A stretch of 64,000 nt of DNA from the NCBI RefSeq assembly GCF_011090385.1, contig NZ_SEWW01000001.1, forward strand, positions 124,001 through 188,000. Reading direction: 5' to 3'. This DNA comes from Aquirufa beregesia. Its GTDB lineage: Bacteria; Bacteroidota; Bacteroidia; Cytophagales; Spirosomataceae. Positions 1 through 64,000 of the stretch are shown here, one piece after another. Each line of letters starts with the position of its first letter. Positions within the stretch are counted from its first letter, which is position 1. Under the pieces are notes generated by a model that had not been told where the DNA came from, did no database searches, and worked only from the letters and a program-made list of their open reading frames with translations. The position numbers and the translations under genes are program-made.

Positions 1-232
1 CGTAGGCAATACCAAATCCTACTACATAAAAGGCTATTCCGCCAAACATGATGTCAATCATGACTTTGGCAATGATACTAACTGCGTTTTTTGAACGGAC
101 AAAGCCTGCTTCTAATAAAGCAAAGCCTCCTTCCATTTGAAAAATGAGCGCTCCACAAAGGGCCACCCAGACAGTATCAATAGCATGTGTAAGTTCGACT
201 TGCTGAGCCGCAAGGGAAATGGTGTTGTTCAT
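1..232 (-). CDS. amt: Ammonium transporter Amt, N-terminal part (runs off window)
   Basis: An ATG on the minus strand opens a frame that stays open to the window edge, giving about 77 residues. It reads MNNTISLAAQQVELTHAIDT and continues through FQMEGGFALLEAGFVRSKN, IIAKVMIDIMFGGIAF and YVVGFGIAY. The EAGFVRSKN block and the following helix are the signature of the Amt/MEP/Rh channel family, which conducts ammonium across the inner membrane. The rest of the gene lies to the left, so a downstream glnK partner cannot be checked. No clear TAnnTTTG element was found upstream. The family call is firm; substrate specificity is inferred from the family. Confidence 0.9.
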   Translation of the reverse strand, partial: MNNTISLAAQQVELTHAIDTVWVALCGALIFQMEGGFALLEAGFVRSKNAVSIIAKVMIDIMFGGIAFYVVGFGIAY

Positions 233-354
233 GGTTTTGTTTCTGTTTTTAACCTTATTTCTGTGAAATTATATTAAAATTTCCGAAATGACTTTATTTT
301 TCAACCTTTAAAACAAAATAATTACATTTTTTACCTAAAATCTATTTGAAAACC

Positions 355-2277
355 ATGTTAAAATCTAAATTTATCGCATTTGCAGTTTTTTTACTGCAAA
401 GCTTAAGTATGTCAATTACTGCTCAACAAGCACCCTTAATTCCTATACCCGTAAAGGCCGAATATCCCCAAGGATTTTATAGTTTACCCAGTCGAGTTAT
501 CATAGCAGCTCCTAAATCTGAAGCCTTACAAGCAGCGGTAAAAAATTTGACGGATCGTTTAGAAAAAACGGCTATGCGCAAGGTTCAAATGCTTTGGGAT
601 GCTAGTTCTCAGGCTGATTTAGCGCATATTCGTCTGGTATTATCTAAACAGTCCTTAGCAAATCTTGGAAATGAGGGGTATACCTTGAGCGTCAATGCCA
701 AGGGAATAGTCATTACTGCCAATAAACCTGCAGGGCTATTTTATGGAATTCAGAGTTTATTGCAATTAATGCCCAAGGAAATAGAGTCCAAACAAACGGT
801 AATTAAACAAACTTGGAAAGTTCCCTTTGCCCAAATAACGGATTATCCTCGTTTTGCTTGGAGGGGATTGATGCTCGATGTAGCTAGACACTTTTTCAAT
901 AAAGACCAAGTGAAGCAGTTCATTGATGAAATGGTGGCTTATAAATACAATATCTTGCACTTTCACTTAACCGACGATGAAGGCTGGAGAGTGGAAATTA
1001 AATCTTTCCCAAATTTGACGAAAAAGGGTGCTTGGAATGTCCCTAAGGTGGGTCGATTTACAGAGTTTTCTAAGCCAGAACCCAATGAACCTCGTACACA
1101 AGGCGGATTTTTTACCAAAGAAGATATTCAAGATATCGTTGCCTATGCCAAAGATCGTTTTGTTAATGTCATGCCGGAAATAGATGTTCCAGGGCATTCC
1201 ATGGCGGCAATAGCATCCTATCCTGAACTTTCCTGTACTCCAGAAGCCGTAAATTATCAAGTGATATCGGGTGAACCTTTTATTGATTGGTCACATGGAC
1301 ATGCTGTAGCTTTGCAAGACAATACCTTATGTCCTGCCAATGAGAAAGTGTATACTTTCTTAGATAAAGTGTTTACGGAGGTTGCCGAAATGTTTCCTTT
1401 TGAATACATCCACATGGGAGGAGACGAATGTCCTAAAAATTATTGGGAAAAGAATCCACAGATATTAGCCATGATGCAAAAGGAGAATCTGAAAACTCCT
1501 CAAGAAGTTCAAGCCTTTTTTACCCGTCGATTGGAAAAAATCATTACTTCCAAAGGAAAGAAAATGATGGGTTGGGATGAGATTTTAGAAGGTGGGGGCT
1601 TACCAAAAAATACGGCTGTGATGTCTTGGAGAGGTATAGCTGGAGGTGTACAAGCCGCTAAAGATGGTCATGAAGTGGTGATGACCCCTAATAATCATGT
1701 GTATGTGGATTTGATGCAAGGGGATGCCGCTATCGAACCTCCTGTGTATGAAACAGTTCGCTTGCGTGATTCTTATGCCTTCAATCCTGTACCAGAGGGG
1801 GTAGATGCCAAACTAGTTAAGGGTGGTCAAGCTAATTTATGGTCAGAACAATTATTTACCTACCGTCATTTGCAGTATATGTTATTTCCTCGTGCCTGGG
1901 CGGTATCTGAAGCGTTGTGGTCACCGCAAGAAAACAGAAATTGGGATAATTTCGTGAGTCGAGTGGAGCATCATTTTGCTCGTTTTGATCAAGCAGAAAA
2001 GAAATATGCTCCAAGTATGTATGATGCCATTATTCAGGTGGGGAAAAATGAACAAGGACAACTATGGGTTGATTTGAGTACAGAAGTCAATCCATTGTCA
2101 GTTCACTATAGTTTTGATTACTCGTATCCAGATAATTTTTATCCGGCTGCTTCAGGTAAAGTAATCATTCCAAAGGATGCCTTGGTGATGCGTATGATTT
2201 CTTACCGAGGTAAAGAAAAAGTAGGCAGAATGATGTCCATTTCCATCGAAGATTTGAAAAAACGTGTAAAAAAATAA
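355..2277 (+). CDS. Secreted beta-N-acetylhexosaminidase, GH20
   Basis: The product removes terminal N-acetylhexosamine from glycans or chitin fragments. I chose the ATG start that gives the signal peptide MLKSKFIAFAVFLLQSLSMS; an upstream TTG in frame would add three residues. A GH20b-like N-terminal domain is followed by the catalytic barrel, with RGLMLDVARHFF, HFHLTDDEGWR and the catalytic Asp-Glu pair in HMGGDE (about residues 357-358). The C-terminal 90 residues form a small beta domain of the type seen in longer Bacteroidota GH20 enzymes. The length of about 640 residues is normal. The next gene, a secreted esterase, starts 4 bp after the stop, so the two are probably co-transcribed. 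Confidence 0.93.
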   Translation: MLKSKFIAFAVFLLQSLSMSITAQQAPLIPIPVKAEYPQGFYSLPSRVIIAAPKSEALQAAVKNLTDRLEKTAMRKVQMLWDASSQADLAHIRLVLSKQSLANLGNEGYTLSVNAKGIVITANKPAGLFYGIQSLLQLMPKEIESKQTVIKQTWKVPFAQITDYPRFAWRGLMLDVARHFFNKDQVKQFIDEMVAYKYNILHFHLTDDEGWRVEIKSFPNLTKKGAWNVPKVGRFTEFSKPEPNEPRTQGGFFTKEDIQDIVAYAKDRFVNVMPEIDVPGHSMAAIASYPELSCTPEAVNYQVISGEPFIDWSHGHAVALQDNTLCPANEKVYTFLDKVFTEVAEMFPFEYIHMGGDECPKNYWEKNPQILAMMQKENLKTPQEVQAFFTRRLEKIITSKGKKMMGWDEILEGGGLPKNTAVMSWRGIAGGVQAAKDGHEVVMTPNNHVYVDLMQGDAAIEPPVYETVRLRDSYAFNPVPEGVDAKLVKGGQANLWSEQLFTYRHLQYMLFPRAWAVSEALWSPQENRNWDNFVSRVEHHFARFDQAEKKYAPSMYDAIIQVGKNEQGQLWVDLSTEVNPLSVHYSFDYSYPDNFYPAASGKVIIPKDALVMRMISYRGKEKVGRMMSISIEDLKKRVKK

Positions 2278-2281
2278 AACC

Positions 2282-3058
2282 ATGAAGAAAATTCTTTTCC
2301 TTTTATGTGGCTTATTCATTAGCCTGGGTGCATTTTCACAAGCTAAATTCGAAAAAAGAGAATTAGCTTTTGGTCCAGACCAAACCTTACCTTATCAGAT
2401 TCTTTATCCTTCAAACATGGAAAAAGGGAAGAAATATCCCGTTATTTTGTTTTTGCATGGGGCTGGTGAAAGAGGAAATGATAATGAAAAACAGTTGACT
2501 CATGGTTCCAAACTGTTTTTGGATCCTAGCAATCAATCCAAATACCCTGCCATAGTCATTTTCCCACAATGTCCAGCTAATTCCTATTGGTCTACGGTCA
2601 AGATTGATCGTAATACTAAGCCAACAAGCTTCGTTTTTGAATATCCGAAAGAACCCAATTGGGCTTTGGCGGCAGCTGTAAGTATAGTTAAGACTTTAGT
2701 GAAAGAAAAAGTAGCCGATAAAAAGCGCTTATACATCATGGGATTGTCCATGGGGGGAATGGGGACATTTGAAGCCATTTCTAGAAACCCTAAAATGTTT
2801 GCTGCTGCAGCGCCTATTTGTGGAGGAGCAGACTTACATTTTGTGAAAAAGTATGCTAAAAGATTGCCTTTGTGGATATTCCATGGGGATGCAGATGCGG
2901 TGGTACCAGTTCGTCATTCTCGCGAAGCGGTTGCTGCTTTAAAGGAAGCAGGTGCAAATCCCACGTATACGGAATACCCAGGTGTAAATCATAATTCATG
3001 GGATAATGCATTTAAAGAACCTGACTTGTTTTCTTGGATGTTTTCGCACAAAAAATAA
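2282..3058 (+). CDS. Secreted alpha/beta-hydrolase (PHB-depolymerase/esterase-like)
   Basis: The protein has a clear signal peptide (MKKILFLLCGLFISLGAFSQ) and an alpha/beta-hydrolase fold. Visible elements are the oxyanion-hole region LHGAGERG, the nucleophile elbow GLSMGGMG (Ser156), the acid in HGDADAVVP and the catalytic His in GVNHNSW (His237). This matches the predicted-peptidase/esterase group related to polyhydroxybutyrate depolymerase and carbohydrate esterases. It lies 4 bp after the GH20 gene, which suggests a role in de-esterifying glycans. The substrate is not evident, and acetyl or feruloyl esters are only possibilities. A terminator-like hairpin follows shortly after the stop. 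Confidence 0.85.
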   Translation: MKKILFLLCGLFISLGAFSQAKFEKRELAFGPDQTLPYQILYPSNMEKGKKYPVILFLHGAGERGNDNEKQLTHGSKLFLDPSNQSKYPAIVIFPQCPANSYWSTVKIDRNTKPTSFVFEYPKEPNWALAAAVSIVKTLVKEKVADKKRLYIMGLSMGGMGTFEAISRNPKMFAAAAPICGGADLHFVKKYAKRLPLWIFHGDADAVVPVRHSREAVAALKEAGANPTYTEYPGVNHNSWDNAFKEPDLFSWMFSHKK

Positions 3059-3068
3059 TACTTAAATT

Positions 3069-3722
3069 ATGCTGTTAAGCATCTTATTATACCTCCAGGT
3101 TGCTTTATTACCTGGAGGTATTTTTAATGTATCAGGGGCATCTACTGCCTCTACCACAAACTATTTACTTGTTAAGAAAGGCTATGTCATGTCCTATGAC
3201 GGAGTTCAAGGGAAAGCGAACTGGGTGGCTTGGACCTTAACAGCTAGGGATATAGGAGATGTGCCTAGATCCAATCGATTTAGGCAAGATGAAGACCTAC
3301 CTAGGCAATTTAAGCGGATAGATGCTGATGATTATAAATACAGTGGATATGATCGAGGGCATTTGTGTAATTCAGAGGATCGATCTTCTTCCTCATTTTT
3401 AAATGCAGAGACTTTTTTAATGTCCAACATGATACCTCAGAGCCCTGAATTAAATCGAGGGCCCTGGGAGCGATTGGAAGCTTATTGTAGGAAATTGGCC
3501 AAAAGAGGACAAAAATTGACTATTTATGCCGGAGGAATTGGAGTGGTAGACAAAATTGGAAATGAAGTGGTCATCCCCAAATATTGCTGGAAAGTAGTCA
3601 TAAGTCCCGAAAAATCATGGTACCTTTTATTTCCCAATTCACATGATTTACATCCAAACTGGCAGACCTTTGCCATTTCTAAATCTACGCTGGAAAAAAT
3701 GACAGGTTTACGTTTTCCCTAA
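3069..3722 (+). CDS. DNA/RNA non-specific endonuclease (NUC1 family), probably exported
   Basis: The NUC1 active site is visible as DRGH (residues 95-98, His98 the expected base), followed by MIPQSPELNRGPW with the metal-binding Asn at about 129. The domain begins near NYLLVKKGYVMSYDG at residue 31. The first 28 residues are hydrophobic and could be a signal peptide, although they lack an initial lysine or arginine. There is no later in-frame start before the domain, so this ATG is kept. That places a perfect 11-bp terminator-like stem inside codons 8-18. The last 4 bp overlap the convergent GH105 gene. The role is probably degradation of extracellular nucleic acid. Confidence 0.85.
   Translation: MLLSILLYLQVALLPGGIFNVSGASTASTTNYLLVKKGYVMSYDGVQGKANWVAWTLTARDIGDVPRSNRFRQDEDLPRQFKRIDADDYKYSGYDRGHLCNSEDRSSSSFLNAETFLMSNMIPQSPELNRGPWERLEAYCRKLAKRGQKLTIYAGGIGVVDKIGNEVVIPKYCWKVVISPEKSWYLLFPNSHDLHPNWQTFAISKSTLEKMTGLRFP
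3090..3126 (+). terminator. Terminator-like hairpin inside the NUC1 reading frame
   Basis: TACCTCCAGGT and ACCTGGAGGTA pair perfectly (11 bp, 9-nt loop), followed immediately by TTTTT. It lies 32 bp after the esterase stop and has the form of an intrinsic terminator. It sits within the first 20 codons of the nuclease gene, so it could end the GH20-esterase transcript and lower read-through into the nuclease gene. Confidence 0.65.
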
Positions 3723-5614
3723 GGTTGTAAGGCCCATTCCATGAGTTTCTTGGCAGCAGGGAAGTTTTCGTATTCCAAAGGAATGCGGCGGTTATTCGTG
3801 TATTCATTGTAAATCCAAGGATCCCCTAAAGCGAATACCCGACCTTTGCCTACTTGGGCTATGGCCATGACACAATGCCCGTTTAAATCTTCAATCGATT
3901 TAGCCGAACCAGATAATTTAATGGTGGAGATTTCTTTGATATAGATTTTTTTCAATCCTTTAAAAACGGGATTATTGGCTTGAATATTCAAAGTCCCTTG
4001 ATGCCAATTTTTACCTTGAACCATGTTTAAATTAGGTCCGACAAACTCCATACCAAACCTTTTGGCTAAGGTATTGAATTTCGGTATTTCGCAATTGGTG
4101 GTATCATTGGCCAATAGAATTAAGGTTCCACCAGCTTTCACCCATTTTTCTATTTCATCCACATCTTGGGCGCGCATGTAGTTGGGTTTGGCCGTTTCTT
4201 TTGGGCTATCTGGATCCACGATGATGTAAACCTTGGCTCCCGCTAAGGTTTTAATCGTAGGTGCTTGAGCTAAACTATCAATTTTAGCTCCCAATTGTTC
4301 CGTTTGAACCCCTAATAACTGAAATCCAGAGTCTTTTCTATCTTCCCAGGTATAATGGAAACGCTCCATGTTTCCCTGTTTGTTTTTACGGAATTCATGG
4401 TTGAAATAATAATCTAACACCACTTTTTTACCTTTTCCTATACCCAATTCTTTGGCAATTTCCATTTCCAAAGAAGCCATAATGAATGGGCCTGCACCCT
4501 TTAAATCATCTGTTTTTACTGGTTCAGACATGTAATAGGCAAAACTGCCGTCGCGGTAGGGAGTGCCGCCTAGTCCTCCCACACTTACCGTTTTCTCTAA
4601 ATGAATATAACCATGAGCATCTTTGGTGATGAATTTTTCAAGGATAGCCGCATAGGCTTTTTGAGAGGCTGTCAGATAGGAGTAGGGAAGATAGCCCTTG
4701 CGAACCCCTTTTGCAAAGGCGTATACGTACATATTGGCACAGGAGGCCTCTAAGTAATTCCCTTTTTGAGTACCTAATGTGGGTAATTGGTACCAAAGTC
4801 CAGTAGATTGATCTTGCACCTTAACTAAAGCTGCGCTCAATTCATTCAATTGCTTGATTAGCATATTTCTTTTGGGATGCTGCTTGGGAAAATAGTCCAA
4901 CACATCTACTAAGGCCATGGCGTACCAACCCATGGCTCTTCCCCAAAAGTTGGGAGATAATCCCGTCTGCTTACTTGCCCAAGCTTGTTTTCTTTCATGG
5001 TCATAGGCATGATACAATAGTCCAGTCTTAGGGTCTTTGGCATTCTTATACATCAATTCAAATTGACGAGCGATATCATCCCAATTATTTTGATGAAAGA
5101 CTTGACTGTATTCAGCATAAAACGGCTCTAACATATATAGACCATCTAACCACATTTGATTGGGATAACGATCTTTATGCCAAAATCCACCTTCTTTCGT
5201 TCTGGGTTGTTTACTGATTTGTAAGCGTAATTGTTCAGCAGCTAATTGGTATTTGTCTTCATTAAGTTCTTGAAATAGAGAAAGTAAAAGTCTACCTGTG
5301 GTGATATTATCTGAATTGAACTCGGAAACTTTATACGTGCGTATTTCCCCCTTCTCATTGATGAAACGGTTAATGTTCTTTTGAATGTATTGAAAATAAG
5401 TAGCGTCACCTGTTCTTTGATAGACATTTTCAAGCGCTTTTAGGAACAACCCTTGTTCATAATCCCATGTGGCAGGTTTTCCTATTTTGACTTGAATGGA
5501 ATCTTGATGTGTATGCATCAAAGATTGGGCCATTTGGATAGAATAAGGGTTGTTTTGTGCCGATGCAGGAACTAAAAAAACATAGCAAAGTATACCTAAA
5601 AGTGCTTTTTTCAT
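3719..5614 (-). CDS. GH105/GH88-type unsaturated glucuronyl (rhamnogalacturonyl) hydrolase with extra C-terminal domain
   Basis: The protein is secreted: the ATG chosen gives the signal peptide MKKALLGILCYVFLVPASAQ. A longer frame upstream overlaps kduI and is unlikely. Residues of about 25-400 form an (alpha/alpha)6 barrel of the YteR/YesR type, with WLDGLYMLEPF, WGRAMGWYAMALVDVLD and GTPYRDGSFAYYMSE. This family removes the unsaturated uronic acid left by rhamnogalacturonan lyases. About 225 further residues contain VYIIVDPDSP, WVKAGGTLILLAND and GKGRVFALGDPWIYNEY, which resemble a DUF4350/glutamine-amidotransferase-like fold. The kduI stop is 1 bp upstream, so the pair forms an operon: this enzyme releases the unsaturated uronate and KduI handles its keto form. 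Confidence 0.88.
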   Translation of the reverse strand: MKKALLGILCYVFLVPASAQNNPYSIQMAQSLMHTHQDSIQVKIGKPATWDYEQGLFLKALENVYQRTGDATYFQYIQKNINRFINEKGEIRTYKVSEFNSDNITTGRLLLSLFQELNEDKYQLAAEQLRLQISKQPRTKEGGFWHKDRYPNQMWLDGLYMLEPFYAEYSQVFHQNNWDDIARQFELMYKNAKDPKTGLLYHAYDHERKQAWASKQTGLSPNFWGRAMGWYAMALVDVLDYFPKQHPKRNMLIKQLNELSAALVKVQDQSTGLWYQLPTLGTQKGNYLEASCANMYVYAFAKGVRKGYLPYSYLTASQKAYAAILEKFITKDAHGYIHLEKTVSVGGLGGTPYRDGSFAYYMSEPVKTDDLKGAGPFIMASLEMEIAKELGIGKGKKVVLDYYFNHEFRKNKQGNMERFHYTWEDRKDSGFQLLGVQTEQLGAKIDSLAQAPTIKTLAGAKVYIIVDPDSPKETAKPNYMRAQDVDEIEKWVKAGGTLILLANDTTNCEIPKFNTLAKRFGMEFVGPNLNMVQGKNWHQGTLNIQANNPVFKGLKKIYIKEISTIKLSGSAKSIEDLNGHCVMAIAQVGKGRVFALGDPWIYNEYTNNRRIPLEYENFPAAKKLMEWALQP

Positions 5615-5615
5615 A

Positions 5616-6446
5616 TTAACGTAGTTCAGTAATTTCAGAAAAATCCATATCAGTATAGTCTTTATTTTCTCCTGCCATTCCCCAAATAAAGGAATAGTTT
5701 TGTGTGCCAGCACCGCTATGAATAGACCAAGGTGGGGAAATCACGGCTTGATGATTTTGTACCCAGATATGTTTTGTTTCTTTGGTTTCACCCATTAAAT
5801 GTAAAACGGCTTGACCAGGTTTTACGTCAAAATACAAATAGGCTTCCATTCTGCGGTCATGCACGTGAGCAGGCATGGTATTCCAGATGGATCCTGGTTC
5901 TAAGATGGTTAAACCCATCACCAATTGACAGGACTGTATCCCATCTTGATGAATGTATTTATAGATGGTTCTATGATTGGAATTTTCCAATGAACCTACA
6001 TTCACCGTCACGACATTTTCTCGGTCTAATTTTTCATTAGGGTAAATAGCATGTGCCGGAGAAGATAGCAAATAGAACTGTGCAGGTTCGTTGGCTGAAA
6101 CAGAACTAAAACTAACGTCTTGCGTTCCCTTACCAAGATATACGGCACTTAATTTAGATATTTCAAAGCTTTGTCCATCTGCTTTTACGATTCCCGGACC
6201 ACCCACGTTGATAATCCCCAATTCTCTACGCTCAAGGAAATAATTGGCCTTTAATTTTTCAGGGTTAGGTAATTTGATTTCTCCTAATACCGGCATAGCT
6301 CCACCGATGATCATACGATCATATATGGAATAGGTTAAGTGAATTTGATTCGCTTCAAATATATTTTCAACCAAAAAATGGTCCCTTAATTCTTGATTAG
6401 TGAAGGTGGATACTTCTTTTCTACTCGCCTCAAATCGATAGTTCAT
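5616..6446 (-). CDS. kduI: 5-dehydro-4-deoxy-D-glucuronate isomerase (KduI)
   Basis: KduI converts 5-keto-4-deoxyuronate to 2,5-diketo-3-deoxygluconate in pectin and other uronate catabolism. The length of 276 residues is standard. The zinc-binding residues are visible: His194, His196 and Glu201 in AHVHDRRMEAY, and His243 in SIHSGAG. The C-terminus carries the usual WGMAGEN and DYTDMD stretch. It is first in a two-gene operon with the GH105 gene, whose start follows by 1 bp. No kduD was seen in the window. Confidence 0.96.
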   Translation of the reverse strand: MNYRFEASRKEVSTFTNQELRDHFLVENIFEANQIHLTYSIYDRMIIGGAMPVLGEIKLPNPEKLKANYFLERRELGIINVGGPGIVKADGQSFEISKLSAVYLGKGTQDVSFSSVSANEPAQFYLLSSPAHAIYPNEKLDRENVVTVNVGSLENSNHRTIYKYIHQDGIQSCQLVMGLTILEPGSIWNTMPAHVHDRRMEAYLYFDVKPGQAVLHLMGETKETKHIWVQNHQAVISPPWSIHSGAGTQNYSFIWGMAGENKDYTDMDFSEITELR

Positions 6447-6472
6447 GCTGATTATTTTTAGTTTAGAAAGAG

Positions 6473-7384
6473 ATGACAGGAGATATTCTACTCAAATTGC
6501 AGCTATCTTTAGGTGCAATTTCTAATGGCATGGCGGTATATCCTATTAATTTCTATGATGATGTGTCCTCTTTTTTCAAGGAAATTGAGTTAGCGGTTGA
6601 AATTACTCTGGACAAAGGTCCCAATACTATTTTTTTACCTGAGCTTTCTTTATTTGTTCAATGTTATTCCTTGGCAGATTTTGAAATAGCCAAGAAGCAT
6701 TCAGATCCAGAGACATGGCAAAGGGATTATTTACAACTAATCAGTGGGACTGCAGAATTCATTCGGATTTGGGAGGATATATGGTTTAAACATACTAGCT
6801 GGATTAAGCAATATTTTAGCTATCGAAAACGAAAGAATACATCCATTTTTGCTCGTGATTTACGCGGGGTGAATATTAGCAAGGAAATAGCGGATCATTT
6901 TTTAGAAAAGGAACATCTGTTAGGGAAAGTGCAGGCGAAAAGATATATAGGTTTGGTGGTGCCTCCCCATCGTCAATTCCGAAACATCACGAGTGATTAC
7001 TTCATAGGTGATCAAAAACTGGTTGGAGTGGCTGCATTTGCGAAGCCCATGTTGATGAAAGAACCAGGTTTGGAAGGCCAGCTTTCAGGTGAGTTAATAC
7101 GTTTTTGTTCTATTTTAGGAACTCGTATTGTTGGGGGATTGAGCAAGGTGATTCAGTATTATCACAAAGAGGAAAAAGTCAACAACATCATGACCTACAT
7201 TGATTTGGAATGGAATAGAGGTGAAGGTTATCAATCAATTGGATTTCAAGAAGTACAACTAACTAAGCCGATTTTATATACGCTCAATGACCTAGGGGAA
7301 CGAGTTATTTGCCAAACTTGGGAGGAAGCCTCCACTTGCACTGCTGGAAATAAAAAACTGCGTATCTATTTTTCAGAAAATTGA
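6473..7384 (+). CDS. Uncharacterised protein with possible acyltransferase-like C-terminal half
   Basis: I do not recognise a named family with certainty. The N-terminal 140 residues are featureless, with no signal peptide or membrane segment. From about residue 165 a pattern appears: KLVGVAAFAKP, GELIRFCSILGTRIVGGLSK, NIMTYIDLEWNRGEGYQSIGF. This resembles, from memory, the GNAT-like segment (valued phenylalanine-cysteine helix, then SYxDxRWxxGxxYxxxGF) seen in phage proteins associated with homing endonucleases. The start lies only 26 bp from the divergent kduI start; Met20 (position 6530) is an alternative that would leave more promoter space. miaA follows 55 bp downstream on the same strand. 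Confidence 0.6.
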   Translation: MTGDILLKLQLSLGAISNGMAVYPINFYDDVSSFFKEIELAVEITLDKGPNTIFLPELSLFVQCYSLADFEIAKKHSDPETWQRDYLQLISGTAEFIRIWEDIWFKHTSWIKQYFSYRKRKNTSIFARDLRGVNISKEIADHFLEKEHLLGKVQAKRYIGLVVPPHRQFRNITSDYFIGDQKLVGVAAFAKPMLMKEPGLEGQLSGELIRFCSILGTRIVGGLSKVIQYYHKEEKVNNIMTYIDLEWNRGEGYQSIGFQEVQLTKPILYTLNDLGERVICQTWEEASTCTAGNKKLRIYFSEN

Positions 7385-7439
7385 CGCAATTTTGTAAATC
7401 CGTTTACAGCCAATCATCTTCTAATTAGCTTCTAAATTC

Positions 7440-8246
7440 ATGTCACTTCCACTCATTACGATTCTTGGTCCCACAGCAAGCGGCAAGACGGCTTTGGCAG
7501 TAGAATTGGCCAGAAGAATAGGAGGGGAGATTATCTCAGCTGATTCCAGGCAAGTATATCGACGATTGGATATAGGAACAGGGAAAGATTTAATGGAATA
7601 TGGATCAGGTGAGAATGCTGTCCCATATCACCTAATTGATACGTTGGAAGTGGGCGATACTTATTCTGTGGCGCATTTTCAGAAGGATGCTTTTGATGCA
7701 CTGAAGGAAATAGATGCTCATGAAAAATATCCTATATTATGTGGAGGTACGGGATTGTATATTGATGCGGTTTTATCAAGTTATCAATTTTCTAGTTTAC
7801 CTCCTTTTTTAGATTCACCCTTGGAATTAGATCGTTCAAGCATCGTTTTTGGATTACAACCTTCATGGGAAAGTAGAAGAGCAAATTGCTCGAAACGACT
7901 CTTTCAGCGCTTAGATGAAGGGATGATTGAAGAAGTAGAAAATCTATTAAAAGAAGGTGTCATGCCAGCAGATTTACGTTGGTTAGGACTGGAATACAAA
8001 TGGTTAACGGATTTTGTCGAAGGGAAAATTAGTCGTGAAGAATTAGAAAAAGGCCTTGAAGTAGCTATTCATCAATTTGCCAAGAGGCAAATGACATTTT
8101 TCCGTAAAATGGAACGATCGGGGATTGAGATTCGATGGATTCCCGAAAATTTAATGCGGTCAGAAGCAGTCGATTGGATGATTTCTCAATTAATTTTTAA
8201 GGATTTTTTGACAAAGGATTTGCTTAAAATCGAAAAAAGGCCTTAA
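7440..8246 (+). CDS. miaA: tRNA dimethylallyltransferase, compact MiaA
   Basis: MiaA adds a dimethylallyl group to A37 of tRNAs reading UNN codons. The P-loop GPTASGKT, the block SADSRQVYRRLDIGTGK and GGTGLYIDAVL are present, as is the C-terminal helix with AIHQFAKRQMTFFRK. At 268 residues it is shorter than the usual 300 or more. By eye, the middle stretch that normally carries DPxxAxxIxPxDxxRxxRALEV is missing, and the sequence passes directly from the GGTGLY region to FGLQPSWESRR. The gene has no internal stop and ends in a charged tail, so it looks like an intact short form. It ends 21 bp before tRNA-Ser(UGA), one of its expected substrates. Confidence 0.88.
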   Translation: MSLPLITILGPTASGKTALAVELARRIGGEIISADSRQVYRRLDIGTGKDLMEYGSGENAVPYHLIDTLEVGDTYSVAHFQKDAFDALKEIDAHEKYPILCGGTGLYIDAVLSSYQFSSLPPFLDSPLELDRSSIVFGLQPSWESRRANCSKRLFQRLDEGMIEEVENLLKEGVMPADLRWLGLEYKWLTDFVEGKISREELEKGLEVAIHQFAKRQMTFFRKMERSGIEIRWIPENLMRSEAVDWMISQLIFKDFLTKDLLKIEKRP

Positions 8247-8267
8247 TTTGCATTCTCAATTTGAGAC

Positions 8268-8355
8268 AGAGGGTTGTCAGAGTGGTCGATCGAGGCAGTC
8301 TTGAAAACTGTTGGCTGTTACAGGCCCGGGGGTTCGAATCCCTCACCCTCTACCA
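8268..8355 (+). tRNA. tRNA-Ser (anticodon UGA), CCA encoded
   Basis: The acceptor arms AGAGGGT and ACCCTCT pair. The anticodon stem-loop has loop CTTGAAA with anticodon TGA, followed by A37 and A38. A long class II variable arm (GTTGGCTGTTACAGGC region) and a T-arm with GGTTCGAATCC follow, and the gene ends ACCA. These features identify tRNA-Ser reading UCA/UCG. A36-A37-A38 is the sequence preferred by MiaA, encoded just upstream. Confidence 0.96.
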
Positions 8356-8385
8356 AAAGCGCAAAGAAATTTGCGCTTTTTTTTT
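8355..8385 (+). terminator. Intrinsic terminator after tRNA-Ser
   Basis: AAAAGCGCAAA and TTTGCGCTTTT form an 11-bp stem with loop GAAA, followed by a run of T. It begins at the last base of the encoded CCA and ends the miaA/tRNA-Ser transcript. Confidence 0.9.
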
Positions 8386-8526
8386 ACATCCTTCATTTTT
8401 CAGGGAATACATCAGATCTCAAGAGTTATAAAAAGACGAATCTTTAGAAGCTAGTAGATTGAAATTTATTGATGAGTAATTTCCTCGCCTCCCAAGAAAT
8501 TCATATTTATGTAGTATTTTCATTGT

Positions 8527-9198
8527 ATGAAATTATACATTGTTCCTACACCCATTGGAAACTTAGAAGATATCACCTTACGCGCCATTCGGATTTTAGG
8601 AGAAGTGGATGGTATTTTGGCAGAAGATACGCGCAATACAGGTCAATTATTGAAACATTTAAACATTAATAAGCCCTTATTTGCCCATCATGCCCACAAT
8701 GAACATGCGGGAGTAGCAGGTGTTATCAAAATGTTATTGGCTGGGAAGTCTTTAGCCTTAGTTTCTGATGCAGGTACTCCTGGAATCTCTGATCCAGGTT
8801 TTTTATTGGTTAAAGCCTGCGTAGAGCAAGGTATCTCGGTGGAGACATTACCAGGGGCTACTGCCTTTGTTCCCGCTTTGGTGAATTCAGGATTTCCATG
8901 TGATCGATTTATTTTTGAAGGATTTTTGCCTCATAAAAAAGGCCGTCAAACTCGTTGGAAAGCCATTGCTGAAGAGGATAAAACCGTTGTCTTGTATGAG
9001 TCACCTCATCGCATTGTGAAAACAATGGAACAAGCCGTGGAATTTTTAGGGGAATCAAGACAAGTTATGCTTGCCAGAGAATTATCCAAAATGCATGAGC
9101 AGATGATTCGAGGTACAACGGCTGAAGTATTACTGTATTTAAATCAACATCCTGATAAAGTTAGAGGCGAAATGGTTTTAATTATTGCTGGTAAATAA
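8527..9198 (+). CDS. rsmI: 16S rRNA (cytidine1402-2'-O)-methyltransferase
   Basis: RsmI methylates the ribose of C1402 in the decoding centre of 16S rRNA. The start MKLYIVPTPIGNLEDITLRA, followed by EDTRNT, SDAGTPGISDPG, LPGATAFVPALVNSG and YESPHRI, is diagnostic. At 223 residues it lacks the C-terminal extension of the 286-residue E. coli enzyme, as far as I recall normal for Bacteroidota. An overlapping frame in the same leader is a shadow. The DUF4105 gene begins 6 bp after the stop, so the two are likely co-transcribed. Confidence 0.95.
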   Translation: MKLYIVPTPIGNLEDITLRAIRILGEVDGILAEDTRNTGQLLKHLNINKPLFAHHAHNEHAGVAGVIKMLLAGKSLALVSDAGTPGISDPGFLLVKACVEQGISVETLPGATAFVPALVNSGFPCDRFIFEGFLPHKKGRQTRWKAIAEEDKTVVLYESPHRIVKTMEQAVEFLGESRQVMLARELSKMHEQMIRGTTAEVLLYLNQHPDKVRGEMVLIIAGK

Positions 9199-9204
9199 GT
9201 TTTT

Positions 9205-10353
9205 ATGAAGTATTTGTATCTATTGTTTCTAAGCTGCCTGATGAGCTCAGCTTTGGCCCAACATAGTCTAAGTCCCCAATCACGCGTGTCCTTGGTGACC
9301 ATTGCTCCAGGTACAGAATTGTATTCCTATTTTGGACATACCTTGATTCGAGTGTATGATCCAGCCACGGGATTAGACCGAGCCTATAGTTATGGTACTT
9401 TCGATTTTCAAACTGATAATTTTTATTGGAAATTTTTGAAAGGCACCTTGCCCTATTCTTTGTCGTACAATAATATGTCCGATGTGTTGAATTATTATTC
9501 ACAATATGAAAATAGGACCCTAAGAGAACAGGTACTGGCCTTAAATGATGCTCAGCGTAATCAAGTTTTTCAAGCCTTAGAAAAGAATTACTTGCCAGAA
9601 AACCGCTATTATCAATATAAATTTTTCTATGATAATTGTGCCACTCGAATTCGTGATATATTTGAACAGGCCGCTCCTGGAGCTTATCCATGGGATAAAA
9701 TGACTCGTTTGGAGGGACTGTCTTACCGAGATTGGATGAACCGCTATTTGCCTGCTACCGCTTGGCTTACTTTTGGTATGAACATGGCATTAGGCTTGCC
9801 ATCAGATGTAACAGCCAATGCTTCACAATCCTGTTATTTGCCAGATAATTTAGAAATTGCTACGGCACAAGCTGGCTTGAACAATCAAAAATTGGTAGAA
9901 GCTTCTTTAACTTTATTTGAAGCACAACCGAATCCATCGGTAGGCTTTGATCCCTTGGGACCTCTTCCCATATTGCTGACATTATCTCTTGTTTTGGTAT
10001 TTTTATCCTTACGTTTTTCTCACAAAAAAGGCCTGTTGTATGGTTTGGACATAGCCCTTTTTCTCATTTATGGATTATTTGGGATGTTGATTTTCTTTTT
10101 AGCTACAGCTACAGACCATGAAGTGATGACTTATAATGTGAGTTGTTTAATATTATGGCCAGTACATTTCCCATTGGTCTTTTGGTTCGCGAAAAACCCT
10201 TCGGGTGGATTTTGGCTCAAATATGTTAGGGTAGCCTTTATTCTGGCATTAATAGCTAGTATTATTTCAGGTTATCTCTTTTATGGCTTATTCATCATTG
10301 CTTTGCCATTATTGGTTCGTTTGTTCTTTTTATCTCGTTTTTATTCCAAATAG
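9205..10353 (+). CDS. DUF4105 (Lnb N-terminal-like) exported membrane protein
   Basis: The protein begins with a signal peptide (MKYLYLLFLSCLMSSALAQ). A periplasmic domain follows with FGHTLIRVYDP, YSYGTFDFQTDNFYW and the conserved Cys in FFYDNCATRIRDI, the DUF4105/Lnb N-terminal pattern. From about residue 250 there are four or five hydrophobic helices (LPILLTLSLVLVFLSL, ALFLIYGLFGMLIFFLATA and others), so it is anchored in the inner membrane. The function of the family is unknown. The combination of conserved His and Cys suggests a cysteine-peptidase-like fold, which is inference. Threonine aldolase begins 5 bp downstream. Confidence 0.85.
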   Translation: MKYLYLLFLSCLMSSALAQHSLSPQSRVSLVTIAPGTELYSYFGHTLIRVYDPATGLDRAYSYGTFDFQTDNFYWKFLKGTLPYSLSYNNMSDVLNYYSQYENRTLREQVLALNDAQRNQVFQALEKNYLPENRYYQYKFFYDNCATRIRDIFEQAAPGAYPWDKMTRLEGLSYRDWMNRYLPATAWLTFGMNMALGLPSDVTANASQSCYLPDNLEIATAQAGLNNQKLVEASLTLFEAQPNPSVGFDPLGPLPILLTLSLVLVFLSLRFSHKKGLLYGLDIALFLIYGLFGMLIFFLATATDHEVMTYNVSCLILWPVHFPLVFWFAKNPSGGFWLKYVRVAFILALIASIISGYLFYGLFIIALPLLVRLFFLSRFYSK

Positions 10354-10358
10354 CCTCC

Positions 10359-11375
10359 ATGAAAATCATTGAATTGAGAAGTGATACTTTCACATTACCC
10401 ACCCCAGGGATGCGCGATGCCATGTTTTCTGCGCCTTTAGGGGATGATGTATTTGGGGAAGATCCTAGTGTGTCAGCTTTGGAGTCTAAATTGGCTACCA
10501 TGTTTCATAAAGAAGCAGCTTTGTTTTGTCCATCTGGAACAATGAGTAACCAAATGGCCATATCGGCTACTGTTTCCAAAGGTCAAGAGGTAATTTGCGA
10601 TGAGCTTTCTCACATTTATTTATATGAAGGGGGTGGTATCATGGCCAATGCTGGAGCTTCCGTTAAATTATTGAAAGGAGATTTAGGTAGATTAACGAAA
10701 TCTCAAATTGAAGCTGCGATTTCACCGGACGATATTCATGCCTGTGAAAGCGCTTTGGTTAGTTTGGAAAATACGGTAAACAAAGGAGGGGGGAGTGTGT
10801 ATACCAGTGAAAGTCTGGAGGAAATTTCCGGTTTTTGTCGAATGAAAGCAATTCCTCTACATTTAGATGGGGCGCGTATTTTTAATGCAATGGCCGTAAC
10901 GGGACAAAGTCCTGCCCAATTTGGTTCCTGGTTTGATTCCATTTCGATTTGTTTATCCAAAGGATTAGGAGCCCCTGTAGGTTCTGTATTGGTGGGGAAT
11001 ACTGCTTTTATCAAAAAAGCCAAAAGGATTAGAAAACGATTAGGTGGAGGGTGGCGACAAGCGGGAATGCTTGCTGCTGCGGGGATTTATGCCTTAGATC
11101 ATCAAGTGGAAAGACTTCAAGAAGATCATCAAAGAGCTAAAGCTATTTCAGAAATATGTGAGTCTTTGGATTGGGTAGAAAATACTTTACCTGTGGTAAC
11201 GAATATTGTGATTGTGAAAATAAGTGATGGTTTGAATTCCTCCACTAAAGTGGCTGAATTAGCTCAAAAAGGTATTAAATGTTCCCCATTTGGTGTGGAT
11301 TACATTCGATTTGTTACTCACCTAGGGTTTGATGATGAAGATTTAAATCGTTTTGAAAAAGCCATCCAAGCTTAG
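10359..11375 (+). CDS. ltaE: Low-specificity L-threonine aldolase
   Basis: This PLP enzyme cleaves L-threonine or allo-threonine to glycine and acetaldehyde. The N-terminal LRSDTFTLPTPGMRDAM, GDDVFGEDPSV, LHLDGARIFNA (Asp170 and Arg172 contact the cofactor) and the Schiff-base lysine in LSKGLGAPVGSVL (Lys201) are all present. The length of 338 residues matches the family. It is the third gene in a tight run with rsmI and the DUF4105 gene, with no obvious functional link. No signal peptide is present, so it is cytoplasmic. Confidence 0.94.
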   Translation: MKIIELRSDTFTLPTPGMRDAMFSAPLGDDVFGEDPSVSALESKLATMFHKEAALFCPSGTMSNQMAISATVSKGQEVICDELSHIYLYEGGGIMANAGASVKLLKGDLGRLTKSQIEAAISPDDIHACESALVSLENTVNKGGGSVYTSESLEEISGFCRMKAIPLHLDGARIFNAMAVTGQSPAQFGSWFDSISICLSKGLGAPVGSVLVGNTAFIKKAKRIRKRLGGGWRQAGMLAAAGIYALDHQVERLQEDHQRAKAISEICESLDWVENTLPVVTNIVIVKISDGLNSSTKVAELAQKGIKCSPFGVDYIRFVTHLGFDDEDLNRFEKAIQA

Positions 11376-11461
11376 TTCAATTCTTTTCTTTGGCATAATC
11401 ATATTGATTGAGTAGAATTGTTGATTCATTGACTTATTTCAACAATTAGATTCGCTAAAAT

Positions 11462-11776
11462 ATGCAAAGAAAAGCCCTTAAAATGTTTCTTCTTCCAGGG
11501 AAAGAGGCTGAATACAAAAAACGTCACGATGAAATTTGGCCTGAACTGGCAGATTTATTGAAGTCCGTAGGTGTCCAAAATTATTCTATCTTTCTGGACC
11601 CAGAAACGTTAGTGCTTTTTGCGTATCTAGAGGCTGAAGATCTAAGCCAATTGGACAATTTGCCCCAGTTGCCTATTATGCAAAAATGGTGGGCATATAT
11701 GGCTGATATCATGGAATGTAATCCAGATCATTCACCTAAATCTGTTGAAATTCCTTCTGTATTTTATTTAGCTTAA
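11462..11776 (+). CDS. rhaM: L-rhamnose mutarotase
   Basis: RhaM interconverts alpha and beta L-rhamnose before isomerisation. The 104-residue protein begins MQRKALKMFLLPGKEAEYKK and has the catalytic His22 in KKRHDEIWPEL, the central YSIFLDPETLVLFAYLE strands, and the paired tryptophans in MQKWWAYMADIM, all typical. It lies 10 bp upstream of a GH105 gene on the same strand, which supports a rhamnogalacturonan locus. No rhamnose isomerase or kinase is visible in this window. Confidence 0.95.
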   Translation: MQRKALKMFLLPGKEAEYKKRHDEIWPELADLLKSVGVQNYSIFLDPETLVLFAYLEAEDLSQLDNLPQLPIMQKWWAYMADIMECNPDHSPKSVEIPSVFYLA

Positions 11777-11786
11777 TCTTTTTCTG

Positions 11787-12911
11787 ATGAAAATTAGATA
11801 TACCCTAACTAGTTTAGTGATCCTTGTTTTTGTTGCATTATCTGCCATGGCAAAGCCTAATAAAAAGCTGATTTTATCTCAAATGCATTTGGCAAATAGT
11901 TATTTTAAATTAAAATGGCCTCAAGTAGGACAAGTGATCGTAAGTCCTGATCGAACGCGTCCATCCAATATTTGGACAAGGGCCGTTTATTATGAAGGAC
12001 TGATGGAATTGTATAAACTAGATCCCAAAGAATCGGATTTGAAATACATGACGGATTGGGGTATTTTTCATCAATGGGGTTTACGAGATGGCTTGAAAAC
12101 TCGAAATGCGGATAACCAAGCTTGTGGACAAGTCTATTTGGATTTATTTGATATACAGGGTGATTCTGCGAGGATAAAACCCATTAAAGCTAATATTGAT
12201 TACATGTTAGCCAGTGAAAAAGCTGATGATTGGTCTTGGATTGATTGTTTACAAATGAGTATGCCTGTTTTTGCCAGATTAGGAACTCGATTTCATGATA
12301 ACCGATATTATGAAAAAATGTATGATTTATATGCCTTTACTAAATATAAACACGGCGGAAAAGGTTTATATAACGCACAAGAGCATCTTTGGTGGCGAGA
12401 TAAGGATTTCATTCCTCCATATAAGGAGCCCAATGGGGAAAACTGTTATTGGTCACGAGGTAATGCATGGGTTTATGCGGCTCTCATTAGAACATTAGAA
12501 GTGATGCCTACTAATGCACCCCATCGTGCGGAATACATACAAGATTTTAAAGATATGTCAGAAGCCTTGCTTCCTTTGCAAAGAAAAGATGGTTTCTGGA
12601 ATGTGAGTTTAAAAGATGAGAGTAATTTTGGAGGACCGGAATTAACGGGTACAGCCTTATTTGTTTATGGAATGAAATGGGCTTTGCGAAACGGAATATT
12701 AAGCGATAAAAAGTATCATAAAGCAGCTGATAAAGCTTGGAATGCCATGAGTAAATGTGTTCATCCCAATGGCTTTTTAGGCTTTGTTCAGGGTACAGGA
12801 AAGGAACCTAAAGATTCACAACCCGTGACATTTACATCTGTTCCTAATTTCGAAGATTTTGGATTGGGTTGTTTCCTTTTGGCGGGATCAGAAATGTTAA
12901 AATCAAATTAA
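11787..12911 (+). CDS. Secreted GH105 unsaturated rhamnogalacturonyl hydrolase
   Basis: The signal peptide MKIRYTLTSLVILVFVALSA precedes an (alpha/alpha)6-barrel of about 350 residues. Family blocks include NIWTRAVYYEGLMELYKLD, WSWIDCLQMSMPVFARLG with the expected catalytic Asp, WWRDKDF, NCYWSRGNAWVYAALIRTLE and GPELTGTALFVYGMKWAL. The enzyme hydrolyses the unsaturated galacturonyl group from rhamnogalacturonan oligosaccharides. It is a single-domain form, unlike the longer GH105 enzyme 6 kb upstream, and is coupled with rhaM (10 bp gap). Confidence 0.9.
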   Translation: MKIRYTLTSLVILVFVALSAMAKPNKKLILSQMHLANSYFKLKWPQVGQVIVSPDRTRPSNIWTRAVYYEGLMELYKLDPKESDLKYMTDWGIFHQWGLRDGLKTRNADNQACGQVYLDLFDIQGDSARIKPIKANIDYMLASEKADDWSWIDCLQMSMPVFARLGTRFHDNRYYEKMYDLYAFTKYKHGGKGLYNAQEHLWWRDKDFIPPYKEPNGENCYWSRGNAWVYAALIRTLEVMPTNAPHRAEYIQDFKDMSEALLPLQRKDGFWNVSLKDESNFGGPELTGTALFVYGMKWALRNGILSDKKYHKAADKAWNAMSKCVHPNGFLGFVQGTGKEPKDSQPVTFTSVPNFEDFGLGCFLLAGSEMLKSN

Positions 12912-12965
12912 TTCTATGTTTTCTGTTTTTTTTCATACATTTAACTCGTACTAAATGTTAAAACA

Positions 12966-13517
12966 ATGAAAAGAACAATCATAGGAGCTATCGTAGGTGG
13001 CTTAATTATTTTCTTTTGGCAGGCTGCGTCCCATGTGGCATTTAATTTACATGAGCCTTCCCAAATGTACACTGCTAGCCAGGATAGTGTATTGAACGCG
13101 TTGACAAAACACCTCAAAAAGGAGGGGGGGTATATTTTACCTCGTTTGGAAAATGAGCAAGATATGGCTCAGGCGGAAGAATTTGCTAAATCTGTTACAG
13201 GGAAACCATGGGCACGTATTCAGTATTATACCAACTATCAAATTTCCATGCAGGATAATATGATTAGAGGTCTAATCGTAGATATCTTCTTAGTATTATT
13301 GGTTATTTATCTGATTAAGCAATTAAAAGCTCCTAAAATGCGAGATATTTTAGGCTTATGTTTAGTGATTGCTGTCTTGGTATTCACCAATTCCACTTAT
13401 ACTCAACATATCTGGTATCCTGTGTTTGATTTGAGGGCAGAACTAATTGATTTAGTTGTTTCTTGGGCACTATGTGGCTTGTGGCTAGGCTGGTATTTGC
13501 CAAGAAGAGCAGAATGA
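12966..13517 (+). CDS. Hypothetical four-helix membrane protein
   Basis: I do not recognise a family. The 183-residue product has an N-terminal hydrophobic helix (GAIVGGLIIFFWQAASHVAF), a soluble stretch of about 70 residues rich in charged residues, and three further helices (IVDIFLVLLVIYLIKQL, GLCLVIAVLVFTNSTY, LVVSWALCGLWLGWYLP). The first helix followed by a loop may place the soluble part outside the membrane. It follows the GH105 gene by 54 bp on the same strand and is followed at once by a strong inverted repeat. Codon use looks like that of its neighbours. Confidence 0.7.
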   Translation: MKRTIIGAIVGGLIIFFWQAASHVAFNLHEPSQMYTASQDSVLNALTKHLKKEGGYILPRLENEQDMAQAEEFAKSVTGKPWARIQYYTNYQISMQDNMIRGLIVDIFLVLLVIYLIKQLKAPKMRDILGLCLVIAVLVFTNSTYTQHIWYPVFDLRAELIDLVVSWALCGLWLGWYLPRRAE

Positions 13518-13519
13518 AC

Positions 13520-13560
13520 AATGTAGAATGTAGAAATTTGAAAATTCTACATTCTACATT
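13520..13560. repeat. Perfect 16-bp inverted repeat made of a doubled heptamer
   Basis: The left arm is AATGTAGAATGTAGAA and the right arm TTCTACATTCTACATT, separated by a 9-nt AT-rich loop. Each arm contains AATGTAG twice, so slipped pairings are also possible. It lies between two convergent genes and could act as a bidirectional terminator, although long T runs are missing. Confidence 0.8.
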
Positions 13561-13566
13561 CTTAAT

Positions 13567-14520
13567 TTATTTCGCTGGAGTAATAACCAAATTTCTGTAT
13601 TCTACCGGGCCATGATCACCTTGAATCATTATCGGGCCTGCTTCACCTTCATTACTGTCTAAAGCACCTCCAGTAATGCCAGGAATTTCAGCTTTGTAAA
13701 TGACCGTTTTACCATTTAGGATTACCGTGATATTGCGGCCTACTAATTCAATATCATAAGTTTGCCATTCTCCTGCTTCTTTGGCTGCATTTTCTAATGG
13801 AGCAATAAATCCATAAACCGCACCTAATTGATCTTTTGCAGGCTCTAAACCTTTACTGTCGGCCACTTGGATTTCATAACGACCTCGTAAATATAAACCA
13901 CTATTGCTTTCTTTAGGTACACGAAATTCTGCGTGTAATTTGAAGTCTTGGAAGGTATGAACAGTACGTATATTGGCACCCGTTCTTGGACTTTTCATAA
14001 TTCCATTGACAGCTACCCATTGATTATCTGGACCTAAAGTCTGCCAGCCATCCATGTTTTTACCATTGAAAAGACTGATTGGCGTACCCCATACTGGAGC
14101 CTTTTCTCTCCATAATTTAGGAGCTCTAACTCCTAGAATACGAAATTTCTCTCCTAATGGGGTTGTGATGCTTCCCATCAACTTATCATCTTTTAATTCA
14201 GCCTCTAGCATTAAATCTTTCTCTGAGTTTTCCCATTGGGGTGGAATGCTGAAAGAAATGATATTGTTGGCGAAATTTACTTTGGAAATAGGTCGAGAAC
14301 TACCACCATCACCCACAAAATGGCCAGTTAATGTTTTTAAACCAGAATGCGTCACTTCTAGCCAGGCTGGAGTTGTAACGTTTCTTTTAGTAATGGTGAT
14401 ATTCCATCTTCCTTCTATCACAGAATGCCCCGCAGGAACTTGCGCTAAGGAACTGTAAGATAAACCGACAATAGAGAGAAGGAATGCTGTCTTAAAGAAT
14501 TGAATGAATCTTTGTTTCAT
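13567..14520 (-). CDS. Secreted DUF1080 (3-keto-disaccharide hydrolase-type) protein
   Basis: The signal peptide is MKQRFIQFFKTAFLLSIVGL and onwards. Residues of about 30-135 form a beta-rich domain of unknown function (GHSVIEGRWNITITK to KFRILGVRAPK). The C-terminal domain begins with ISLFNGKNMDGWQ and continues with FKLHAEFRVPKESNSGLYLR and GEWQTYDIELVGRNITVILNG, the concanavalin-like DUF1080 pattern. Some members of this family hydrolyse 3-keto-glycosides. A Tat-exported Gfo/Idh oxidoreductase further along the window is the kind of enzyme that could act in the same pathway, but that link is inference. Confidence 0.9.
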   Translation of the reverse strand: MKQRFIQFFKTAFLLSIVGLSYSSLAQVPAGHSVIEGRWNITITKRNVTTPAWLEVTHSGLKTLTGHFVGDGGSSRPISKVNFANNIISFSIPPQWENSEKDLMLEAELKDDKLMGSITTPLGEKFRILGVRAPKLWREKAPVWGTPISLFNGKNMDGWQTLGPDNQWVAVNGIMKSPRTGANIRTVHTFQDFKLHAEFRVPKESNSGLYLRGRYEIQVADSKGLEPAKDQLGAVYGFIAPLENAAKEAGEWQTYDIELVGRNITVILNGKTVIYKAEIPGITGGALDSNEGEAGPIMIQGDHGPVEYRNLVITPAK

Positions 14521-14779
14521 AGTAAAATTGAGTATTGTTTGAACAATGAATTTACGATTTTTTCATTGTTATCATTCTGAAATCATTTAAAATATGCTGC
14601 CATATCGGTACTGTCCTGATTGAAAGAATGGTAATATTTGAATTATTATAAATCTTTTAAAATTAAGGAATGAAATCAGTCGAATTTTAAAATGATAAAA
14701 TAGGAATTTTTCTTCCATGATTGGTCGTCAGAATGCAATCAATAATTAACTTTCAGGCTAAGCTAAATTGTTTGTTATT
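14521..14779. other. Non-coding interval between DUF1080 and S10 peptidase genes
   Basis: About 260 AT-rich bases with no supported gene. An inverted repeat, AACAATGAA and TTCATTGTT, lies at about 14541-14569 in the leader of the DUF1080 gene. I see nothing else beyond the expected upstream region. Confidence 0.6.
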
Positions 14780-16315
14780 CTAAAATTTTGCTGGTGTACC
14801 ATATTTTGGAATGCTCTTTTTAATAAAAGTTCTTAAGTGATCATTACTAGTTTTTAAATCGTCTTTTCGTAAATACATCATGTGTCCACTCCTATATCCT
14901 TCCCAGAACATTCGATCTTGAATTTTTCCAGCGGGATCCATTTGCCACATGTTGTATTTAGCGTTGAAATAATCACAAGCACCATCATAATATCCTGATT
15001 GTACCAACACATGCAAGTAAGGATTTTGCATCATTGCTTGACGTAAATCGTCTCCTGTGTGGTTGTTGGTTCTATCCCAAGGGAATGTGGGTCCGAAAAT
15101 ATAATATTGTAAATCTGTTTTATATGCTAACTCATCTCGTAAATACATGTTAATTGCTGGAGTAAATGAGTGCTCCCAACTTGTTAACTCTGAATTATAA
15201 TCTGGTTTGTCCCCTGCATCTTTTTTATCTATACCAATATATCTTGAATCTAAACGACCAACCGTTTTACCTTGATTTCGTAATAATTCTTTCCAGAAAT
15301 AGTCTAAAGGGATTTCTAAATTCTGATTCATTACTGCTATCTCACTTAGTCCAGTATAACGAGCTAATTTTTTCACCATCAATGCGCGCTTCTCTTTACT
15401 TAATGCACCACCTTGTGCAATAGCTGGTAATAATTCATTAAGAGTAAATGCTTCAACTTCTGGCAAATATGCTGTTAAATCTTTTGATTGTAAGTCATCC
15501 GGTAATTTTTTATGGTACCAAGCAGTTGCTGCCATATAAGGTATACGTAATACAGCACTCATAGTACCACCTCGCTCGATACCCAAATCAGTTGGAGAAA
15601 CCAAGATTACTCCATTTAAATACATCCAATGTTTATTTTGTAATTCTAAAGACAAACCTGCAACCCTGGCTGTACCATAACTTTCACCAATCAAGAACTT
15701 TGGTGAAGCCCATCTTTTTTGACGAGCAACAAATGCATTAATCCATTCTGCCAAATATTTTATATCTGCATTTACTCCGAAAAATTTCGAAGTTGGGATT
15801 GATTTATCTATGATACGAGAAAATCCGGTATTCACAGGATCTATGTATACAATATCTGCAACATCTAAAATAGATTGTTGGTTTTCATCAAATCCATAAG
15901 GTTGTATCGGATATCCCTCATCGTCAATTTTTAATTTTCGTGGACTTGTATAACCTAAATGCATCCAAACGCTTGCTGTTCCTGGACCTCCGTTAAAAGA
16001 AATTACCAAGGGTCGATCTGTTTTATTTGTAACATCTGTACGCTCATAATACACATAAAATAATCCAGCAATGGCTTTTCCATTATCATCCCAAACAGGC
16101 ATGGTTCCGGTTACCACTTTATAAGTTACTTTTTGACCCTTGATATTGATTTCTCCTTTGTTTTCAGTTTTAGCCTCTAAAGAAAGCTCTCTTTTAAAAT
16201 TAGGATTCATATCTACCTTCAGAGCGGCTTTAGATACGGTATCTTCTACGAGCTTTTGTGCTTGAGTGAATAAGCTAATAAACAGAAGCAAATATGTTAT
16301 GAGAAGTTTTTGCAT
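14780..16315 (-). CDS. Secreted serine carboxypeptidase, peptidase family S10
   Basis: The protein has a signal peptide (MQKLLITYLLLFISLFTQAQ). The oxyanion-hole motif SFNGGPGTASVW, the nucleophile in FLIGESYGTARV (Ser212), the Asp region YYDGACDYFNA and the catalytic His in RSGHMMYLR identify the S10 family, which removes C-terminal residues from peptides. The length of 511 residues is typical of bacterial members. The gene stands alone, with about 600 bp of non-coding DNA upstream. It is probably periplasmic or secreted and helps use peptides as nutrients. Confidence 0.92.
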   Translation of the reverse strand: MQKLLITYLLLFISLFTQAQKLVEDTVSKAALKVDMNPNFKRELSLEAKTENKGEINIKGQKVTYKVVTGTMPVWDDNGKAIAGLFYVYYERTDVTNKTDRPLVISFNGGPGTASVWMHLGYTSPRKLKIDDEGYPIQPYGFDENQQSILDVADIVYIDPVNTGFSRIIDKSIPTSKFFGVNADIKYLAEWINAFVARQKRWASPKFLIGESYGTARVAGLSLELQNKHWMYLNGVILVSPTDLGIERGGTMSAVLRIPYMAATAWYHKKLPDDLQSKDLTAYLPEVEAFTLNELLPAIAQGGALSKEKRALMVKKLARYTGLSEIAVMNQNLEIPLDYFWKELLRNQGKTVGRLDSRYIGIDKKDAGDKPDYNSELTSWEHSFTPAINMYLRDELAYKTDLQYYIFGPTFPWDRTNNHTGDDLRQAMMQNPYLHVLVQSGYYDGACDYFNAKYNMWQMDPAGKIQDRMFWEGYRSGHMMYLRKDDLKTSNDHLRTFIKKSIPKYGTPAKF

Positions 16316-16649
16316 GTTAGTATTATTTTATTTGTATAAAATTTACGGTTCCTAAATATACAGGTAATTGAAAATCATCCTTAGCCACATGATTATTTTT
16401 TTATCCATGCATGAAGTCTTTACAATGGAATATGTCTGTAATTGTAAAATTTAAGGAAAAATGTAATGATGTTATCCCCAATGATAAGTTATAATCACCA
16501 AATTCAAATTTTGAAATATCAAAATTTGGCTGTTTTATTTTAATTAAAAAAAGGAAAATCAAAAGGAATACAGAAATACTGTCTTGCGTAGCTATTTCAA
16601 AGCACTACAGAATGAAAGGATTTATAGAGAAAATGGGAGGTAAAAGCTT

Positions 16650-16682
16650 AAAAAAGGCCCGAATGTTGGCCGGGCCTTTTTT
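16650..16682 (-). terminator. GC-rich hairpin terminator
   Basis: AAAAAAGGCCCG and CGGGCCTTTTTT pair perfectly with a 9-nt loop, and the outer A/T pairs make it functional in either direction. On the minus strand it would stop transcripts coming from the lone gene to its right. Confidence 0.8.
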
Positions 16683-16704
16683 GATTTTTGCGCCTTAATG
16701 GCAC

Positions 16705-16740
16705 CTTGTGGGCTGTCAGGGACTGCAATCGAACACCTTA
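16705..16740 (-). other. Degenerate tRNA/tmRNA 3'-end-like fragment
   Basis: Read on the minus strand, this gives a T-loop-like GTTCGATTGCAGTCCC followed by an acceptor-like TGACAGCCCACA. On the plus strand, the order TTGTGG..TGTCAGGGA..TCGAAC parallels the 3' end of the ssrA gene (TTGTGG..GTCGGAGGGATTCGAAC) 1.6 kb to the right. It has no partner 5' half, so it is not a functional tRNA. It could be an old attachment-site scar. Confidence 0.4.
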
Positions 16741-16782
16741 TCTCAATTTTGAGTTTTTTCGAAAATATAAAATGGAATATTT

Positions 16783-16921
16783 CTTAACGTTTGGCCGCTT
16801 GGTGATGTGGCGGATTAAGAAAGCCTAAACTTTCGGTTAATTACTAATCTTTCAAGTGTAAAACCATCTTTAAATTAAGCCTAAACCCGCCACATCGCCA
16901 AACGGCGGTTGCGCGTTGTTA
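16783..16921 (-). repeat. Long imperfect palindrome, attC-like, at the 3' end of the lone gene
   Basis: Read in the direction of the gene, the stop codon opens TAACAACGCGCAACCGCCG, followed by TTTGGCGATGTGGCGG. About 75 bp later comes CCGCCACATCACCAAGCGG, ending CAAACGTTA. The arms share TAAC/GTTA ends and a 15-bp inner stem with one mismatch, with unpaired bases between. A direct repeat, AAGCCTAAAC, lies inside. The architecture resembles an integron attC site, although the R-box consensus is not met exactly. Confidence 0.6.
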
Positions 16922-18055
16922 TTCTATCGAGATATCTTTACTTTCAGTTACTTTAGGAATATAAATAAGATAATCATACCCCTTTATAACTCTCGATAAG
17001 TATACATCTTCTACTTTTAGCTTGTTTTGTAAAATAGATTTTTTTAAAGGTCTTAAATCAAAACAATACCATTGTTCATCATTTACCACATTTAGAAAAG
17101 ATTTAAAACTAGTGTTATCCTTTTCGTCTTCTCCTTTTCCTACAACCATTATATGTAACGATTTCCTGAAATTTGCCTCTTCAATATTAGAAATTAAGCT
17201 GCCTATATCATATATATCGGTTTTTGTTAATATGGTTTCCCCTTTTGGTAGATGGTTCGCACCAAATTTGAAAAGATTTTTTTTGTTATTCCAATCGGGC
17301 ATTTGGTTTAGCAAGATGTTTTTCATCAATTGAATCCTTAAGAGATGACTTCTTTTAGTATAAATCTCTCTACTTAACTTGAATGCTTCAATTTGTTTTC
17401 GCTCTTTGTCAGAAAGTTTTAACTTCAACAACAAATCTAATTTTTGAAGACAATCTTCAGAAAGCATGTAGTATTTTTCCAAACCTTCTTTAGATGCAAC
17501 TAGTTTGGAATTATGAAGCATTTGCTCGTATATCTCAATCACCTTTTTATTTTTCGAAGTTTCTTTTAAACTTGAAATTATCATTTGATCTGCAGAAACG
17601 CTCATTTGTTCGACACCATATATTTTGGTATTACGTTTAACGAGATTCTTAAACAAAGCAAATTCGGGTTCATACTGCAAAAAAGAAAAGTTTGTATAAT
17701 ATTCTTTAAGAAAAGAATTAAGCTGATCAGTAGATAGCGATTTAATTTTTGTTTCGATTAAATCTACAGAATAAGGATCAACCTCAAGGAAATAGTTATC
17801 AAAATCAACCTCATTGATAATAGCATTTGTGAAATAAGGAATTTCGTTTGTAAAATGAATTTCTCCCAACAAAACAGAATTAGATTGTTTTATTTCGTCT
17901 AGCAAAACATCCCATCCTTTTCCCTGAAATGAAATGTTTTTATCAATTTGGAAAGGAAAACCATTCTTTTGAACTAGACTGTCAAGTACTATGTTTTGAG
18001 CATAGTTAAAATTTGTAATGAATAATGTAAGAAGTAAGAATATTATTTTTTTCAT
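16919..18055 (-). CDS. Secreted protein of TIKI/ChaN/erythromycin-esterase-like type, cassette-borne
   Basis: I do not assign a firm function. The signal peptide MKKIIFLLLTLFITNFNYAQ is followed by NSVLLGEIHFTNEIPYF (GExH pattern), YFLEVDPYSVDLIE, YGVEQMSVSADQ and FKFGANHLPKG (late His), the spacing of conserved Glu and His residues seen in the ChaN/TIKI/EreA-like superfamily. The middle is helical and lysine-rich. Base composition is richer in A and T than the neighbours. The gene is alone, and both its ends carry inverted copies of a CRGTTGYGCGTTRTTAT-like motif, with the downstream copy overlapping the stop codon. These features suggest acquisition as a gene cassette. Confidence 0.6.
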   Translation of the reverse strand: MKKIIFLLLTLFITNFNYAQNIVLDSLVQKNGFPFQIDKNISFQGKGWDVLLDEIKQSNSVLLGEIHFTNEIPYFTNAIINEVDFDNYFLEVDPYSVDLIETKIKSLSTDQLNSFLKEYYTNFSFLQYEPEFALFKNLVKRNTKIYGVEQMSVSADQMIISSLKETSKNKKVIEIYEQMLHNSKLVASKEGLEKYYMLSEDCLQKLDLLLKLKLSDKERKQIEAFKLSREIYTKRSHLLRIQLMKNILLNQMPDWNNKKNLFKFGANHLPKGETILTKTDIYDIGSLISNIEEANFRKSLHIMVVGKGEDEKDNTSFKSFLNVVNDEQWYCFDLRPLKKSILQNKLKVEDVYLSRVIKGYDYLIYIPKVTESKDISIE

Positions 18056-18080
18056 TTTGTATTATCGAAGTTGTATTATA

Positions 18081-18161
18081 ATAACGCACAACTGTTACAT
18101 ACCCATTACTTTATAGCGCATATCTACCTTATTATGGATGTATATGCGCTAGGTAATCAGT
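18081..18161. repeat. Upstream cassette boundary with 10-bp palindrome
   Basis: ATAACGCACAACTGTTACAT is the inverted counterpart of the motif at the other end of the lone gene. It is followed by a hairpin with perfect arms TAGCGCATAT and ATATGCGCTA, extended by ATTAC/GTAAT outside and partial pairing inside. It lies between the lone gene and the 3' end of ssrA. Confidence 0.6.
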
Positions 18162-18288
18162 ACAAGATTTTGCAATACTACACATAAAAAGAATACGACG
18201 ATTGTGATTTTACGTAGATTGACTTTTATTTTTTGCTATCTCAAAAAATAAGCTAAGAGTTTTTGGGAAGAAAAACATCTTTAAATGA

Positions 18289-18321
18289 AAACAACGCTAT
18301 TGTCTTCCAATGGCGTTGTTT
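18289..18321 (-). terminator. Terminator of ssrA
   Basis: AAACAACGCTATTG and CAATGGCGTTGTTT form a 14-bp stem (one G-T pair) with loop TCTTC, 7 bp beyond the tmRNA CCA end. On the minus strand it is followed by a moderately T-rich tract. Confidence 0.8.
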
Positions 18322-18328
18322 GTCTTTG

Positions 18329-18700
18329 TGGTGGAGTCGGAGGGATTCGAACCCTCGTCCAAACCTAGCGAACAATAGCTTTCTACACGTTTAGCTGTGA
18401 TTCATTTTCGATCAAAAGCGGGTTCACATCAGACCCAAACTTTCAACTTATCCTCTGAATACTAACAAGTCCGTAGAGAAATTCGAACTTATCGACTCTG
18501 CATGTCGACGCTCAGATGCCCTCCTCGGCAGAGTTTAGAGAAGGCTGAACGATGGCAAATTGATTAATCTCTAAGATTAAGCAGCCATGGCATACTGTGT
18601 ATTGCCAGTTATAATTCGAAGGTTTTTTTAACAGGAAATGCCTACAACTCCCGACGTGCTTACCACCGACCGACATAAGCTGTCAAAACCGGTCGACCCC
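18329..18700 (-). ncRNA. ssrA: Transfer-messenger RNA (tmRNA)
   Basis: The 5' end GGGGTCGACCGGTTTTGACAGC and 3' end GGTTCGAATCCCTCCGACTC followed by CACCA are diagnostic. GGGGTCG pairs with CGACTCC to form the acceptor. The length of about 372 nt is normal. The tag frame is preceded by TATAACT and starts at a GGC resume codon (18606), reading GNTQYAMAA before TAA at 18577. The Ala-Met-Ala-Ala end suits ClpXP-type degradation. tmRNA rescues stalled ribosomes together with SmpB, which is not in this window. Its 3' end borders a cassette-like island, and tmRNA genes are known integration sites. Confidence 0.96.
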
Positions 18701-18712
18701 ATAATTGGAATA

Positions 18713-18744
18713 CAAAGGTACAACATTAAACAGCCCTTTGTCAA
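18713..18744 (-). promoter_or_regulatory. ssrA promoter
   Basis: On the minus strand TACCTTTG fits TAnnTTTG, with a TTGAC-type -33 element about 20 bp upstream. It overlaps the 3' end of the Lrp-type gene, and transcription would begin a few bases before the mature tmRNA 5' end. Confidence 0.65.
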
Positions 18745-19214
18745 GTAATAGGTAATTCTGTACTTTGTTTTATTTCATCCATCACGAATAAACTGTTGAT
18801 GTGCGCAACTGTTGGAAGCACAGCCAACTTCTCTTGATAAAACCGGTTGTAACTTTCTACATCCGCACTGACAACCATTAAGTAATAGTCAAAGTTCCCA
18901 GAGACCAAATGGCAAGATAGAACTTCAGGAAAAGCTTGGACGGCTTGTTCAAATTCTTTGAAATTCTTACGATTTTGTTTTTCTAAGGTCACTTGACAAT
19001 GCACTAATAATCCCAAGTCCAGCATTTTTCGATTGAGTAGTCCTACATACGACATGATATATCCATCTTTCTCCAACTTTCTGATCCGATCATGGGTAGG
19101 CGAAAGGGATAAATTAACTTGTGAGGCTATTTCTTTGAGTTTCTTTTGCCCATTTCCTTGTATGATTTTTAAAATCTTTAAATCAAGTGCATCTAAATTG
19201 AGTTTGGAAGCCAT
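18741..19214 (-). CDS. Lrp/AsnC-family transcriptional regulator
   Basis: The protein has an N-terminal helix-turn-helix (LDALDLKILKIIQGNGQKKL, then EIASQVNLSLSPTHDRIRKL) and a C-terminal RAM ligand-binding domain (LVHCQVTLEKQN, SCHLVSGNFDYYLMVVSADV). The length of 157 residues is typical. It diverges from alanine dehydrogenase across 215 bp. Lrp-type proteins often control ald in response to amino acids, so this is likely a local regulator of that gene. No operator could be defined by eye. Confidence 0.9.
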   Translation of the reverse strand: MASKLNLDALDLKILKIIQGNGQKKLKEIASQVNLSLSPTHDRIRKLEKDGYIMSYVGLLNRKMLDLGLLVHCQVTLEKQNRKNFKEFEQAVQAFPEVLSCHLVSGNFDYYLMVVSADVESYNRFYQEKLAVLPTVAHINSLFVMDEIKQSTELPIT

Positions 19215-19334
19215 AATTTTTTCGGATTTGCGTTAACAGAAAGTTAATTTATAGAATTATTTTCTACAAAAACACATTTAACAGAAATAATTCCTTTTTT
19301 ATAAGTGATATACATAAATATTTTTTGTCTTTTT

Positions 19335-19342
19335 TATATTTG
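19335..19342 (+). promoter_or_regulatory. ald -7 promoter element
   Basis: TATATTTG matches TAnnTTTG exactly. The -33 element is not clear. Transcription from here would start around 19349, giving a leader of about 80 nt that contains the hairpin at 19368-19397. Confidence 0.55.
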
Positions 19343-19367
19343 CAGTGTATTATACTTCATCAAAGGT

Positions 19368-19407
19368 AACGGCCAGCGAAATTTTTCGTTGGCCGTTCTT
19401 TTTTTTT
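19368..19407 (+). terminator. Terminator-like hairpin in the ald leader
   Basis: AACGGCCAGCGAAA pairs with TTTCGTTGGCCGTT (14 bp with one G-T pair, 2-nt loop or slightly opened), followed by CTTTTTTTTT. It lies between the ald -7 element and the ald start codon, so it would stop most leader transcripts unless it is bypassed. No open frame of note lies upstream of it. Confidence 0.75.
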
Positions 19408-19429
19408 CAACAAGCTAACATCTACTATC

Positions 19430-20515
19430 ATGATCATTGGCGTCCCTAAGGAAATAAAAAAACAAGAGTTCCGAGTAGGCCTAACACCTGCAGGAGTTCA
19501 ATCATTGGTGGCTCAAGGTCACCAAGTGTATGTGCAAAGTCAGGCTGGTGTCGGATCAGGATTTTCAGATGAGTTTTACACTCAAACGGGAGCAGTCATT
19601 CTTCCAGATGCGGTTTCTGTATATGAAAAATCTCAGATGATTGTCAAGGTGAAAGAACCCTTGGCTCAAGAATTTTCATTGATACAAGCAGGACAAATTC
19701 TATTTACCTATTTCCACTTTGCAGCATCTAAGGAACTAACTCAAGCAATGATAGCAAGCAAAGCGATTTGTATTGCCTATGAAACAGTGGAATTGCCTGA
19801 CAAGAGTCTTCCTTTATTAACTCCTATGTCAGAAGTAGCTGGAAGAATGTCCATCCAAGTAGGAGCCTATTTTTTAGGAAAGGCTCAGGGGGGAAAAGGT
19901 AAAATGTTAGGAGGAGTACCCGGAGTAAAACCCGCTAATGTGATCATTTTAGGAGGAGGAGTGGTTGGTACGCAGGCTGCCAAAATGGCGGCAGGACTAG
20001 GGGCCAATGTAACCATCATGGATACTAATCTAGCTAGATTACGTTATTTGGAAGATATTTTACCTGCCAATGTGTCTACTCAGTATTCCACGTCATTAGC
20101 CATTCAGGAATGTTTGCCTCAGGCAGACTTAATTGTAGGCGCTGTACTGTTACATGGGGCAAAGGCTCCTCATCTAATTAAAAGAGAAGATTTAAAACGG
20201 ATGAGCCCGGGAACAGTGCTGGTTGATGTAGCTGTTGATCAAGGTGGATGTATAGAGACCTGTCGACCTACAACCCATGAGAACCCAGTATTTGAAATAG
20301 ATGGAATTCTTCATTATTGTGTAGCCAATATGCCTGGGGCTGTGCCTCAAACATCTACTCTAGCGCTGACTCAAGCGACATTACCTTATGTACAACAAAT
20401 TGCCAAAGAAGGTTGGAATGTGGCATGTACCAATAATCAAGCCTTAGCTAACGGATTGACGATTTATGAGGGTAAATTGCAAAATCCTGCTTTAGCTATC
20501 TTGTTTGATTTATAA
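19430..20515 (+). CDS. ald: Alanine dehydrogenase
   Basis: Ald catalyses NAD-dependent reversible deamination of L-alanine to pyruvate and ammonia. The start MIIGVPKEIKKQEFRVGLTP, the GSGFSDE and FTYFHFAASKELTQAM blocks, the nucleotide-binding GGGVVGTQAAKMAAGLGANV and the C-terminal CVANMPGAVPQTSTLALTQA are characteristic. The length of 361 residues is slightly under the usual 370. It diverges from an Lrp-type regulator, has a hairpin in its leader, and meets the TolC gene end to end with no gap. Confidence 0.96.
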   Translation: MIIGVPKEIKKQEFRVGLTPAGVQSLVAQGHQVYVQSQAGVGSGFSDEFYTQTGAVILPDAVSVYEKSQMIVKVKEPLAQEFSLIQAGQILFTYFHFAASKELTQAMIASKAICIAYETVELPDKSLPLLTPMSEVAGRMSIQVGAYFLGKAQGGKGKMLGGVPGVKPANVIILGGGVVGTQAAKMAAGLGANVTIMDTNLARLRYLEDILPANVSTQYSTSLAIQECLPQADLIVGAVLLHGAKAPHLIKREDLKRMSPGTVLVDVAVDQGGCIETCRPTTHENPVFEIDGILHYCVANMPGAVPQTSTLALTQATLPYVQQIAKEGWNVACTNNQALANGLTIYEGKLQNPALAILFDL

Positions 20516-21817
20516 TTACCAGATCTTTATTCCCTGTATTCTATATAATTCCAATTGTTGTAGGTTCACTTGATAATCAAATTGAGCTTGCATCAATTGG
20601 GATTCTTCTAAGATAGATTCTGCTTGATCTAATTCAATTCGGCGAATCAATCCCTGCTTAAATCGTGTATTAGCTAATTCCAAGGCATATTGTGCTTGCG
20701 CCACGACCTCTTTCTGCGTTGCAGCTTTCTTTACATAGTTTTGATGATTCAATTGTGCTTGTCTCCATTCTGTTCCTAATTTTTCTTGAGCATCTTCCAA
20801 CTGAAAAGCGACACGCTCTTTTTGAATGGTGGCTAATTCTGTTTGATAACTTGCCCTTTTTCCTGCATAAATAGGAATACTAAGTTTTAGGCCTAAGACG
20901 CTGTTCACTTTAAAATCATCTCCAAAAGATGGTGTTTCTCCATTAATTCTAGGAACATAACCATTTTTCAGTCCTAATGTAGCCAAACCAGCCAGAGAAG
21001 GGGTATTTTCAGACTTGGCTAATTCAATACTTTTATTGATGATTTCTTCTTGTGCTTTTATTTGAGTAATCTCCGGATTCGTAAATGATTCTATGGGTTT
21101 AGCTGTTTGAGCCTGCCAGATTTGGGGATTTTCTACTAAATAGGCCTCGGCATTCGCCCCCAATAAGGTGCTTACATAATCCAACATACGAGCTACTTGA
21201 TTCTCCAATTCTAGGATTTTACTCTCTTGATTGGCTATTTTAACTTGTTGGCTGATCTTATCATATTCAATAGCCTCACCTAGTGCTATTTGTTTTTGAA
21301 TAACTTGGAAATTATTTTCAAGTCGTTTCAATTGTGATTTTTGAACCAGGATAGCCTTTTTATTAAAGACAATTTGCTGGTATAAATTGGCAATTTGGAA
21401 ACCCATTTGGAATTCTTGTTGATCAATTTGAGCTTGACTTAATTGAGTTTCTAATCGGGTTTTCTCAATGGCCATGGCATTTCTTCCCCAATCATACAAT
21501 ACATGATTAGCCACAAATTGAGAATTATAATTCATGTTGGGTTGAAATTGTAAAGTTGAATTGCCTCCACCAAAGTTAAAACTAGCTTTTGCCACGGGAT
21601 CGATTCGAGTTATCCCAATTTCGGCGCCAATGATGGGTTTGCCGTAGGATTCTTGTATTTGAGTTTTCACTTGACCCATTTTAATCAGGTTTCTTTGTCC
21701 CTTTAAGGCAGGCGAATGCTGTAAAATTCCTTGAATTAATTCAGGAAGTCCTTTAGTTTGGGCTAGCAAGGTGCTGCTCAACAAGGAATAGGAAAGGAGT
21801 AGGATGTATTTTTTCAT
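20516..21817 (-). CDS. TolC-family outer membrane efflux protein
   Basis: This is the outer membrane channel of a tripartite efflux pump. The ATG chosen yields the signal peptide MKKYILLLSYSLLSSTLLAQ and lies 4 bp after the transporter stop; a longer start would overlap that gene. Two long coiled-coil repeats, rich in Gln, Glu and Ala (for example QAQIDQQEFQMGFQIANLYQ and LANTRFKQGLIRRIELDQAE), match the TolC/OEP family. It is the last gene of a HlyD-DHA2-TolC operon that diverges from a MarR regulator. Confidence 0.92.
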   Translation of the reverse strand: MKKYILLLSYSLLSSTLLAQTKGLPELIQGILQHSPALKGQRNLIKMGQVKTQIQESYGKPIIGAEIGITRIDPVAKASFNFGGGNSTLQFQPNMNYNSQFVANHVLYDWGRNAMAIEKTRLETQLSQAQIDQQEFQMGFQIANLYQQIVFNKKAILVQKSQLKRLENNFQVIQKQIALGEAIEYDKISQQVKIANQESKILELENQVARMLDYVSTLLGANAEAYLVENPQIWQAQTAKPIESFTNPEITQIKAQEEIINKSIELAKSENTPSLAGLATLGLKNGYVPRINGETPSFGDDFKVNSVLGLKLSIPIYAGKRASYQTELATIQKERVAFQLEDAQEKLGTEWRQAQLNHQNYVKKAATQKEVVAQAQYALELANTRFKQGLIRRIELDQAESILEESQLMQAQFDYQVNLQQLELYRIQGIKIW

Positions 21818-21821
21818 ATAA

Positions 21822-23405
21822 TTAATGAGCCTCTTCACTGGCTTTCATGATTTTTTCAATTTCTGCTTTGGTTTTCCTAGGGGTACGCAATAACCATAAG
21901 AAGGGTAGTATACATAAGAATAAAATGGAGACCAATCGGAATGTATCTAAGTAGGCCAAATAATAGGCTTGCTTGTTGACCATAGCATCTAATTGGCGAT
22001 AGGCAGCTTCACCACTGCGGACGAAATCTCCCGTTTTTTGCATCATATTCTGAGTCAAACCTTGAATTCTTTGTTGGAACAATGGATTTTCCACTTGAAT
22101 ATTCGCTAATAAATCTGTTCGATGTTGGGCAGCTCGATGCGTAGCATAATTGTTTGCCACTGCAATACCAAAAGCTCCTCCTAATTGACGAATCATATTA
22201 CTTAAGGCAATTCCTGCTGGATATTCAGCGGGTTGTAAACCCGCTACAGCCTGATTAATTAGCGGCATTTGTAACATAGCAACCCCCATCATACGTAAAA
22301 GGTGCATGGGGAAGAAATCCCAACGACCCATTTCAGGGGTGGCTGAACCACCTATGAAACCGAAAATGATAAAAATACAGATCCCAACACCCATGACCGG
22401 AATGGGTTTCCCTCCTAGAGATAAATATTTAGCTATCATTGGAAAAAAGAGGACTCCCAATAAGGTTGGAAACATCAAGGATAAACCCGTTTCTGTAGAA
22501 CTTAATCCATTGATGCGCTGCACCATGATGGGATAAATGAATACCGAAGTAAATAAACCAAATCCACTGACTAGGTTAAAGACGGTACTCATGGCAAATA
22601 CCTTATTCTTGAAGATCTTTAAGTTGATTACTGGATGTTCTGTGGTCAATTCTCTCCAAATAAAACCAATTAGGCCAATGGCACATAATACTGCCATGGT
22701 ATTGATGGTTCTTGATTCAAACCAGCTCTCCGATTCTCCTTTTTCTAAGATATATTGTAAGTTTCCAATTCCTAATGTTAGGAAAGCGATTCCGATGTAA
22801 TCGATTTCCATACTTTTTCGATGCTGCCCTTCACCTTCCTTACGATCAATGAATACGATGGTCAGAATGGTTGCCAAAATACACACGGGTATATTGACAT
22901 AGAAAATATCATTCCATTCATAATTGTCGACTAAATACCCCCCTAAAACAGGCCCTAAGGAAGGCCCTAGGATAATCCCCATGCCAAAAAAACCAGAGGC
23001 AGTTGGTCGGTCTTTAACTTCAAAGGCATCAAATAAAATCGCTTGAGATGTAGATAGTAAAGCCCCTCCACCAATTCCTTGTATAAATCGCCAAAAGACT
23101 AATTCCCATAAGCTATCACTCATCCCACAAAAATATGAGGCAATTCCAAAGAGAATCATGGAGCCTAAGTAGTAGTTTTTTCTACCAAAATATTCCCCTA
23201 AAAATCCCGTCATTGGAATAATAATCACGTTGGCAATGGCATAGCTGGTAATTACCCATGCAATATCTTCAATGGTAGCTCCGAGATTTCCGGCTATCTG
23301 GTTGAGGGCCACGTTAACAATCGTGGTATCCAACAACTCCATGACAGCTGCGGTAATCGTAGTAAGTACGATGATGATTTTTGCGAATCCCTGAGGTCTT
23401 TGCAT
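21822..23405 (-). CDS. DHA2-family (EmrB/QacA-type) MFS multidrug transporter
   Basis: The 527-residue protein has 14 predicted membrane segments. Motif D1-like LDTTIVNVALNQIAGNLGA and motif A-like GEYFGRKNYYLGS are clear, and motif C-like GIILGPSLGPVLGGYLVDN is present. This is the EmrB/QacA subfamily, which exports drugs or toxic lipophiles using the proton gradient. It sits between the HlyD-type adaptor (4 bp) and TolC gene (4 bp), so it probably forms a complete tripartite pump. Substrates cannot be read from sequence. Confidence 0.94.
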   Translation of the reverse strand: MQRPQGFAKIIIVLTTITAAVMELLDTTIVNVALNQIAGNLGATIEDIAWVITSYAIANVIIIPMTGFLGEYFGRKNYYLGSMILFGIASYFCGMSDSLWELVFWRFIQGIGGGALLSTSQAILFDAFEVKDRPTASGFFGMGIILGPSLGPVLGGYLVDNYEWNDIFYVNIPVCILATILTIVFIDRKEGEGQHRKSMEIDYIGIAFLTLGIGNLQYILEKGESESWFESRTINTMAVLCAIGLIGFIWRELTTEHPVINLKIFKNKVFAMSTVFNLVSGFGLFTSVFIYPIMVQRINGLSSTETGLSLMFPTLLGVLFFPMIAKYLSLGGKPIPVMGVGICIFIIFGFIGGSATPEMGRWDFFPMHLLRMMGVAMLQMPLINQAVAGLQPAEYPAGIALSNMIRQLGGAFGIAVANNYATHRAAQHRTDLLANIQVENPLFQQRIQGLTQNMMQKTGDFVRSGEAAYRQLDAMVNKQAYYLAYLDTFRLVSILFLCILPFLWLLRTPRKTKAEIEKIMKASEEAH

Positions 23406-23409
23406 TGTA

Positions 23410-24447
23410 TTAGTTTATGGGAACTGATACATCTAATGATAAACCTGCACGTAAAATATCCTTGTATTTATCGGCATTCAATATTTCGATTTTCACTGGA
23501 ATACGTTGGGTTACTTTGACAAAGTTCCCTGATGCATTATCTGGAGGAAGTAAAGTTGTTTTGGCCCCTGTAGATTCAGAAATAGATAAAATACGTCCTT
23601 TCAAAGTGATTTCTGGGTAAGCATCAATTTTTATATCTGTCTCCATTCCCACTTTCAAAGACTCCACTTGGGTCTCTTTGTAGTTTGCCACAACCCAATA
23701 TCTACTGTCATCCATGATGGTCATCAGGGGCTGTGAGACTTGAATGAATTGACCCGCCTCTACTGATTTCTTACCAATTTTTCCATCGGCAGGTGCGTAA
23801 ACTTTATTGTAGCTTAATTTCAATTGCTGTTGCTGAACCTTAACTTTTTTAAGTTTTAACGCTATTTCAGCTTTATGCCAAGTAGCTTGTAAGATGCCTA
23901 TTCTGGATTGTGTACTACTTAATTCAGCTTTAGCTCCTTGGTATTTAATGGCACCCTGCTCCGCCAAATCTTGACTGTCTATTAATTGTTGACGCGTAAT
24001 GGCTTTAGCAGATTCTAATGCGGCATTTCTACTAACATCACGATTATACTTATTGTATGCCAATTCTGCTGACTTGACCAGGCTTTGTTGCGCTTCGATA
24101 CTTTTCTTTAAATTATTCAAATTAGCTCTTGCACTTTCAATATCAGATTGAGCTTGTTCTACCTCTACTTGCATTTCTTCCAATGCCAAGGCTGCTTCAT
24201 CGGAATCTATTTCCAAAATCAATTGACCTTTTTTAACTTGATCATAATCATTGACACAAACCTTTTTGACAAATCCCGCCATTCTAGGTAATACAGGAAT
24301 AAAATAGGCTTCTATTTGTGCATTATCAGTATCTTCATGCGAAGTAGCATATTGGTATTTTTTATAACCGAAAAAGCCTCCTATGAGTAAAACTACTGCT
24401 AAAATGATTTTAGGAAGATGAGATTTTGGTTTTTGATGAGTAGACAT
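23410..24447 (-). CDS. HlyD/EmrA-family membrane fusion protein
   Basis: This is the periplasmic adaptor of the efflux operon. I chose the ATG giving MSTHQKPKSHLPKIILAVVL, since the longer frame starts at TTG. One N-terminal transmembrane helix is followed by a biotinyl-lipoyl-like half (DNAQIEAYFIPVLPRMAGFV), an alpha-helical hairpin of about 110 residues, the second lipoyl half (YAPADGKIGKKSVEAGQFIQ) and a beta-barrel (WVVANYKETQVESLKVGM). Arrangement and length match EmrA. It is the first gene of the operon and diverges from marR. Confidence 0.93.
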   Translation of the reverse strand: MSTHQKPKSHLPKIILAVVLLIGGFFGYKKYQYATSHEDTDNAQIEAYFIPVLPRMAGFVKKVCVNDYDQVKKGQLILEIDSDEAALALEEMQVEVEQAQSDIESARANLNNLKKSIEAQQSLVKSAELAYNKYNRDVSRNAALESAKAITRQQLIDSQDLAEQGAIKYQGAKAELSSTQSRIGILQATWHKAEIALKLKKVKVQQQQLKLSYNKVYAPADGKIGKKSVEAGQFIQVSQPLMTIMDDSRYWVVANYKETQVESLKVGMETDIKIDAYPEITLKGRILSISESTGAKTTLLPPDNASGNFVKVTQRIPVKIEILNADKYKDILRAGLSLDVSVPIN

Positions 24448-24493
24448 GGTACGTTTTTTTTGTTGCAAAGTAAAGAAGCATTTATAATAAAGT

Positions 24494-24531
24494 CAAGTCA
24501 GTTGACTAGTTATTTTATTTTTGTATTTTTG
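24494..24531 (+). promoter_or_regulatory. marR promoter with palindromic operator candidate
   Basis: TATTTTTG at 24524-24531 fits the -7 consensus, with a TTG -33 element about 20 bp upstream. AGTCA-GT-TGACT (24496-24507) is a perfect short palindrome overlapping the -33 region, extended imperfectly on both sides. It lies between the divergent marR and efflux genes and suits binding by a MarR dimer that controls both. Confidence 0.55.
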
Positions 24532-24550
24532 CATGAAAGAAAAATCTTAT

Positions 24551-25051
24551 ATGGATCAGATTACACCAACTGATTATTCCAAACACATGTTTTTATCAAG
24601 GCTTTTGGTAAAGTCTTACCGCATTGTACAATCGATGAATGGCTCGTATTTAAGAAGTTTAGGCTATGAAAATTTCAAAATAGGGCATATCATTGTTTTA
24701 ATGAATCTTACTGAACAGGGAGTTACTACAACTGATTTGGCCAAAAAAGCGAAAGTGAGTAAGCAAGCCATGAGTAAGTTGGTTAATGAATTAATCCAGA
24801 AAGGATACCTCATTTCTAAAAGTCATCCTCAAGATTTACGCTCCTCTCTCTTATTTTGCACAGAGAAAGGTAATCAATTTTTGGAAGATTTAATGAAATC
24901 GAGAGCTCATCTTGAGCAAAAATTTGCTGAAATAGTTGGTCAAGAGCGTTTAGCGGAGTTAAATCAATTATTAATAGAAATCGTCTCTCACTATGATGAT
25001 TTAGCAATTGTGGATACAATTAATGACAATATAGCAGGTACTAAAATCTAG
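24551..25051 (+). CDS. MarR-family transcriptional regulator
   Basis: The winged helix-turn-helix is visible in LTEQGVTTTDLAKKAKVSKQ followed by AMSKLVNELIQKGYLISKSH, and DLRSSLLF is the wing. I place the start at the ATG giving MDQITPTDYSKHMF, because a TAnnTTTG element immediately precedes the upstream ATG (24533) and would put the transcript start inside the longer frame. The upstream choice would add six residues. It diverges from the HlyD-DHA2-TolC operon and is probably its repressor. Confidence 0.88.
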   Translation: MDQITPTDYSKHMFLSRLLVKSYRIVQSMNGSYLRSLGYENFKIGHIIVLMNLTEQGVTTTDLAKKAKVSKQAMSKLVNELIQKGYLISKSHPQDLRSSLLFCTEKGNQFLEDLMKSRAHLEQKFAEIVGQERLAELNQLLIEIVSHYDDLAIVDTINDNIAGTKI

Positions 25052-25052
25052 T

Positions 25053-26486
25053 TTAGGGAAAAAAACGTTCGTGAAAATTGACTAAAAAAAGTTCATGAGT
25101 GGCCCGCGTGATGGCCGTATATAGCCAACGGATGTATTCAGCGTCTATTTGCTCTTCTTTAAGATATCCCTGATCCACAAAAACAGCTTTCCATTGTCCA
25201 CCTTGAGATTTGTGGCAAGTCAATGCGTAAGCAAATTTAACTTGAAGAGCATTTAGAAATGGATCTTTTCGAATGGCCTCCATTCTTTCTTTTTTTTTGG
25301 TTATATGGGCATAATCTTCGCAAACAGAATCATATAGTTTTTTATTGGCTTCTTTTCCTAAAGCAGATTCTGCCGAATGAAGCGTATCCAACAATATTTT
25401 GGCCTCTACCTCAGGATGATCTTCGTAATCACATAATCGTACACTTACATTCAGAAATCGAAAACCATGCATGTCCTCTTGTTTCTTGATTTTCATTACT
25501 TCCACAAAATCCCCATTGGCTAAGAACCCCGCTGGAGAATCTTCATCTAACCAATGGTAATTATTTCGAACAATCATCAATAAATCACCACTGCTAATTT
25601 CATCTTCTTGATACAAAATACATCTCCGAACAAATTCATTATACTGCACAGCACTTTTATTGGATCTCGTAAGTAAGATGGTTTCTTCTTTTCCGAATTT
25701 CCGGTAGGCATATTGCATTCCATCTTCCACTTTTTCACCAGACATTTTGAAAAAGTCTTTGAATGACTTGGTATTAAATTGAATTTGATGGGATGATTGA
25801 TTCAATAATTCTCGAAGATTAGTGGCATTGTATAGAATTCCAGAATGTATGTCTTGGCGCATAACATCCGTTAATTCATGGTCCATCACCTCCATATGAA
25901 ATTCACTGCTAATATATTCTTTGGAAAGGGCAGGAGAGAGGCTTTTCCCAACCGGAGGTAATTGGGCTGTATCTCCTACAAAAATCAATTTATTACCCGT
26001 ATGGCCATTTTCTGGATTTGTAAAAACGTATTCTATTAAATCAGTCAATAAACTATTCGTACCAAAATCAGATTCATCGGTTATCATAGAAGCTTCATCC
26101 ACGATGAAGACGGTGTTGGTGGCATAGTTGTTCATTCGTTGAAACACCAAAGCACCCGAGTTGGGATTACTGACTTGTCGGTAGATTTTTTTGTGGATCG
26201 TGAATGCCTTTTTCTTCGCATAATTAGCCATAACCTTAGCTGCTCGACCAGTAGGTGCTAGTAATTGAGTTTTATAACCAAAGCTAGCTAAAATTTTAAT
26301 GAGGGTAGAAATGACCGTTGTTTTTCCAGTTCCGGCATAACCCTTGATGATAAAAGTGAGAGCTCCCCATTCATCTTTATTTACAATAAAATCATTCAAT
26401 TTCTGAAATAAAGCCGTTTGAGAGGGTGTAGGCTCAAAGGGGAACTTTTGATGCAATAGAAAGGAAGGACTTTGGGAAGGATTCAT
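25053..26486 (-). CDS. RecD-like ATP-dependent DNA helicase/exonuclease
   Basis: The protein is a superfamily 1 helicase. Visible motifs are Walker A GYAGTGKTT, motif Ia LLAPTGRAAKVM, Walker B FIVDEASMI, motif III FVGDTAQLPPVG and motif V/VI YALTCHKSQGGQWKAVFVD followed by RWLYTAITRA, the UvrD_C_2 domain. At 477 residues it is a compact RecD/Pif1-like type. It is the last gene of a minus-strand run with alaS, pabB and an aminotransferase class IV gene. The role is DNA repair or recombination, inferred from the family. Confidence 0.9.
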   Translation of the reverse strand: MNPSQSPSFLLHQKFPFEPTPSQTALFQKLNDFIVNKDEWGALTFIIKGYAGTGKTTVISTLIKILASFGYKTQLLAPTGRAAKVMANYAKKKAFTIHKKIYRQVSNPNSGALVFQRMNNYATNTVFIVDEASMITDESDFGTNSLLTDLIEYVFTNPENGHTGNKLIFVGDTAQLPPVGKSLSPALSKEYISSEFHMEVMDHELTDVMRQDIHSGILYNATNLRELLNQSSHQIQFNTKSFKDFFKMSGEKVEDGMQYAYRKFGKEETILLTRSNKSAVQYNEFVRRCILYQEDEISSGDLLMIVRNNYHWLDEDSPAGFLANGDFVEVMKIKKQEDMHGFRFLNVSVRLCDYEDHPEVEAKILLDTLHSAESALGKEANKKLYDSVCEDYAHITKKKERMEAIRKDPFLNALQVKFAYALTCHKSQGGQWKAVFVDQGYLKEEQIDAEYIRWLYTAITRATHELFLVNFHERFFP

Positions 26487-26505
26487 GTCTTAAAGAAGAC
26501 ACAAT

Positions 26506-27105
26506 TTACACAATTGAATCGGGAAGCAAAAGTGCGTTCTCATCTGAAAGTGGCCTAAATACATTGATGAGGCAGATATGACTGTAATCTTTTAACTCCG
26601 TTTCCAAAATATCCCTTTCTTCCAACACTTGTTCATCTAATAATCTTCTTCGGGTAGTTCCCCAATGGAGAGGCTCTTTAGGGGTATACCATTTATTGTC
26701 TTTTTTAAACGCTAAATTGGCTATGCTAGAATCTTGCAGCTTTCCTTGTTTGGAAAAGATAATATCATCAGCTTCTGGATGCTCAGCTATTTTCTTTAAG
26801 ATATGGGATCTATCTGCAAACTTAAAAGGGTATTCGAAATCACCTGTATTGACAATAGCCAGCTTATTGATGTTTTTCGATTGATAGGGAATGAATTCAT
26901 GGAAATCCCATTCAGTGCGGTATACCAATCTAGCTCGATAACTCCCATGCTGAGGGATATCCAAGCTAGCAAAATAATCGCGGATGTTTAAAACAGGAGA
27001 TGTTGGAAAGTAATTTTGAAAGGCATCATTGATTCTTTTTTGATGATAATCTAGATGAAGTGTTTCGCCATTCACAACATGAACGGTCTCTAAAAAAGTG
27101 GGCAT
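26506..27105 (-). CDS. Class IV aminotransferase-fold protein, probable 4-amino-4-deoxychorismate lyase
   Basis: The 199-residue protein has a class IV PLP fold. The lysine in FKFADRSHILKK is the likely Schiff base, DDIIFSKQGKLQDSSIANL matches the family strand that precedes the cofactor phosphate site, and LHWGTTRRRLL matches the later Thr/Arg segment. It lies 2 bp after pabB in the same operon, which supports the lyase step that makes p-aminobenzoate for folate. It is shorter than E. coli PabC (269 residues), so it is a minimal form. Another branched-chain aminotransferase-like role is less likely. Confidence 0.82.
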   Translation of the reverse strand: MPTFLETVHVVNGETLHLDYHQKRINDAFQNYFPTSPVLNIRDYFASLDIPQHGSYRARLVYRTEWDFHEFIPYQSKNINKLAIVNTGDFEYPFKFADRSHILKKIAEHPEADDIIFSKQGKLQDSSIANLAFKKDNKWYTPKEPLHWGTTRRRLLDEQVLEERDILETELKDYSHICLINVFRPLSDENALLLPDSIV

Positions 27106-27107
27106 TT

Positions 27108-28082
27108 TTAAATAGGTAGATAAATTTTTTGAATTAATTCCAAATACTCTTTTTCAGGATCTGAGAACACGGTAATTCCGCCCCCACTTTTAAAAACTAG
27201 CTTTTGGTTAATTTGTTCTATAAATCTAATTAAAACTCCTGAATCTAAGGATGTTCCATCAAATTTACCCATTATTCCTGTGTAAAATCCTCGGTCATAC
27301 CCCTCTGCTTTTTCAATAATATCCATCGTAGCTACTTTGGGTGCCCCTGTAATGGATCCCGCAGGTAACATGGCTTTTAAAATACTGCCAAATCTATTTT
27401 TTAAATGTGGCATCAATTCTCCAGAAATCAAGGATGACATTTGCCACAAATCTTGACTGTGAGTCTTTACCTCTTCAATGTATTGATATTTTTCAACTTG
27501 TATTGGGTAAGCGACACGACTGATGTCATTGCGTATTAAATCAACGATAGTAGCATGTTCTGCTTGTTCTTTAGCATCAATACGTAAATCTTCGGGATGG
27601 TTTTTTTCATTGATCGCTAAGGTGCCTTTCATGGGAAAAGCTTGTATTTTATTGTTTTCAATATGAATAAATGGTTCGGGAGAGAATACCACTACTTGGT
27701 CTTGAATAAGTAATTTGTATTTAGCCTTGGCATGACGATAAATATCCTCTAAACGTAGATTCGTTTGGATAGGGGTAGGAGAGGTTAAATTCACCAAGAA
27801 AGAATCGCCTCGCTTTAATCCTGCTTGAACTTGGTAAAATTTAGCTAGGTACTCTTTATAGCTTAATGGGAATTTCTCAAATTGAATTTCTTCTTGAAAG
27901 CTGGGGCTTTGGTAACTATTGAATTCCAATGAAATGCCCCAGTGTTTTGCCTCTTCTTCACTTCCCCACCAAACTTTTTCCCCTTTGTAATCACAAATAA
28001 ATACAAAAGGGCGTCCCTCCATACCCCATTGATCCATGCCTACAGCAGCTTGATCTAAGGAGATAAAAGGGATGTCCTTCAT
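27108..28082 (-). CDS. pabB: Aminodeoxychorismate synthase component I
   Basis: PabB uses chorismate and ammonia to make 4-amino-4-deoxychorismate. The chorismate-binding domain is clear: GDSFLVNLTSPTPI, FSPEPFI, FPMKGTLAI, IVDLIRNDISRVA, GSITGAPKVATMDIIEKAEG and GFYTGIMGKFDG. At 324 residues it lacks much of the N-terminal domain of the 450-residue E. coli enzyme, as is common in Bacteroidota. It sits directly before the aminodeoxychorismate lyase-like gene (2 bp) and 6 bp after alaS. Confidence 0.92.
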   Translation of the reverse strand: MKDIPFISLDQAAVGMDQWGMEGRPFVFICDYKGEKVWWGSEEEAKHWGISLEFNSYQSPSFQEEIQFEKFPLSYKEYLAKFYQVQAGLKRGDSFLVNLTSPTPIQTNLRLEDIYRHAKAKYKLLIQDQVVVFSPEPFIHIENNKIQAFPMKGTLAINEKNHPEDLRIDAKEQAEHATIVDLIRNDISRVAYPIQVEKYQYIEEVKTHSQDLWQMSSLISGELMPHLKNRFGSILKAMLPAGSITGAPKVATMDIIEKAEGYDRGFYTGIMGKFDGTSLDSGVLIRFIEQINQKLVFKSGGGITVFSDPEKEYLELIQKIYLPI

Positions 28083-28088
28083 GGAATT

Positions 28089-30725
28089 TTAAATGAATTG
28101 TTGAGCCGCTTTAATTACTTGTGGTATTCCTTGAGGATTTTGTCCTCCGGCAGTAGCCAAAAATGCTTGTCCACCTCCTCCACCTTGTACTTCTTTCGCC
28201 AATTCGCGTATGATTTTACCAGCATCTAATGATTTGGCAGCTACTAATTCTTTAGAAATAGCTAAGGCTAAGCTGGCTTTTCCATCCATTTCTGCCAACA
28301 ATAAGCAAAACAAATTCTGATGTTCATTGCTCAAGTCAAAAGCTACATTTTTCAAGGCATCAGCATGAGGAACCTCTACTTGCTGGATGAGGTATAGTAA
28401 TTCTCCTTTACCCAAAATTTGTTGGGTCAACTCACCTTTTAATAGCTTAATCTCGTTGGCTTGATACTGTGCAATCGTTTTTTGCAAGCTAGAATTTTGT
28501 TCGATGAGACTAGTCACGGCTTTAATAATGTCTTTAGGCGCTTTTAAAAGCTCATTAATCTGATCTAATTGATAGGCCTGATGGCTTAATAATTCAAACG
28601 CTTTTTGGGAAGTGACCGCCTCAATTCGTCTTACCCCCGTAGCCACTGAACTTTCAGATAAGATCTTGAATAAGGCAATTTCACCAGTGGAATTGACATG
28701 CGTACCCCCACAAAGTTCAACGGAATATGTAGGGTCAAAAGTAATCACACGGACAAAATCGCCGTATTTTTCACCGAATAAAGCCATGGCTCCTTTTTCT
28801 TTCGCTTGCGCTATGGGTACATTTCTTTCTTCTACTAACGGTATATTGGCTGCAATTTTGGCATTCACCATATCTTCTATTTGCTTCAATTCTTCCTCAG
28901 TCACTTTCTGGAAATGAGAGAAATCGAATCGTAACAATTGCTCATTAACTAAACTGCCTTTTTGCGCTACGTGCTTACCAAGAATTTGTTGTAAGGCGGC
29001 TTGCATTAAGTGCGTCGAACTATGATGGCTAGTAATGGCTTTTCTACGGCTTTCATCTATTTGTGCTACTACCTCTTCCTCTTGAGCAACCTCTTCAATG
29101 CTGGCATCTGTTGTCCAATGAACAATTAAATCATTTTCCTTTTTGGTATCTGTAATTTCAATACGTTTTCCTGATTTTTTGAAAAACAAAAATCCAGAAT
29201 CACCTACTTGCCCTCCCGATTCGGCATAGAAAGGGGTACTTTCTAACACGATTTTATATTGGATTCCTGATTTATTTTGAACTTTTTGGTATTTAACTAC
29301 TCGGGTTGTCCAGGTACTATGATCATATCCAACAAAAGAAACGTCATCACTATCAAACAGGTTAACCCAATCTTCTGCACTTGCTCCCGCATCCTTTCTT
29401 GAACGGCTCTTTTGAGCATTCAATGCTTGTTGGAATCCAGGCTCATCGATATCCATGCCTTTTTCACGGGCAATTAAAGCAGTTAAATCAACTGGAAAGC
29501 CATAGGTATCATTTAGTTCAAAGACATCTTCACCAGTTAAAATGCTGGTACCTTTGGCTTGGGTATCTTCCATTAATTTATCCAATCGCACTAATCCCGT
29601 GGAGAGCGTTCTTAAAAAAGAAACTTCTTCCTCATAAATTACCTTAGCCACAAAAGCTTCTTGTGAAATGAGTTCATCAAATACCCCCTTAAATTGTTGA
29701 GCTAAAAGTGGAATCAATTCATACATAAATGGCTCCTTGAAGCCTAAATACGTATATCCATAACGCACGGCACGACGTAAAATACGACGTATGACATATC
29801 CTGCTTTGGCATTGGATGGTAATTGTCCATCTGAAATAGAAAAGGCAATGGCCCGGATATGGTCAGCAATAACACGCATGGCTATGTCGGTCCATTTATC
29901 ATGACCGTAAGCTATGCCACTTTTTTTAGCTAAATGTTGAATACTTCCTTGGAATACATCGGTATCATAATTGGATTGTTTACCCTGAATCGCCATGCAG
30001 AGACGCTCAAAACCCATACCGGTATCAACGTGTTTAGATGGGAGAGGAACCAAAGAACCATCTGCCATACGTTCAAACTGCATGAATACATTGTTCCAAA
30101 TTTCAACGACCTGAGGATGGTCGGCATTAACCAATGATTTTCCAGGAATTCGATCCACTTCATCTTGATTTCTCAGGTCTATGTGGATTTCTGAACAAGG
30201 ACCACAGGGGCCAGTCTCGCCCATTTCCCAGAAATTGTCCTTTTTATTGCCTAGAATGATTTTTTCTTCTCCGACAATAGCTTTCCAAATATCAAATGCT
30301 TCTTGATCAAAAGGAACACCATCTTTGGCATCTCCTTCAAACACGGAAACATATATACGCTCTTTAGGAAGTTGATAAACCTCGGTTAATAATTCCCATG
30401 ACCAAGCCAATGCTTCTTTTTTGAAATAATCTCCAAAAGACCAGTTGCCCAACATTTCAAACATGGTATGGTGGTAGGTATCAAAACCTACATCCTCCAA
30501 GTCATTGTGTTTTCCAGAAACACGAAGGCATTTTTGAGTATCAGCGATTCGCTTGGAAGGAGGAGTACCATTTCCCAAGAAAAAATCCTTGAATTGGGCC
30601 ATACCTGAATTATTGAATAATAAGGTAGGGTCATTTTTGGCTACCAATGGGGCAGATGGTACAATTAAATGTCCTTTCGATTGAAAAAAAGCTAAAAAAT
30701 GCTGGCGGATCTCCGTTGAAGTCAT
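28089..30725 (-). CDS. alaS: Alanine-tRNA ligase
   Basis: AlaRS charges tRNA-Ala and edits mischarged serine or glycine. The full 878-residue domain order is visible: class II core with FFQSKGHLIVPSAPLV and GNWSFGDYFKKEA, the tRNA-recognition helices, the editing domain with HHSSTH and CGGTHV, and the C-terminal glycine-rich GGGGGQAFLATAGG of the C-Ala domain. The start MTSTEIRQHFLAFFQSKGH is standard. It heads the operon with pabB, and a minus-strand -7 element lies about 64 bp upstream of the start. Confidence 0.98.
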   Translation of the reverse strand: MTSTEIRQHFLAFFQSKGHLIVPSAPLVAKNDPTLLFNNSGMAQFKDFFLGNGTPPSKRIADTQKCLRVSGKHNDLEDVGFDTYHHTMFEMLGNWSFGDYFKKEALAWSWELLTEVYQLPKERIYVSVFEGDAKDGVPFDQEAFDIWKAIVGEEKIILGNKKDNFWEMGETGPCGPCSEIHIDLRNQDEVDRIPGKSLVNADHPQVVEIWNNVFMQFERMADGSLVPLPSKHVDTGMGFERLCMAIQGKQSNYDTDVFQGSIQHLAKKSGIAYGHDKWTDIAMRVIADHIRAIAFSISDGQLPSNAKAGYVIRRILRRAVRYGYTYLGFKEPFMYELIPLLAQQFKGVFDELISQEAFVAKVIYEEEVSFLRTLSTGLVRLDKLMEDTQAKGTSILTGEDVFELNDTYGFPVDLTALIAREKGMDIDEPGFQQALNAQKSRSRKDAGASAEDWVNLFDSDDVSFVGYDHSTWTTRVVKYQKVQNKSGIQYKIVLESTPFYAESGGQVGDSGFLFFKKSGKRIEITDTKKENDLIVHWTTDASIEEVAQEEEVVAQIDESRRKAITSHHSSTHLMQAALQQILGKHVAQKGSLVNEQLLRFDFSHFQKVTEEELKQIEDMVNAKIAANIPLVEERNVPIAQAKEKGAMALFGEKYGDFVRVITFDPTYSVELCGGTHVNSTGEIALFKILSESSVATGVRRIEAVTSQKAFELLSHQAYQLDQINELLKAPKDIIKAVTSLIEQNSSLQKTIAQYQANEIKLLKGELTQQILGKGELLYLIQQVEVPHADALKNVAFDLSNEHQNLFCLLLAEMDGKASLALAISKELVAAKSLDAGKIIRELAKEVQGGGGGQAFLATAGGQNPQGIPQVIKAAQQFI

Positions 30726-30788
30726 TGGTTTAATATCGAAATTATGGGTAATTTTATTTCTTCCTGATTTTTCAAATCAAAGGAAGTG

Positions 30789-30796
30789 CAAAATTA
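30789..30796 (-). promoter_or_regulatory. alaS -7 promoter element
   Basis: CAAAATTA on the plus strand reads TAATTTTG on the minus strand, an exact TAnnTTTG match. Transcription would start near 30782, leaving a leader of about 57 nt. Confidence 0.5.
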
Positions 30797-30851
30797 CGTG
30801 ATTTTATTCGAATTCTTGATTTTGCTGTAGAACAAGGTTTTAATTTATTCG

Positions 30852-31181
30852 ATGGAACAGTATAGTAAGCAGTATTATTCAATTTCTGAGGTTGCCGAGA
30901 TTTTCAAGGTAAAAACATCTAAATTGAGGTATTGGGAAACCCAATTTCCTCATCTGATACCGAAACGTCGATCTAGTGGTATACGAAAATATACCCCGGA
31001 GGATATTCAAAAGATTAAAGTCCTCATTCAGTTGATCGATGAAAAAGGCTTAACCATTGAAGGAGCCAAGCAAGCCATCAACCATCGGGGAGAATCAAAA
31101 AATATCAATACTCCCTTAATTAATCAGTTAACTGAAATTCGACAGTTTTTACAAGGGCTACGCGAGGATTTAGGCGAATGA
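30852..31181 (+). CDS. MerR-family DNA-binding regulator (short)
   Basis: The 109-residue product has a MerR helix-turn-helix: YYSISEVAEIFKVKTSKLRY, then WETQFPHLIPKRRSSGIRKY and TPEDIQKIKVLIQLIDEKGL. The C-terminus is a short coiled coil without a ligand-binding domain or metal-binding cysteines. It lies 36 bp upstream of dprA on the same strand, an order I recall in other Bacteroidota. The target genes are unknown. Confidence 0.9.
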   Translation: MEQYSKQYYSISEVAEIFKVKTSKLRYWETQFPHLIPKRRSSGIRKYTPEDIQKIKVLIQLIDEKGLTIEGAKQAINHRGESKNINTPLINQLTEIRQFLQGLREDLGE

Positions 31182-31217
31182 TTTTTTTCTTTCGGGAAAT
31201 GTTTCATTCATATCCCC

Positions 31218-32318
31218 ATGGCGGAAGAAAAAGTATTTCAAATTGCCCTTAGTTTAGTTCCTCAAATTGGGATCGTCAATGCACGACGATTAATCTCCTA
31301 CCTAGGTTCTGCCAAAGAAGTTTTTCAATCCACTATTTCCGCAATGCAGAAAGTCCCGCATATCGGACCTATGATTGCCCAAGAAATTAAGTCAAATCAG
31401 GTTCTGAAAGATGCGGAAAAGATCTATTCTGATTGTATCAAAGAGCAAATTCAGCTATTTTTTTATTTGGATGAAGGGTATCCCGAGCGATTAAAGCAAT
31501 TGTACGATGCACCCTTATTGCTCTATTTTAAGGGGAAAGCTAATTTCCAACAGGAAAAAGTGATGGCTTTGGTAGGGACTAGAAAAGCTACGGAATATGG
31601 TCGGGATATAACCTATCAAATTGTTAAGGATTCAATCGATGATGAAGTGTTGTTTGTCAGTGGGTTAGCATATGGAATTGATATAGCCTTACATCAGGCT
31701 TGCATTGAATTGGATGTACCAACCATCGCTGTATTGGCTGGAGGCTTTCAACGAATTTATCCCTCCTTACATATTAAATATGCGCATCAAATGATGGAAA
31801 TGGGGGGTATTTTATCGGAACATCCATTTCATCAAAAACCCGACCCTCGCTTTTTTCCATTACGAAACCGAATTATAGCTGGTATGGCGGATGCGACCAT
31901 CGTCGTGGAAGCGGCAGAAAAAGGAGGAGCATTAATTACAGCTGAATATGCAAACAATTACCATCGCGATGTGTTTGCTGTTCCAGGTAATTTACAAAAA
32001 GTATTTTCAGAGGGATGTAATCGCTTGATTCTAAAAAACCTAGCTACCATATATACGGATTGGAATACCTGTAAAGAGCAGCTAAGTTGGCAATCCCATC
32101 CTGATAAAATAGTCAAAAATAAAAGCTTATTGTGGAGTCGACTGACGGAGGAGGAAAGTCAACTCTTAGCCTTATTGCACCAAGAAAAGGTATTGGCTTT
32201 GGATGAAATTGCTTGGAAATTGCAAAAAGGGGTCAATCAACTGGCAATGTTATTATTAAACTTGGAGTTTCAGGGTTTTATAAAAACATTGCCAGGCCAC
32301 CGATATGGACTAAAATGA
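31218..32318 (+). CDS. dprA: DNA-processing protein DprA
   Basis: DprA binds incoming single-stranded DNA and loads RecA during natural transformation. The N-terminal HhH-like domain (IALSLVPQIGIVNARRLISY) is followed by the Rossmann fold with ALVGTRKATEYGR, SGLAYGIDIALHQACIE, VLAGGFQRIYP, ILSEHPF and RNRIIAGMADATIVVEAAEK. A C-terminal winged-helix of about 60 residues follows. The length of 366 residues is normal. recA lies 16 kb to the right in the same window. Confidence 0.95.
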   Translation: MAEEKVFQIALSLVPQIGIVNARRLISYLGSAKEVFQSTISAMQKVPHIGPMIAQEIKSNQVLKDAEKIYSDCIKEQIQLFFYLDEGYPERLKQLYDAPLLLYFKGKANFQQEKVMALVGTRKATEYGRDITYQIVKDSIDDEVLFVSGLAYGIDIALHQACIELDVPTIAVLAGGFQRIYPSLHIKYAHQMMEMGGILSEHPFHQKPDPRFFPLRNRIIAGMADATIVVEAAEKGGALITAEYANNYHRDVFAVPGNLQKVFSEGCNRLILKNLATIYTDWNTCKEQLSWQSHPDKIVKNKSLLWSRLTEEESQLLALLHQEKVLALDEIAWKLQKGVNQLAMLLLNLEFQGFIKTLPGHRYGLK

Positions 32319-32319
32319 C

Positions 32320-32958
32320 TTATTTACGCCATTCACTAGGGTTGATTCTCCAATCTTGTAATGTCATTAATTGGGTTTCTGTCACGTGATGTAGTTTTAC
32401 CGCTTCGTCAATTAATACGTCGTAATTACTCAAAGTGATGCATGGGATTCCATGGTTTTTGAAGTTGTCTTCAGCTATTTGGAAACCATAAGTAAAGATG
32501 GCTACCATCCCTAAGACTTCGGCACCAGCTTCTTGTAAAGCCGTAGCAGCTTTTAAGGAACTACCGCCTGTGGAAATTAAATCTTCGATTAAAACCACTT
32601 TTTGGCCTTTTTCGATATGTCCTTCAATTTGATTACCCATGCCATGTTTTTTAGGCTCTGGTCGAACATAACAGAACGGAAGATCTAAATAATCGGCGAC
32701 TAAAGCGCCTTGAGCAATACCGGCAGTCGCTACTCCTGCAATAATCTCCACATCTGAAAAATAAGCTTTAACAGCAGCGGATAAACAATTTTTAATGTAA
32801 GTTCTGACTTTAGGGTAGGAAAGAGATATTCGATTATCACAATAAATTGGAGAATTCCATCCAGAAGCCCATGTAAATGGTTGATCAGGTCTTAATTGGA
32901 TAGCTTTTACGCTTAATAAGTGTTGGGCAACTTCTTGTGAAATGGTAAAATCAGGCAT
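32320..32958 (-). CDS. pyrE: Orotate phosphoribosyltransferase
   Basis: PyrE joins orotate to PRPP, giving OMP in pyrimidine synthesis. The PRPP-binding loop appears as VVLIEDLISTGGSSLKAATA, and FCYVRPEPKKHGMGNQIEG is the flexible catalytic loop. I use the ATG giving MPDFTISQEVAQHLL; an upstream TTG adds five residues. It is convergent with dprA (1 bp gap) and divergent from the Nudix gene, with -7 elements for both in the 100-bp interval. Confidence 0.95.
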   Translation of the reverse strand: MPDFTISQEVAQHLLSVKAIQLRPDQPFTWASGWNSPIYCDNRISLSYPKVRTYIKNCLSAAVKAYFSDVEIIAGVATAGIAQGALVADYLDLPFCYVRPEPKKHGMGNQIEGHIEKGQKVVLIEDLISTGGSSLKAATALQEAGAEVLGMVAIFTYGFQIAEDNFKNHGIPCITLSNYDVLIDEAVKLHHVTETQLMTLQDWRINPSEWRK

Positions 32959-32985
32959 ACGAATTTGTTTCAAAGATTATATATA

Positions 32986-32993
32986 CAAAAATA
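32986..32993 (-). promoter_or_regulatory. pyrE -7 promoter element
   Basis: CAAAAATA on the plus strand is TATTTTTG on the minus strand, matching TAnnTTTG, about 28 bp upstream of the chosen pyrE start. The short leader supports the ATG at 32958 over the TTG at 32973. Confidence 0.5.
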
Positions 32994-33025
32994 GTTTATT
33001 CAAGTTATCTTTCATTATTTAATTC

Positions 33026-33033
33026 TATTTTTG
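33026..33033 (+). promoter_or_regulatory. Nudix gene -7 promoter element
   Basis: TATTTTTG matches TAnnTTTG and lies 26 bp before the Nudix start. With the pyrE element it makes a back-to-back promoter region of under 50 bp. Confidence 0.5.
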
Positions 33034-33058
33034 CCAACTTAAATTCTGAATTCAATAC

Positions 33059-33754
33059 ATGATACTGTTTATTGACGACCGTCCGATTCGCATTTACAAG
33101 GAATCAAAAAAACATGCCATTCCTATGGGTGATGAATTTGAATTGGTGATTGATGCTCGCCTTCAGCCTGTACGTTTGGCGGATTTCAAAGGTCATACCT
33201 GTATTTTGAATTTGACTTTAGATCAAATGGAGAAACTAATTCATGGGCTTCATCAGAAATCGGGTGCTACTTTTGATTCGGTGTATATTTTAGTGCAAGA
33301 TATTAAACCTTTTAAGCAACGGATTTTTGGCATGTATCACATGCTGGAAGCTGCAGGTGGGGTGGTACTTAATCCAGAGGATAAGGTGTTGTGGATGTTG
33401 CGCTTAGGCAAATGGGATTTGCCCAAAGGGAAATTAGAAAAAGGAGAGAAATTTAAAAAGGCAGCTGTGAGGGAAGTGGAGGAAGAATGCAATGTAAAAG
33501 CTGTTTTAGAGCAAAAACTTTGTACGACCTATCATACCTATACCCATAAAAACCAACGTATTTTAAAGAAAACGAAGTGGTATTTAATGAGTTCAATTGG
33601 GGACACTAAATTGATACCACAAAAAGAGGAGAATATTGAAAAAGTAGAGTGGCTAGGATCGGCTGCGATGAATAAAGCCATGACGAATACATATAGTTCG
33701 ATACGTTATGTCATTCATCGTTTTCAATTGCTTTGTTCGTCTTCCAAATTATAA
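33059..33754 (+). CDS. Nudix hydrolase with N-terminal extension
   Basis: The Nudix box is clear at GKLEKGEKFKKAAVREVEEE, preceded by EAAGGVVLNPEDKVLWMLR and WDLPKG. The Nudix domain occupies the C-terminal half. About 95 residues precede it (MILFIDDRPIRIYKESKKHA onwards), which look like a separate alpha/beta segment that I do not recognise. Substrate cannot be told; diadenosine polyphosphate or nucleotide sugar are common for this group. Its 3' end overlaps the convergent coaD gene by 31 bp. Confidence 0.88.
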   Translation: MILFIDDRPIRIYKESKKHAIPMGDEFELVIDARLQPVRLADFKGHTCILNLTLDQMEKLIHGLHQKSGATFDSVYILVQDIKPFKQRIFGMYHMLEAAGGVVLNPEDKVLWMLRLGKWDLPKGKLEKGEKFKKAAVREVEEECNVKAVLEQKLCTTYHTYTHKNQRILKKTKWYLMSSIGDTKLIPQKEENIEKVEWLGSAAMNKAMTNTYSSIRYVIHRFQLLCSSSKL

Positions 33755-34194
33755 GGTAAATACTGGTTGATTGAGCTGCCATAGCGGTGTAAATCCCGAA
33801 TAATGGTTGAGCTTATCGGAGCTAAGTGAGGAGATGTAATTAAGAATACCGTTTCTAACTCTTCATTGATATGTCTATTTACCTGAGAAATGGAGTTTTC
33901 GTATTCAAAATCAGTGGTATTTCTTAAACCCCTGATGATAAATCTAGCCCCAACTTCCCGGGCAACAGTAGCTGTTAAATTTTGATAAGTCACCACGCGA
34001 ATGGGTTTTCCTTCAAATGTTTTTTCTATGGCTACTTTCATTTTTTCTAAAGAGAAATAGCGGGCCTTACTGGAATTGTGACCAATACCAATCACAATTT
34101 CATCAAATAGAGCTAGAGCTCTTAATACGATATCTTCATGGCCTTTGGTAAAAGGATCAAAAGAACCGGGAAAAAAAGCTGTTCTATGCTTCAT
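33724..34194 (-). CDS. coaD: Phosphopantetheine adenylyltransferase
   Basis: CoaD transfers AMP to 4'-phosphopantetheine, the fourth step of coenzyme A synthesis. The nucleotidyl-transferase motif is seen at FFPGSFDPFTKGHEDIVLRA (TxGH), along with FIIRGLRNTTDFEYE and ISSTIIRDLHRYG. The 156 residues are standard. It overlaps the upstream DUF3822 gene by 11 bp, implying translational coupling, and the convergent Nudix gene by 31 bp. Confidence 0.96.
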   Translation of the reverse strand: MKHRTAFFPGSFDPFTKGHEDIVLRALALFDEIVIGIGHNSSKARYFSLEKMKVAIEKTFEGKPIRVVTYQNLTATVAREVGARFIIRGLRNTTDFEYENSISQVNRHINEELETVFLITSPHLAPISSTIIRDLHRYGSSINQYLPYNLEDEQSN

Positions 34195-34858
34195 GAGAAA
34201 AGATTGGGGTGTAAATCTTGAATGGAATTAATTCCTCAGCCCATTTAGTATCAACATCACCCAGCCAGTGTATGCTGGTTGAATTCCATTTTATTAAATA
34301 ACTATCTCGGATGGAATGAATATAAAAAGCGAGCTCGGTGGCTTTAGAAAAAGGAAAAATATTGACTAAAGTCAATATTCCTGATTTCCGAAGAACGATG
34401 CAAGCTTGATGATGCTGGATGGATATACTTAATCCGTTTTCTTGAGATTGAGTAATTAGGGTTTCTAATTGATGTTGGTAGGTAATTTGGGACAAAGGAA
34501 ACCAATAACTTAATAAATCCTTCCATTCGCTGGGTACTAAAAAAAGCAAATTGGCTGCTTCGGACAGGATTTTTTGTACATGAATTTCTTGACCTATTAA
34601 TGCTTCTTCACCTAAGGCTTTTTCTAAAAAACCAATTCGGTATATGGGGCTATCGTATTTTTGAGGTATGAGTAAAAAATGTTGATGACAAAGGTGAGTA
34701 TGTACATTTTCCACTGTAGCAGGTGAAATTCCCTTTTTCTCCCAAAAATCCTTTTGAATTTTAGAAGATTTGTTCCATTCAATATGGCCTTGGTGAACTC
34801 CATTGGCATCATTGAATTCCAATCCATCCTCATGTAAATACACATGTAGCGTGTTCAT
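34184..34858 (-). CDS. DUF3822 family protein
   Basis: The family has no known biochemical role but is commonly encoded next to coaD in Bacteroidota, as here. Fold hints are the opening strand pair LHVYLHEDGLEFND and later VHTHLCHQHFLLIPQ and SIRDSYLIKWNSTSIHWLGD, which suggest an actin/ASKHA-like or related repeat. I choose the ATG giving MNTLHVYLHEDG; the longer frame starts at TTG and adds 39 residues of low similarity. The 3' end overlaps coaD by 11 bp. Confidence 0.78.
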   Translation of the reverse strand: MNTLHVYLHEDGLEFNDANGVHQGHIEWNKSSKIQKDFWEKKGISPATVENVHTHLCHQHFLLIPQKYDSPIYRIGFLEKALGEEALIGQEIHVQKILSEAANLLFLVPSEWKDLLSYWFPLSQITYQHQLETLITQSQENGLSISIQHHQACIVLRKSGILTLVNIFPFSKATELAFYIHSIRDSYLIKWNSTSIHWLGDVDTKWAEELIPFKIYTPIFSHEA

Positions 34859-34949
34859 GGAGTCAATAGAAGTAGCATTATTCAAATTTTCCAAGGCAAT
34901 TGCTGGGTATAGAGGTCGAAATTGCAAAAAAAATATGGGATAGGAATAA

Positions 34950-36626
<1,677 letters not shown>

Positions 36627-36644
36627 GGGGATCTTGTATTTATG

Positions 36645-36723
36645 CCAACTTAAAGATTTGTCAACTTAGGTTCGTCAACTTAGATTTGTCAACTTTTAAA
36701 AAGTTGACAAATCTTTAAGTTGG
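36645..36723. repeat. Triple 14-bp tandem repeat inside a 23-bp perfect inverted repeat
   Basis: Left arm CCAACTTAAAGATTTGTCAA plus CTT pairs perfectly with the arm at 36701-36723. Between and within them are three 14-bp units, GATTTGTCAACTTA, GGTTCGTCAACTTA and GATTTGTCAACTTT. The third unit can alternatively pair with the right arm through a 15-bp stem and 1-nt loop. The element lies between convergent genes, so termination is one possible role. Confidence 0.85.
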
Positions 36724-36780
36724 ATAAATCTACCTATTTCATCAATATAACTGGCGCAATAATCTGATAATCAGTATCGA

Positions 36781-38172
36781 TTACTTGGATTTTTTCACTT
36801 TCATATTCAATGCATCCCATTCTATGGGTTTGCCAATTTCAACGGAAGTATTACATAATACGGAAGGCCCAGCAGCTCTTAATCCAAAAGAGGCATCTTC
36901 AAACACAGTTTTTCCAGTTCTAATGGAATCAAAGAAATTGATAAAGTGGTCTAAACGGTCATCATAACCTTGAGGGGCATTGAATTCTATTTCATCTAGC
37001 ACTTTCATTCTTCTGTCATCTGGACTATATTTTGCATTATAATCAGCTAACATAGCGTCTTGCATAGCTTTTGGGAAACTTTCTAAAGAATCATAACCTC
37101 CCATACTGGCTACTTTTGCCCGCTTAAAATGCTTGATTTTTATTCCCCGATTTTTGACTTCAATCACACCTTCTGTACCTATCAAACGAGTTCCTTCTCC
37201 TCCACCTGCACCATCAGCTAAATTTACTCGGGTCATGAATTGAAATGCATTATGATTCTCTGTTTTACCATAGGTCATAAAACCAGTCAATAAATCATAG
37301 GCATCACGTCCATCTTTCCAATAATTAAGGGCTCCTTGAGCATATATTCTTTCAGGTCCTAAGGAATTAGTTACAGTATGCAAACCTGTCACATTATGAA
37401 CAAATAAATCACCAGCTACGCCGGTACCATAGGCTTTGTAATTTCTCCAACGGAAAAAACGTAGGGGGTCAAATGCCACTTTGGGTGCATCTCCTAGAAA
37501 CATATCCCATGAAACTGTTTGTAAACTAGCGTCCGTTGGTACGGAATATTGCCATGCTCCATTGGCTGAATTTCTATCCGTATAGGCCTCTACATAGGTA
37601 ATTTCACCAATGGTACCTTGTTGGTAATATTTACGCGCCTCCTGAAATACGACAGAGCTTGCTCTTTGAGAGCCTACCTGCAAGACCTTGCCACTGGCTT
37701 TTTGTGCAGCCACAACGGCTAAGCCTTCCTCTACATGGTGTACCATGGGTTTTTCACAGTACACATGTTTACCTGCTTTAAGGGCATCTATGGTGATATG
37801 ATCATGCCAATGGTCACTTGTACATACTAAAACGGCATCAATATCTTTTCGGGCTAAAATCTCTTTGTAATTTCTGGTGACAAAAATATCTTTGCCCCAT
37901 TTTTCCTGAGCTCGATCTAGTCTGCCTTGGTATAAATCGGCTACGGCCACTAATTCTACTCCAGGTACTTTTAGGGCAGTTGTGGCGTCATAATGACCAA
38001 TGATACCAGATCCAATTAATCCTATTCGGATGGTATCGTTTGGACTAACTTTGATCTTTTCTAATATTTGAGGTAATGGTCTTTCATCCGCCCCAAGCAA
38101 AGGAATTCCTCCCAATAGGAGTGAGGTACCTGCACTGAGTGATTGAATAAATTGTCGTCTACTTTTTTCCAT
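36781..38172 (-). CDS. Tat-exported Gfo/Idh/MocA-family oxidoreductase
   Basis: The N-terminus MEKSRRQFIQSLSAGTSLLL carries a twin-arginine signal, so the enzyme should be folded with its cofactor and exported. The NAD(P) fold shows IGLIGSGIIGHYDATTAL, CTSDHWHDHITIDALKAGKH and the conserved EKPMVHH with the catalytic-region lysine. The length of 463 residues suits periplasmic members. Substrate unknown; family members oxidise sugars or hydrolyse glycosides through a 3-keto step, which fits the DUF1080 protein elsewhere in the window. Confidence 0.92.
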   Translation of the reverse strand: MEKSRRQFIQSLSAGTSLLLGGIPLLGADERPLPQILEKIKVSPNDTIRIGLIGSGIIGHYDATTALKVPGVELVAVADLYQGRLDRAQEKWGKDIFVTRNYKEILARKDIDAVLVCTSDHWHDHITIDALKAGKHVYCEKPMVHHVEEGLAVVAAQKASGKVLQVGSQRASSVVFQEARKYYQQGTIGEITYVEAYTDRNSANGAWQYSVPTDASLQTVSWDMFLGDAPKVAFDPLRFFRWRNYKAYGTGVAGDLFVHNVTGLHTVTNSLGPERIYAQGALNYWKDGRDAYDLLTGFMTYGKTENHNAFQFMTRVNLADGAGGGEGTRLIGTEGVIEVKNRGIKIKHFKRAKVASMGGYDSLESFPKAMQDAMLADYNAKYSPDDRRMKVLDEIEFNAPQGYDDRLDHFINFFDSIRTGKTVFEDASFGLRAAGPSVLCNTSVEIGKPIEWDALNMKVKKSK

Positions 38173-38212
38173 GGTCTTGTAGCTTTAGTGTTTTCCAAAT
38201 TACAAATTATCT

Positions 38213-38258
38213 GGAAATAAAAAACCCTAATCTAACCTGCTAAGGAAAAATTAGGGTT
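38213..38258 (-). terminator. Terminator of the GapN-like gene
   Basis: On the minus strand AACCCTAAT and ATTAGGGTT form a 9-bp stem with an 18-nt loop, followed by a T-rich tract (TTTTTTATTT). It lies about 22 bp after the dehydrogenase stop. Confidence 0.75.
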
Positions 38259-38280
38259 CTATAAAATATTCGAAACCTAC

Positions 38281-39903
38281 TTATAGAATAAATCGAGTCG
38301 ATAAGAAATTAGATTGTTGATTTTCAACAATCTGATTCACAATATCCTTATTCGCTTGTGTAGCTTTGGTAGCTACTACTGTACGAATAGAGAATGAACG
38401 CAAAGCTGCCGTTACTGAGAGTGTACCTTCAGCCGAATCTTTACGACCTGTAAATGGGAATGAATCTGGACCACGCTGACATTGTGCGTTGATATTGACA
38501 CGTGATACTTGATTCACCGTTGCATCAATCAAGGCTGAAATTTGATTTGGATCTGTTCCAAATATAGCCACTTGCTGTCCATGTGATGATTCATGAATAT
38601 AATCAATTGGTACATTGATATCATCAAATGGAACCACTGGAACCACGGGTCCAAACTGCTCTTCTGACCAAACTTTCATCTTCTTATTTACTGGATACAA
38701 TAAAGCTGGAAAGAATAAAGATTTGGCATTTTCTCCACCATGTTTATTCAATACTTTGGCTCCATGTAATTTAGCATCTTCGATCAATTCCTTCAAATAG
38801 GCCGGTTTATTCGGTTCGGGAAGTGGAGTAATTTGTACACCGGGATCCCACACCATTCCAACTTTGATAGCTTCTATCTTTTCTGCTAATCCTTTATTGA
38901 ATGCATCAGCCAAACTACTATGTACAAAGATGATTTTGATCGCGGTACAACGTTGACCATTGAATGATAAAGAACCTAATAAACATTCATTAATCGCATT
39001 ATCCAATTGTGCACTTTCCGTCACAATCGCTGCATTTTTGGCATCTAAACCTAAAATAGCACGCAAACGATTCACTTTTGGGTGCATTTTCTTTAATTTA
39101 TCAGCCACTTTGGATGAACCAATCAAGGTTAACACATCAATTTTACCCGATTCCATCAATTGTGGAATAATGGAATTTCCACGACCATACAAGGTATTAA
39201 TAACACCAGCTGGGAAAGATTCTCTAAATGCTTCTAATAATGGGTAGTGCAATAAAGTACCGTGTTTCGGTGGTTTGAATAAAACCGTATTACCCATAAT
39301 TAATGCTGGGATTAAGGTGGTAAAGGTTTCGTTCAATGGATAGTTAAAAGGTCCCATACATAATACTACTCCTAAAGGCGAACGACGAACCTGTCCAATG
39401 ATACCTTCTTCAATCAAAAATGTCGAAGAATTTCTATCAATATCTTTTAATGCTCCAATCGTATCATAAATGTACTGAACAGTTCTGTCAAATTCTTTTT
39501 GCGAATCAGTTAATGATTTTCCGATTTCCCACATCAATAATTTAACCACCTCATCACGTTTCAAAATCATCTTTTGTGTGAATTTTTCTACACATTCAAT
39601 GCGTTTGTCAACCGACATGGAGGGCCATTCTCCACGACCATTGGAATAGGCTTTTACACCAGCATAGAGAACCTCCATGGCATCAGTAGCATCTGTAATA
39701 GGATATGATCCAATGCGCTTAGGTTCAAAACCTTTTTCTGATTTGATATAAATGGGAGACCAAACATCCTGAGTTTTGCCTTTCCATTGGCGCATCTCTC
39801 CATTCACTAAATATTCTCTTTGTTCGATCGGTTTGACCAAATCATATTCTTTCGGAATTTCTCCTTCTTTTGGAAACAGTTTTTCTAATTCACTCGATTG
39901 CAT
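38281..39903 (-). CDS. gapN: NADP-dependent glyceraldehyde-3-phosphate dehydrogenase (GapN-like aldehyde dehydrogenase)
   Basis: GapN oxidises glyceraldehyde 3-phosphate directly to 3-phosphoglycerate, making NADPH. The catalytic Cys319 is in SFNGQRCTAIK, the oxyanion Asn187 in GPFNYPLNETF, and INAQCQRGPDSFPFTGRKDS matches the GapN-type C-terminal region. The length of 540 residues is longer than the streptococcal form (475) because of an N-terminal extension. The position that usually reads ELGGK reads GLDAK (286-290), so the canonical general-base Glu seems to be replaced. It is monocistronic, with its own terminator. Confidence 0.85.
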   Translation of the reverse strand: MQSSELEKLFPKEGEIPKEYDLVKPIEQREYLVNGEMRQWKGKTQDVWSPIYIKSEKGFEPKRIGSYPITDATDAMEVLYAGVKAYSNGRGEWPSMSVDKRIECVEKFTQKMILKRDEVVKLLMWEIGKSLTDSQKEFDRTVQYIYDTIGALKDIDRNSSTFLIEEGIIGQVRRSPLGVVLCMGPFNYPLNETFTTLIPALIMGNTVLFKPPKHGTLLHYPLLEAFRESFPAGVINTLYGRGNSIIPQLMESGKIDVLTLIGSSKVADKLKKMHPKVNRLRAILGLDAKNAAIVTESAQLDNAINECLLGSLSFNGQRCTAIKIIFVHSSLADAFNKGLAEKIEAIKVGMVWDPGVQITPLPEPNKPAYLKELIEDAKLHGAKVLNKHGGENAKSLFFPALLYPVNKKMKVWSEEQFGPVVPVVPFDDINVPIDYIHESSHGQQVAIFGTDPNQISALIDATVNQVSRVNINAQCQRGPDSFPFTGRKDSAEGTLSVTAALRSFSIRTVVATKATQANKDIVNQIVENQQSNFLSTRFIL

Positions 39904-39984
39904 AGGTTGTATTTTTATGGTCGCAAATTTCAGCTATTTGAACAATTCAAAGAATTTATGGCATGTATTATTTGAATAGTAACA

Positions 39985-40020
39985 CTATTTTTTGAAATTA
40001 TTATAAAAATTTCAAAATAG
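39985..40020 (-). terminator. Inverted repeat at the end of the queA operon
   Basis: CTATTTTTTGAAATT and AATTTCAAAATAG pair over about 13 bp with two extra T on one side. It directly follows the stop of the 63-residue gene. It lacks a clean T run on the minus strand, so terminator function is uncertain. Confidence 0.45.
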
Positions 40021-40212
40021 CTATTGGTTAATTTCTGAATTCAAGGAGTACTTTCTCCTGATTCGATTGATCTGAAATCGCTTTTGATCTGTAAAACTGG
40101 CTTCATGCAGTTGGTTAAATTCGTAAAGCCAAGTAGAAAAGAGTTCGATGTCATTGGTTTTAAAAGCCAAAGCATCAATTTTTTTACTTATCAAATAGGT
40201 TTCAAATTTCAT
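40021..40212 (-). CDS. Small conserved protein of 63 residues
   Basis: The sequence begins MKFETYLISKKIDALAFKTN and ends with FTDQKRFQINRIRRKYSL. Similar small proteins with a KIDxxAF start, a central Trp and Phe, and an IRRKY-type end recur in Bacteroidota, as far as I recall, which supports this as a real gene. It has no membrane helix or signal. It overlaps the upstream MFS gene by 11 bp, implying translational coupling at the end of the queA-ispD-MMPL-MFS run. Function unknown. Confidence 0.75.
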   Translation of the reverse strand: MKFETYLISKKIDALAFKTNDIELFSTWLYEFNQLHEASFTDQKRFQINRIRRKYSLNSEINQ

Positions 40213-41386
40213 TTCTAGTCCAGTTTTTCCTAAAGCTCAATAAAACAACTAATGCAATAGTAGCTAATAATCCCGCAATGAAAAAGGGGAGAGGTATCAT
40301 TTGACTTAAACCTTTGTATAAATATCCCGACAAAAACGCCCCAATACCAATACCCATTTCTAAGGCAATATACATGGTGGCCATAGCTCTTCCCATGTGA
40401 TTTTTATGAGCTAAATCGGTGGTCCAAGCCGCTAATGTTGGGGTAGAAAAACCCCATGAAATACCAAATAATATGGCTGAAATAATTAAAGACAAAGCGG
40501 ATGCTGGAAATGCCAAAAGGAACATAGCCGCAATTAAAAATACACAGGAAATGATTAATACAGGTATTCTTCCGTGTTTATCTGAACTTTTTGAAAAGAA
40601 AAACCGAACAAAAATGGAAGCAATAGTGTATATCGTAAAATACAGGCCTTTGTTATGCCAGCCCACTAATTTGGTCGTATCAGGGAGCAGTGTAACAACC
40701 ACTCCCGAGGAAAATGCCATCAAGATCATGATCAAAAAAACCGGGGCTATTTTGGGTTCAAAAACATCATTCCAATTGATTTTAAACAGCTTTAATGAAA
40801 ATTTACTTTTCATACTTTTAGGCAATGTTTCCTCCAATTTCATTAAAATGACGATAGATGCTAAAGCAAATAGAGATGAAACATAAAACATGGGCTGTAA
40901 TCCAATGGAATTGGCTAATCCAGAACCTATACTTGGACCGATGGACATCCCCGTTGCTGTAAATATCCCTAAAGTACCTTGAGCTTCACCTCGTCGATGC
41001 TCTGGGATGATATCGGCTACATAAGCTGCCGTGGCAGTTGGTTTGGTGCCTGTCGACATACCATGTATAAAACGCAAGAAAAGAAAGGCTTGAACGGTAT
41101 GTACCATGGGATATATACCTCCACAGATGAAACAAACAATAGACCCAAATGCCATGACAGGCACGCGCCCAATATGATCAGTCAGTTTACCAGAAAATGG
41201 CCTGCTGAGCCCTGCAGTTAATGTAAATAACGCAATGATGTATCCAATGTATTCACTTCCTCCCATAGCTGCCAGATAATCCGGCAACTCAGGAATGATC
41301 ATGGAAAAACTAGCCGCAAATAAAAAGTTGCTAGAACATAATAACCAGAAGGGAATGGTATAGATTTTTTCCTCTTGTATCTCCAT
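40202..41386 (-). CDS. MFS transporter, 12 helices
   Basis: The 394-residue protein has 12 hydrophobic segments and motif A in GKLTDHIGRVPVMAFGS with a partial copy in SKSSDKHGRIPVLIIS. TGMSIGPSIGSGLANSIGL is a motif C-like antiporter element, so it may be an efflux permease (DHA1 type). It lies 1 bp after the MMPL transporter gene and overlaps the 63-residue gene. Substrate unknown. Confidence 0.88.
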   Translation of the reverse strand: MEIQEEKIYTIPFWLLCSSNFLFAASFSMIIPELPDYLAAMGGSEYIGYIIALFTLTAGLSRPFSGKLTDHIGRVPVMAFGSIVCFICGGIYPMVHTVQAFLFLRFIHGMSTGTKPTATAAYVADIIPEHRRGEAQGTLGIFTATGMSIGPSIGSGLANSIGLQPMFYVSSLFALASIVILMKLEETLPKSMKSKFSLKLFKINWNDVFEPKIAPVFLIMILMAFSSGVVVTLLPDTTKLVGWHNKGLYFTIYTIASIFVRFFFSKSSDKHGRIPVLIISCVFLIAAMFLLAFPASALSLIISAILFGISWGFSTPTLAAWTTDLAHKNHMGRAMATMYIALEMGIGIGAFLSGYLYKGLSQMIPLPFFIAGLLATIALVVLLSFRKNWTRNEI

Positions 41387-41387
41387 G

Positions 41388-43760
41388 TTAAATTTCTTCC
41401 TCTATGATGGTATCAATTTCTTTTTTATTCAATCCCATCAAAAAGGCAGGTAATAAAATCAGATTACAAATCATGGCCATCAATAAGGTTATTGATACCA
41501 ATATACCCAGTGCCTGAGTTCCCTTAAAGGTCGAAGCAGTAAAAATGAAGAAACCGAAAAACAAGATCATAGCCGTATAGAACATGGATACACCCGTTTT
41601 TTGAATGGTTATTTGAACTGCCCGTTTTACATTTTGCTGATTTTTTAACCACTCCTCTTTATACCTGGTTAAGAAATAAATGGTTCCATCGCTAGAAATG
41701 CCAAAAGCAATGGAAAAAATTAGAATGGTACTTGGTTTCAAGGCTATATTAAAATAGCCCATCAAACCTGCTGTGATTATGAGTGGAATCAAACTAGGCA
41801 AGGTGGATATAATGACCATTTTCCATGAACGAAATAAAAAAGCCATCAATAGACAAATTAACACAATAGCCGTTAAGGTACTTTCTATTAAGTTTTTCTG
41901 TAAATATTCCGTATTAAAAGAATTGATAACCGAATTTCCGGTTACATCTGCTTGATAGGCATTAGGACTATCTTGGGCTAATATTTCTCCTGTATCAGGG
42001 TCAGTTCTAAAAATACTATCAATCTTGGGCTGTAAAATTTGATATAATTCCTTTGTTCTTACTGTACCTGCATCAGCCATTTGATAGGAGATACGGGTAT
42101 GCTGTTTTTCTTTGTCTATGAATCCAGCAAATAAGTTGTTTTTTCCTGATAAACTGGATTGAAAGTCTTTTAATTTATTTAATTCATCAATACCCGGTAA
42201 AGTGAAATATTTGGGGTCACCACCTCGGTATACTTGGTATAAATACTTGGTAGCAGTCAAAATCGAAAGTCCAGTAGTAAATTCAGGGTATTTAGCCATG
42301 AGCTTTTCTGTTCTTTTCATTTTGGACAATATTTCGGGACTTAATGCCTTACCTGGACTTTTAGCATCCACAGAAATTTCAAAAGGTATGATACCATGAA
42401 AATGCTTTTCAATGAATTTTAAATCGGAATAAATCGCATTTTCTCGAGGTAAATCATCAACGATAAATCCAATTGCCTTAATTTGCAATAAGCCATATAC
42501 AGAAATCATCAGAAGCAGGATCACTGTTCCATAAATGGATTTTCTATGATGTAAAACCCAATTTTCAATTCGAATTAAGAATAAATTGACTCTTTTGGAC
42601 TCAAAATGTGCCAAGTCCTTTGGACGTGGAGGAGCCAAGAAACTAAAGAAAATGGGAATTAAAAGTAAGGATAACAAAAAGGTAAACATGACATTGACCG
42701 AAGCCACTATTCCAAATTCAACTAATAAACCTGAACCAGTAAAACTGAATACGCCAAAGCCAATGGAAGTAGTTAAATTGGCCAAAAATAAGGTTCTACC
42801 CACTTTAGAGGCACTTTCTTGTAAAGAAAACAACTTGTTCTGAGTCTGAATATAGGTTTCATGGTATTTGTTCAACAAGAAAATTACATTCGGTATACCA
42901 ATCACTACGATAAGTGGAGGGATTAAACCCGAGAGTAATGTGATTTTGAAACCTAGAAATACGATGGTAGCCAAGGATGCAAGTATACCAATCAATATTA
43001 CGATTAATGCAAAAAATACGACTTGAATAGACCTAAAAAAGAACAATAAGATGAGTGAGGTCACCAGAATTGCTAAGCCTAGAAATATGATTAATTCCTT
43101 GGTTACTTGGGAAGTATACTCCGTACGGATAAATGGCATTCCCGAGAAATGAATATCCCGTTTTGTTTTTAAACGATAATCTTCTCCTAATTGCTTTATT
43201 TTCTTGACTAAAGTGATTCTTCCTTTATCGTTAATCGTCTTTTGATCGAGAGTAATTAGTAACAAATGGACCTTATAATCATCCGTATATAAGAAATTAG
43301 TAAAAATGGGTAATCGGCTAATTTTACTTTTTAAGGTATCCAAACGTTCCTGCGTAGTCGGTAAACTGGCATCCCAAATGGTTCTAGTTTTGAATTTTTT
43401 ATCAGTACTGTCAATGTAAACCTCAGGTAGATTGGATAAGGATAAAATGTTTTTGATCCCAGATAATTGTTTGATATCTGAACTAAGATTTTTCCATGCA
43501 TCAAACTCTGCAGGAGTAAAAAGTTGAGGATTTTCTAATCCTATAACCATCACGTTTCCATCTTCCCCGTACTTCTTTTTGAAACCTTCATATAGTTGAA
43601 ATCGCTCATCCGTTTTGGGTAAGATTTTGGCTAATTCATAGCTTAATTGAATCTGAGAAGCTTTGTAAATGAGTCCTGCTGTGAGTAGAGTTAATACAAA
43701 CAGGATAACAATTTTATGTTTTAATATATTGGATCCAATCCAATCCCAGGCGTTTTTCAT
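41388..43760 (-). CDS. MMPL/RND-superfamily transporter
   Basis: The 790-residue protein has two repeats of one helix, a large periplasmic domain and five helices. Membrane blocks include LIILFFFRSIQVVFFALIVI with GFKITLLSGLIPPLIVVIGI, and in the second half SIAFGISSDGTIYFLTRYKE. This matches the hopanoid/lipid RND (MMPL) type of exporter instead of a drug RND, and no adaptor gene is adjacent. The gene lies 2 bp after ispD and just before an MFS gene. It might move lipids or isoprenoid products, which is only suggested by context. Confidence 0.88.
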   Translation of the reverse strand: MKNAWDWIGSNILKHKIVILFVLTLLTAGLIYKASQIQLSYELAKILPKTDERFQLYEGFKKKYGEDGNVMVIGLENPQLFTPAEFDAWKNLSSDIKQLSGIKNILSLSNLPEVYIDSTDKKFKTRTIWDASLPTTQERLDTLKSKISRLPIFTNFLYTDDYKVHLLLITLDQKTINDKGRITLVKKIKQLGEDYRLKTKRDIHFSGMPFIRTEYTSQVTKELIIFLGLAILVTSLILLFFFRSIQVVFFALIVILIGILASLATIVFLGFKITLLSGLIPPLIVVIGIPNVIFLLNKYHETYIQTQNKLFSLQESASKVGRTLFLANLTTSIGFGVFSFTGSGLLVEFGIVASVNVMFTFLLSLLLIPIFFSFLAPPRPKDLAHFESKRVNLFLIRIENWVLHHRKSIYGTVILLLMISVYGLLQIKAIGFIVDDLPRENAIYSDLKFIEKHFHGIIPFEISVDAKSPGKALSPEILSKMKRTEKLMAKYPEFTTGLSILTATKYLYQVYRGGDPKYFTLPGIDELNKLKDFQSSLSGKNNLFAGFIDKEKQHTRISYQMADAGTVRTKELYQILQPKIDSIFRTDPDTGEILAQDSPNAYQADVTGNSVINSFNTEYLQKNLIESTLTAIVLICLLMAFLFRSWKMVIISTLPSLIPLIITAGLMGYFNIALKPSTILIFSIAFGISSDGTIYFLTRYKEEWLKNQQNVKRAVQITIQKTGVSMFYTAMILFFGFFIFTASTFKGTQALGILVSITLLMAMICNLILLPAFLMGLNKKEIDTIIEEEI

Positions 43761-43762
43761 GT

Positions 43763-44452
43763 TTATGCATTTTGAGTCAATGCCTCGGCAATCAGCATAT
43801 CCTCAGGAGTTGTAATTTTAATATTGGAATAATTTCCTTCCACTAATTGGATTTCGGTGCCCAATAATTCCACGACACTCGCATCATCCGTAAAAAAATC
43901 TTGGTATTCTTGTTGGAAAGCTTTCTTTAAAAGAGAAACTTCGAAAATTTGAGGCGTTTGAATCAGTTTAATTTGTGTACGATCTAGCGGAAAATAAATG
44001 TTTTCGTTGGGGTCCCATTGGCGAATAGAGTCCTTACTTGAAACAGCCAAAACCGCATTTCCATGCTTTTGGGCATGTTGAAATGCTTGCTGAATACAAG
44101 TCACGGATACCAAAGGTCTTACCCCATCATGAATTGCCACAAGAGCATGGTGATTTATTAAAATAGCTTGTACTCCTTGTTGACTCGAATGAAAGCGGGT
44201 ATTACCACCTTTCACTAACTGATGTGGACATTGTTGGAGAATTTCAGGATGTTCTTGACAAAGTAAATGCCAAGTAGGAAATTGATCCTGAGGCAAAACT
44301 AAAATCAATTCAATATCAGCAAATGCTTTTTTGAATTGTAATAGTGTATGGTATAAAATGGGTTTGCCTTGAAGGAGCAAAAATTGTTTAGGAACGGCAC
44401 TTTTCATTCGCTGTCCAGTACCTCCGGCTACAATGATGGCATATTTCTTCAA
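43763..44452 (-). CDS. ispD: 2-C-methyl-D-erythritol 4-phosphate cytidylyltransferase
   Basis: IspD makes CDP-methylerythritol in the non-mevalonate isoprenoid pathway. The CTP-binding motif AIIVAGGTGQRMKSAVPKQF, VAIHDGVRPLVS, QTPQIFEVSLLKKAF and TDDASVVE are characteristic. The length of 229 residues is normal. It lies 17 bp after queA and before the MMPL transporter. Its product pathway supplies the dimethylallyl donor used by MiaA in this window. Confidence 0.95.
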   Translation of the reverse strand: MKKYAIIVAGGTGQRMKSAVPKQFLLLQGKPILYHTLLQFKKAFADIELILVLPQDQFPTWHLLCQEHPEILQQCPHQLVKGGNTRFHSSQQGVQAILINHHALVAIHDGVRPLVSVTCIQQAFQHAQKHGNAVLAVSSKDSIRQWDPNENIYFPLDRTQIKLIQTPQIFEVSLLKKAFQQEYQDFFTDDASVVELLGTEIQLVEGNYSNIKITTPEDMLIAEALTQNA

Positions 44453-44469
44453 AACAAACCCGATTTTAT

Positions 44470-45522
44470 TTAGATGATTAACATAACGTCACCATAACTA
44501 AAGAAACGATATTTTTCTTTAATGGCTTGTTGGTATGCTTCATGAATTAATTCATATCCACCAAACGCCGAAGTCATCATCAATAATATAGACTCAGGTA
44601 AATGGAAATTAGTTAATAAAGCAGTTGGTATTTTAAACTCGTAGGGAGGGAAAATGAATTTATCTGTCCAGCTATTGATAGGCTTTAAATGACCACTAGC
44701 AGAAACAGAAGATTCCAACGCTTTCATGACCGTAGTTCCCACCGATAACACATGTTTTTTGTTGTCAATGGCTTGATTCACATAATCACATGTATCTTGA
44801 TTGATGATAAAATGTTCAGAGTCTGTTTTATGTTTGGTTAAATCTTCCACATCCACTTGACGGAAAGTACCCAAACCTACATGTAAGGTGATAGGAGTAA
44901 ACTGCGAACCATTCAGTTCCATTCTTTTCATGATGATCTTAGAGAAGTGCAATCCAGCCGTTGGAGCAGCTACAGCACCCACATGCTCAGCATAAATGGT
45001 TTGAAACCTCTCAGCATCTTCAGGAGTAGCCTCTCTTTTCGAACGAATTTCCTCTGGAAGTGGAGTTTCCCCCAATTCGTGAATGGCCGCCATTAAAGCT
45101 TCATGGTCTCCATCATACAGGAAACGGATAGTTCTTCCACGTGATGTGGTATTGTCAATAACCTCCGCTACTAAATCAGAATCACCAAAATATAATTTAT
45201 TACCTACACGAATTTTACGAGCAGGATCTACCAAAACATCCCATAGACGATGTTCACGATTCAATTCTCTAAGTAAAAATACTTCAATTTGAGCACCAGT
45301 CTTTTCCTTGTTTCCATACAATCTAGCCGGAAAAACTTTGGTGTTGTTGGTTACTAACACATCTCCTTCTCCGAAGTAATCAACGATATCAGTGAATTTC
45401 TTATGTTCAATGGTTTTGTTTTTTCTGTTTACAACCATCATGCGAGCGTCTTCGCGGTTATCAGTTGGATGTAAGGCAATTAAACTTTGAGGTAAATCGA
45501 ATCTGAATTCAGATAATTTCAT
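44470..45522 (-). CDS. queA: S-adenosylmethionine:tRNA ribosyltransferase-isomerase
   Basis: QueA makes epoxyqueuosine in tRNAs with GUN anticodons. The start [61 protein letters not shown], and [17 protein letters not shown] are typical. The length of 350 residues is standard. It heads the operon with ispD and the transporters, with a minus-strand -7 element about 95 bp upstream. Confidence 0.96.
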
Positions 45523-45615
45523 TCGTATGGGGTTTGAAAATGAAAAACGTTGAATTAATTAGTTGAAAAAATTAAAACAATCGTTCATTTATTTTTGAAC
45601 TAAAAAAACAATTTG

Positions 45616-45648
45616 CAAATATACACTTTTCAAGGGGGGCTTGTCAAG
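45616..45648 (-). promoter_or_regulatory. Promoter of the queA operon
   Basis: The plus-strand CAAATATA is TATATTTG on the minus strand, an exact TAnnTTTG match. A CTTG-type -33 element lies about 21 bp upstream. It would give a leader of some 85 nt to queA. Confidence 0.5.
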
Positions 45649-45705
45649 GTAATTTTTCGAAACAATCAAAAGCTAAGGAGGTTAAGCAATAGAATATTGA
45701 TTATT

Positions 45706-47001
45706 ATGAATGAGATTTCTGTTTTCTGGTTTCGTCGCGATTTGCGTATAGAAGATAACGTTGGGCTTTTTGCAGCCTTAAGTAGCCCATATCCCATTTT
45801 ACCAATTTTTATTTTTGATCCTATTATTTTAGATAAATTAGAAAATAAAAAAGATGCCCGTGTCGAATTTATCCATCAGTCTCTCATTCAATTAAAAAAG
45901 GAAATCAAAAAACGAGGTGGCGATTTAGTGGTTATACATGAAAAACCTTTTGAGGCGTTTCATAGGCTGGCCCAGCAATTTCATATCAAACAGATTTATT
46001 CCAACCATGATTATGAAAGTTATGCCATAGCCAGGGATGCTTCCATCCAACAATGGGCAGAGAGTCAGGGGATCGGTTTTTATAGTTATAAGGATCAGGT
46101 TATTTTTGAAAAGAATGAAGTATTAACAGGTCAAAATACACCCTATACTGTTTTTTCTCCTTATTCGAGAAAGTGGAAAGAAAAGTTGGCTAATACCGAA
46201 TGGAGGCAGTTTGAATCTGAGAATTTGATAAACTATCTAAAAGCCTCCTTTGAATTACCGTCTTTAAATCAATTAGGATTTCAAGCCACAGGATTAAAAT
46301 TTCCGTCATTGACATTTTCAGATGAACTAATATTACACTACCAAGTAAACCGAAATTTTCCTGGATTGGATGCCACATCGCACGTTTCAGTCCATTTGCG
46401 TTTTGGAACTATTTCGATTCGCAAACTAGTAAAAAGGGCCCTAGGTAAATCAGAAACCTGGTTAAATGAATTAATTTGGCGTGATTTCTACTTTAATATC
46501 ACTTTTCATTTTCCTTATATTAGTCAAGGAATAGCCTTTAGAAAAGAGTATGATCGGATGAACTGGCGAAATAATGAACAGGAGTTTGAGGCTTGGAAAA
46601 ACGGTCAAACCGGATACCCTATCGTTGACGCTGGTATGCGAGAGTTGAATCAGACAGGGTTCATGCACAATCGAGTGCGTATGATAGTTGCCAGTTTCCT
46701 CGTCAAACATTTATTAATAGACTGGCGTTGGGGAGAGGCTTATTTTGCTGAAAAATTATTGGATTTTGACTTTTCTTCCAATAATGGTGGATGGCAATGG
46801 GCTGCAGGTTCTGGCTGTGATGCAGCTCCCTATTTCCGGGTATTTAATCCCTATTTACAAACTCAGAAGTTTGATAAAGATCTAACATACATTCGGAAAT
46901 GGGTACCCGAGTTTCAGGAATTTCATTATCCCAAGCCTATCGTAGATCATGAATTTGCTCGGAAAAGAGTGCTGACTGCTTATAAAGAAGCTTTAGGGTA
47001 G
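45706..47001 (+). CDS. phrB: Deoxyribodipyrimidine photolyase/cryptochrome
   Basis: The protein repairs UV-induced pyrimidine dimers using FAD and light. I choose the ATG giving MNEISVFWFRRDLRIEDNVG; the longer frame adds 31 residues that overlap the upstream promoter. The photolyase domain is followed by the FAD-binding domain with ELIWRDFYFNI, GYPIVDAGMRELNQTGFMHN, RMIVASFLVKHLLIDWRWGE, and SSNNGGWQWAAGSGCDAAPY. The 431 residues fit class I photolyases. Its end overlaps the convergent DUF3108 gene by 9 bp. Confidence 0.94.
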   Translation: MNEISVFWFRRDLRIEDNVGLFAALSSPYPILPIFIFDPIILDKLENKKDARVEFIHQSLIQLKKEIKKRGGDLVVIHEKPFEAFHRLAQQFHIKQIYSNHDYESYAIARDASIQQWAESQGIGFYSYKDQVIFEKNEVLTGQNTPYTVFSPYSRKWKEKLANTEWRQFESENLINYLKASFELPSLNQLGFQATGLKFPSLTFSDELILHYQVNRNFPGLDATSHVSVHLRFGTISIRKLVKRALGKSETWLNELIWRDFYFNITFHFPYISQGIAFRKEYDRMNWRNNEQEFEAWKNGQTGYPIVDAGMRELNQTGFMHNRVRMIVASFLVKHLLIDWRWGEAYFAEKLLDFDFSSNNGGWQWAAGSGCDAAPYFRVFNPYLQTQKFDKDLTYIRKWVPEFQEFHYPKPIVDHEFARKRVLTAYKEALG

Positions 47002-47784
47002 AGCCGAGTATATTGGTTTTCCTGCGATTTTATAATCTTCTAAATCGATACTCAAGAATCCAATCTTCAGATTCACTTCCATTTTGAATGGAATCTGGTA
47101 GTTATCTTGGCTTATCCAAAGTCTAATCGCATCTTTATCTTGGAACAAATTGTTTTTAGGTAAAACCAAAGAGGTACGAATGCAATTTTTGCTACCAAAT
47201 TTACTATCTACTTTCTCAAAGCCCTTTACGATACACCAGACTTCATATATTTGACCATCCACTAATATTTTAGCGCTCATTTTTTGGCCAATTTCTAATT
47301 CCTGCAAGTTCTTTTTACGTAAAAAATAATACCCAGATATTAAGTCCATCATGGAATTTGAAATGGATAGATTTTTGTCTTTGGGGGTATTTTGAGGGGA
47401 GGATATTTGAGCGATTCCTTTATCATGATAAAAATCTACGACTTCTTGTTTTTTGTACCGTCCTTCTCGCTTATTCATTTCGGCCTTGATGGGCAATAAA
47501 GTAGTGGGTTCCATGTAGGAAACCCATAAATCTAAAAGTGGACTAAATACATTGAAGATGCCGACTGTTTTTCCCTCAATCTCAATTTTTCTGGTTGGAA
47601 TCTGACGAATGGATCCCAAATTTGGACTACTTTTTATATTGGCCTCTGCCGCATTAATAAATCCTAAGTGAATTCGGTATTTTAATTGTTCTCCGCCCAA
47701 AAGTACATCTTTGTCTTGCGCTTTTAACGTGATGGATAGGCAAAATAATAATAAGAAGAAATAGGCAAAATTTTTTGTTTTCAA
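46993..47784 (-). CDS. Secreted DUF3108 protein
   Basis: The signal peptide MKTKNFAYFFLLLFCLSITL ends at KAQ, followed by a beta-rich domain with GEQLKYRIHLGFINAAEANI, the family's typical opening, and WVSYMEPTTLLPIKAEMNKR. Late strands are IRLWISQDNYQIPFKMEVN. The function of DUF3108 is unknown; the fold resembles a periplasmic lipid-binding or lipocalin-like barrel. The gene is alone on its strand, convergent with photolyase and divergent from recA. Confidence 0.85.
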   Translation of the reverse strand: MKTKNFAYFFLLLFCLSITLKAQDKDVLLGGEQLKYRIHLGFINAAEANIKSSPNLGSIRQIPTRKIEIEGKTVGIFNVFSPLLDLWVSYMEPTTLLPIKAEMNKREGRYKKQEVVDFYHDKGIAQISSPQNTPKDKNLSISNSMMDLISGYYFLRKKNLQELEIGQKMSAKILVDGQIYEVWCIVKGFEKVDSKFGSKNCIRTSLVLPKNNLFQDKDAIRLWISQDNYQIPFKMEVNLKIGFLSIDLEDYKIAGKPIYSALP

Positions 47785-47850
47785 AGGGTAGAAGGCTCAA
47801 TTTTCGGCAAGATAAGTATTAAAGAAATAAGAGTACAGAATATCAAGTAA

Positions 47851-47885
47851 TTTGATTAAATATTAGTGGCTATTTCCTATTTTTG
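47851..47885 (+). promoter_or_regulatory. recA promoter
   Basis: TTTG at 47851-47854 and TATTTTTG at 47878-47885 match the Bacteroidota -33 and -7 elements with 23-bp spacing. The expected start near 47893 leaves a leader of about 55 nt. I could not define a LexA box. Confidence 0.6.
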
Positions 47886-47947
47886 TTTAGCTAAATACAA
47901 AACAAATTAGTAGAAGCTATAAATACAATTTTATCAATCAACATACC

Positions 47948-49009
47948 ATGGCAAAACAAGCGAGCGAAGCTCAAGGCATAACATCTGAAAAATTAAAAGC
48001 CTTACAGACCACTTTAGAAAAATTAGATAAAGCTTATGGAAAGGGGACGGTTATGCGCCTTTCGGATAGTAAAGTCATGGATGTTCCTGTTATCTCAACA
48101 GGCTCTTTAGGTTTAGATTTAGCTTTAGGTATTGGTGGTGTACCTAGAGGTAGGGTAGTCGAAATTTATGGACCAGAGTCTTCGGGTAAAACTACGTTAA
48201 CATTGCATTGTATTGCCGAAGCCCAAAAGGCGGGAGGTATTGCAGCTTTTGTGGATGCAGAACATGCATTTGATCGTTCGTATGCAGAGAAATTAGGTAT
48301 CGATACTCAAAACTTGTTAATATCTCAGCCGGATAATGGAGAACAAGCATTGGAGATTGCTGAGCATTTAATTAGTTCAGGCGCCATTGATATCATTGTG
48401 ATAGACTCAGTAGCAGCTTTAGTTCCTAAAGCTGAGATAGAAGGAGAGATGGGAGATTCTAAAATGGGTTTACAAGCTCGATTGATGTCACAGGCTTTAC
48501 GTAAATTAACAGGAACCATCAATAAAACTGGATGTTGCTGTATTTTCATTAACCAATTGCGGGATAAGATTGGAGTGATGTTTGGAAGTCCAGAAACTAC
48601 TACGGGTGGTAATGCATTGAAGTTTTATGCTTCTGTACGTTTAGATATTCGTAGAGCTGGTCAAATCAAGGAAAGTGCAGACTCTATCACAGGTAATCGT
48701 ACTCGAGTGAAAGTGGTTAAAAATAAGTTAGCTCCTCCATTTAAAGTAGTCGAATTTGATATTATGTATGGGGAGGGTATTTCAAAAGCCGGTGAAATAC
48801 TGGATTTAGGAGTTGATTTTGGCGTGATTGATAAATCAGGTTCTTGGTTTTCTTACAATGGAAACCGATTGGGACAAGGGCGAGATGCTGTTAAAGATTT
48901 AATTAAGGATAATCCAGAATTAATGGAGGAATTGGAAGCTAAGATCAAAGAAAAAGTGAAAGGTGATGATTCTGTCTTGTTAGATAAAGTAGTCGTTACC
49001 GAAGAATAG
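47948..49009 (+). CDS. recA: Recombinase RecA
   Basis: RecA forms filaments on single-stranded DNA for recombination and the SOS response. The N-terminal [19 protein letters not shown], Walker A in [62 protein letters not shown] and [17 protein letters not shown] are diagnostic. At 353 residues it has the normal length and a short acidic tail. It is followed by its own terminator, which backs onto the dnaA stop. Confidence 0.98.
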
Positions 49010-49030
49010 AAAAAAATTACTAGATAAATG

Positions 49031-49061
49031 AAAAGTCTCTCGATTATCGGGAGACTTTTTT
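49031..49061 (+). terminator. Terminator of recA
   Basis: AAAAGTCTCTCG and CGGGAGACTTTT form a 12-bp stem with one T-G pair and loop ATTAT, followed by T. It lies about 21 bp after the recA stop and just before the convergent dnaA stop. Confidence 0.88.
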
Positions 49062-50475
49062 AGTGGGTGTTAAGATTAAATCGATTGAATAGTTTTTTGA
49101 CTGTTTTCTCGACTGTTTTATCTGTTTCCATAGCTTCGGAGATGGATTGCACTGCATGAATGACGGTACTGTGATCTCTTCCACCAAAATGGTATCCTAT
49201 CGACTTCAGTGGGAGATTCGTTAATTCCTTTAACATATACATGGCCACTTGTCGCGGAAATACATTTTCTTTCTTACGGCATTTCCCTTGCAAAGTACTT
49301 AGGTCTACCGAAAAGTGGTGTGTCACAGCCTCAAGAATGTTTTCAACACTTAATTCTTTTTCTTGTTCATTAACAATGCTCTTCAGGGTAGCTTTTGCCA
49401 AATCCAAATCAATCTCTTTTCTGGTTAAGGATGCTTGAGCCATTAATGAAATAATCACACCTTCTAATTCTCTAACATTGGTTTGAATGGAATGAGCTAA
49501 GTATTCTAAAACTTCGAAATCTATTTGAATACCATCATCCTGTAATTTTTTCTGAATGATAGCAATTCGAGTTTCAAAATCGGGTTGTTGTAGATCTGCC
49601 GTTAATCCCCATTTGAATCGACTTAATAAACGGTCTTCCATACCAGCTAAATCACGTGGTGCACGGTCAGAGGACAATATGATTTGTTTCCCTGATTGAT
49701 GTAGGTGATTGAAGATATTAAAGAATGTTTCTTGCGTCTTCTCTTTTCCTGATAAGAATTGAACGTCATCGATAATGAGTACATCCACTTGCAAATAGAA
49801 ATTAGTAAATGCTTCTATGGAATTATTGCGAATGGCATTCACAAACTGATTGGTGAATTTCTCTGTAGAAACGTAAAGAACAAATTTGTCAGGAAACTGT
49901 AGCTTAATTTCATTACCTATTGCCTGAATCAAGTGTGTTTTACCTAATCCTACACCACCATAAATCATTAAGGGGTTAAAAGAAGTTAAACCGGGTTTAT
50001 TGGCCACAGCCATTCCAGCGGCACGCCCAAGTCGATTACAATCACCTTCGATGAATTTATCAAACGTATATTTGGGAATTAAGTAGGAATCTAATTCCAA
50101 AGAATCCAGATTTTTAAACTGAAAAGGACTTTTTGCCGCCTGTTGGTTGATAAAATCTTTGCTTGGATTTTGGTTAGTCGTAGGTAAATTAAATGATAAA
50201 GGAGGATTTTTACGATCACCCTTATCTACGATGATGGAGTATTCCAACATACCTTGTCGACCAATGGTATGATCTATCGCTTTTCTCAGAGATGATACGA
50301 AGTTTTCTTCTAACCATTCATAGAAAAATTGAGAAGGAACCTGTATCGTTAAGGTATTATTTTGAAACTTTAAAGGAACAATTGGGCTAAACCAAGTCGT
50401 GAAACTCTGCTCAGAAATATCATCACGGATGATATTCAAGCATTTATTCCACAATTCGGTTACTGCAATTTGCAT
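49060..50475 (-). CDS. dnaA: Chromosomal replication initiator DnaA
   Basis: DnaA binds DnaA boxes and opens the replication origin. The N-terminal domain (LWNKCLNIIRDDISEQSFTT) is followed by a linker with NLPTTNQNPSKDF, the AAA+ core with PLMIYGGVGLGKTHLIQAIG, VLIIDDVQFLSGKEKTQETF and SRFKWGLTADLQQPD, and the C-terminal helix-turn-helix with RQVAMYMLKELTNLPLKSIG and GRDHSTVIHA. The length of 471 residues is typical. The gene is alone and preceded by a 430-bp AT-rich interval. Confidence 0.98.
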   Translation of the reverse strand: MQIAVTELWNKCLNIIRDDISEQSFTTWFSPIVPLKFQNNTLTIQVPSQFFYEWLEENFVSSLRKAIDHTIGRQGMLEYSIIVDKGDRKNPPLSFNLPTTNQNPSKDFINQQAAKSPFQFKNLDSLELDSYLIPKYTFDKFIEGDCNRLGRAAGMAVANKPGLTSFNPLMIYGGVGLGKTHLIQAIGNEIKLQFPDKFVLYVSTEKFTNQFVNAIRNNSIEAFTNFYLQVDVLIIDDVQFLSGKEKTQETFFNIFNHLHQSGKQIILSSDRAPRDLAGMEDRLLSRFKWGLTADLQQPDFETRIAIIQKKLQDDGIQIDFEVLEYLAHSIQTNVRELEGVIISLMAQASLTRKEIDLDLAKATLKSIVNEQEKELSVENILEAVTHHFSVDLSTLQGKCRKKENVFPRQVAMYMLKELTNLPLKSIGYHFGGRDHSTVIHAVQSISEAMETDKTVEKTVKKLFNRFNLNTH

Positions 50476-50905
50476 ATAAAAATCCTTTTTTTTAGGGTCA
50501 AAAATTCCTCGTTGAAGTATTAGCCATAGAAGACATACTTCAAATGTTTAAAATTTCAAATAATGGTTTGGGTACCTAGGGAAACGATAAAGCTTCACTT
50601 AAGCGGGGAGACAAAAATAGTAAAATTCAAGGTCGTTCCAAATCTAAAAAAAAATATTTTCAACTTATTTTTAGTAAAAAAAGTGCATTAAAATTTGGAA
50701 CTAAAAATTGTTCAATTTTTATGTACTTCAGGTGTATTTTGGCTTGAAAAAATATAAGAAAAAAAAATAAAAATATTTTGAATCAAAAACGTAGTTATTT
50801 AAACATAGTCTAAAATTGAATCTGCTTTACTATGTATAAGTATCTGAAAATCAGTATGTTATATTAATTCAGTGAACTGGAGTGTAATTTGAAAGAATTT
50901 TTAAT
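50476..50905. other. 430-bp AT-rich interval upstream of dnaA
   Basis: No gene is supported. The region has many A and T tracts. I found no canonical TTATCCACA DnaA boxes by eye, and only loosely similar TTTTCAACTTAT. It probably contains the dnaA promoter. An origin role is possible but not supported. Confidence 0.5.
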
Positions 50906-51757
50906 CTAAACAATTACGCGCAAATAATTTGGAATAATTTTAATAGTATGTTGTAATTCTTTTGTCTGCAAATTTTCCCCATCCATATGGTACAAAGTGC
51001 CAACAGGAACGCTGAATTCATATCTTTGGCAAGATTGTATCGATACTTTTTTATGTTGGGAGATATTCTTGAAAAATAGGCTAATTCCAAGTTGGGCTGA
51101 TTCCCAAATAGTTAACGGCTTAACTTTCACTACTTCAAAGTTCCCATCTTGCAGATTGGAGTAAGGGGAAATGTAGGCATTATTGCCAAACTGGTTGGCA
51201 TTGGCAAATGTCATAGAAAAAAGGACTTCATTGCTTTCTTCTGTCTGATGAATAGCTATGGCTTTGTACCGAACGATGGATTTGATGGAAGACTTGATGT
51301 AATTCACCAATCCTCTTTTTTTGCCTTGGGCAAATTGGTGGGCGACAAAAGCATCAAAGCCGATACCAGCGGTGCAGAAAAAAGCATCTTGATTCCAAAA
51401 GGCCACGTCGATTAAGATTTCATTTCCCTGAATAGCTTGTTGCAACGCTTTAGAAAATGTCAGATGTAAGCCTAAATGTCTGGCTAAACCATTTCCTGAA
51501 CCTATCGGGATAATTCCTAGAGCGGTTTCAGAACCTATCAAAGCACTGGCTATCTCATGAATGGTGCCATCTCCTCCAATAGCGATGACTTTTTGAGCCC
51601 CATTTTGTAAGGCTTGCAGGGCTAAATCATGAGCATGACCTGCATATTCAGTAAAATGTAATTGGCTATTTTCAATCTTTTCTAATTTTTGAAGCATTTG
51701 CTTTTTACTTGCATTACTTTTGCTTCCAGAGTTGGGATTGTAAATAAAGTGGATCAT
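50906..51757 (-). CDS. Diacylglycerol/sphingolipid kinase family protein (YegS-like)
   Basis: The DAGK catalytic domain is seen as MIHFIYNPNSGSKSNASK, KVIAIGGDGTIHEIASALIG, LGIIPIGSGNGLARHLGL and the later FFCTAGIGFDAFVAHQFA. The family phosphorylates lipids such as diacylglycerol or sphingoid compounds. I use the ATG start, supported by a TAACTTTG element covering the upstream TTG. The length of 283 residues is usual. An alpha-oxoamine synthase gene 1.8 kb away could make a sphingoid or capnine-like substrate, which is inference. Confidence 0.9.
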   Translation of the reverse strand: MIHFIYNPNSGSKSNASKKQMLQKLEKIENSQLHFTEYAGHAHDLALQALQNGAQKVIAIGGDGTIHEIASALIGSETALGIIPIGSGNGLARHLGLHLTFSKALQQAIQGNEILIDVAFWNQDAFFCTAGIGFDAFVAHQFAQGKKRGLVNYIKSSIKSIVRYKAIAIHQTEESNEVLFSMTFANANQFGNNAYISPYSNLQDGNFEVVKVKPLTIWESAQLGISLFFKNISQHKKVSIQSCQRYEFSVPVGTLYHMDGENLQTKELQHTIKIIPNYLRVIV

Positions 51758-51775
51758 GCCTTTTAATTTCAATTG

Positions 51776-51783
51776 CAAAGTTA
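51776..51783 (-). promoter_or_regulatory. Lipid-kinase gene -7 promoter element
   Basis: CAAAGTTA on the plus strand reads TAACTTTG on the minus strand, an exact match to TAnnTTTG, 19 bp upstream of the chosen ATG. Confidence 0.55.
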
Positions 51784-51820
51784 GACGCTATTTTTTATTA
51801 ATAATTAATATACCTACAAT

Positions 51821-52225
51821 ATGTATTCAGTTGGAGATAACTACGAAATTGAATTTAGTTTTACTCAAGAGCAAGTAAACGACTTCTGTAAAATTTCAGG
51901 AGATTTTAATCCATTACATTGGGATGAGGCATTTGCAGCCCAAACAGTATTTAAAAAGCCCATCATTCATGGTGCACTCATTGCCAGTGTTTTTTCTCGT
52001 GTCATGGGAATGGAGTTCCCTGGGCAGGGGAGTGTGTATTTAAGTCAATTGTCGGAATTTAAACGCCCGCTTTATGTCGACTTAGTTTACCAAGCTAAAT
52101 TTACGGTAACTAGCATTGATCCGATCAAGCATACGGCAGAAATTCAAACTCAAGTGTTTGACAAGGAAAGAGGAAAGTTGATGGTCGATGGAATAGCTAA
52201 AGCTATGAATGCGGAAAAGTTTTAA
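51821..52225 (+). CDS. MaoC-like (R)-specific enoyl-CoA hydratase
   Basis: The 134-residue hot-dog protein has the catalytic block ISGDFNPLHWDEAFAAQTVF (Asp and His) and KPIIHGALIASVFSRVMG, with the typical end strand. It likely hydrates trans-2-enoyl-CoA to (R)-3-hydroxyacyl-CoA. It diverges from the lipid-kinase gene and is convergent with the histone-like gene, with a shared terminator. A lipid-related role fits the neighbours. Confidence 0.93.
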   Translation: MYSVGDNYEIEFSFTQEQVNDFCKISGDFNPLHWDEAFAAQTVFKKPIIHGALIASVFSRVMGMEFPGQGSVYLSQLSEFKRPLYVDLVYQAKFTVTSIDPIKHTAEIQTQVFDKERGKLMVDGIAKAMNAEKF

Positions 52226-52227
52226 CA

Positions 52228-52262
52228 TAAAAAAGCCCGTTACGATTAACGGGCTTCTTTTA
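52228..52262. terminator. Bidirectional terminator between maoC-like and histone-like genes
   Basis: GCCCGTTA and TAACGGGC form an 8-bp stem with loop CGAT, flanked by six A on the left and T-rich sequence on the right. It suits termination of both convergent genes. Confidence 0.85.
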
Positions 52263-52280
52263 ATCAAGAAATTAAACTAA

Positions 52281-52460
52281 TTATTTTCCTGAGTTCTTTT
52301 GATTTTGAACTTCAGTACGAATTTCTTGAGCTAAAGTTTTTAGTTGCTGTAAGCCACCTCTAACGCGTGTTCCTGCTGCTTGGTTTCCTTTATCGTAGAA
52401 TTTTTCGAAATCTGATTCTAATGACAAAACGAGGTCTTTCACTTGTGCAAATCTGCTCAT
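52281..52460 (-). CDS. Histone H1-like DNA-binding small protein
   Basis: A 59-residue frame, short enough to be missed by many gene callers, reads MSRFAQVKDLVLSLESDFEK, then FYDKGNQAAGTRVRGGLQQL and KTLAQEIRTEVQNQKNSGK. The FYDKGNxAAGTRVRxGxQxL core is characteristic of the Bacteroidota histone H1-like (Hc1-related) proteins. It should bind DNA as part of the nucleoid. The gene is monocistronic and ends near a strong bidirectional terminator. The family call is firm from the motif; function is by family. Confidence 0.9.
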   Translation of the reverse strand: MSRFAQVKDLVLSLESDFEKFYDKGNQAAGTRVRGGLQQLKTLAQEIRTEVQNQKNSGK

Positions 52461-52616
52461 AATAATTTGATTTTGTAGGTTGTAAAAATAGATTGTCTTA
52501 TTTCGCTGTTTGAAGCGCTTATAAGGCGAAATTTAACAAAAAACTTAATCCATACAAACTATTTCTATGAAAAAACCCAAAAAAAAGTTAAAAAAGTTAA
52601 AAATGGCCAATAAAAC

Positions 52617-53870
52617 TTATTTTACGCCATTTAAAACCTTATAATAACCGTCTTTTAATCTTTTTTGAACTTCAGCAAAACATTCCGTTGTATATTCAAT
52701 ATCAGCTTGAGTATGTGAGGATGTTGGGATAATTCTCAACATAATCTGACCTTTAGGAACCACAGGATAGACAACAATACTGCAGAAAATACCCATGTTT
52801 TCGCGCAGGTCTCTTACTAAAGAAGTTACAGCTGCAATATCATATTCACCATGTAAGAATACTGGAGTAACAGGTGATTGAGTTTCACCGATATCAAAAC
52901 CTTTTTCTTTTAAACCTTTTTGTAAAGAGCGTACGTTTTCCCATAAACGTTCTCTCAATTCAGGATGTTTTTTAATTAATTCCAAACGCTTCATTCCTCC
53001 AATAACAAAAGGCATAGGTAGGGCTTTGGCATAGGTTTGTGAGCGCATATTGTATTTTAAGTACATGATGATGTCCTTAGGTGCAGCTACAAAGGCTCCA
53101 ATGGCTGCCATGGATTTAGCAAACGTTGAAAAGTATAAATCGATACCTTCTGTACAGTTTAAAAATTCACCTACTCCTTTGCCATTGGCACCCATCGTTC
53201 CAAATCCATGAGCATCATCCACCAATAAACGGAAGTCGAAGTCTTTCTTCATCTCCACTATTTTATCCAATGAACCCACCTTTCCAGACATACCAAAAAC
53301 ACCTTCAGTAATAACCAAAATTCCTCCTCCCGTCTCTTGGGTCTTTTTGGTCGCACGTTCTAAATTCTTACGCAATGAATCCATGTCATTGTGATTGAAT
53401 TTATAATAGTCACCCATTTTAGCTTTGTGTAAACGGATACCATCAATTAGACAAGCATGTGATTCAGCATCATATACTATGATATCACGGTGATCTACCA
53501 TACATTCTATGATGGACATGACACCTTGGTATCCATAATTTAAAAGAAAGCAATCTTCTTTTCCGACGAATTCAGCCAATTGTTTTTCAAATTCTTCATG
53601 CTCATCGGTATTTCCAGACATCATTCGAGCTCCCATTGGGTAAGCTAAACCATATTTGGCTGCTGCATCCGCATCTGCCTTTCTTACTTCAGGGTGGTTA
53701 GCTAGGCCTAAATAATTATTTAATGACCAGTTGAGCATCTCTTTTCCCATGAAGGTCATTCTTGGGCCAAGTTCTCCTGTTAACTTTGGAAATGAAAAAT
53801 AATGGTGGGAGTAATGCGCATGAGCACCGATTGGCCCCATGTTTTTAACAACTTTCTCGAAAATATCCAC
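52617..53870 (-). CDS. Alpha-oxoamine synthase (serine palmitoyltransferase or cysteate acyltransferase-like)
   Basis: This is a PLP enzyme of the KBL/SPT/AONS family, 417 residues. Blocks are LNWSLNNYLGLANHPEVRKA, GARMMSGNTDEHEEFEKQLA, YDAESHACLIDGIRLHKAK, LLVDDAHGFGTMGANGKGVG and a motif FSTFAKSMAAIGAFVAA, where the lysine is the expected Schiff base. Members condense an amino acid with an acyl-CoA. In Bacteroidota the likely roles are sphingolipid (serine) or sulfonolipid/capnine (cysteate) synthesis. It is divergent from ggt, with facing promoter elements. Confidence 0.8.
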   Translation of the reverse strand: MDIFEKVVKNMGPIGAHAHYSHHYFSFPKLTGELGPRMTFMGKEMLNWSLNNYLGLANHPEVRKADADAAAKYGLAYPMGARMMSGNTDEHEEFEKQLAEFVGKEDCFLLNYGYQGVMSIIECMVDHRDIIVYDAESHACLIDGIRLHKAKMGDYYKFNHNDMDSLRKNLERATKKTQETGGGILVITEGVFGMSGKVGSLDKIVEMKKDFDFRLLVDDAHGFGTMGANGKGVGEFLNCTEGIDLYFSTFAKSMAAIGAFVAAPKDIIMYLKYNMRSQTYAKALPMPFVIGGMKRLELIKKHPELRERLWENVRSLQKGLKEKGFDIGETQSPVTPVFLHGEYDIAAVTSLVRDLRENMGIFCSIVVYPVVPKGQIMLRIIPTSSHTQADIEYTTECFAEVQKRLKDGYYKVLNGVK

Positions 53871-53910
53871 TGTAAGTATCTGTTTTAATTAAAAAAACTT
53901 AAAATATTCA

Positions 53911-53931
53911 CAAAGTTAAATTATATTTTTG
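53911..53931. promoter_or_regulatory. Back-to-back promoter elements, alpha-oxoamine synthase and ggt
   Basis: CAAAGTTA at 53911-53918 reads TAACTTTG on the minus strand for the alpha-oxoamine synthase gene. TATTTTTG at 53924-53931 is the plus-strand element for ggt. The two -7 elements are only 5 bp apart, so their start regions partly compete. Confidence 0.6.
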
Positions 53932-53993
53932 TTATGACAACGCTCACCGAAGAGCTTTTAACAATTGAATGTTTTCAAATTAAATTCTTCATC

Positions 53994-55685
53994 ATGCAAC
54001 AGACTAAGCTTTTTGTTCTCATTGCCTTGCTTTTGGCTACTTCTACTAATGCCCAAACCAGTAAACCTGTTATCGAATCTTCTAAAGGAATGGTGGTATC
54101 AACTCACCCTGCGGCCAGTGAGGTGGGTTTAGTCATTTTAAAAAAAGGAGGGAATGCCATTGATGCGGCTGTTGCTGTCAATTTTGCTCTTGCGGTTTGT
54201 TACCCTGCTGCTGGTAATATTGGCGGAGGAGGTTTTTTGGTTTATCGAGATAAACAAGCCCAAACCTTTGCATTGGATTTCAGAGAGAAGGCTCCTTTGA
54301 AAGCTTTTCGAGATATGTATTTAGATGAAACAGGAGCCATTATTCCAGGTAAAAGTCAGGCTGGTATTTTTTCTGTGGGTGTACCCGGTGCAGTGGCTGG
54401 CATGGAAGCCATGCATCAAAAATTTGGAAAATTACCATGGTATGAGCTGGTCAAGCCTGCGATTGATTTAGCAAGAAATGGAGTTGTATTGACGGAAAAG
54501 GAAGCTAGAGGATTAAACGGACAGAAAGCTGATTTTCAGAAATTCAATTCGGGTAAGGATTATATGATGAAAGCCCTTGACCAAAAATGGGAAAAAGGAG
54601 ATTTATTGATTCAAGAGGACTTAGCTAAGTCATTGGAACGCATCGCTAAAAGAAAGTCAAAAGGTTTTTATCGGGGTAAAACGGCTCGACTTTTAGTTCG
54701 GGAAATGAAGCGACAAGGAGGAATCATGACAAAAAAGGACCTAAAATCGTATCAAGCTGCTTGGAGAAATACGGTCAATTTTGAATACAAAGGAAAGAGA
54801 ATAATTAGCATGCCTCCACCTTCCAGCGGTGGTATTGCATTAAATCAACTCATAAAAATGATGGAACCATTTCCGTTGGCTTCATGGGGACCTCAATCTG
54901 ATTCAACCATACAAGTTATGATTGAAGCAGAAAGAAGGGTTTATGCTGATCGTTCCAAATGGTTAGGAGATCCTGATTTTGTGAAAATACCTCAATCTGA
55001 ATTGGTAAATCCAGCTTACATTCAAAATAGGATGAAGGATTTTAGTTTTGACAAAGCGACGTTAAGCACTTCAATATCTGCAGGTCAATTTCCTGGTTAT
55101 GAAAGTCCTGAAACCACTCACTATTCTATCGTGGATGAAGAAGGAAATGCCGTTTCTATTACGACCACTTTGAATAATAGTTATGGAAGTAAAGTTTTTG
55201 TGGGCGGCGCAGGATTTCTCTTGAACGATGAAATGGATGATTTCAGTGCCAAAGCTGGTTCTCCCAATTTGTATGGCTTGATTGGCTCCAAAGCCAATGA
55301 AATTCAACCAGGTAAAAGAATGCTTTCTAGTATGACACCTACCATTGTGGAAGAAAATGGAAAATTAAGAATGGTGGTTGGCACACCTGGAGGTTCTACC
55401 ATTATTACTTCGGTTTTTCAAGTAATTTTAAATACGCTAGAAATAGGGATGAATATGCAACAAGCAGTGGAGTATCCTCGCTTTCATCACCAATGGCTTC
55501 CAGATCAAGTCTTGTATGAAAGAAATCGCTTTAATCCAGAGCAATTGAACCGTTTGAACGAAAAGAAATACAAAATGATGCCAGTCAATGGATTAGGCTT
55601 GGTGGAAGGAATTTTAGTATTACCCAATGGAAAACTGCAAGGTGGTGCAGATTCCAGAGGGGATGATACTGTTTCAGCTTATTAA
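53994..55685 (+). CDS. ggt: Gamma-glutamyltranspeptidase
   Basis: Ggt removes or transfers the gamma-glutamyl group of glutathione and related peptides in the periplasm. The ATG chosen gives the signal peptide MQQTKLFVLIALLLATSTNA; a longer frame starts before the probable transcript start. The heavy-subunit Arg is in LDFREKAPL. The autocleavage site is before the Thr in PETTHYSIVDEEGNA (about residue 374), and SSMTPTIVEENGKLRMVVGT is the late light-chain block. The length of 563 residues is standard. It ends with a 4-bp overlap with the convergent VIT-family gene. Confidence 0.95.
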   Translation: MQQTKLFVLIALLLATSTNAQTSKPVIESSKGMVVSTHPAASEVGLVILKKGGNAIDAAVAVNFALAVCYPAAGNIGGGGFLVYRDKQAQTFALDFREKAPLKAFRDMYLDETGAIIPGKSQAGIFSVGVPGAVAGMEAMHQKFGKLPWYELVKPAIDLARNGVVLTEKEARGLNGQKADFQKFNSGKDYMMKALDQKWEKGDLLIQEDLAKSLERIAKRKSKGFYRGKTARLLVREMKRQGGIMTKKDLKSYQAAWRNTVNFEYKGKRIISMPPPSSGGIALNQLIKMMEPFPLASWGPQSDSTIQVMIEAERRVYADRSKWLGDPDFVKIPQSELVNPAYIQNRMKDFSFDKATLSTSISAGQFPGYESPETTHYSIVDEEGNAVSITTTLNNSYGSKVFVGGAGFLLNDEMDDFSAKAGSPNLYGLIGSKANEIQPGKRMLSSMTPTIVEENGKLRMVVGTPGGSTIITSVFQVILNTLEIGMNMQQAVEYPRFHHQWLPDQVLYERNRFNPEQLNRLNEKKYKMMPVNGLGLVEGILVLPNGKLQGGADSRGDDTVSAY

Positions 55686-56380
55686 AAAAGTTTAGCTACC
55701 ATAAAGGCTGCACCAGCTGCGGCAGCACCAATGGACATGACTTTGAGTGCTCCAATGAAAGGTTGCTGCCCAGTCATTTTACTTTTGAAATAACCAAAAA
55801 TAAATAAGGCCAATAGGGTGATGATAGCGGAATAAATCAAACCATCTTCTGGTTTGTCTAAATAAAAATAAGGAACCAAGGGGATTAAACCACCTATAGC
55901 ATAGGAAATGCCAATGGTTAAAGCTGAATTTCTAGCACGATTTGGATTGGGCTTTTCTAAGCCTAATTCAAATCTCATCATGAAATCTACCCATTTATCT
56001 TTGTCGCTGGCAATGCAATTAACGACAATTTCTTGGGCTTCTGGACTTAATCCATAATCCTCAAAAACTTCTCTGATTTCTTCTTTTTCTCGATCCGGTA
56101 CACGTTCTACTTCATCGTATTCTCGAGCTAATTCGGCCTCATAGTGTTCCTTTTCAGTCATTCCAGCTAAGTAGCCTCCTAATCCCATGGCAATAGAACC
56201 TGCTACAATTTCAGCAACTCCCGCAGTGGTTACAATATCATTACTGGAAACTGCTCCTGAAAGCCCAGCTGCTAGAGCAAAGGGCACGGTTAATCCGTCC
56301 GACATACCAATGACCACGTCGGTCAGGAAATCAGAACTTTTTAAATGTTTTTCGTGAAGGTGGTGATCAGGTCCATGCAT
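55682..56380 (-). CDS. VIT1/CCC1-family metal transporter
   Basis: The 232-residue membrane protein has the family start SSDFLTDVVIGMSDGLTVPF, AAGLSGAVSSNDIVTTAGVAE and GSIAMGLGGYLAGMTEKEHY, with the charged MTE segment. A hydrophilic metal-binding region with Glu-rich DEVERVPDREKEEIREVF follows. It likely exports iron or manganese. The POT transporter lies 4 bp upstream on the same strand, so they may be co-transcribed. Confidence 0.92.
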   Translation of the reverse strand: MHGPDHHLHEKHLKSSDFLTDVVIGMSDGLTVPFALAAGLSGAVSSNDIVTTAGVAEIVAGSIAMGLGGYLAGMTEKEHYEAELAREYDEVERVPDREKEEIREVFEDYGLSPEAQEIVVNCIASDKDKWVDFMMRFELGLEKPNPNRARNSALTIGISYAIGGLIPLVPYFYLDKPEDGLIYSAIITLLALFIFGYFKSKMTGQQPFIGALKVMSIGAAAAGAAFMVAKLF

Positions 56381-56384
56381 AGAA

Positions 56385-57974
56385 TTATCGGATGCCGTGC
56401 ATCATACGTTTTAAAGGTCCAATGGCTAAAGTATATAGAATAATGGCAGCAAGGCCAGTTAATGTGACAAATAACATAAAGAATTCATATAAATTATGAA
56501 TTTCAAATCCCAAGAAACTAGGAAAGTTTACCTGTCCAACTACTGCTTCTGCTGGAGGCAATAAGGCTCCTAAGGTTCCAGCAAGAGCGTAACCTGCTGC
56601 ATTGGCTAAAAACCATACTCCCATGAGCAAAGAAGAAAAACGTTTGGGAGCTAATTTAGAAACCAAAGACAAGCCGATAGGTGATAAACATAACTCGCCC
56701 ATGGTATGGAATAAATACATGACGATCAGCCAAATGACACCTAATTTATTATGTCCTAAATCCTTGATTTGAGAAGCAATAATCAAGTAACCTAATGAAA
56801 GTAACAGTAATCCAATGGCCTGTTTGGCAGGTGAATTCGGTTCTAAACCTCGTTTATTAAGCCAGATCCAAAGCCAGGAAAAAGGGAAAGCGAGTAAAAT
56901 GATAAAAAATGAATTGGCGTTTTGAACCGAACTTGGAGGAAGTTCAATCCCCAAGAAATGTAAATCTGTTTGTTGGTCTGCAATGAATGTCAGTGAAGAA
57001 CCAGCTTGTTCAAAGGATGCCCAAAAGAAGATAACAAAAAAGGAAATAATGTACATCACCAATATTCTGTTTCTTTCAATACTCGTGATGGTTTTATCTG
57101 TAATAATCAAAAATGCTAAACTAATACCAGAAGAATAAATGACAGGATAAATCCAATCTTTGATGATGTTAGGCTCTTCTGTAATGAAAAAGTAATGGAA
57201 GGTAAATACCAATATAAAGAATAAAATAACGGCACCCATGATGGATTTAGGGCTAAATTCAGCCTTTCCCGTTTCTCCATCAACTGGAGCGGAATCATTT
57301 TTAGAAAAAGGTTTTTCTCCTACAGGTAGACCATCTGGATTGACAATGAATTTATTTTTGAGGAAATAAAAAGAAATAGTTCCTATCAACATGGCAGTTC
57401 CTGCTGCAAAGAACCCCCATTTAAAAGCATCCAATACTCGAATTCCATCGACTTTAACATCCCCTAGGAAAGGGCAAATTAACATACCTAATAAGGCACC
57501 CGTATTAATTCCCATGTAAAATATGGTGAATGCTGCATCTAGTCGATTATCCCCTTTACGGTATAATTGCCCCACCATGGATGAGATATTGGGTTTAAAA
57601 AAACCATTCCCGATAATTAAAAAGAATAATCCTCCCCACATTAAATTTTGAGCTAGGCTTAAATCCATTTCAAATGTGCTCGCAGAAGAGAACATGAATA
57701 TTTGACCGATGGCCATAATAAGCCCTCCAATAAGAATACAATTTCGATTTCCTAAGTAACGGTCTGATATATATCCCCCAGCCATGGTGGTCAAATAACT
57801 TAAACCTAAAAATCCACCGTAAAGGATGGATGCGTCGGTTTGTTTAAAAGCTAGGGCATTAACTAAAAATAGCGAGAGTAAGGCTCTCATTCCGTAAAAA
57901 TTGAATCGCTCCCACATTTCTGTGGAATACAAAACATAAAGGCCTTTCGGATGACTGCTTGTGTTTTCGGACAT
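56385..57974 (-). CDS. POT-family proton-dependent peptide transporter
   Basis: The protein belongs to the POT/PTR2 family, which imports di- and tripeptides. The opening HPKGLYVLYSTEMWERFNFY carries the ExxERFxYY-like motif, and LTTMAGGYISDRYLGNRNC and FFKPNISSMVGQLY are standard. About 14 helices are present, with an internal loop. The ATG giving MSENTSSHPKG is chosen; a TTG further upstream would add six residues. It is divergent from parA. Confidence 0.92.
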   Translation of the reverse strand: MSENTSSHPKGLYVLYSTEMWERFNFYGMRALLSLFLVNALAFKQTDASILYGGFLGLSYLTTMAGGYISDRYLGNRNCILIGGLIMAIGQIFMFSSASTFEMDLSLAQNLMWGGLFFLIIGNGFFKPNISSMVGQLYRKGDNRLDAAFTIFYMGINTGALLGMLICPFLGDVKVDGIRVLDAFKWGFFAAGTAMLIGTISFYFLKNKFIVNPDGLPVGEKPFSKNDSAPVDGETGKAEFSPKSIMGAVILFFILVFTFHYFFITEEPNIIKDWIYPVIYSSGISLAFLIITDKTITSIERNRILVMYIISFFVIFFWASFEQAGSSLTFIADQQTDLHFLGIELPPSSVQNANSFFIILLAFPFSWLWIWLNKRGLEPNSPAKQAIGLLLLSLGYLIIASQIKDLGHNKLGVIWLIVMYLFHTMGELCLSPIGLSLVSKLAPKRFSSLLMGVWFLANAAGYALAGTLGALLPPAEAVVGQVNFPSFLGFEIHNLYEFFMLFVTLTGLAAIILYTLAIGPLKRMMHGIR

Positions 57975-58138
57975 ATGGGTTGATGAATACAAATACCAAG
58001 TTACAAGAATGTTACAAAAATCGATACTCAGAGATTGATTTAATCTTAAAACCGAACATAAAATAATGGACTCAGATGTGAAACATATTTTGTAATATTG
58101 TCCTTCATTTGTCCATATAATTCTTCAGATTTTCAACC

Positions 58139-58918
58139 ATGGGTAAGATCATTGCTATTGCTAATCAGAAAGGTGGAGTTGGTAAAACGACCACGGCTAT
58201 TAATTTAGCGGCCTCCTTAGCAGCTTTAGAATTTAAGACATTGATTATTGATGCAGATCCACAAGCTAATTCTACTTCGGGTTTAGGTTTAAATCCAAAG
58301 GAAATAACCCAAAGTATTTATGAATGCATGGTGGGTTTAGCCAGAGTGAAAGAGAGCATCGTTTCCACGGAATTGGATTTTTTAGATATTATTCCGTCTC
58401 ACATTGATTTAGTAGGAGCGGAGATTGAGATGATTAATTTGAACAATCGGGAGGCGAGAATGCGGGATGCATTAGCGGAAATTAAAGATTTATATGATTT
58501 CATCATCATGGATTGTTCTCCTTCCTTGGGCCTAATCACTATTAACTGCCTTACAGCAGCAGATTCTGTAATTATTCCCGTCCAATGTGAATATTATGCA
58601 TTAGAAGGTTTAGGTAAGTTATTGAATACCATTAAAATTATTCAGTCTCGTTTGAATCCTAATTTAATGATTGAAGGCATATTATTGACCATGTATGATT
58701 TACGTTTACGTTTGTCGAACCAGGTAGTCAATGAAGTGAATAGTCACTTTAAAAACATGGTGTTTGAGACTATAATCCCTAGAAATATCCGTTTATCGGA
58801 ATCACCAAGTTTTGGAATACCCGCTATTTTGCATGATGCAGAAAGTAAAGGTGCCATTAGCTACCTAAATTTGGCAAAAGAAATTATCACCAAAAACGGC
58901 TTATTACAGGCTGTTTAG
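58139..58918 (+). CDS. parA: Chromosome-partitioning ATPase ParA (Soj)
   Basis: ParA is the dynamic ATPase for segregation of the chromosome origin region. The deviant Walker A motif is in [20 protein letters not shown], followed by [37 protein letters not shown] and [18 protein letters not shown]. The 259 residues are usual. It is followed by parB (13-bp gap) and leads a run to lepB. A half-site GTGAAACA lies about 55 bp upstream, which is weak as a parS. Confidence 0.97.
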
Positions 58919-58931
58919 CAGATTAAATGAT

Positions 58932-59852
58932 ATGAGTGCAAAGCAAGAATCAAATTCAAAAAAAAGAATAGGTTTGGGTAGAGGTCTAGGCGCTTTGCTT
59001 GAAGATTCTGAAAATGTTTCCCATACTTCTAAACATTCTTCTGAGTTTGCAGGTAGTTTAGAAGGGGTAAATCTGATGGATGAAATTCCATTAGAATACA
59101 TTGAGACTAATCCTTATCAACCGAGAGAGTATTTTGAGCAAGAAGCATTAGCTGATTTGGCAGAATCTATACGTATTCAAGGAATTATTCAGCCGATTAC
59201 CGTTAGAAAGATTGCTCCTAAGAAATTTCAATTAATTTCTGGAGAGCGCCGTTTACAAGCTTCTAAATTAGCGGGATTAAAGAGTATCCCAGCCTATGTA
59301 AGAACCGCGGATGATCAGCAAATGATCGAAATGGCTTTGATTGAGAACATTCAAAGGGAAAATTTGAATGCTATTGAAATTGCCTTATCCTACAAACGTT
59401 TGATGGATGAATGCCAATTGAAACAAGAAGATTTAGGGAATCGGGTAGGGAAGAGTCGTTCCAATGTAACCAATTACATGCGCTTGTTGAAATTACCTAT
59501 TATCATCCAAGCAGCGATTCGAGATGCTAAAATTTCAATGGGTCATGCCAGGTGTTTGGTTTCGGTAGAGAATCCTGAATTACAACATGTCCTTTTTCAA
59601 AAAACCATTTCAGAAGAGTGGTCTGTTCGTAAATTAGAGGATGCCGTTAGGCAGTCAGCTCATCCTAGTCTTGGAAAACCTGATGAATCTAAAGTGCTTC
59701 CATTGGCGGAGATGCAACAAATTCAACAAACTTTTGCGAGTTTCTTTCAATCTCCTGTTTCATTCAAAATGAATGAAGAAGGAAAAGGTGAATTGAAAGT
59801 TAGTTTTAAGTCGAAAGAAGCGTTATTAAAACTATTGAAAGCAGTACAATAG
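58932..59852 (+). CDS. parB: Chromosome-partitioning protein ParB
   Basis: ParB binds parS and works with ParA. Start: a charged stretch with KKRIGLGRGLGALLEDSENV. The CTP-binding domain has NPYQPREYFEQEALADLAES, then GIIQPITVRK, SGERRLQASKLAG, and IENIQRENLNAIEIALSYKR. The helix-turn-helix reads LKQEDLGNRVGKSRSNVTNY. The end resembles the family's dimerisation domain. It forms an operon with parA (13-bp gap) and the DUF5683 gene. Confidence 0.96.
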   Translation: MSAKQESNSKKRIGLGRGLGALLEDSENVSHTSKHSSEFAGSLEGVNLMDEIPLEYIETNPYQPREYFEQEALADLAESIRIQGIIQPITVRKIAPKKFQLISGERRLQASKLAGLKSIPAYVRTADDQQMIEMALIENIQRENLNAIEIALSYKRLMDECQLKQEDLGNRVGKSRSNVTNYMRLLKLPIIIQAAIRDAKISMGHARCLVSVENPELQHVLFQKTISEEWSVRKLEDAVRQSAHPSLGKPDESKVLPLAEMQQIQQTFASFFQSPVSFKMNEEGKGELKVSFKSKEALLKLLKAVQ

Positions 59853-59859
59853 TCGACCC

Positions 59860-60516
59860 ATGAGGCATGCCACTATCCCCGCATTTCGGGCATTCATTTA
59901 TTTTTTGCTTTTTTTTCTTTGCTCCTGGGCATCCAAGGCTAATGATGTGGCAATGGATACAGTAGTTAAAGTACAAGAAGTGAAACTTGATAGTTTGCCC
60001 AAGAAAAAAATGATTCCTTATAAAATTATCCCGCGTCAAGCCACTTTAAAGTCGTTGATGATTCCAGGTTGGGGACAGTATTACAATCGTCAATATTGGA
60101 AATTGCCTTTAGTAGCTGGAGCATTTATCACGTTAGGTATTATAGCTAATTATAATAATGTGCGCTATGAAAAGTATCGTGCCTATTATTACATTGCTTC
60201 TCCGCATCCGGATGATCCCACCTATGTACCGCCTGCTACAGTTGCGGTGCCTTATGAAGATGGATTAGTGCGTGATTTAGACGTCAATCAATTGAAGCGA
60301 TTAAACGATGGATATCGAAGAAATAGAGATTATACCTATATTGGGATGGTTTTAGCTTGGGCTTTTAATGTGGTAGATGCCAATGTGAGTGCTCATTTAA
60401 AGACATTTGATGTATCAGATGATATAACCCTGAAAATAAAACCCACTTTTGAATATCAGTCTTTTTCAAATGGTTTAGTTTCTGGTGTATCTTTGTCGTT
60501 TAATTTTAAAAAGTAA
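59860..60516 (+). CDS. DUF5683 membrane-associated protein
   Basis: The 218-residue protein has a signal-like N-terminus (FRAFIYFLLFFLCSWASKAN). It has the family core ATLKSLMIPGWGQYYNRQYW, KLPLVAGAFITLGIIANYNN, and later DYTYIGMVLAWAFNVVDANV, with two membrane helices, followed by a strand-rich tail. The function of DUF5683 is unknown; its usual place is between parB and dapB, as here. It starts 7 bp after parB. Confidence 0.88.
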   Translation: MRHATIPAFRAFIYFLLFFLCSWASKANDVAMDTVVKVQEVKLDSLPKKKMIPYKIIPRQATLKSLMIPGWGQYYNRQYWKLPLVAGAFITLGIIANYNNVRYEKYRAYYYIASPHPDDPTYVPPATVAVPYEDGLVRDLDVNQLKRLNDGYRRNRDYTYIGMVLAWAFNVVDANVSAHLKTFDVSDDITLKIKPTFEYQSFSNGLVSGVSLSFNFKK

Positions 60517-60520
60517 AAGA

Positions 60521-61240
60521 ATGAAAATAGTTTTGATTGGTTATGGTAAGATGGGTAAGGAAATTGAGCGTATTGCTCTTAGTAGAGGCCATCAAATTGT
60601 AGCTAAAATTGATATTGACAACCCAAATGAATTGCTTGGATTAAGCAAACAAGACGTGGATGTGGCTATTGAATTTTCAAATCCTCAGTCTGCCTATTCT
60701 AATATTTTAATCTGTTTAGAAAAGCAGATACCGGTAGTTTGTGGTACTACAGGTTGGTTAGAAAAGAAGTCTGAGGTAGAGGCCCTAGCTCAAAAAAACG
60801 ATGCTACATTTTTTTATGCGTCCAATTATTCCATAGGCGTGAATTTGTTTTTTGCTTTAAATAAGCATTTGGCCAAATTAATGGCTCCCCATACTCAATA
60901 TGATATTTATACCAATGAAATTCATCATACAGAGAAAAAGGATTCGCCTAGTGGAACAGCCATAACCATTGCAGAAGGGATTATTTCAGCTTATCCTTCC
61001 AAGGATACTTGGGTGAATAATGAGATTCCTCAAAGCAATGAAGTGGCTATTTGGTCTCAGAGAGAATCCACAAAACCTGGAACTCATACCGTAAAATACA
61101 TTTCAAAAGTGGATCAAATTGAAATTACTCATGAGGCATTTAGTCGGGAAGGATTTGCTTTAGGAGCTGTCATAGCAGCGGAATGGGTGAAAGATAAGAA
61201 AGGTGTTTTAGGTATGGAAGATATGTTAAAATTAGCTTAA
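60521..61240 (+). CDS. dapB: 4-hydroxy-tetrahydrodipicolinate reductase
   Basis: DapB makes tetrahydrodipicolinate in lysine and diaminopimelate synthesis. The ATG gives MKIVLIGYGKMGKEIERIA, 4 bp after the DUF5683 stop; an overlapping longer frame is less likely. Key blocks are VCGTTGW, FYASNYSIGVNLFFALNKHL and the catalytic EIHHTEKKDSPSGTAITIAE. The 239 residues are normal for this group. A PhyH-type gene follows directly. Confidence 0.95.
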   Translation: MKIVLIGYGKMGKEIERIALSRGHQIVAKIDIDNPNELLGLSKQDVDVAIEFSNPQSAYSNILICLEKQIPVVCGTTGWLEKKSEVEALAQKNDATFFYASNYSIGVNLFFALNKHLAKLMAPHTQYDIYTNEIHHTEKKDSPSGTAITIAEGIISAYPSKDTWVNNEIPQSNEVAIWSQRESTKPGTHTVKYISKVDQIEITHEAFSREGFALGAVIAAEWVKDKKGVLGMEDMLKLA

Positions 61241-61241
61241 T

Positions 61242-62024
61242 ATGCACGATATCGAATTCATAAAAAAGGAGTTAGATGAACAAGGAGTAGTGGTTATTCC
61301 AAGTTTTTTTGATCCAGCATTAATTCAAAAGTTGCAGGCAGCAGCCAAACAAATTTTCCAAATTCAATTTGATCATTTTGGAATTCAAGGAGACTACTTG
61401 AGTCAAATGGTACAATTGTTTGAAAACCATATTGATGAGTTTATCAATTGTGGAAAATTGATCCAAACGGGTTTAGTAGAATTATATCAAATAGCGGTTC
61501 ATCCAGATTTGATTCAATTGATGCATGAAATTGGGATGCAAGTACCTAATATGTGTACTCGGCCTGTCTTGTTTTTTAATCATCCTTCTCTGGCCAAATC
61601 GGAGCATTTTTATAAAACACCATTGCATCAGGACTGGGTATCGATGTTATCTTCTTCCGATTCCGTAGTAGTTTGGATTCCGCTGATGGATGTAGAAGTA
61701 GCTCATGGACCAGTGGTGTTTTATCCAGGATCACATAAATTAGGTCCATTGACAGATAAAATTGACAATGGTTTTGCTGAAGTGCCTTTTGATCGAAATT
61801 CATACCCTAGATTGCAACCTGAATTAAAAGCAGGAGATATTGCGGTCTTTTCTACTTTGTTAGTGCATGAGTCAGGAGTAATTACCAATAATGAAATACG
61901 TTGGTCTTGTCATTTTCGTTATACGAACATGCTTGATCCAGACTTCATCGATAGAGGGTTTCCGCATCCGTATATCCATAAACCATCACAAGAGTTGATT
62001 GATAAATTTTTGAAAAAGAAATAA
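61242..62024 (+). CDS. Phytanoyl-CoA dioxygenase (PhyH) family protein
   Basis: The protein is an Fe(II)/2-oxoglutarate oxygenase-like domain of 260 residues. The metal-binding HxD is in TPLHQDWVSM, the second His is probably in STLLVHESGVI, and the following Arg in NEIRWSCHFRYT would bind 2-oxoglutarate. HGPVVFYPGSHK is a family block. The substrate is unknown and could be a sugar or amino acid. It sits 1 bp after dapB and 1 bp before lepB, an unusual place for this family in this operon. Confidence 0.88.
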   Translation: MHDIEFIKKELDEQGVVVIPSFFDPALIQKLQAAAKQIFQIQFDHFGIQGDYLSQMVQLFENHIDEFINCGKLIQTGLVELYQIAVHPDLIQLMHEIGMQVPNMCTRPVLFFNHPSLAKSEHFYKTPLHQDWVSMLSSSDSVVVWIPLMDVEVAHGPVVFYPGSHKLGPLTDKIDNGFAEVPFDRNSYPRLQPELKAGDIAVFSTLLVHESGVITNNEIRWSCHFRYTNMLDPDFIDRGFPHPYIHKPSQELIDKFLKKK

Positions 62025-62025
62025 A

Positions 62026-63171
62026 ATGAAACAAGAGGAAACTAAACGTCCTAAACAAAAGTCAGCTTTTAGAGAATGGCTTGATTCCGTAGCTTTTGCT
62101 GTTGTAGCAGCTACGCTTATCCGATTTTTTTTATTTGAAGCTTATACCATTCCCACACCATCCATGGAAAGCTCCTTGATGGTCGGTGATTTCCTTTTTG
62201 TTAGCAAAATGCATTATGGAGTTCGAACTCCTAAGACACCATTGCAACTACCCTTGACTCACCAGAAAATTTGGTTTACTAATTTGCCCTCGTATTTACG
62301 TTGGTTGGATTTGCCGGTTTTCCGACTTCCAGGATTTACTGAAGTTAAAAAAGGTGATGCTGTCGTATTTAATGCACCCAATTGGGAAGAAGATGGAGAT
62401 GCACCGCTCGATTTACGTACATTTTATGTGAAGCGTTGTGTAGCTACTCCAGGTGATGTGTTAGAGCTTAGAGATCAACAAGTGTATATCAATGGAAAGG
62501 CACTGGAAAATCCAGAAAGAATGCAACACCCTGTTTTCTTAAAGACAAAAGAAGACTTGGATGAATCATTTTTTGACCAATATGGGATCCGAAATTCAGC
62601 GGATGCTAGTTTTGAATCTTCTGATTGGTTGCCATTGGCTGATTCCACCAATCAACTAGTAGGTTATAAGCTCAATACAAGCAAGAAACATGTAGATGAA
62701 ATCATGAAATTGCCTTTTAAAAAGGAAATTGATTACAATTCATTTAAGGATCCTAAAGGAGTAACTTATTTAGACATATTTCCTCATGATACTACTCAAT
62801 TTAAATGGAACAGAGATTTCTTTGGGCCATTACAGGTGCCAAAGGAAGGATGGACAGTACAATTAGATGCTAAATCAATTCCGCTATATCAGGAGGCTAT
62901 TAGGAGTTATGAGGAGAATAAAGATATTACATTGGAAGGTGGAAAATTAATGAAGGACGGGAAGGCTTTGATATCCTATACCTTTAAACAGGATTACTAT
63001 TTCATGATGGGGGACAATCGCCATAATTCAGCAGATTCTCGTTTTTGGGGATTTGTTCCAGCCGATCACATTGTTGGCAAGGCGGTATTTGTTTGGATGT
63101 CTTTAGATCCTAACAAAGGCTTGTTTTCGGGTAAGATTCGTTGGAATAGAATCTTTCGATTTGTTGATTAA
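62026..63171 (+). CDS. lepB: Signal peptidase I, long form
   Basis: LepB cleaves signal peptides at the outer face of the inner membrane. The catalytic Ser46 is in IPTPSMESSLMVGDF and Lys136 in FYVKRCVATPGDVLEL; YFMMGDNRHNSADSRFWGFV is the final conserved box. An N-terminal membrane helix (SVAFAVVAATLIRFFLFEAY) is present. At 381 residues it has a large insertion, about 190 residues, between the two catalytic blocks and the last box, as usual in Bacteroidota. It is the last gene of the parA operon. Confidence 0.96.
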   Translation: MKQEETKRPKQKSAFREWLDSVAFAVVAATLIRFFLFEAYTIPTPSMESSLMVGDFLFVSKMHYGVRTPKTPLQLPLTHQKIWFTNLPSYLRWLDLPVFRLPGFTEVKKGDAVVFNAPNWEEDGDAPLDLRTFYVKRCVATPGDVLELRDQQVYINGKALENPERMQHPVFLKTKEDLDESFFDQYGIRNSADASFESSDWLPLADSTNQLVGYKLNTSKKHVDEIMKLPFKKEIDYNSFKDPKGVTYLDIFPHDTTQFKWNRDFFGPLQVPKEGWTVQLDAKSIPLYQEAIRSYEENKDITLEGGKLMKDGKALISYTFKQDYYFMMGDNRHNSADSRFWGFVPADHIVGKAVFVWMSLDPNKGLFSGKIRWNRIFRFVD

Positions 63172-63187
63172 CTAGTGTATTTCTAAG

Positions 63188-63226
63188 AAAAAAGCCATCT
63201 GAAATGATTCTCAGATGGCTTTTTTT
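63188..63226. terminator. Terminator of the parA-lepB operon
   Basis: AAAAAAGCCATCTGA and TCAGATGGCTTTTTT form a 15-bp stem (8-nt loop), which works in both directions. It overlaps the stop codon of the convergent methyltransferase gene by two bases. Confidence 0.9.
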
Positions 63227-64000
63227 ATATCACTCGTAACACAAATCCTTTTAAGTAATTACTTTCTGGATGAAATAAGTTGATAGGGTGGTCAGGGGCT
63301 TGGGTCATTTGATGAATCACTTGAATTTCTCTGCCGACGGCTATTCCTGCTGCCACTAACATATTCAAGAATAATTCTCTCGTAATCACTTGCGAGCAAG
63401 AATAGGTAAAAATCAATCCATTTTTCTTGATTTGTTGAATGGCTAATTGATTGATCTTTTGATAGCCTTGAAGCGCTTTATGCTTCGTACTGATAGACTT
63501 GGCAAAGGCAGGAGGGTCCAAGATGATGATATCAAATTCATCTTGATTGTTTTTAAGATAGGGTAGAGTTTCTCCTACAATGGCCTCATGTTTCTTTTTC
63601 CCAAACTTATTCAAGCTAATATTGGCATTGACCAAATCAATGGCTTTGGCAGATGCATCCAATGAAATGACAGATGCCGCACCTGCTTTTAAAGCATACA
63701 AAGAAAAACCTCCTGAATAACAAAATGTGTTTAGTATTTGCTTATCCTTGGCGTAATGAGCTAATAAAGCACGATTATCTCTTTGATCTAAAAAGAAACC
63801 GGTTTTTTGACCCGTTACCCAATTTACAGAAAATTTGACCCCATTTTCTTGAATATCATAGGGTACAGTGGCTATGCCAAATACATAATCATTCTGACAA
63901 TTTGCCGCAAAGTTCGGAGGTAAAGTTTCCTTACTTTTATCATAAACGGCTTTCAATAGCTCACCAAAGACTATTTTAAGGGCGTTCACTATGGCCTCTC
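63225..64000 (-). CDS. Class I SAM-dependent RNA methyltransferase, RlmI-like, 3' part
   Basis: The frame stays open to the right edge (EAIVNALKIVFGELLKAVYD), so the true start and an N-terminal PUA-like domain lie outside. The visible part has an SPOUT-unrelated Rossmann methyltransferase: FLDQRDNRALLAHYAKDKQI, LNTFCYSGGFSLYALKAGAA, FDIIILDPPAFAKS and LIFTYSCSQVITRELFLNML. The DPPAF box and a later Cys suggest a 5-methylcytosine or guanine methyltransferase of the RlmI/RlmK type on 23S rRNA. The gene is convergent with lepB. Confidence 0.85.
   Translation of the reverse strand, partial: EAIVNALKIVFGELLKAVYDKSKETLPPNFAANCQNDYVFGIATVPYDIQENGVKFSVNWVTGQKTGFFLDQRDNRALLAHYAKDKQILNTFCYSGGFSLYALKAGAASVISLDASAKAIDLVNANISLNKFGKKKHEAIVGETLPYLKNNQDEFDIIILDPPAFAKSISTKHKALQGYQKINQLAIQQIKKNGLIFTYSCSQVITRELFLNMLVAAGIAVGREIQVIHQMTQAPDHPINLFHPESNYLKGFVLRVI

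Follow-up and report, generated by a model that had tools for sequence, protein, structure and literature searches.

Locus and gene layout

Does a hairpin with a terminator-like tail that lies inside the first codons of a nuclease gene serve the genes upstream of it? The question arises in a 64-kb stretch of an Aquirufa genome of 3.23 Mb (C10:124001-188000), which is called the window throughout. A hexosaminidase, an esterase and the nuclease are arranged head to tail, the hexosaminidase being the first gene of a putative operon. The genes concerned are:

355-2277, + strand, GH20 beta-hexosaminidase (PF00728, 6.4e-115); ATG at 355, with a longer TTG form from 346 in the ORF list
2282-3058, + strand, alpha/beta-hydrolase (esterase), from the ORF and a profile search, immediately 5' of the nuclease
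3069-3722, + strand, NUC1-type DNA/RNA non-specific endonuclease of 217 aa with a hydrophobic N-terminus (PF01223, 9.6e-47)
3719-5713, - strand, GH88 gene, convergent, its stop codon overlapping the nuclease stop

The esterase stop at 3058 and the nuclease ATG at 3069 are separated by a 10 bp gap, and from this layout we infer co-transcription. ATG 3069 is the earliest possible start because an in-frame TAA occupies 3063-3065. The next in-frame ATG is codon 41. Since it lies within GYVMSYDG, a stretch common to orthologues, no usable later start was seen. The PF01223 match covers residues 26-216, in agreement with the first-pass annotation, in which no later start precedes the conserved domain. 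A start-codon error was rejected on these grounds and on the hydrophobic leader followed by N(I/V)SGA, which is common to the lineages described below. An out-of-frame ATG at 3127, after GGAGGT, was also considered and was dropped, as it is missing in L004, L005 and L006. At the far end of the nuclease the overlapping GH88 stop leaves no space for an ordinary terminator.

Positions 1-3400 were scanned with a two-part promoter motif of the Bacteroidota type. It matched only at 1283 and 1287, two overlapping sites inside the hexosaminidase, and an own promoter for the nuclease, raised earlier as one route to its expression, was therefore not supported. The start codon can itself pair in a small 5-bp hairpin (3069-3082, ATGCT-GTTA-AGCAT), which wobble pairs keep possible in six close species. 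This structure is weak and separate from the main hairpin.

Anatomy of the hairpin

The main hairpin occupies nt 21-53 of the nuclease ORF (codons 7-18) and begins 31 nt past the esterase stop. Its parts are:

3089-3100, + strand, 5' arm, ATACCTCCAGGT; codons 7-11; 3090-3100 identical in 6/6 close species
3101-3109, + strand, loop of 9 nt, TGCTTTATT; contains both silently varying codon positions of codons 8-20
3110-3121, + strand, 3' arm, ACCTGGAGGTAT; codons 14-18; identical in 6/6 close species
3121-3125, + strand, T5 run, terminator-like tail, within GGT ATT TTT AAT

The stem consists of 12 perfect pairs, six of them G-C, and the hairpin has a predicted energy of -19.4 kcal/mol. The first T of the run is paired with A3089 and the other four follow the stem. 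A perfect stem plus T5 in the first codons of the nuclease had been noted earlier and was found as described, except that the 11 bp then given omits the outermost A-T pair.

The predicted fold of 3040-3170 is -34.8 kcal/mol (z -4.8), which none of 200 shuffles equalled. When codons 5-25 were recoded synonymously with the protein held fixed, only 5 of 1000 sequences folded as well. A search for the inverted repeat gave a single copy in the window (expected 0.00), and its exact pattern was likewise single in the genome; a repeat element was rejected on that basis. A known RNA family was likewise dropped, as no Rfam family reached its cut-off. Excess structure ranked 2nd among 368 gene starts of the same contig. 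It ranked 11th among 707 when the window was slightly lengthened, the number of shuffles reduced and more of the sequence included, so the rank depends on window and sample. The hairpin is absent from the list of a generic terminator scan, by our reading because the scan accepts loops of at most 8.

In anatomy, the hairpin combines a stable G+C-containing stem with a U-run directly after it in the window genome, as expected of an intrinsic terminator, and we predict that function for it. It also resembles a coupled attenuator in that the stem lies inside a translated ORF, where a ribosome could open it, with the start 10 bp after the upstream stop. With regard to an alternative antiterminator pairing or a regulatory signal, the predicted fold gave only the weak, separate 5-bp hairpin at the start codon.

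Conservation in close species

Six close species, with nuclease proteins 87-100% identical, form lineage A. All six have the same letters at positions 3090-3100 and 3110-3125, which make up the inner 11 pairs and the T-run; the outermost pair is missing in L006. Of the 13 degenerate codons among codons 8-20, two vary silently and both are loop codons; for the whole gene the figure is 118 of 157. Codons 8-20 are the lowest 13-codon window of the gene for silent variation (binomial about 1e-5, with the window chosen as the lowest). No species departs from the two arm codons that are uncommon in the genome, CTC (3% of Leu) and CAG (21% of Gln); the remaining arm codons are mostly common ones. The T-run codons ATT TTT AAT are silent-invariant in 6/6 species, and each is also the codon used most for its residue. 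Judged by these sequences, the hairpin is apparently kept by selection at the DNA level and is not a by-product of the protein.

Orthologues across the genus

Orthologues were sought in 38 Aquirufa genomes, our own included; the named ones include A. ecclesiirivi, A. nivalisilvae, A. rosea and A. aurantiipilula. All 38 match the nuclease, G003 and G032 only through a distant paralogue (about 31%). An orthologue is present in 36 genomes and its N-terminus is visible in 35. A tree of 34 rows, made with the first 40 residues omitted and L078 and L079 left out, gave four lineages, each one side of a tree branch, with support of only 82/81 for B. Lineages A, B, C and D hold 6, 3, 10 and 16 of the 35 N-termini.

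Each lineage has its own hairpin. Lineage B carries CCTGCAGGT-ACT-ACCTGTGGG with TTTTT, and lineage C carries CTACAGG...CCTGTAG. The lineage D hairpin, GGGGTGCCC-AATATTTC-GGGCGCCTC, lies a few codons later and has no T-run, and the LQV segment of the protein is missing there. The T-run is present in 12/35 orthologues (A 6/6, B 3/3, C 3/10, D 0/16) and absent in 23, so the terminator reading fits A, B and part of C and is not the common function. These comparisons bear on the first-pass annotation, which took the element for an intrinsic terminator ending the upstream operon. Its anatomy and its position, from which it could end a hexosaminidase-esterase transcript, agree with that interpretation, but the T-run limits it to part of the genus. 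A comparison of the stem at the DNA level had been proposed as a check; signs of selection were seen across the six lineage A species, but the exact hairpin occurs in 6/35 orthologues, all of one lineage. Orthologues that keep the signal-like peptide and lack the hairpin, named in advance as counter-evidence, do exist, namely the 16 of lineage D with their hydrophobic leader, yet these have another hairpin in almost the same place. Overall the observation was confirmed, and the interpretation is partly supported and has been widened.

The recoding test was applied to the N-termini singly. In 29/33 in-genus orthologues no more than 50 of 1000 recodings were as stable (A 6/6, B 3/3, C 7/10, D 13/14); L010, L011, L015 and L026 missed the 5% level. 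These counts exclude L023, whose N-terminus is cut by a contig end, and the outgroup L033, and L149 and L150 entered only the sliding windows. For the latter, 28 windows were placed along the gene (n = 6, 2, 9 and 16 for A to D, L078 and L079 left out). Codons 5-25 were the lowest window in A, B and C (mean z -3.0, -3.4 and -2.8). Lineage D was lowest at codons 12-32 (mean z -3.0), with codons 5-25 second, also at -3.0.

Covariation evidence from these alignments is mixed overall. In lineage D, cells with two-sided change numbered 11 vs 4.7 in shuffles (0/500 as high) and the covariation score was 0.163 vs 0.068 (0/500), both also above all slid controls. Pairs with two-sided change (4 vs 2.9; 128/500) and pair types (6 vs 6.0; 337/500) did not stand out from the shuffles, and the outer pairs of this hairpin are often open. 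Lineages B and C together had no two-sided change, only one-sided change of the G-U type, and structure not above shuffles.

The position of the element is steadier than its letters. In 33 loci (L078 and L079 left out), the first paired base lies 17-46 nt into the nuclease gene and the nuclease ATG lies at -4 to +10 relative to the upstream stop. By C-terminal peptides, the nuclease is preceded by the esterase in A, B and C and in 7/16 lineage D loci; in the remaining nine D loci the hexosaminidase precedes it. An ordinary terminator-like hairpin follows the nuclease in lineage B (2 loci examined) and in the D loci L017, L019, L025, L028 and L029. Lineage A offers no space for a terminator behind the nuclease. 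Nine other D loci, whose ends are convergent as in A, lack both an in-gene T-run and an ordinary terminator after the nuclease. These nine contradict, as a general rule, the idea that the terminator was displaced into the gene because space was lacking, and there is no neat trade-off between the in-gene hairpin tail and a downstream terminator. As far as these alignments go, letters are replaced between lineages while a structure persists; the hairpin is the common feature and the terminator tail is optional.

Outside the genus, the nuclease codons of Sandaracinomonas (L033) have no excess structure, as 602 of 1000 recodings were as stable. A long gap lies 5' of that nuclease and contains AACTTTC and GAAAGTT repeats that are able to pair. 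In lineage C (L009, L011-L016, L018; for example G010:C20:12428-12519) a palindromic REP-like repeat lies between the nuclease and the GH88 gene. It has 46 matches in G010, many of them both strands of one place, and none in G000, G009 or G011.

Similar elements at other tight junctions

Terminator-like elements in the sense coding strand, defined by at most -14 kcal/mol and at least 5 T of 6, were counted in 864 kb of this contig. The opening ~100 nt of 707 genes (70.7 kb) contained four, and the other 713 kb of coding sequence three. The same criteria applied to the antisense strand gave one early element and nine elsewhere. On the sense strand a threshold of -12 kcal/mol gave 4 early and 6 elsewhere, and removal of the T demand gave 11 and 61. 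Gene starts are T-rich, with T-rich windows 1.48-fold more frequent in the first 100 nt; allowing for this, four early elements of seven has p about 0.007. In a second genome, G011 of lineage D, there were 3 early and 4 other elements. The early ones are probably, at least in part, miscalled starts, because their first positions range from 9 nt ahead of the called ATG to 5 nt past it. A class of such elements at gene starts is therefore regarded as likely, short of established.

Besides the nuclease, the early elements of the window genome lie in a VWA-like membrane gene that follows fabG, in a DUF421-like gene and in an RsmE-like one. The distances of these four genes from their upstream neighbours are -1, 10, 1 and 2 nt, with 10 nt at the nuclease; 282 of the 707 genes begin within 40 nt of an upstream gene. 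The names DUF421-like, RsmE-like and, below, MobA-like are putative and reflect sequence resemblance.

The fabG/VWA junction (G000:C10:269534-271348) is judged from its sequences to be the strongest sibling of the nuclease hairpin. Stop and start overlap there (TAATG), and 16 of 17 loci (L151/L172, L173-L183, L186-L189, with L184 left out of this reading) have a hairpin plus T6-8 at codons ~9-22; the 17th is a fragment without its N-terminus. The A-lineage letters are largely unlike those of B and C, and the T-run is maintained through amino-acid changes. In the recoding set, in which the L186 row was taken from a wrong ATG, 0 of 500 recodings were as stable in 6/6 A loci; L179 was weak (169/500). 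In 22 loci of other genera, each read from the earliest ATG of its longest ORF and uncertain in its start, the Aquirufa hairpin-plus-T pattern was not seen by eye; some fold strongly or have a T-run.

The DUF421-like gene (G000:C10:661449-661961, - strand) begins 1 bp after its neighbour and carries AATAGCCGTC...GGCGGCTATT in codons 11-22. The DNA of this hairpin is nearly unchanged in 8/8 genomes, our own included (L199-L206), down to 70% protein identity. At G022:C1:104273-104783 the gene matches as two pieces with internal stops. Some 90 nt into the MobA-like gene (G000:C10:76453-77034; L215-L220), which follows a TAATG overlap, lies the hairpin GGAGCTTGCAGG...GCAAGCTCC, with a compensatory double change in L220.

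It is possible, though we put it at below an even chance, that Aquirufa recurrently hides operon 3'-end elements, each a hairpin and often T-tailed, within the opening codons of the gene that follows at a tight junction, and that the nuclease, fabG/VWA, DUF421-like and RsmE-like hairpins belong to one class. With the same reserve, the place of such elements would be fixed while their letters are largely replaced between lineages, at the cost of uncommon codons.

Proposed function of the hairpin

We lean, by a modest degree, towards an RNA hairpin that is selected in the first codons of the operon's last gene and sets the 3' end of the mRNA of the preceding genes. In lineage A, RNA polymerase leaving the esterase could stop at the T-run if the hairpin forms. 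A ribosome that finishes the esterase and starts the nuclease 10 bp on would cover or unfold the 5' arm, and transcription would then continue. The lineage A element would thus be an intrinsic terminator that is leaky or ribosome-opened. In relatives without the T-run, the hairpin may block exonucleases working back from an end made by Rho, which is encoded in the genome, or by an RNase. Either route would give the upstream mRNA a defined 3' end and hold nuclease output below that of the preceding enzymes, and the nuclease would be made only together with them.

The chief competitor is a hairpin that protects 3' ends in all lineages and terminates in none. It would block 3'-5' exonucleases after cleavage or downstream Rho termination and so stabilise the hexosaminidase-esterase mRNA, with the lineage A T-run incidental to Ile-Phe-Asn codons. 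Retention of the hairpin across lineages when the T-run is not retained, the presence of Rho and the precedents in PMC9239205 and PMC5927463 give this proposal a real, if minority, chance. It sits less well with the silent invariance of ATT TTT AAT in all six lineage A species (though these are the commonest codons for their residues) and with the fabG/VWA T-run, which survives amino-acid changes. An effect on translation is unlikely. Here the hairpin, just past the footprint of the initiating ribosome, would slow initiation on the nuclease or the first steps of its elongation, to set dosage or the timing of export; the distance of 17-46 nt to the first paired base, the overlap with the hydrophobic leader and the pairing of the lineage A start codon at 3069-3082 are all compatible with it. 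The lineage A T-run and the gene-start excess of T-tailed hairpins are left unexplained, however, and the RsmE-like and MobA-like genes carry a similar hairpin where export is not expected.

Could the structure simply follow from the peptide (LQV...LPGG) and codon bias, with no function? Q-V and L-P codons readily give CAGGT and ACCTG, and gene starts are T-rich, but synonymous recodings seldom match the hairpin, uncommon codons are retained, and four lineages each peak there with differing letters, so that this origin is very improbable. Least probable of all is a DNA operator with a regulator bound to paired ACCTNNAGGT-like sites. Each arm is nearly palindromic and the arm starts are about 19 bp apart, but arm letters and spacing change in B, C and D, and in 864 kb of contig ACCTCCAGGT occurs once and ACCTGGAGGT twice, none of them intergenic.

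If the 3'-end reading holds, a regulatory RNA element and a leader peptide share codons, and the element evolves by replacement while its place stays constant. Such junctions would be test cases for transcription-translation coupling in Bacteroidota. Terminator finders that mask coding sequence or restrict loops can miss operon ends of this kind.

Comparison with known systems

No report of such elements in Aquirufa was found among the papers that the searches listed; those that name Aquirufa are mostly on taxonomy and ecology. PMC13323073 and PMC9723704 contributed nothing decisive. Many 3' ends lie inside ORFs in E. coli and Borrelia (PMC7815308, PMC10319736), and in an archaeon internal termination sets the levels of operon genes (PMC10450193).

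The nearest likeness is to the E. coli gal operon. As described in PMC9239205, when translation of galT does not get under way, Rho terminates transcription and a hairpin in galT marks the end of the galE mRNA. In gal, and by our proposal in Aquirufa too, the upstream mRNA has its 3' end marked by a hairpin near the beginning of the following cistron, and the outcome depends on whether translation of that cistron starts; the function has been demonstrated for the galE-galT E-hairpin. The gal end involves Rho and exonuclease trimming and lies about 130 nt past the stop, whereas in Aquirufa the hairpin begins 31 nt past it and, in lineage A, is followed by a T-run of its own.

In differentially decaying operons of E. 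coli, protective structures are generally coded inside genes and are often conserved (PMC5927463). The Aquirufa hairpin is likewise conserved in a coding region at a junction. The E. coli work used decay assays and 3'-end mapping, whereas the Aquirufa case, in Bacteroidota, comes from sequence comparison and its hairpins differ by lineage.

Ribosomes suppress intrinsic terminators inside ORFs, as reported for rsxC, narY and a pyrL reporter in PMC5021804. Those sites resemble the lineage A element in having a hairpin and U-run in an ORF, where a leading ribosome should prevent termination. They were picked downstream of polyproline stalls, whereas the Aquirufa site lies in the first 18 codons of an abutting gene.
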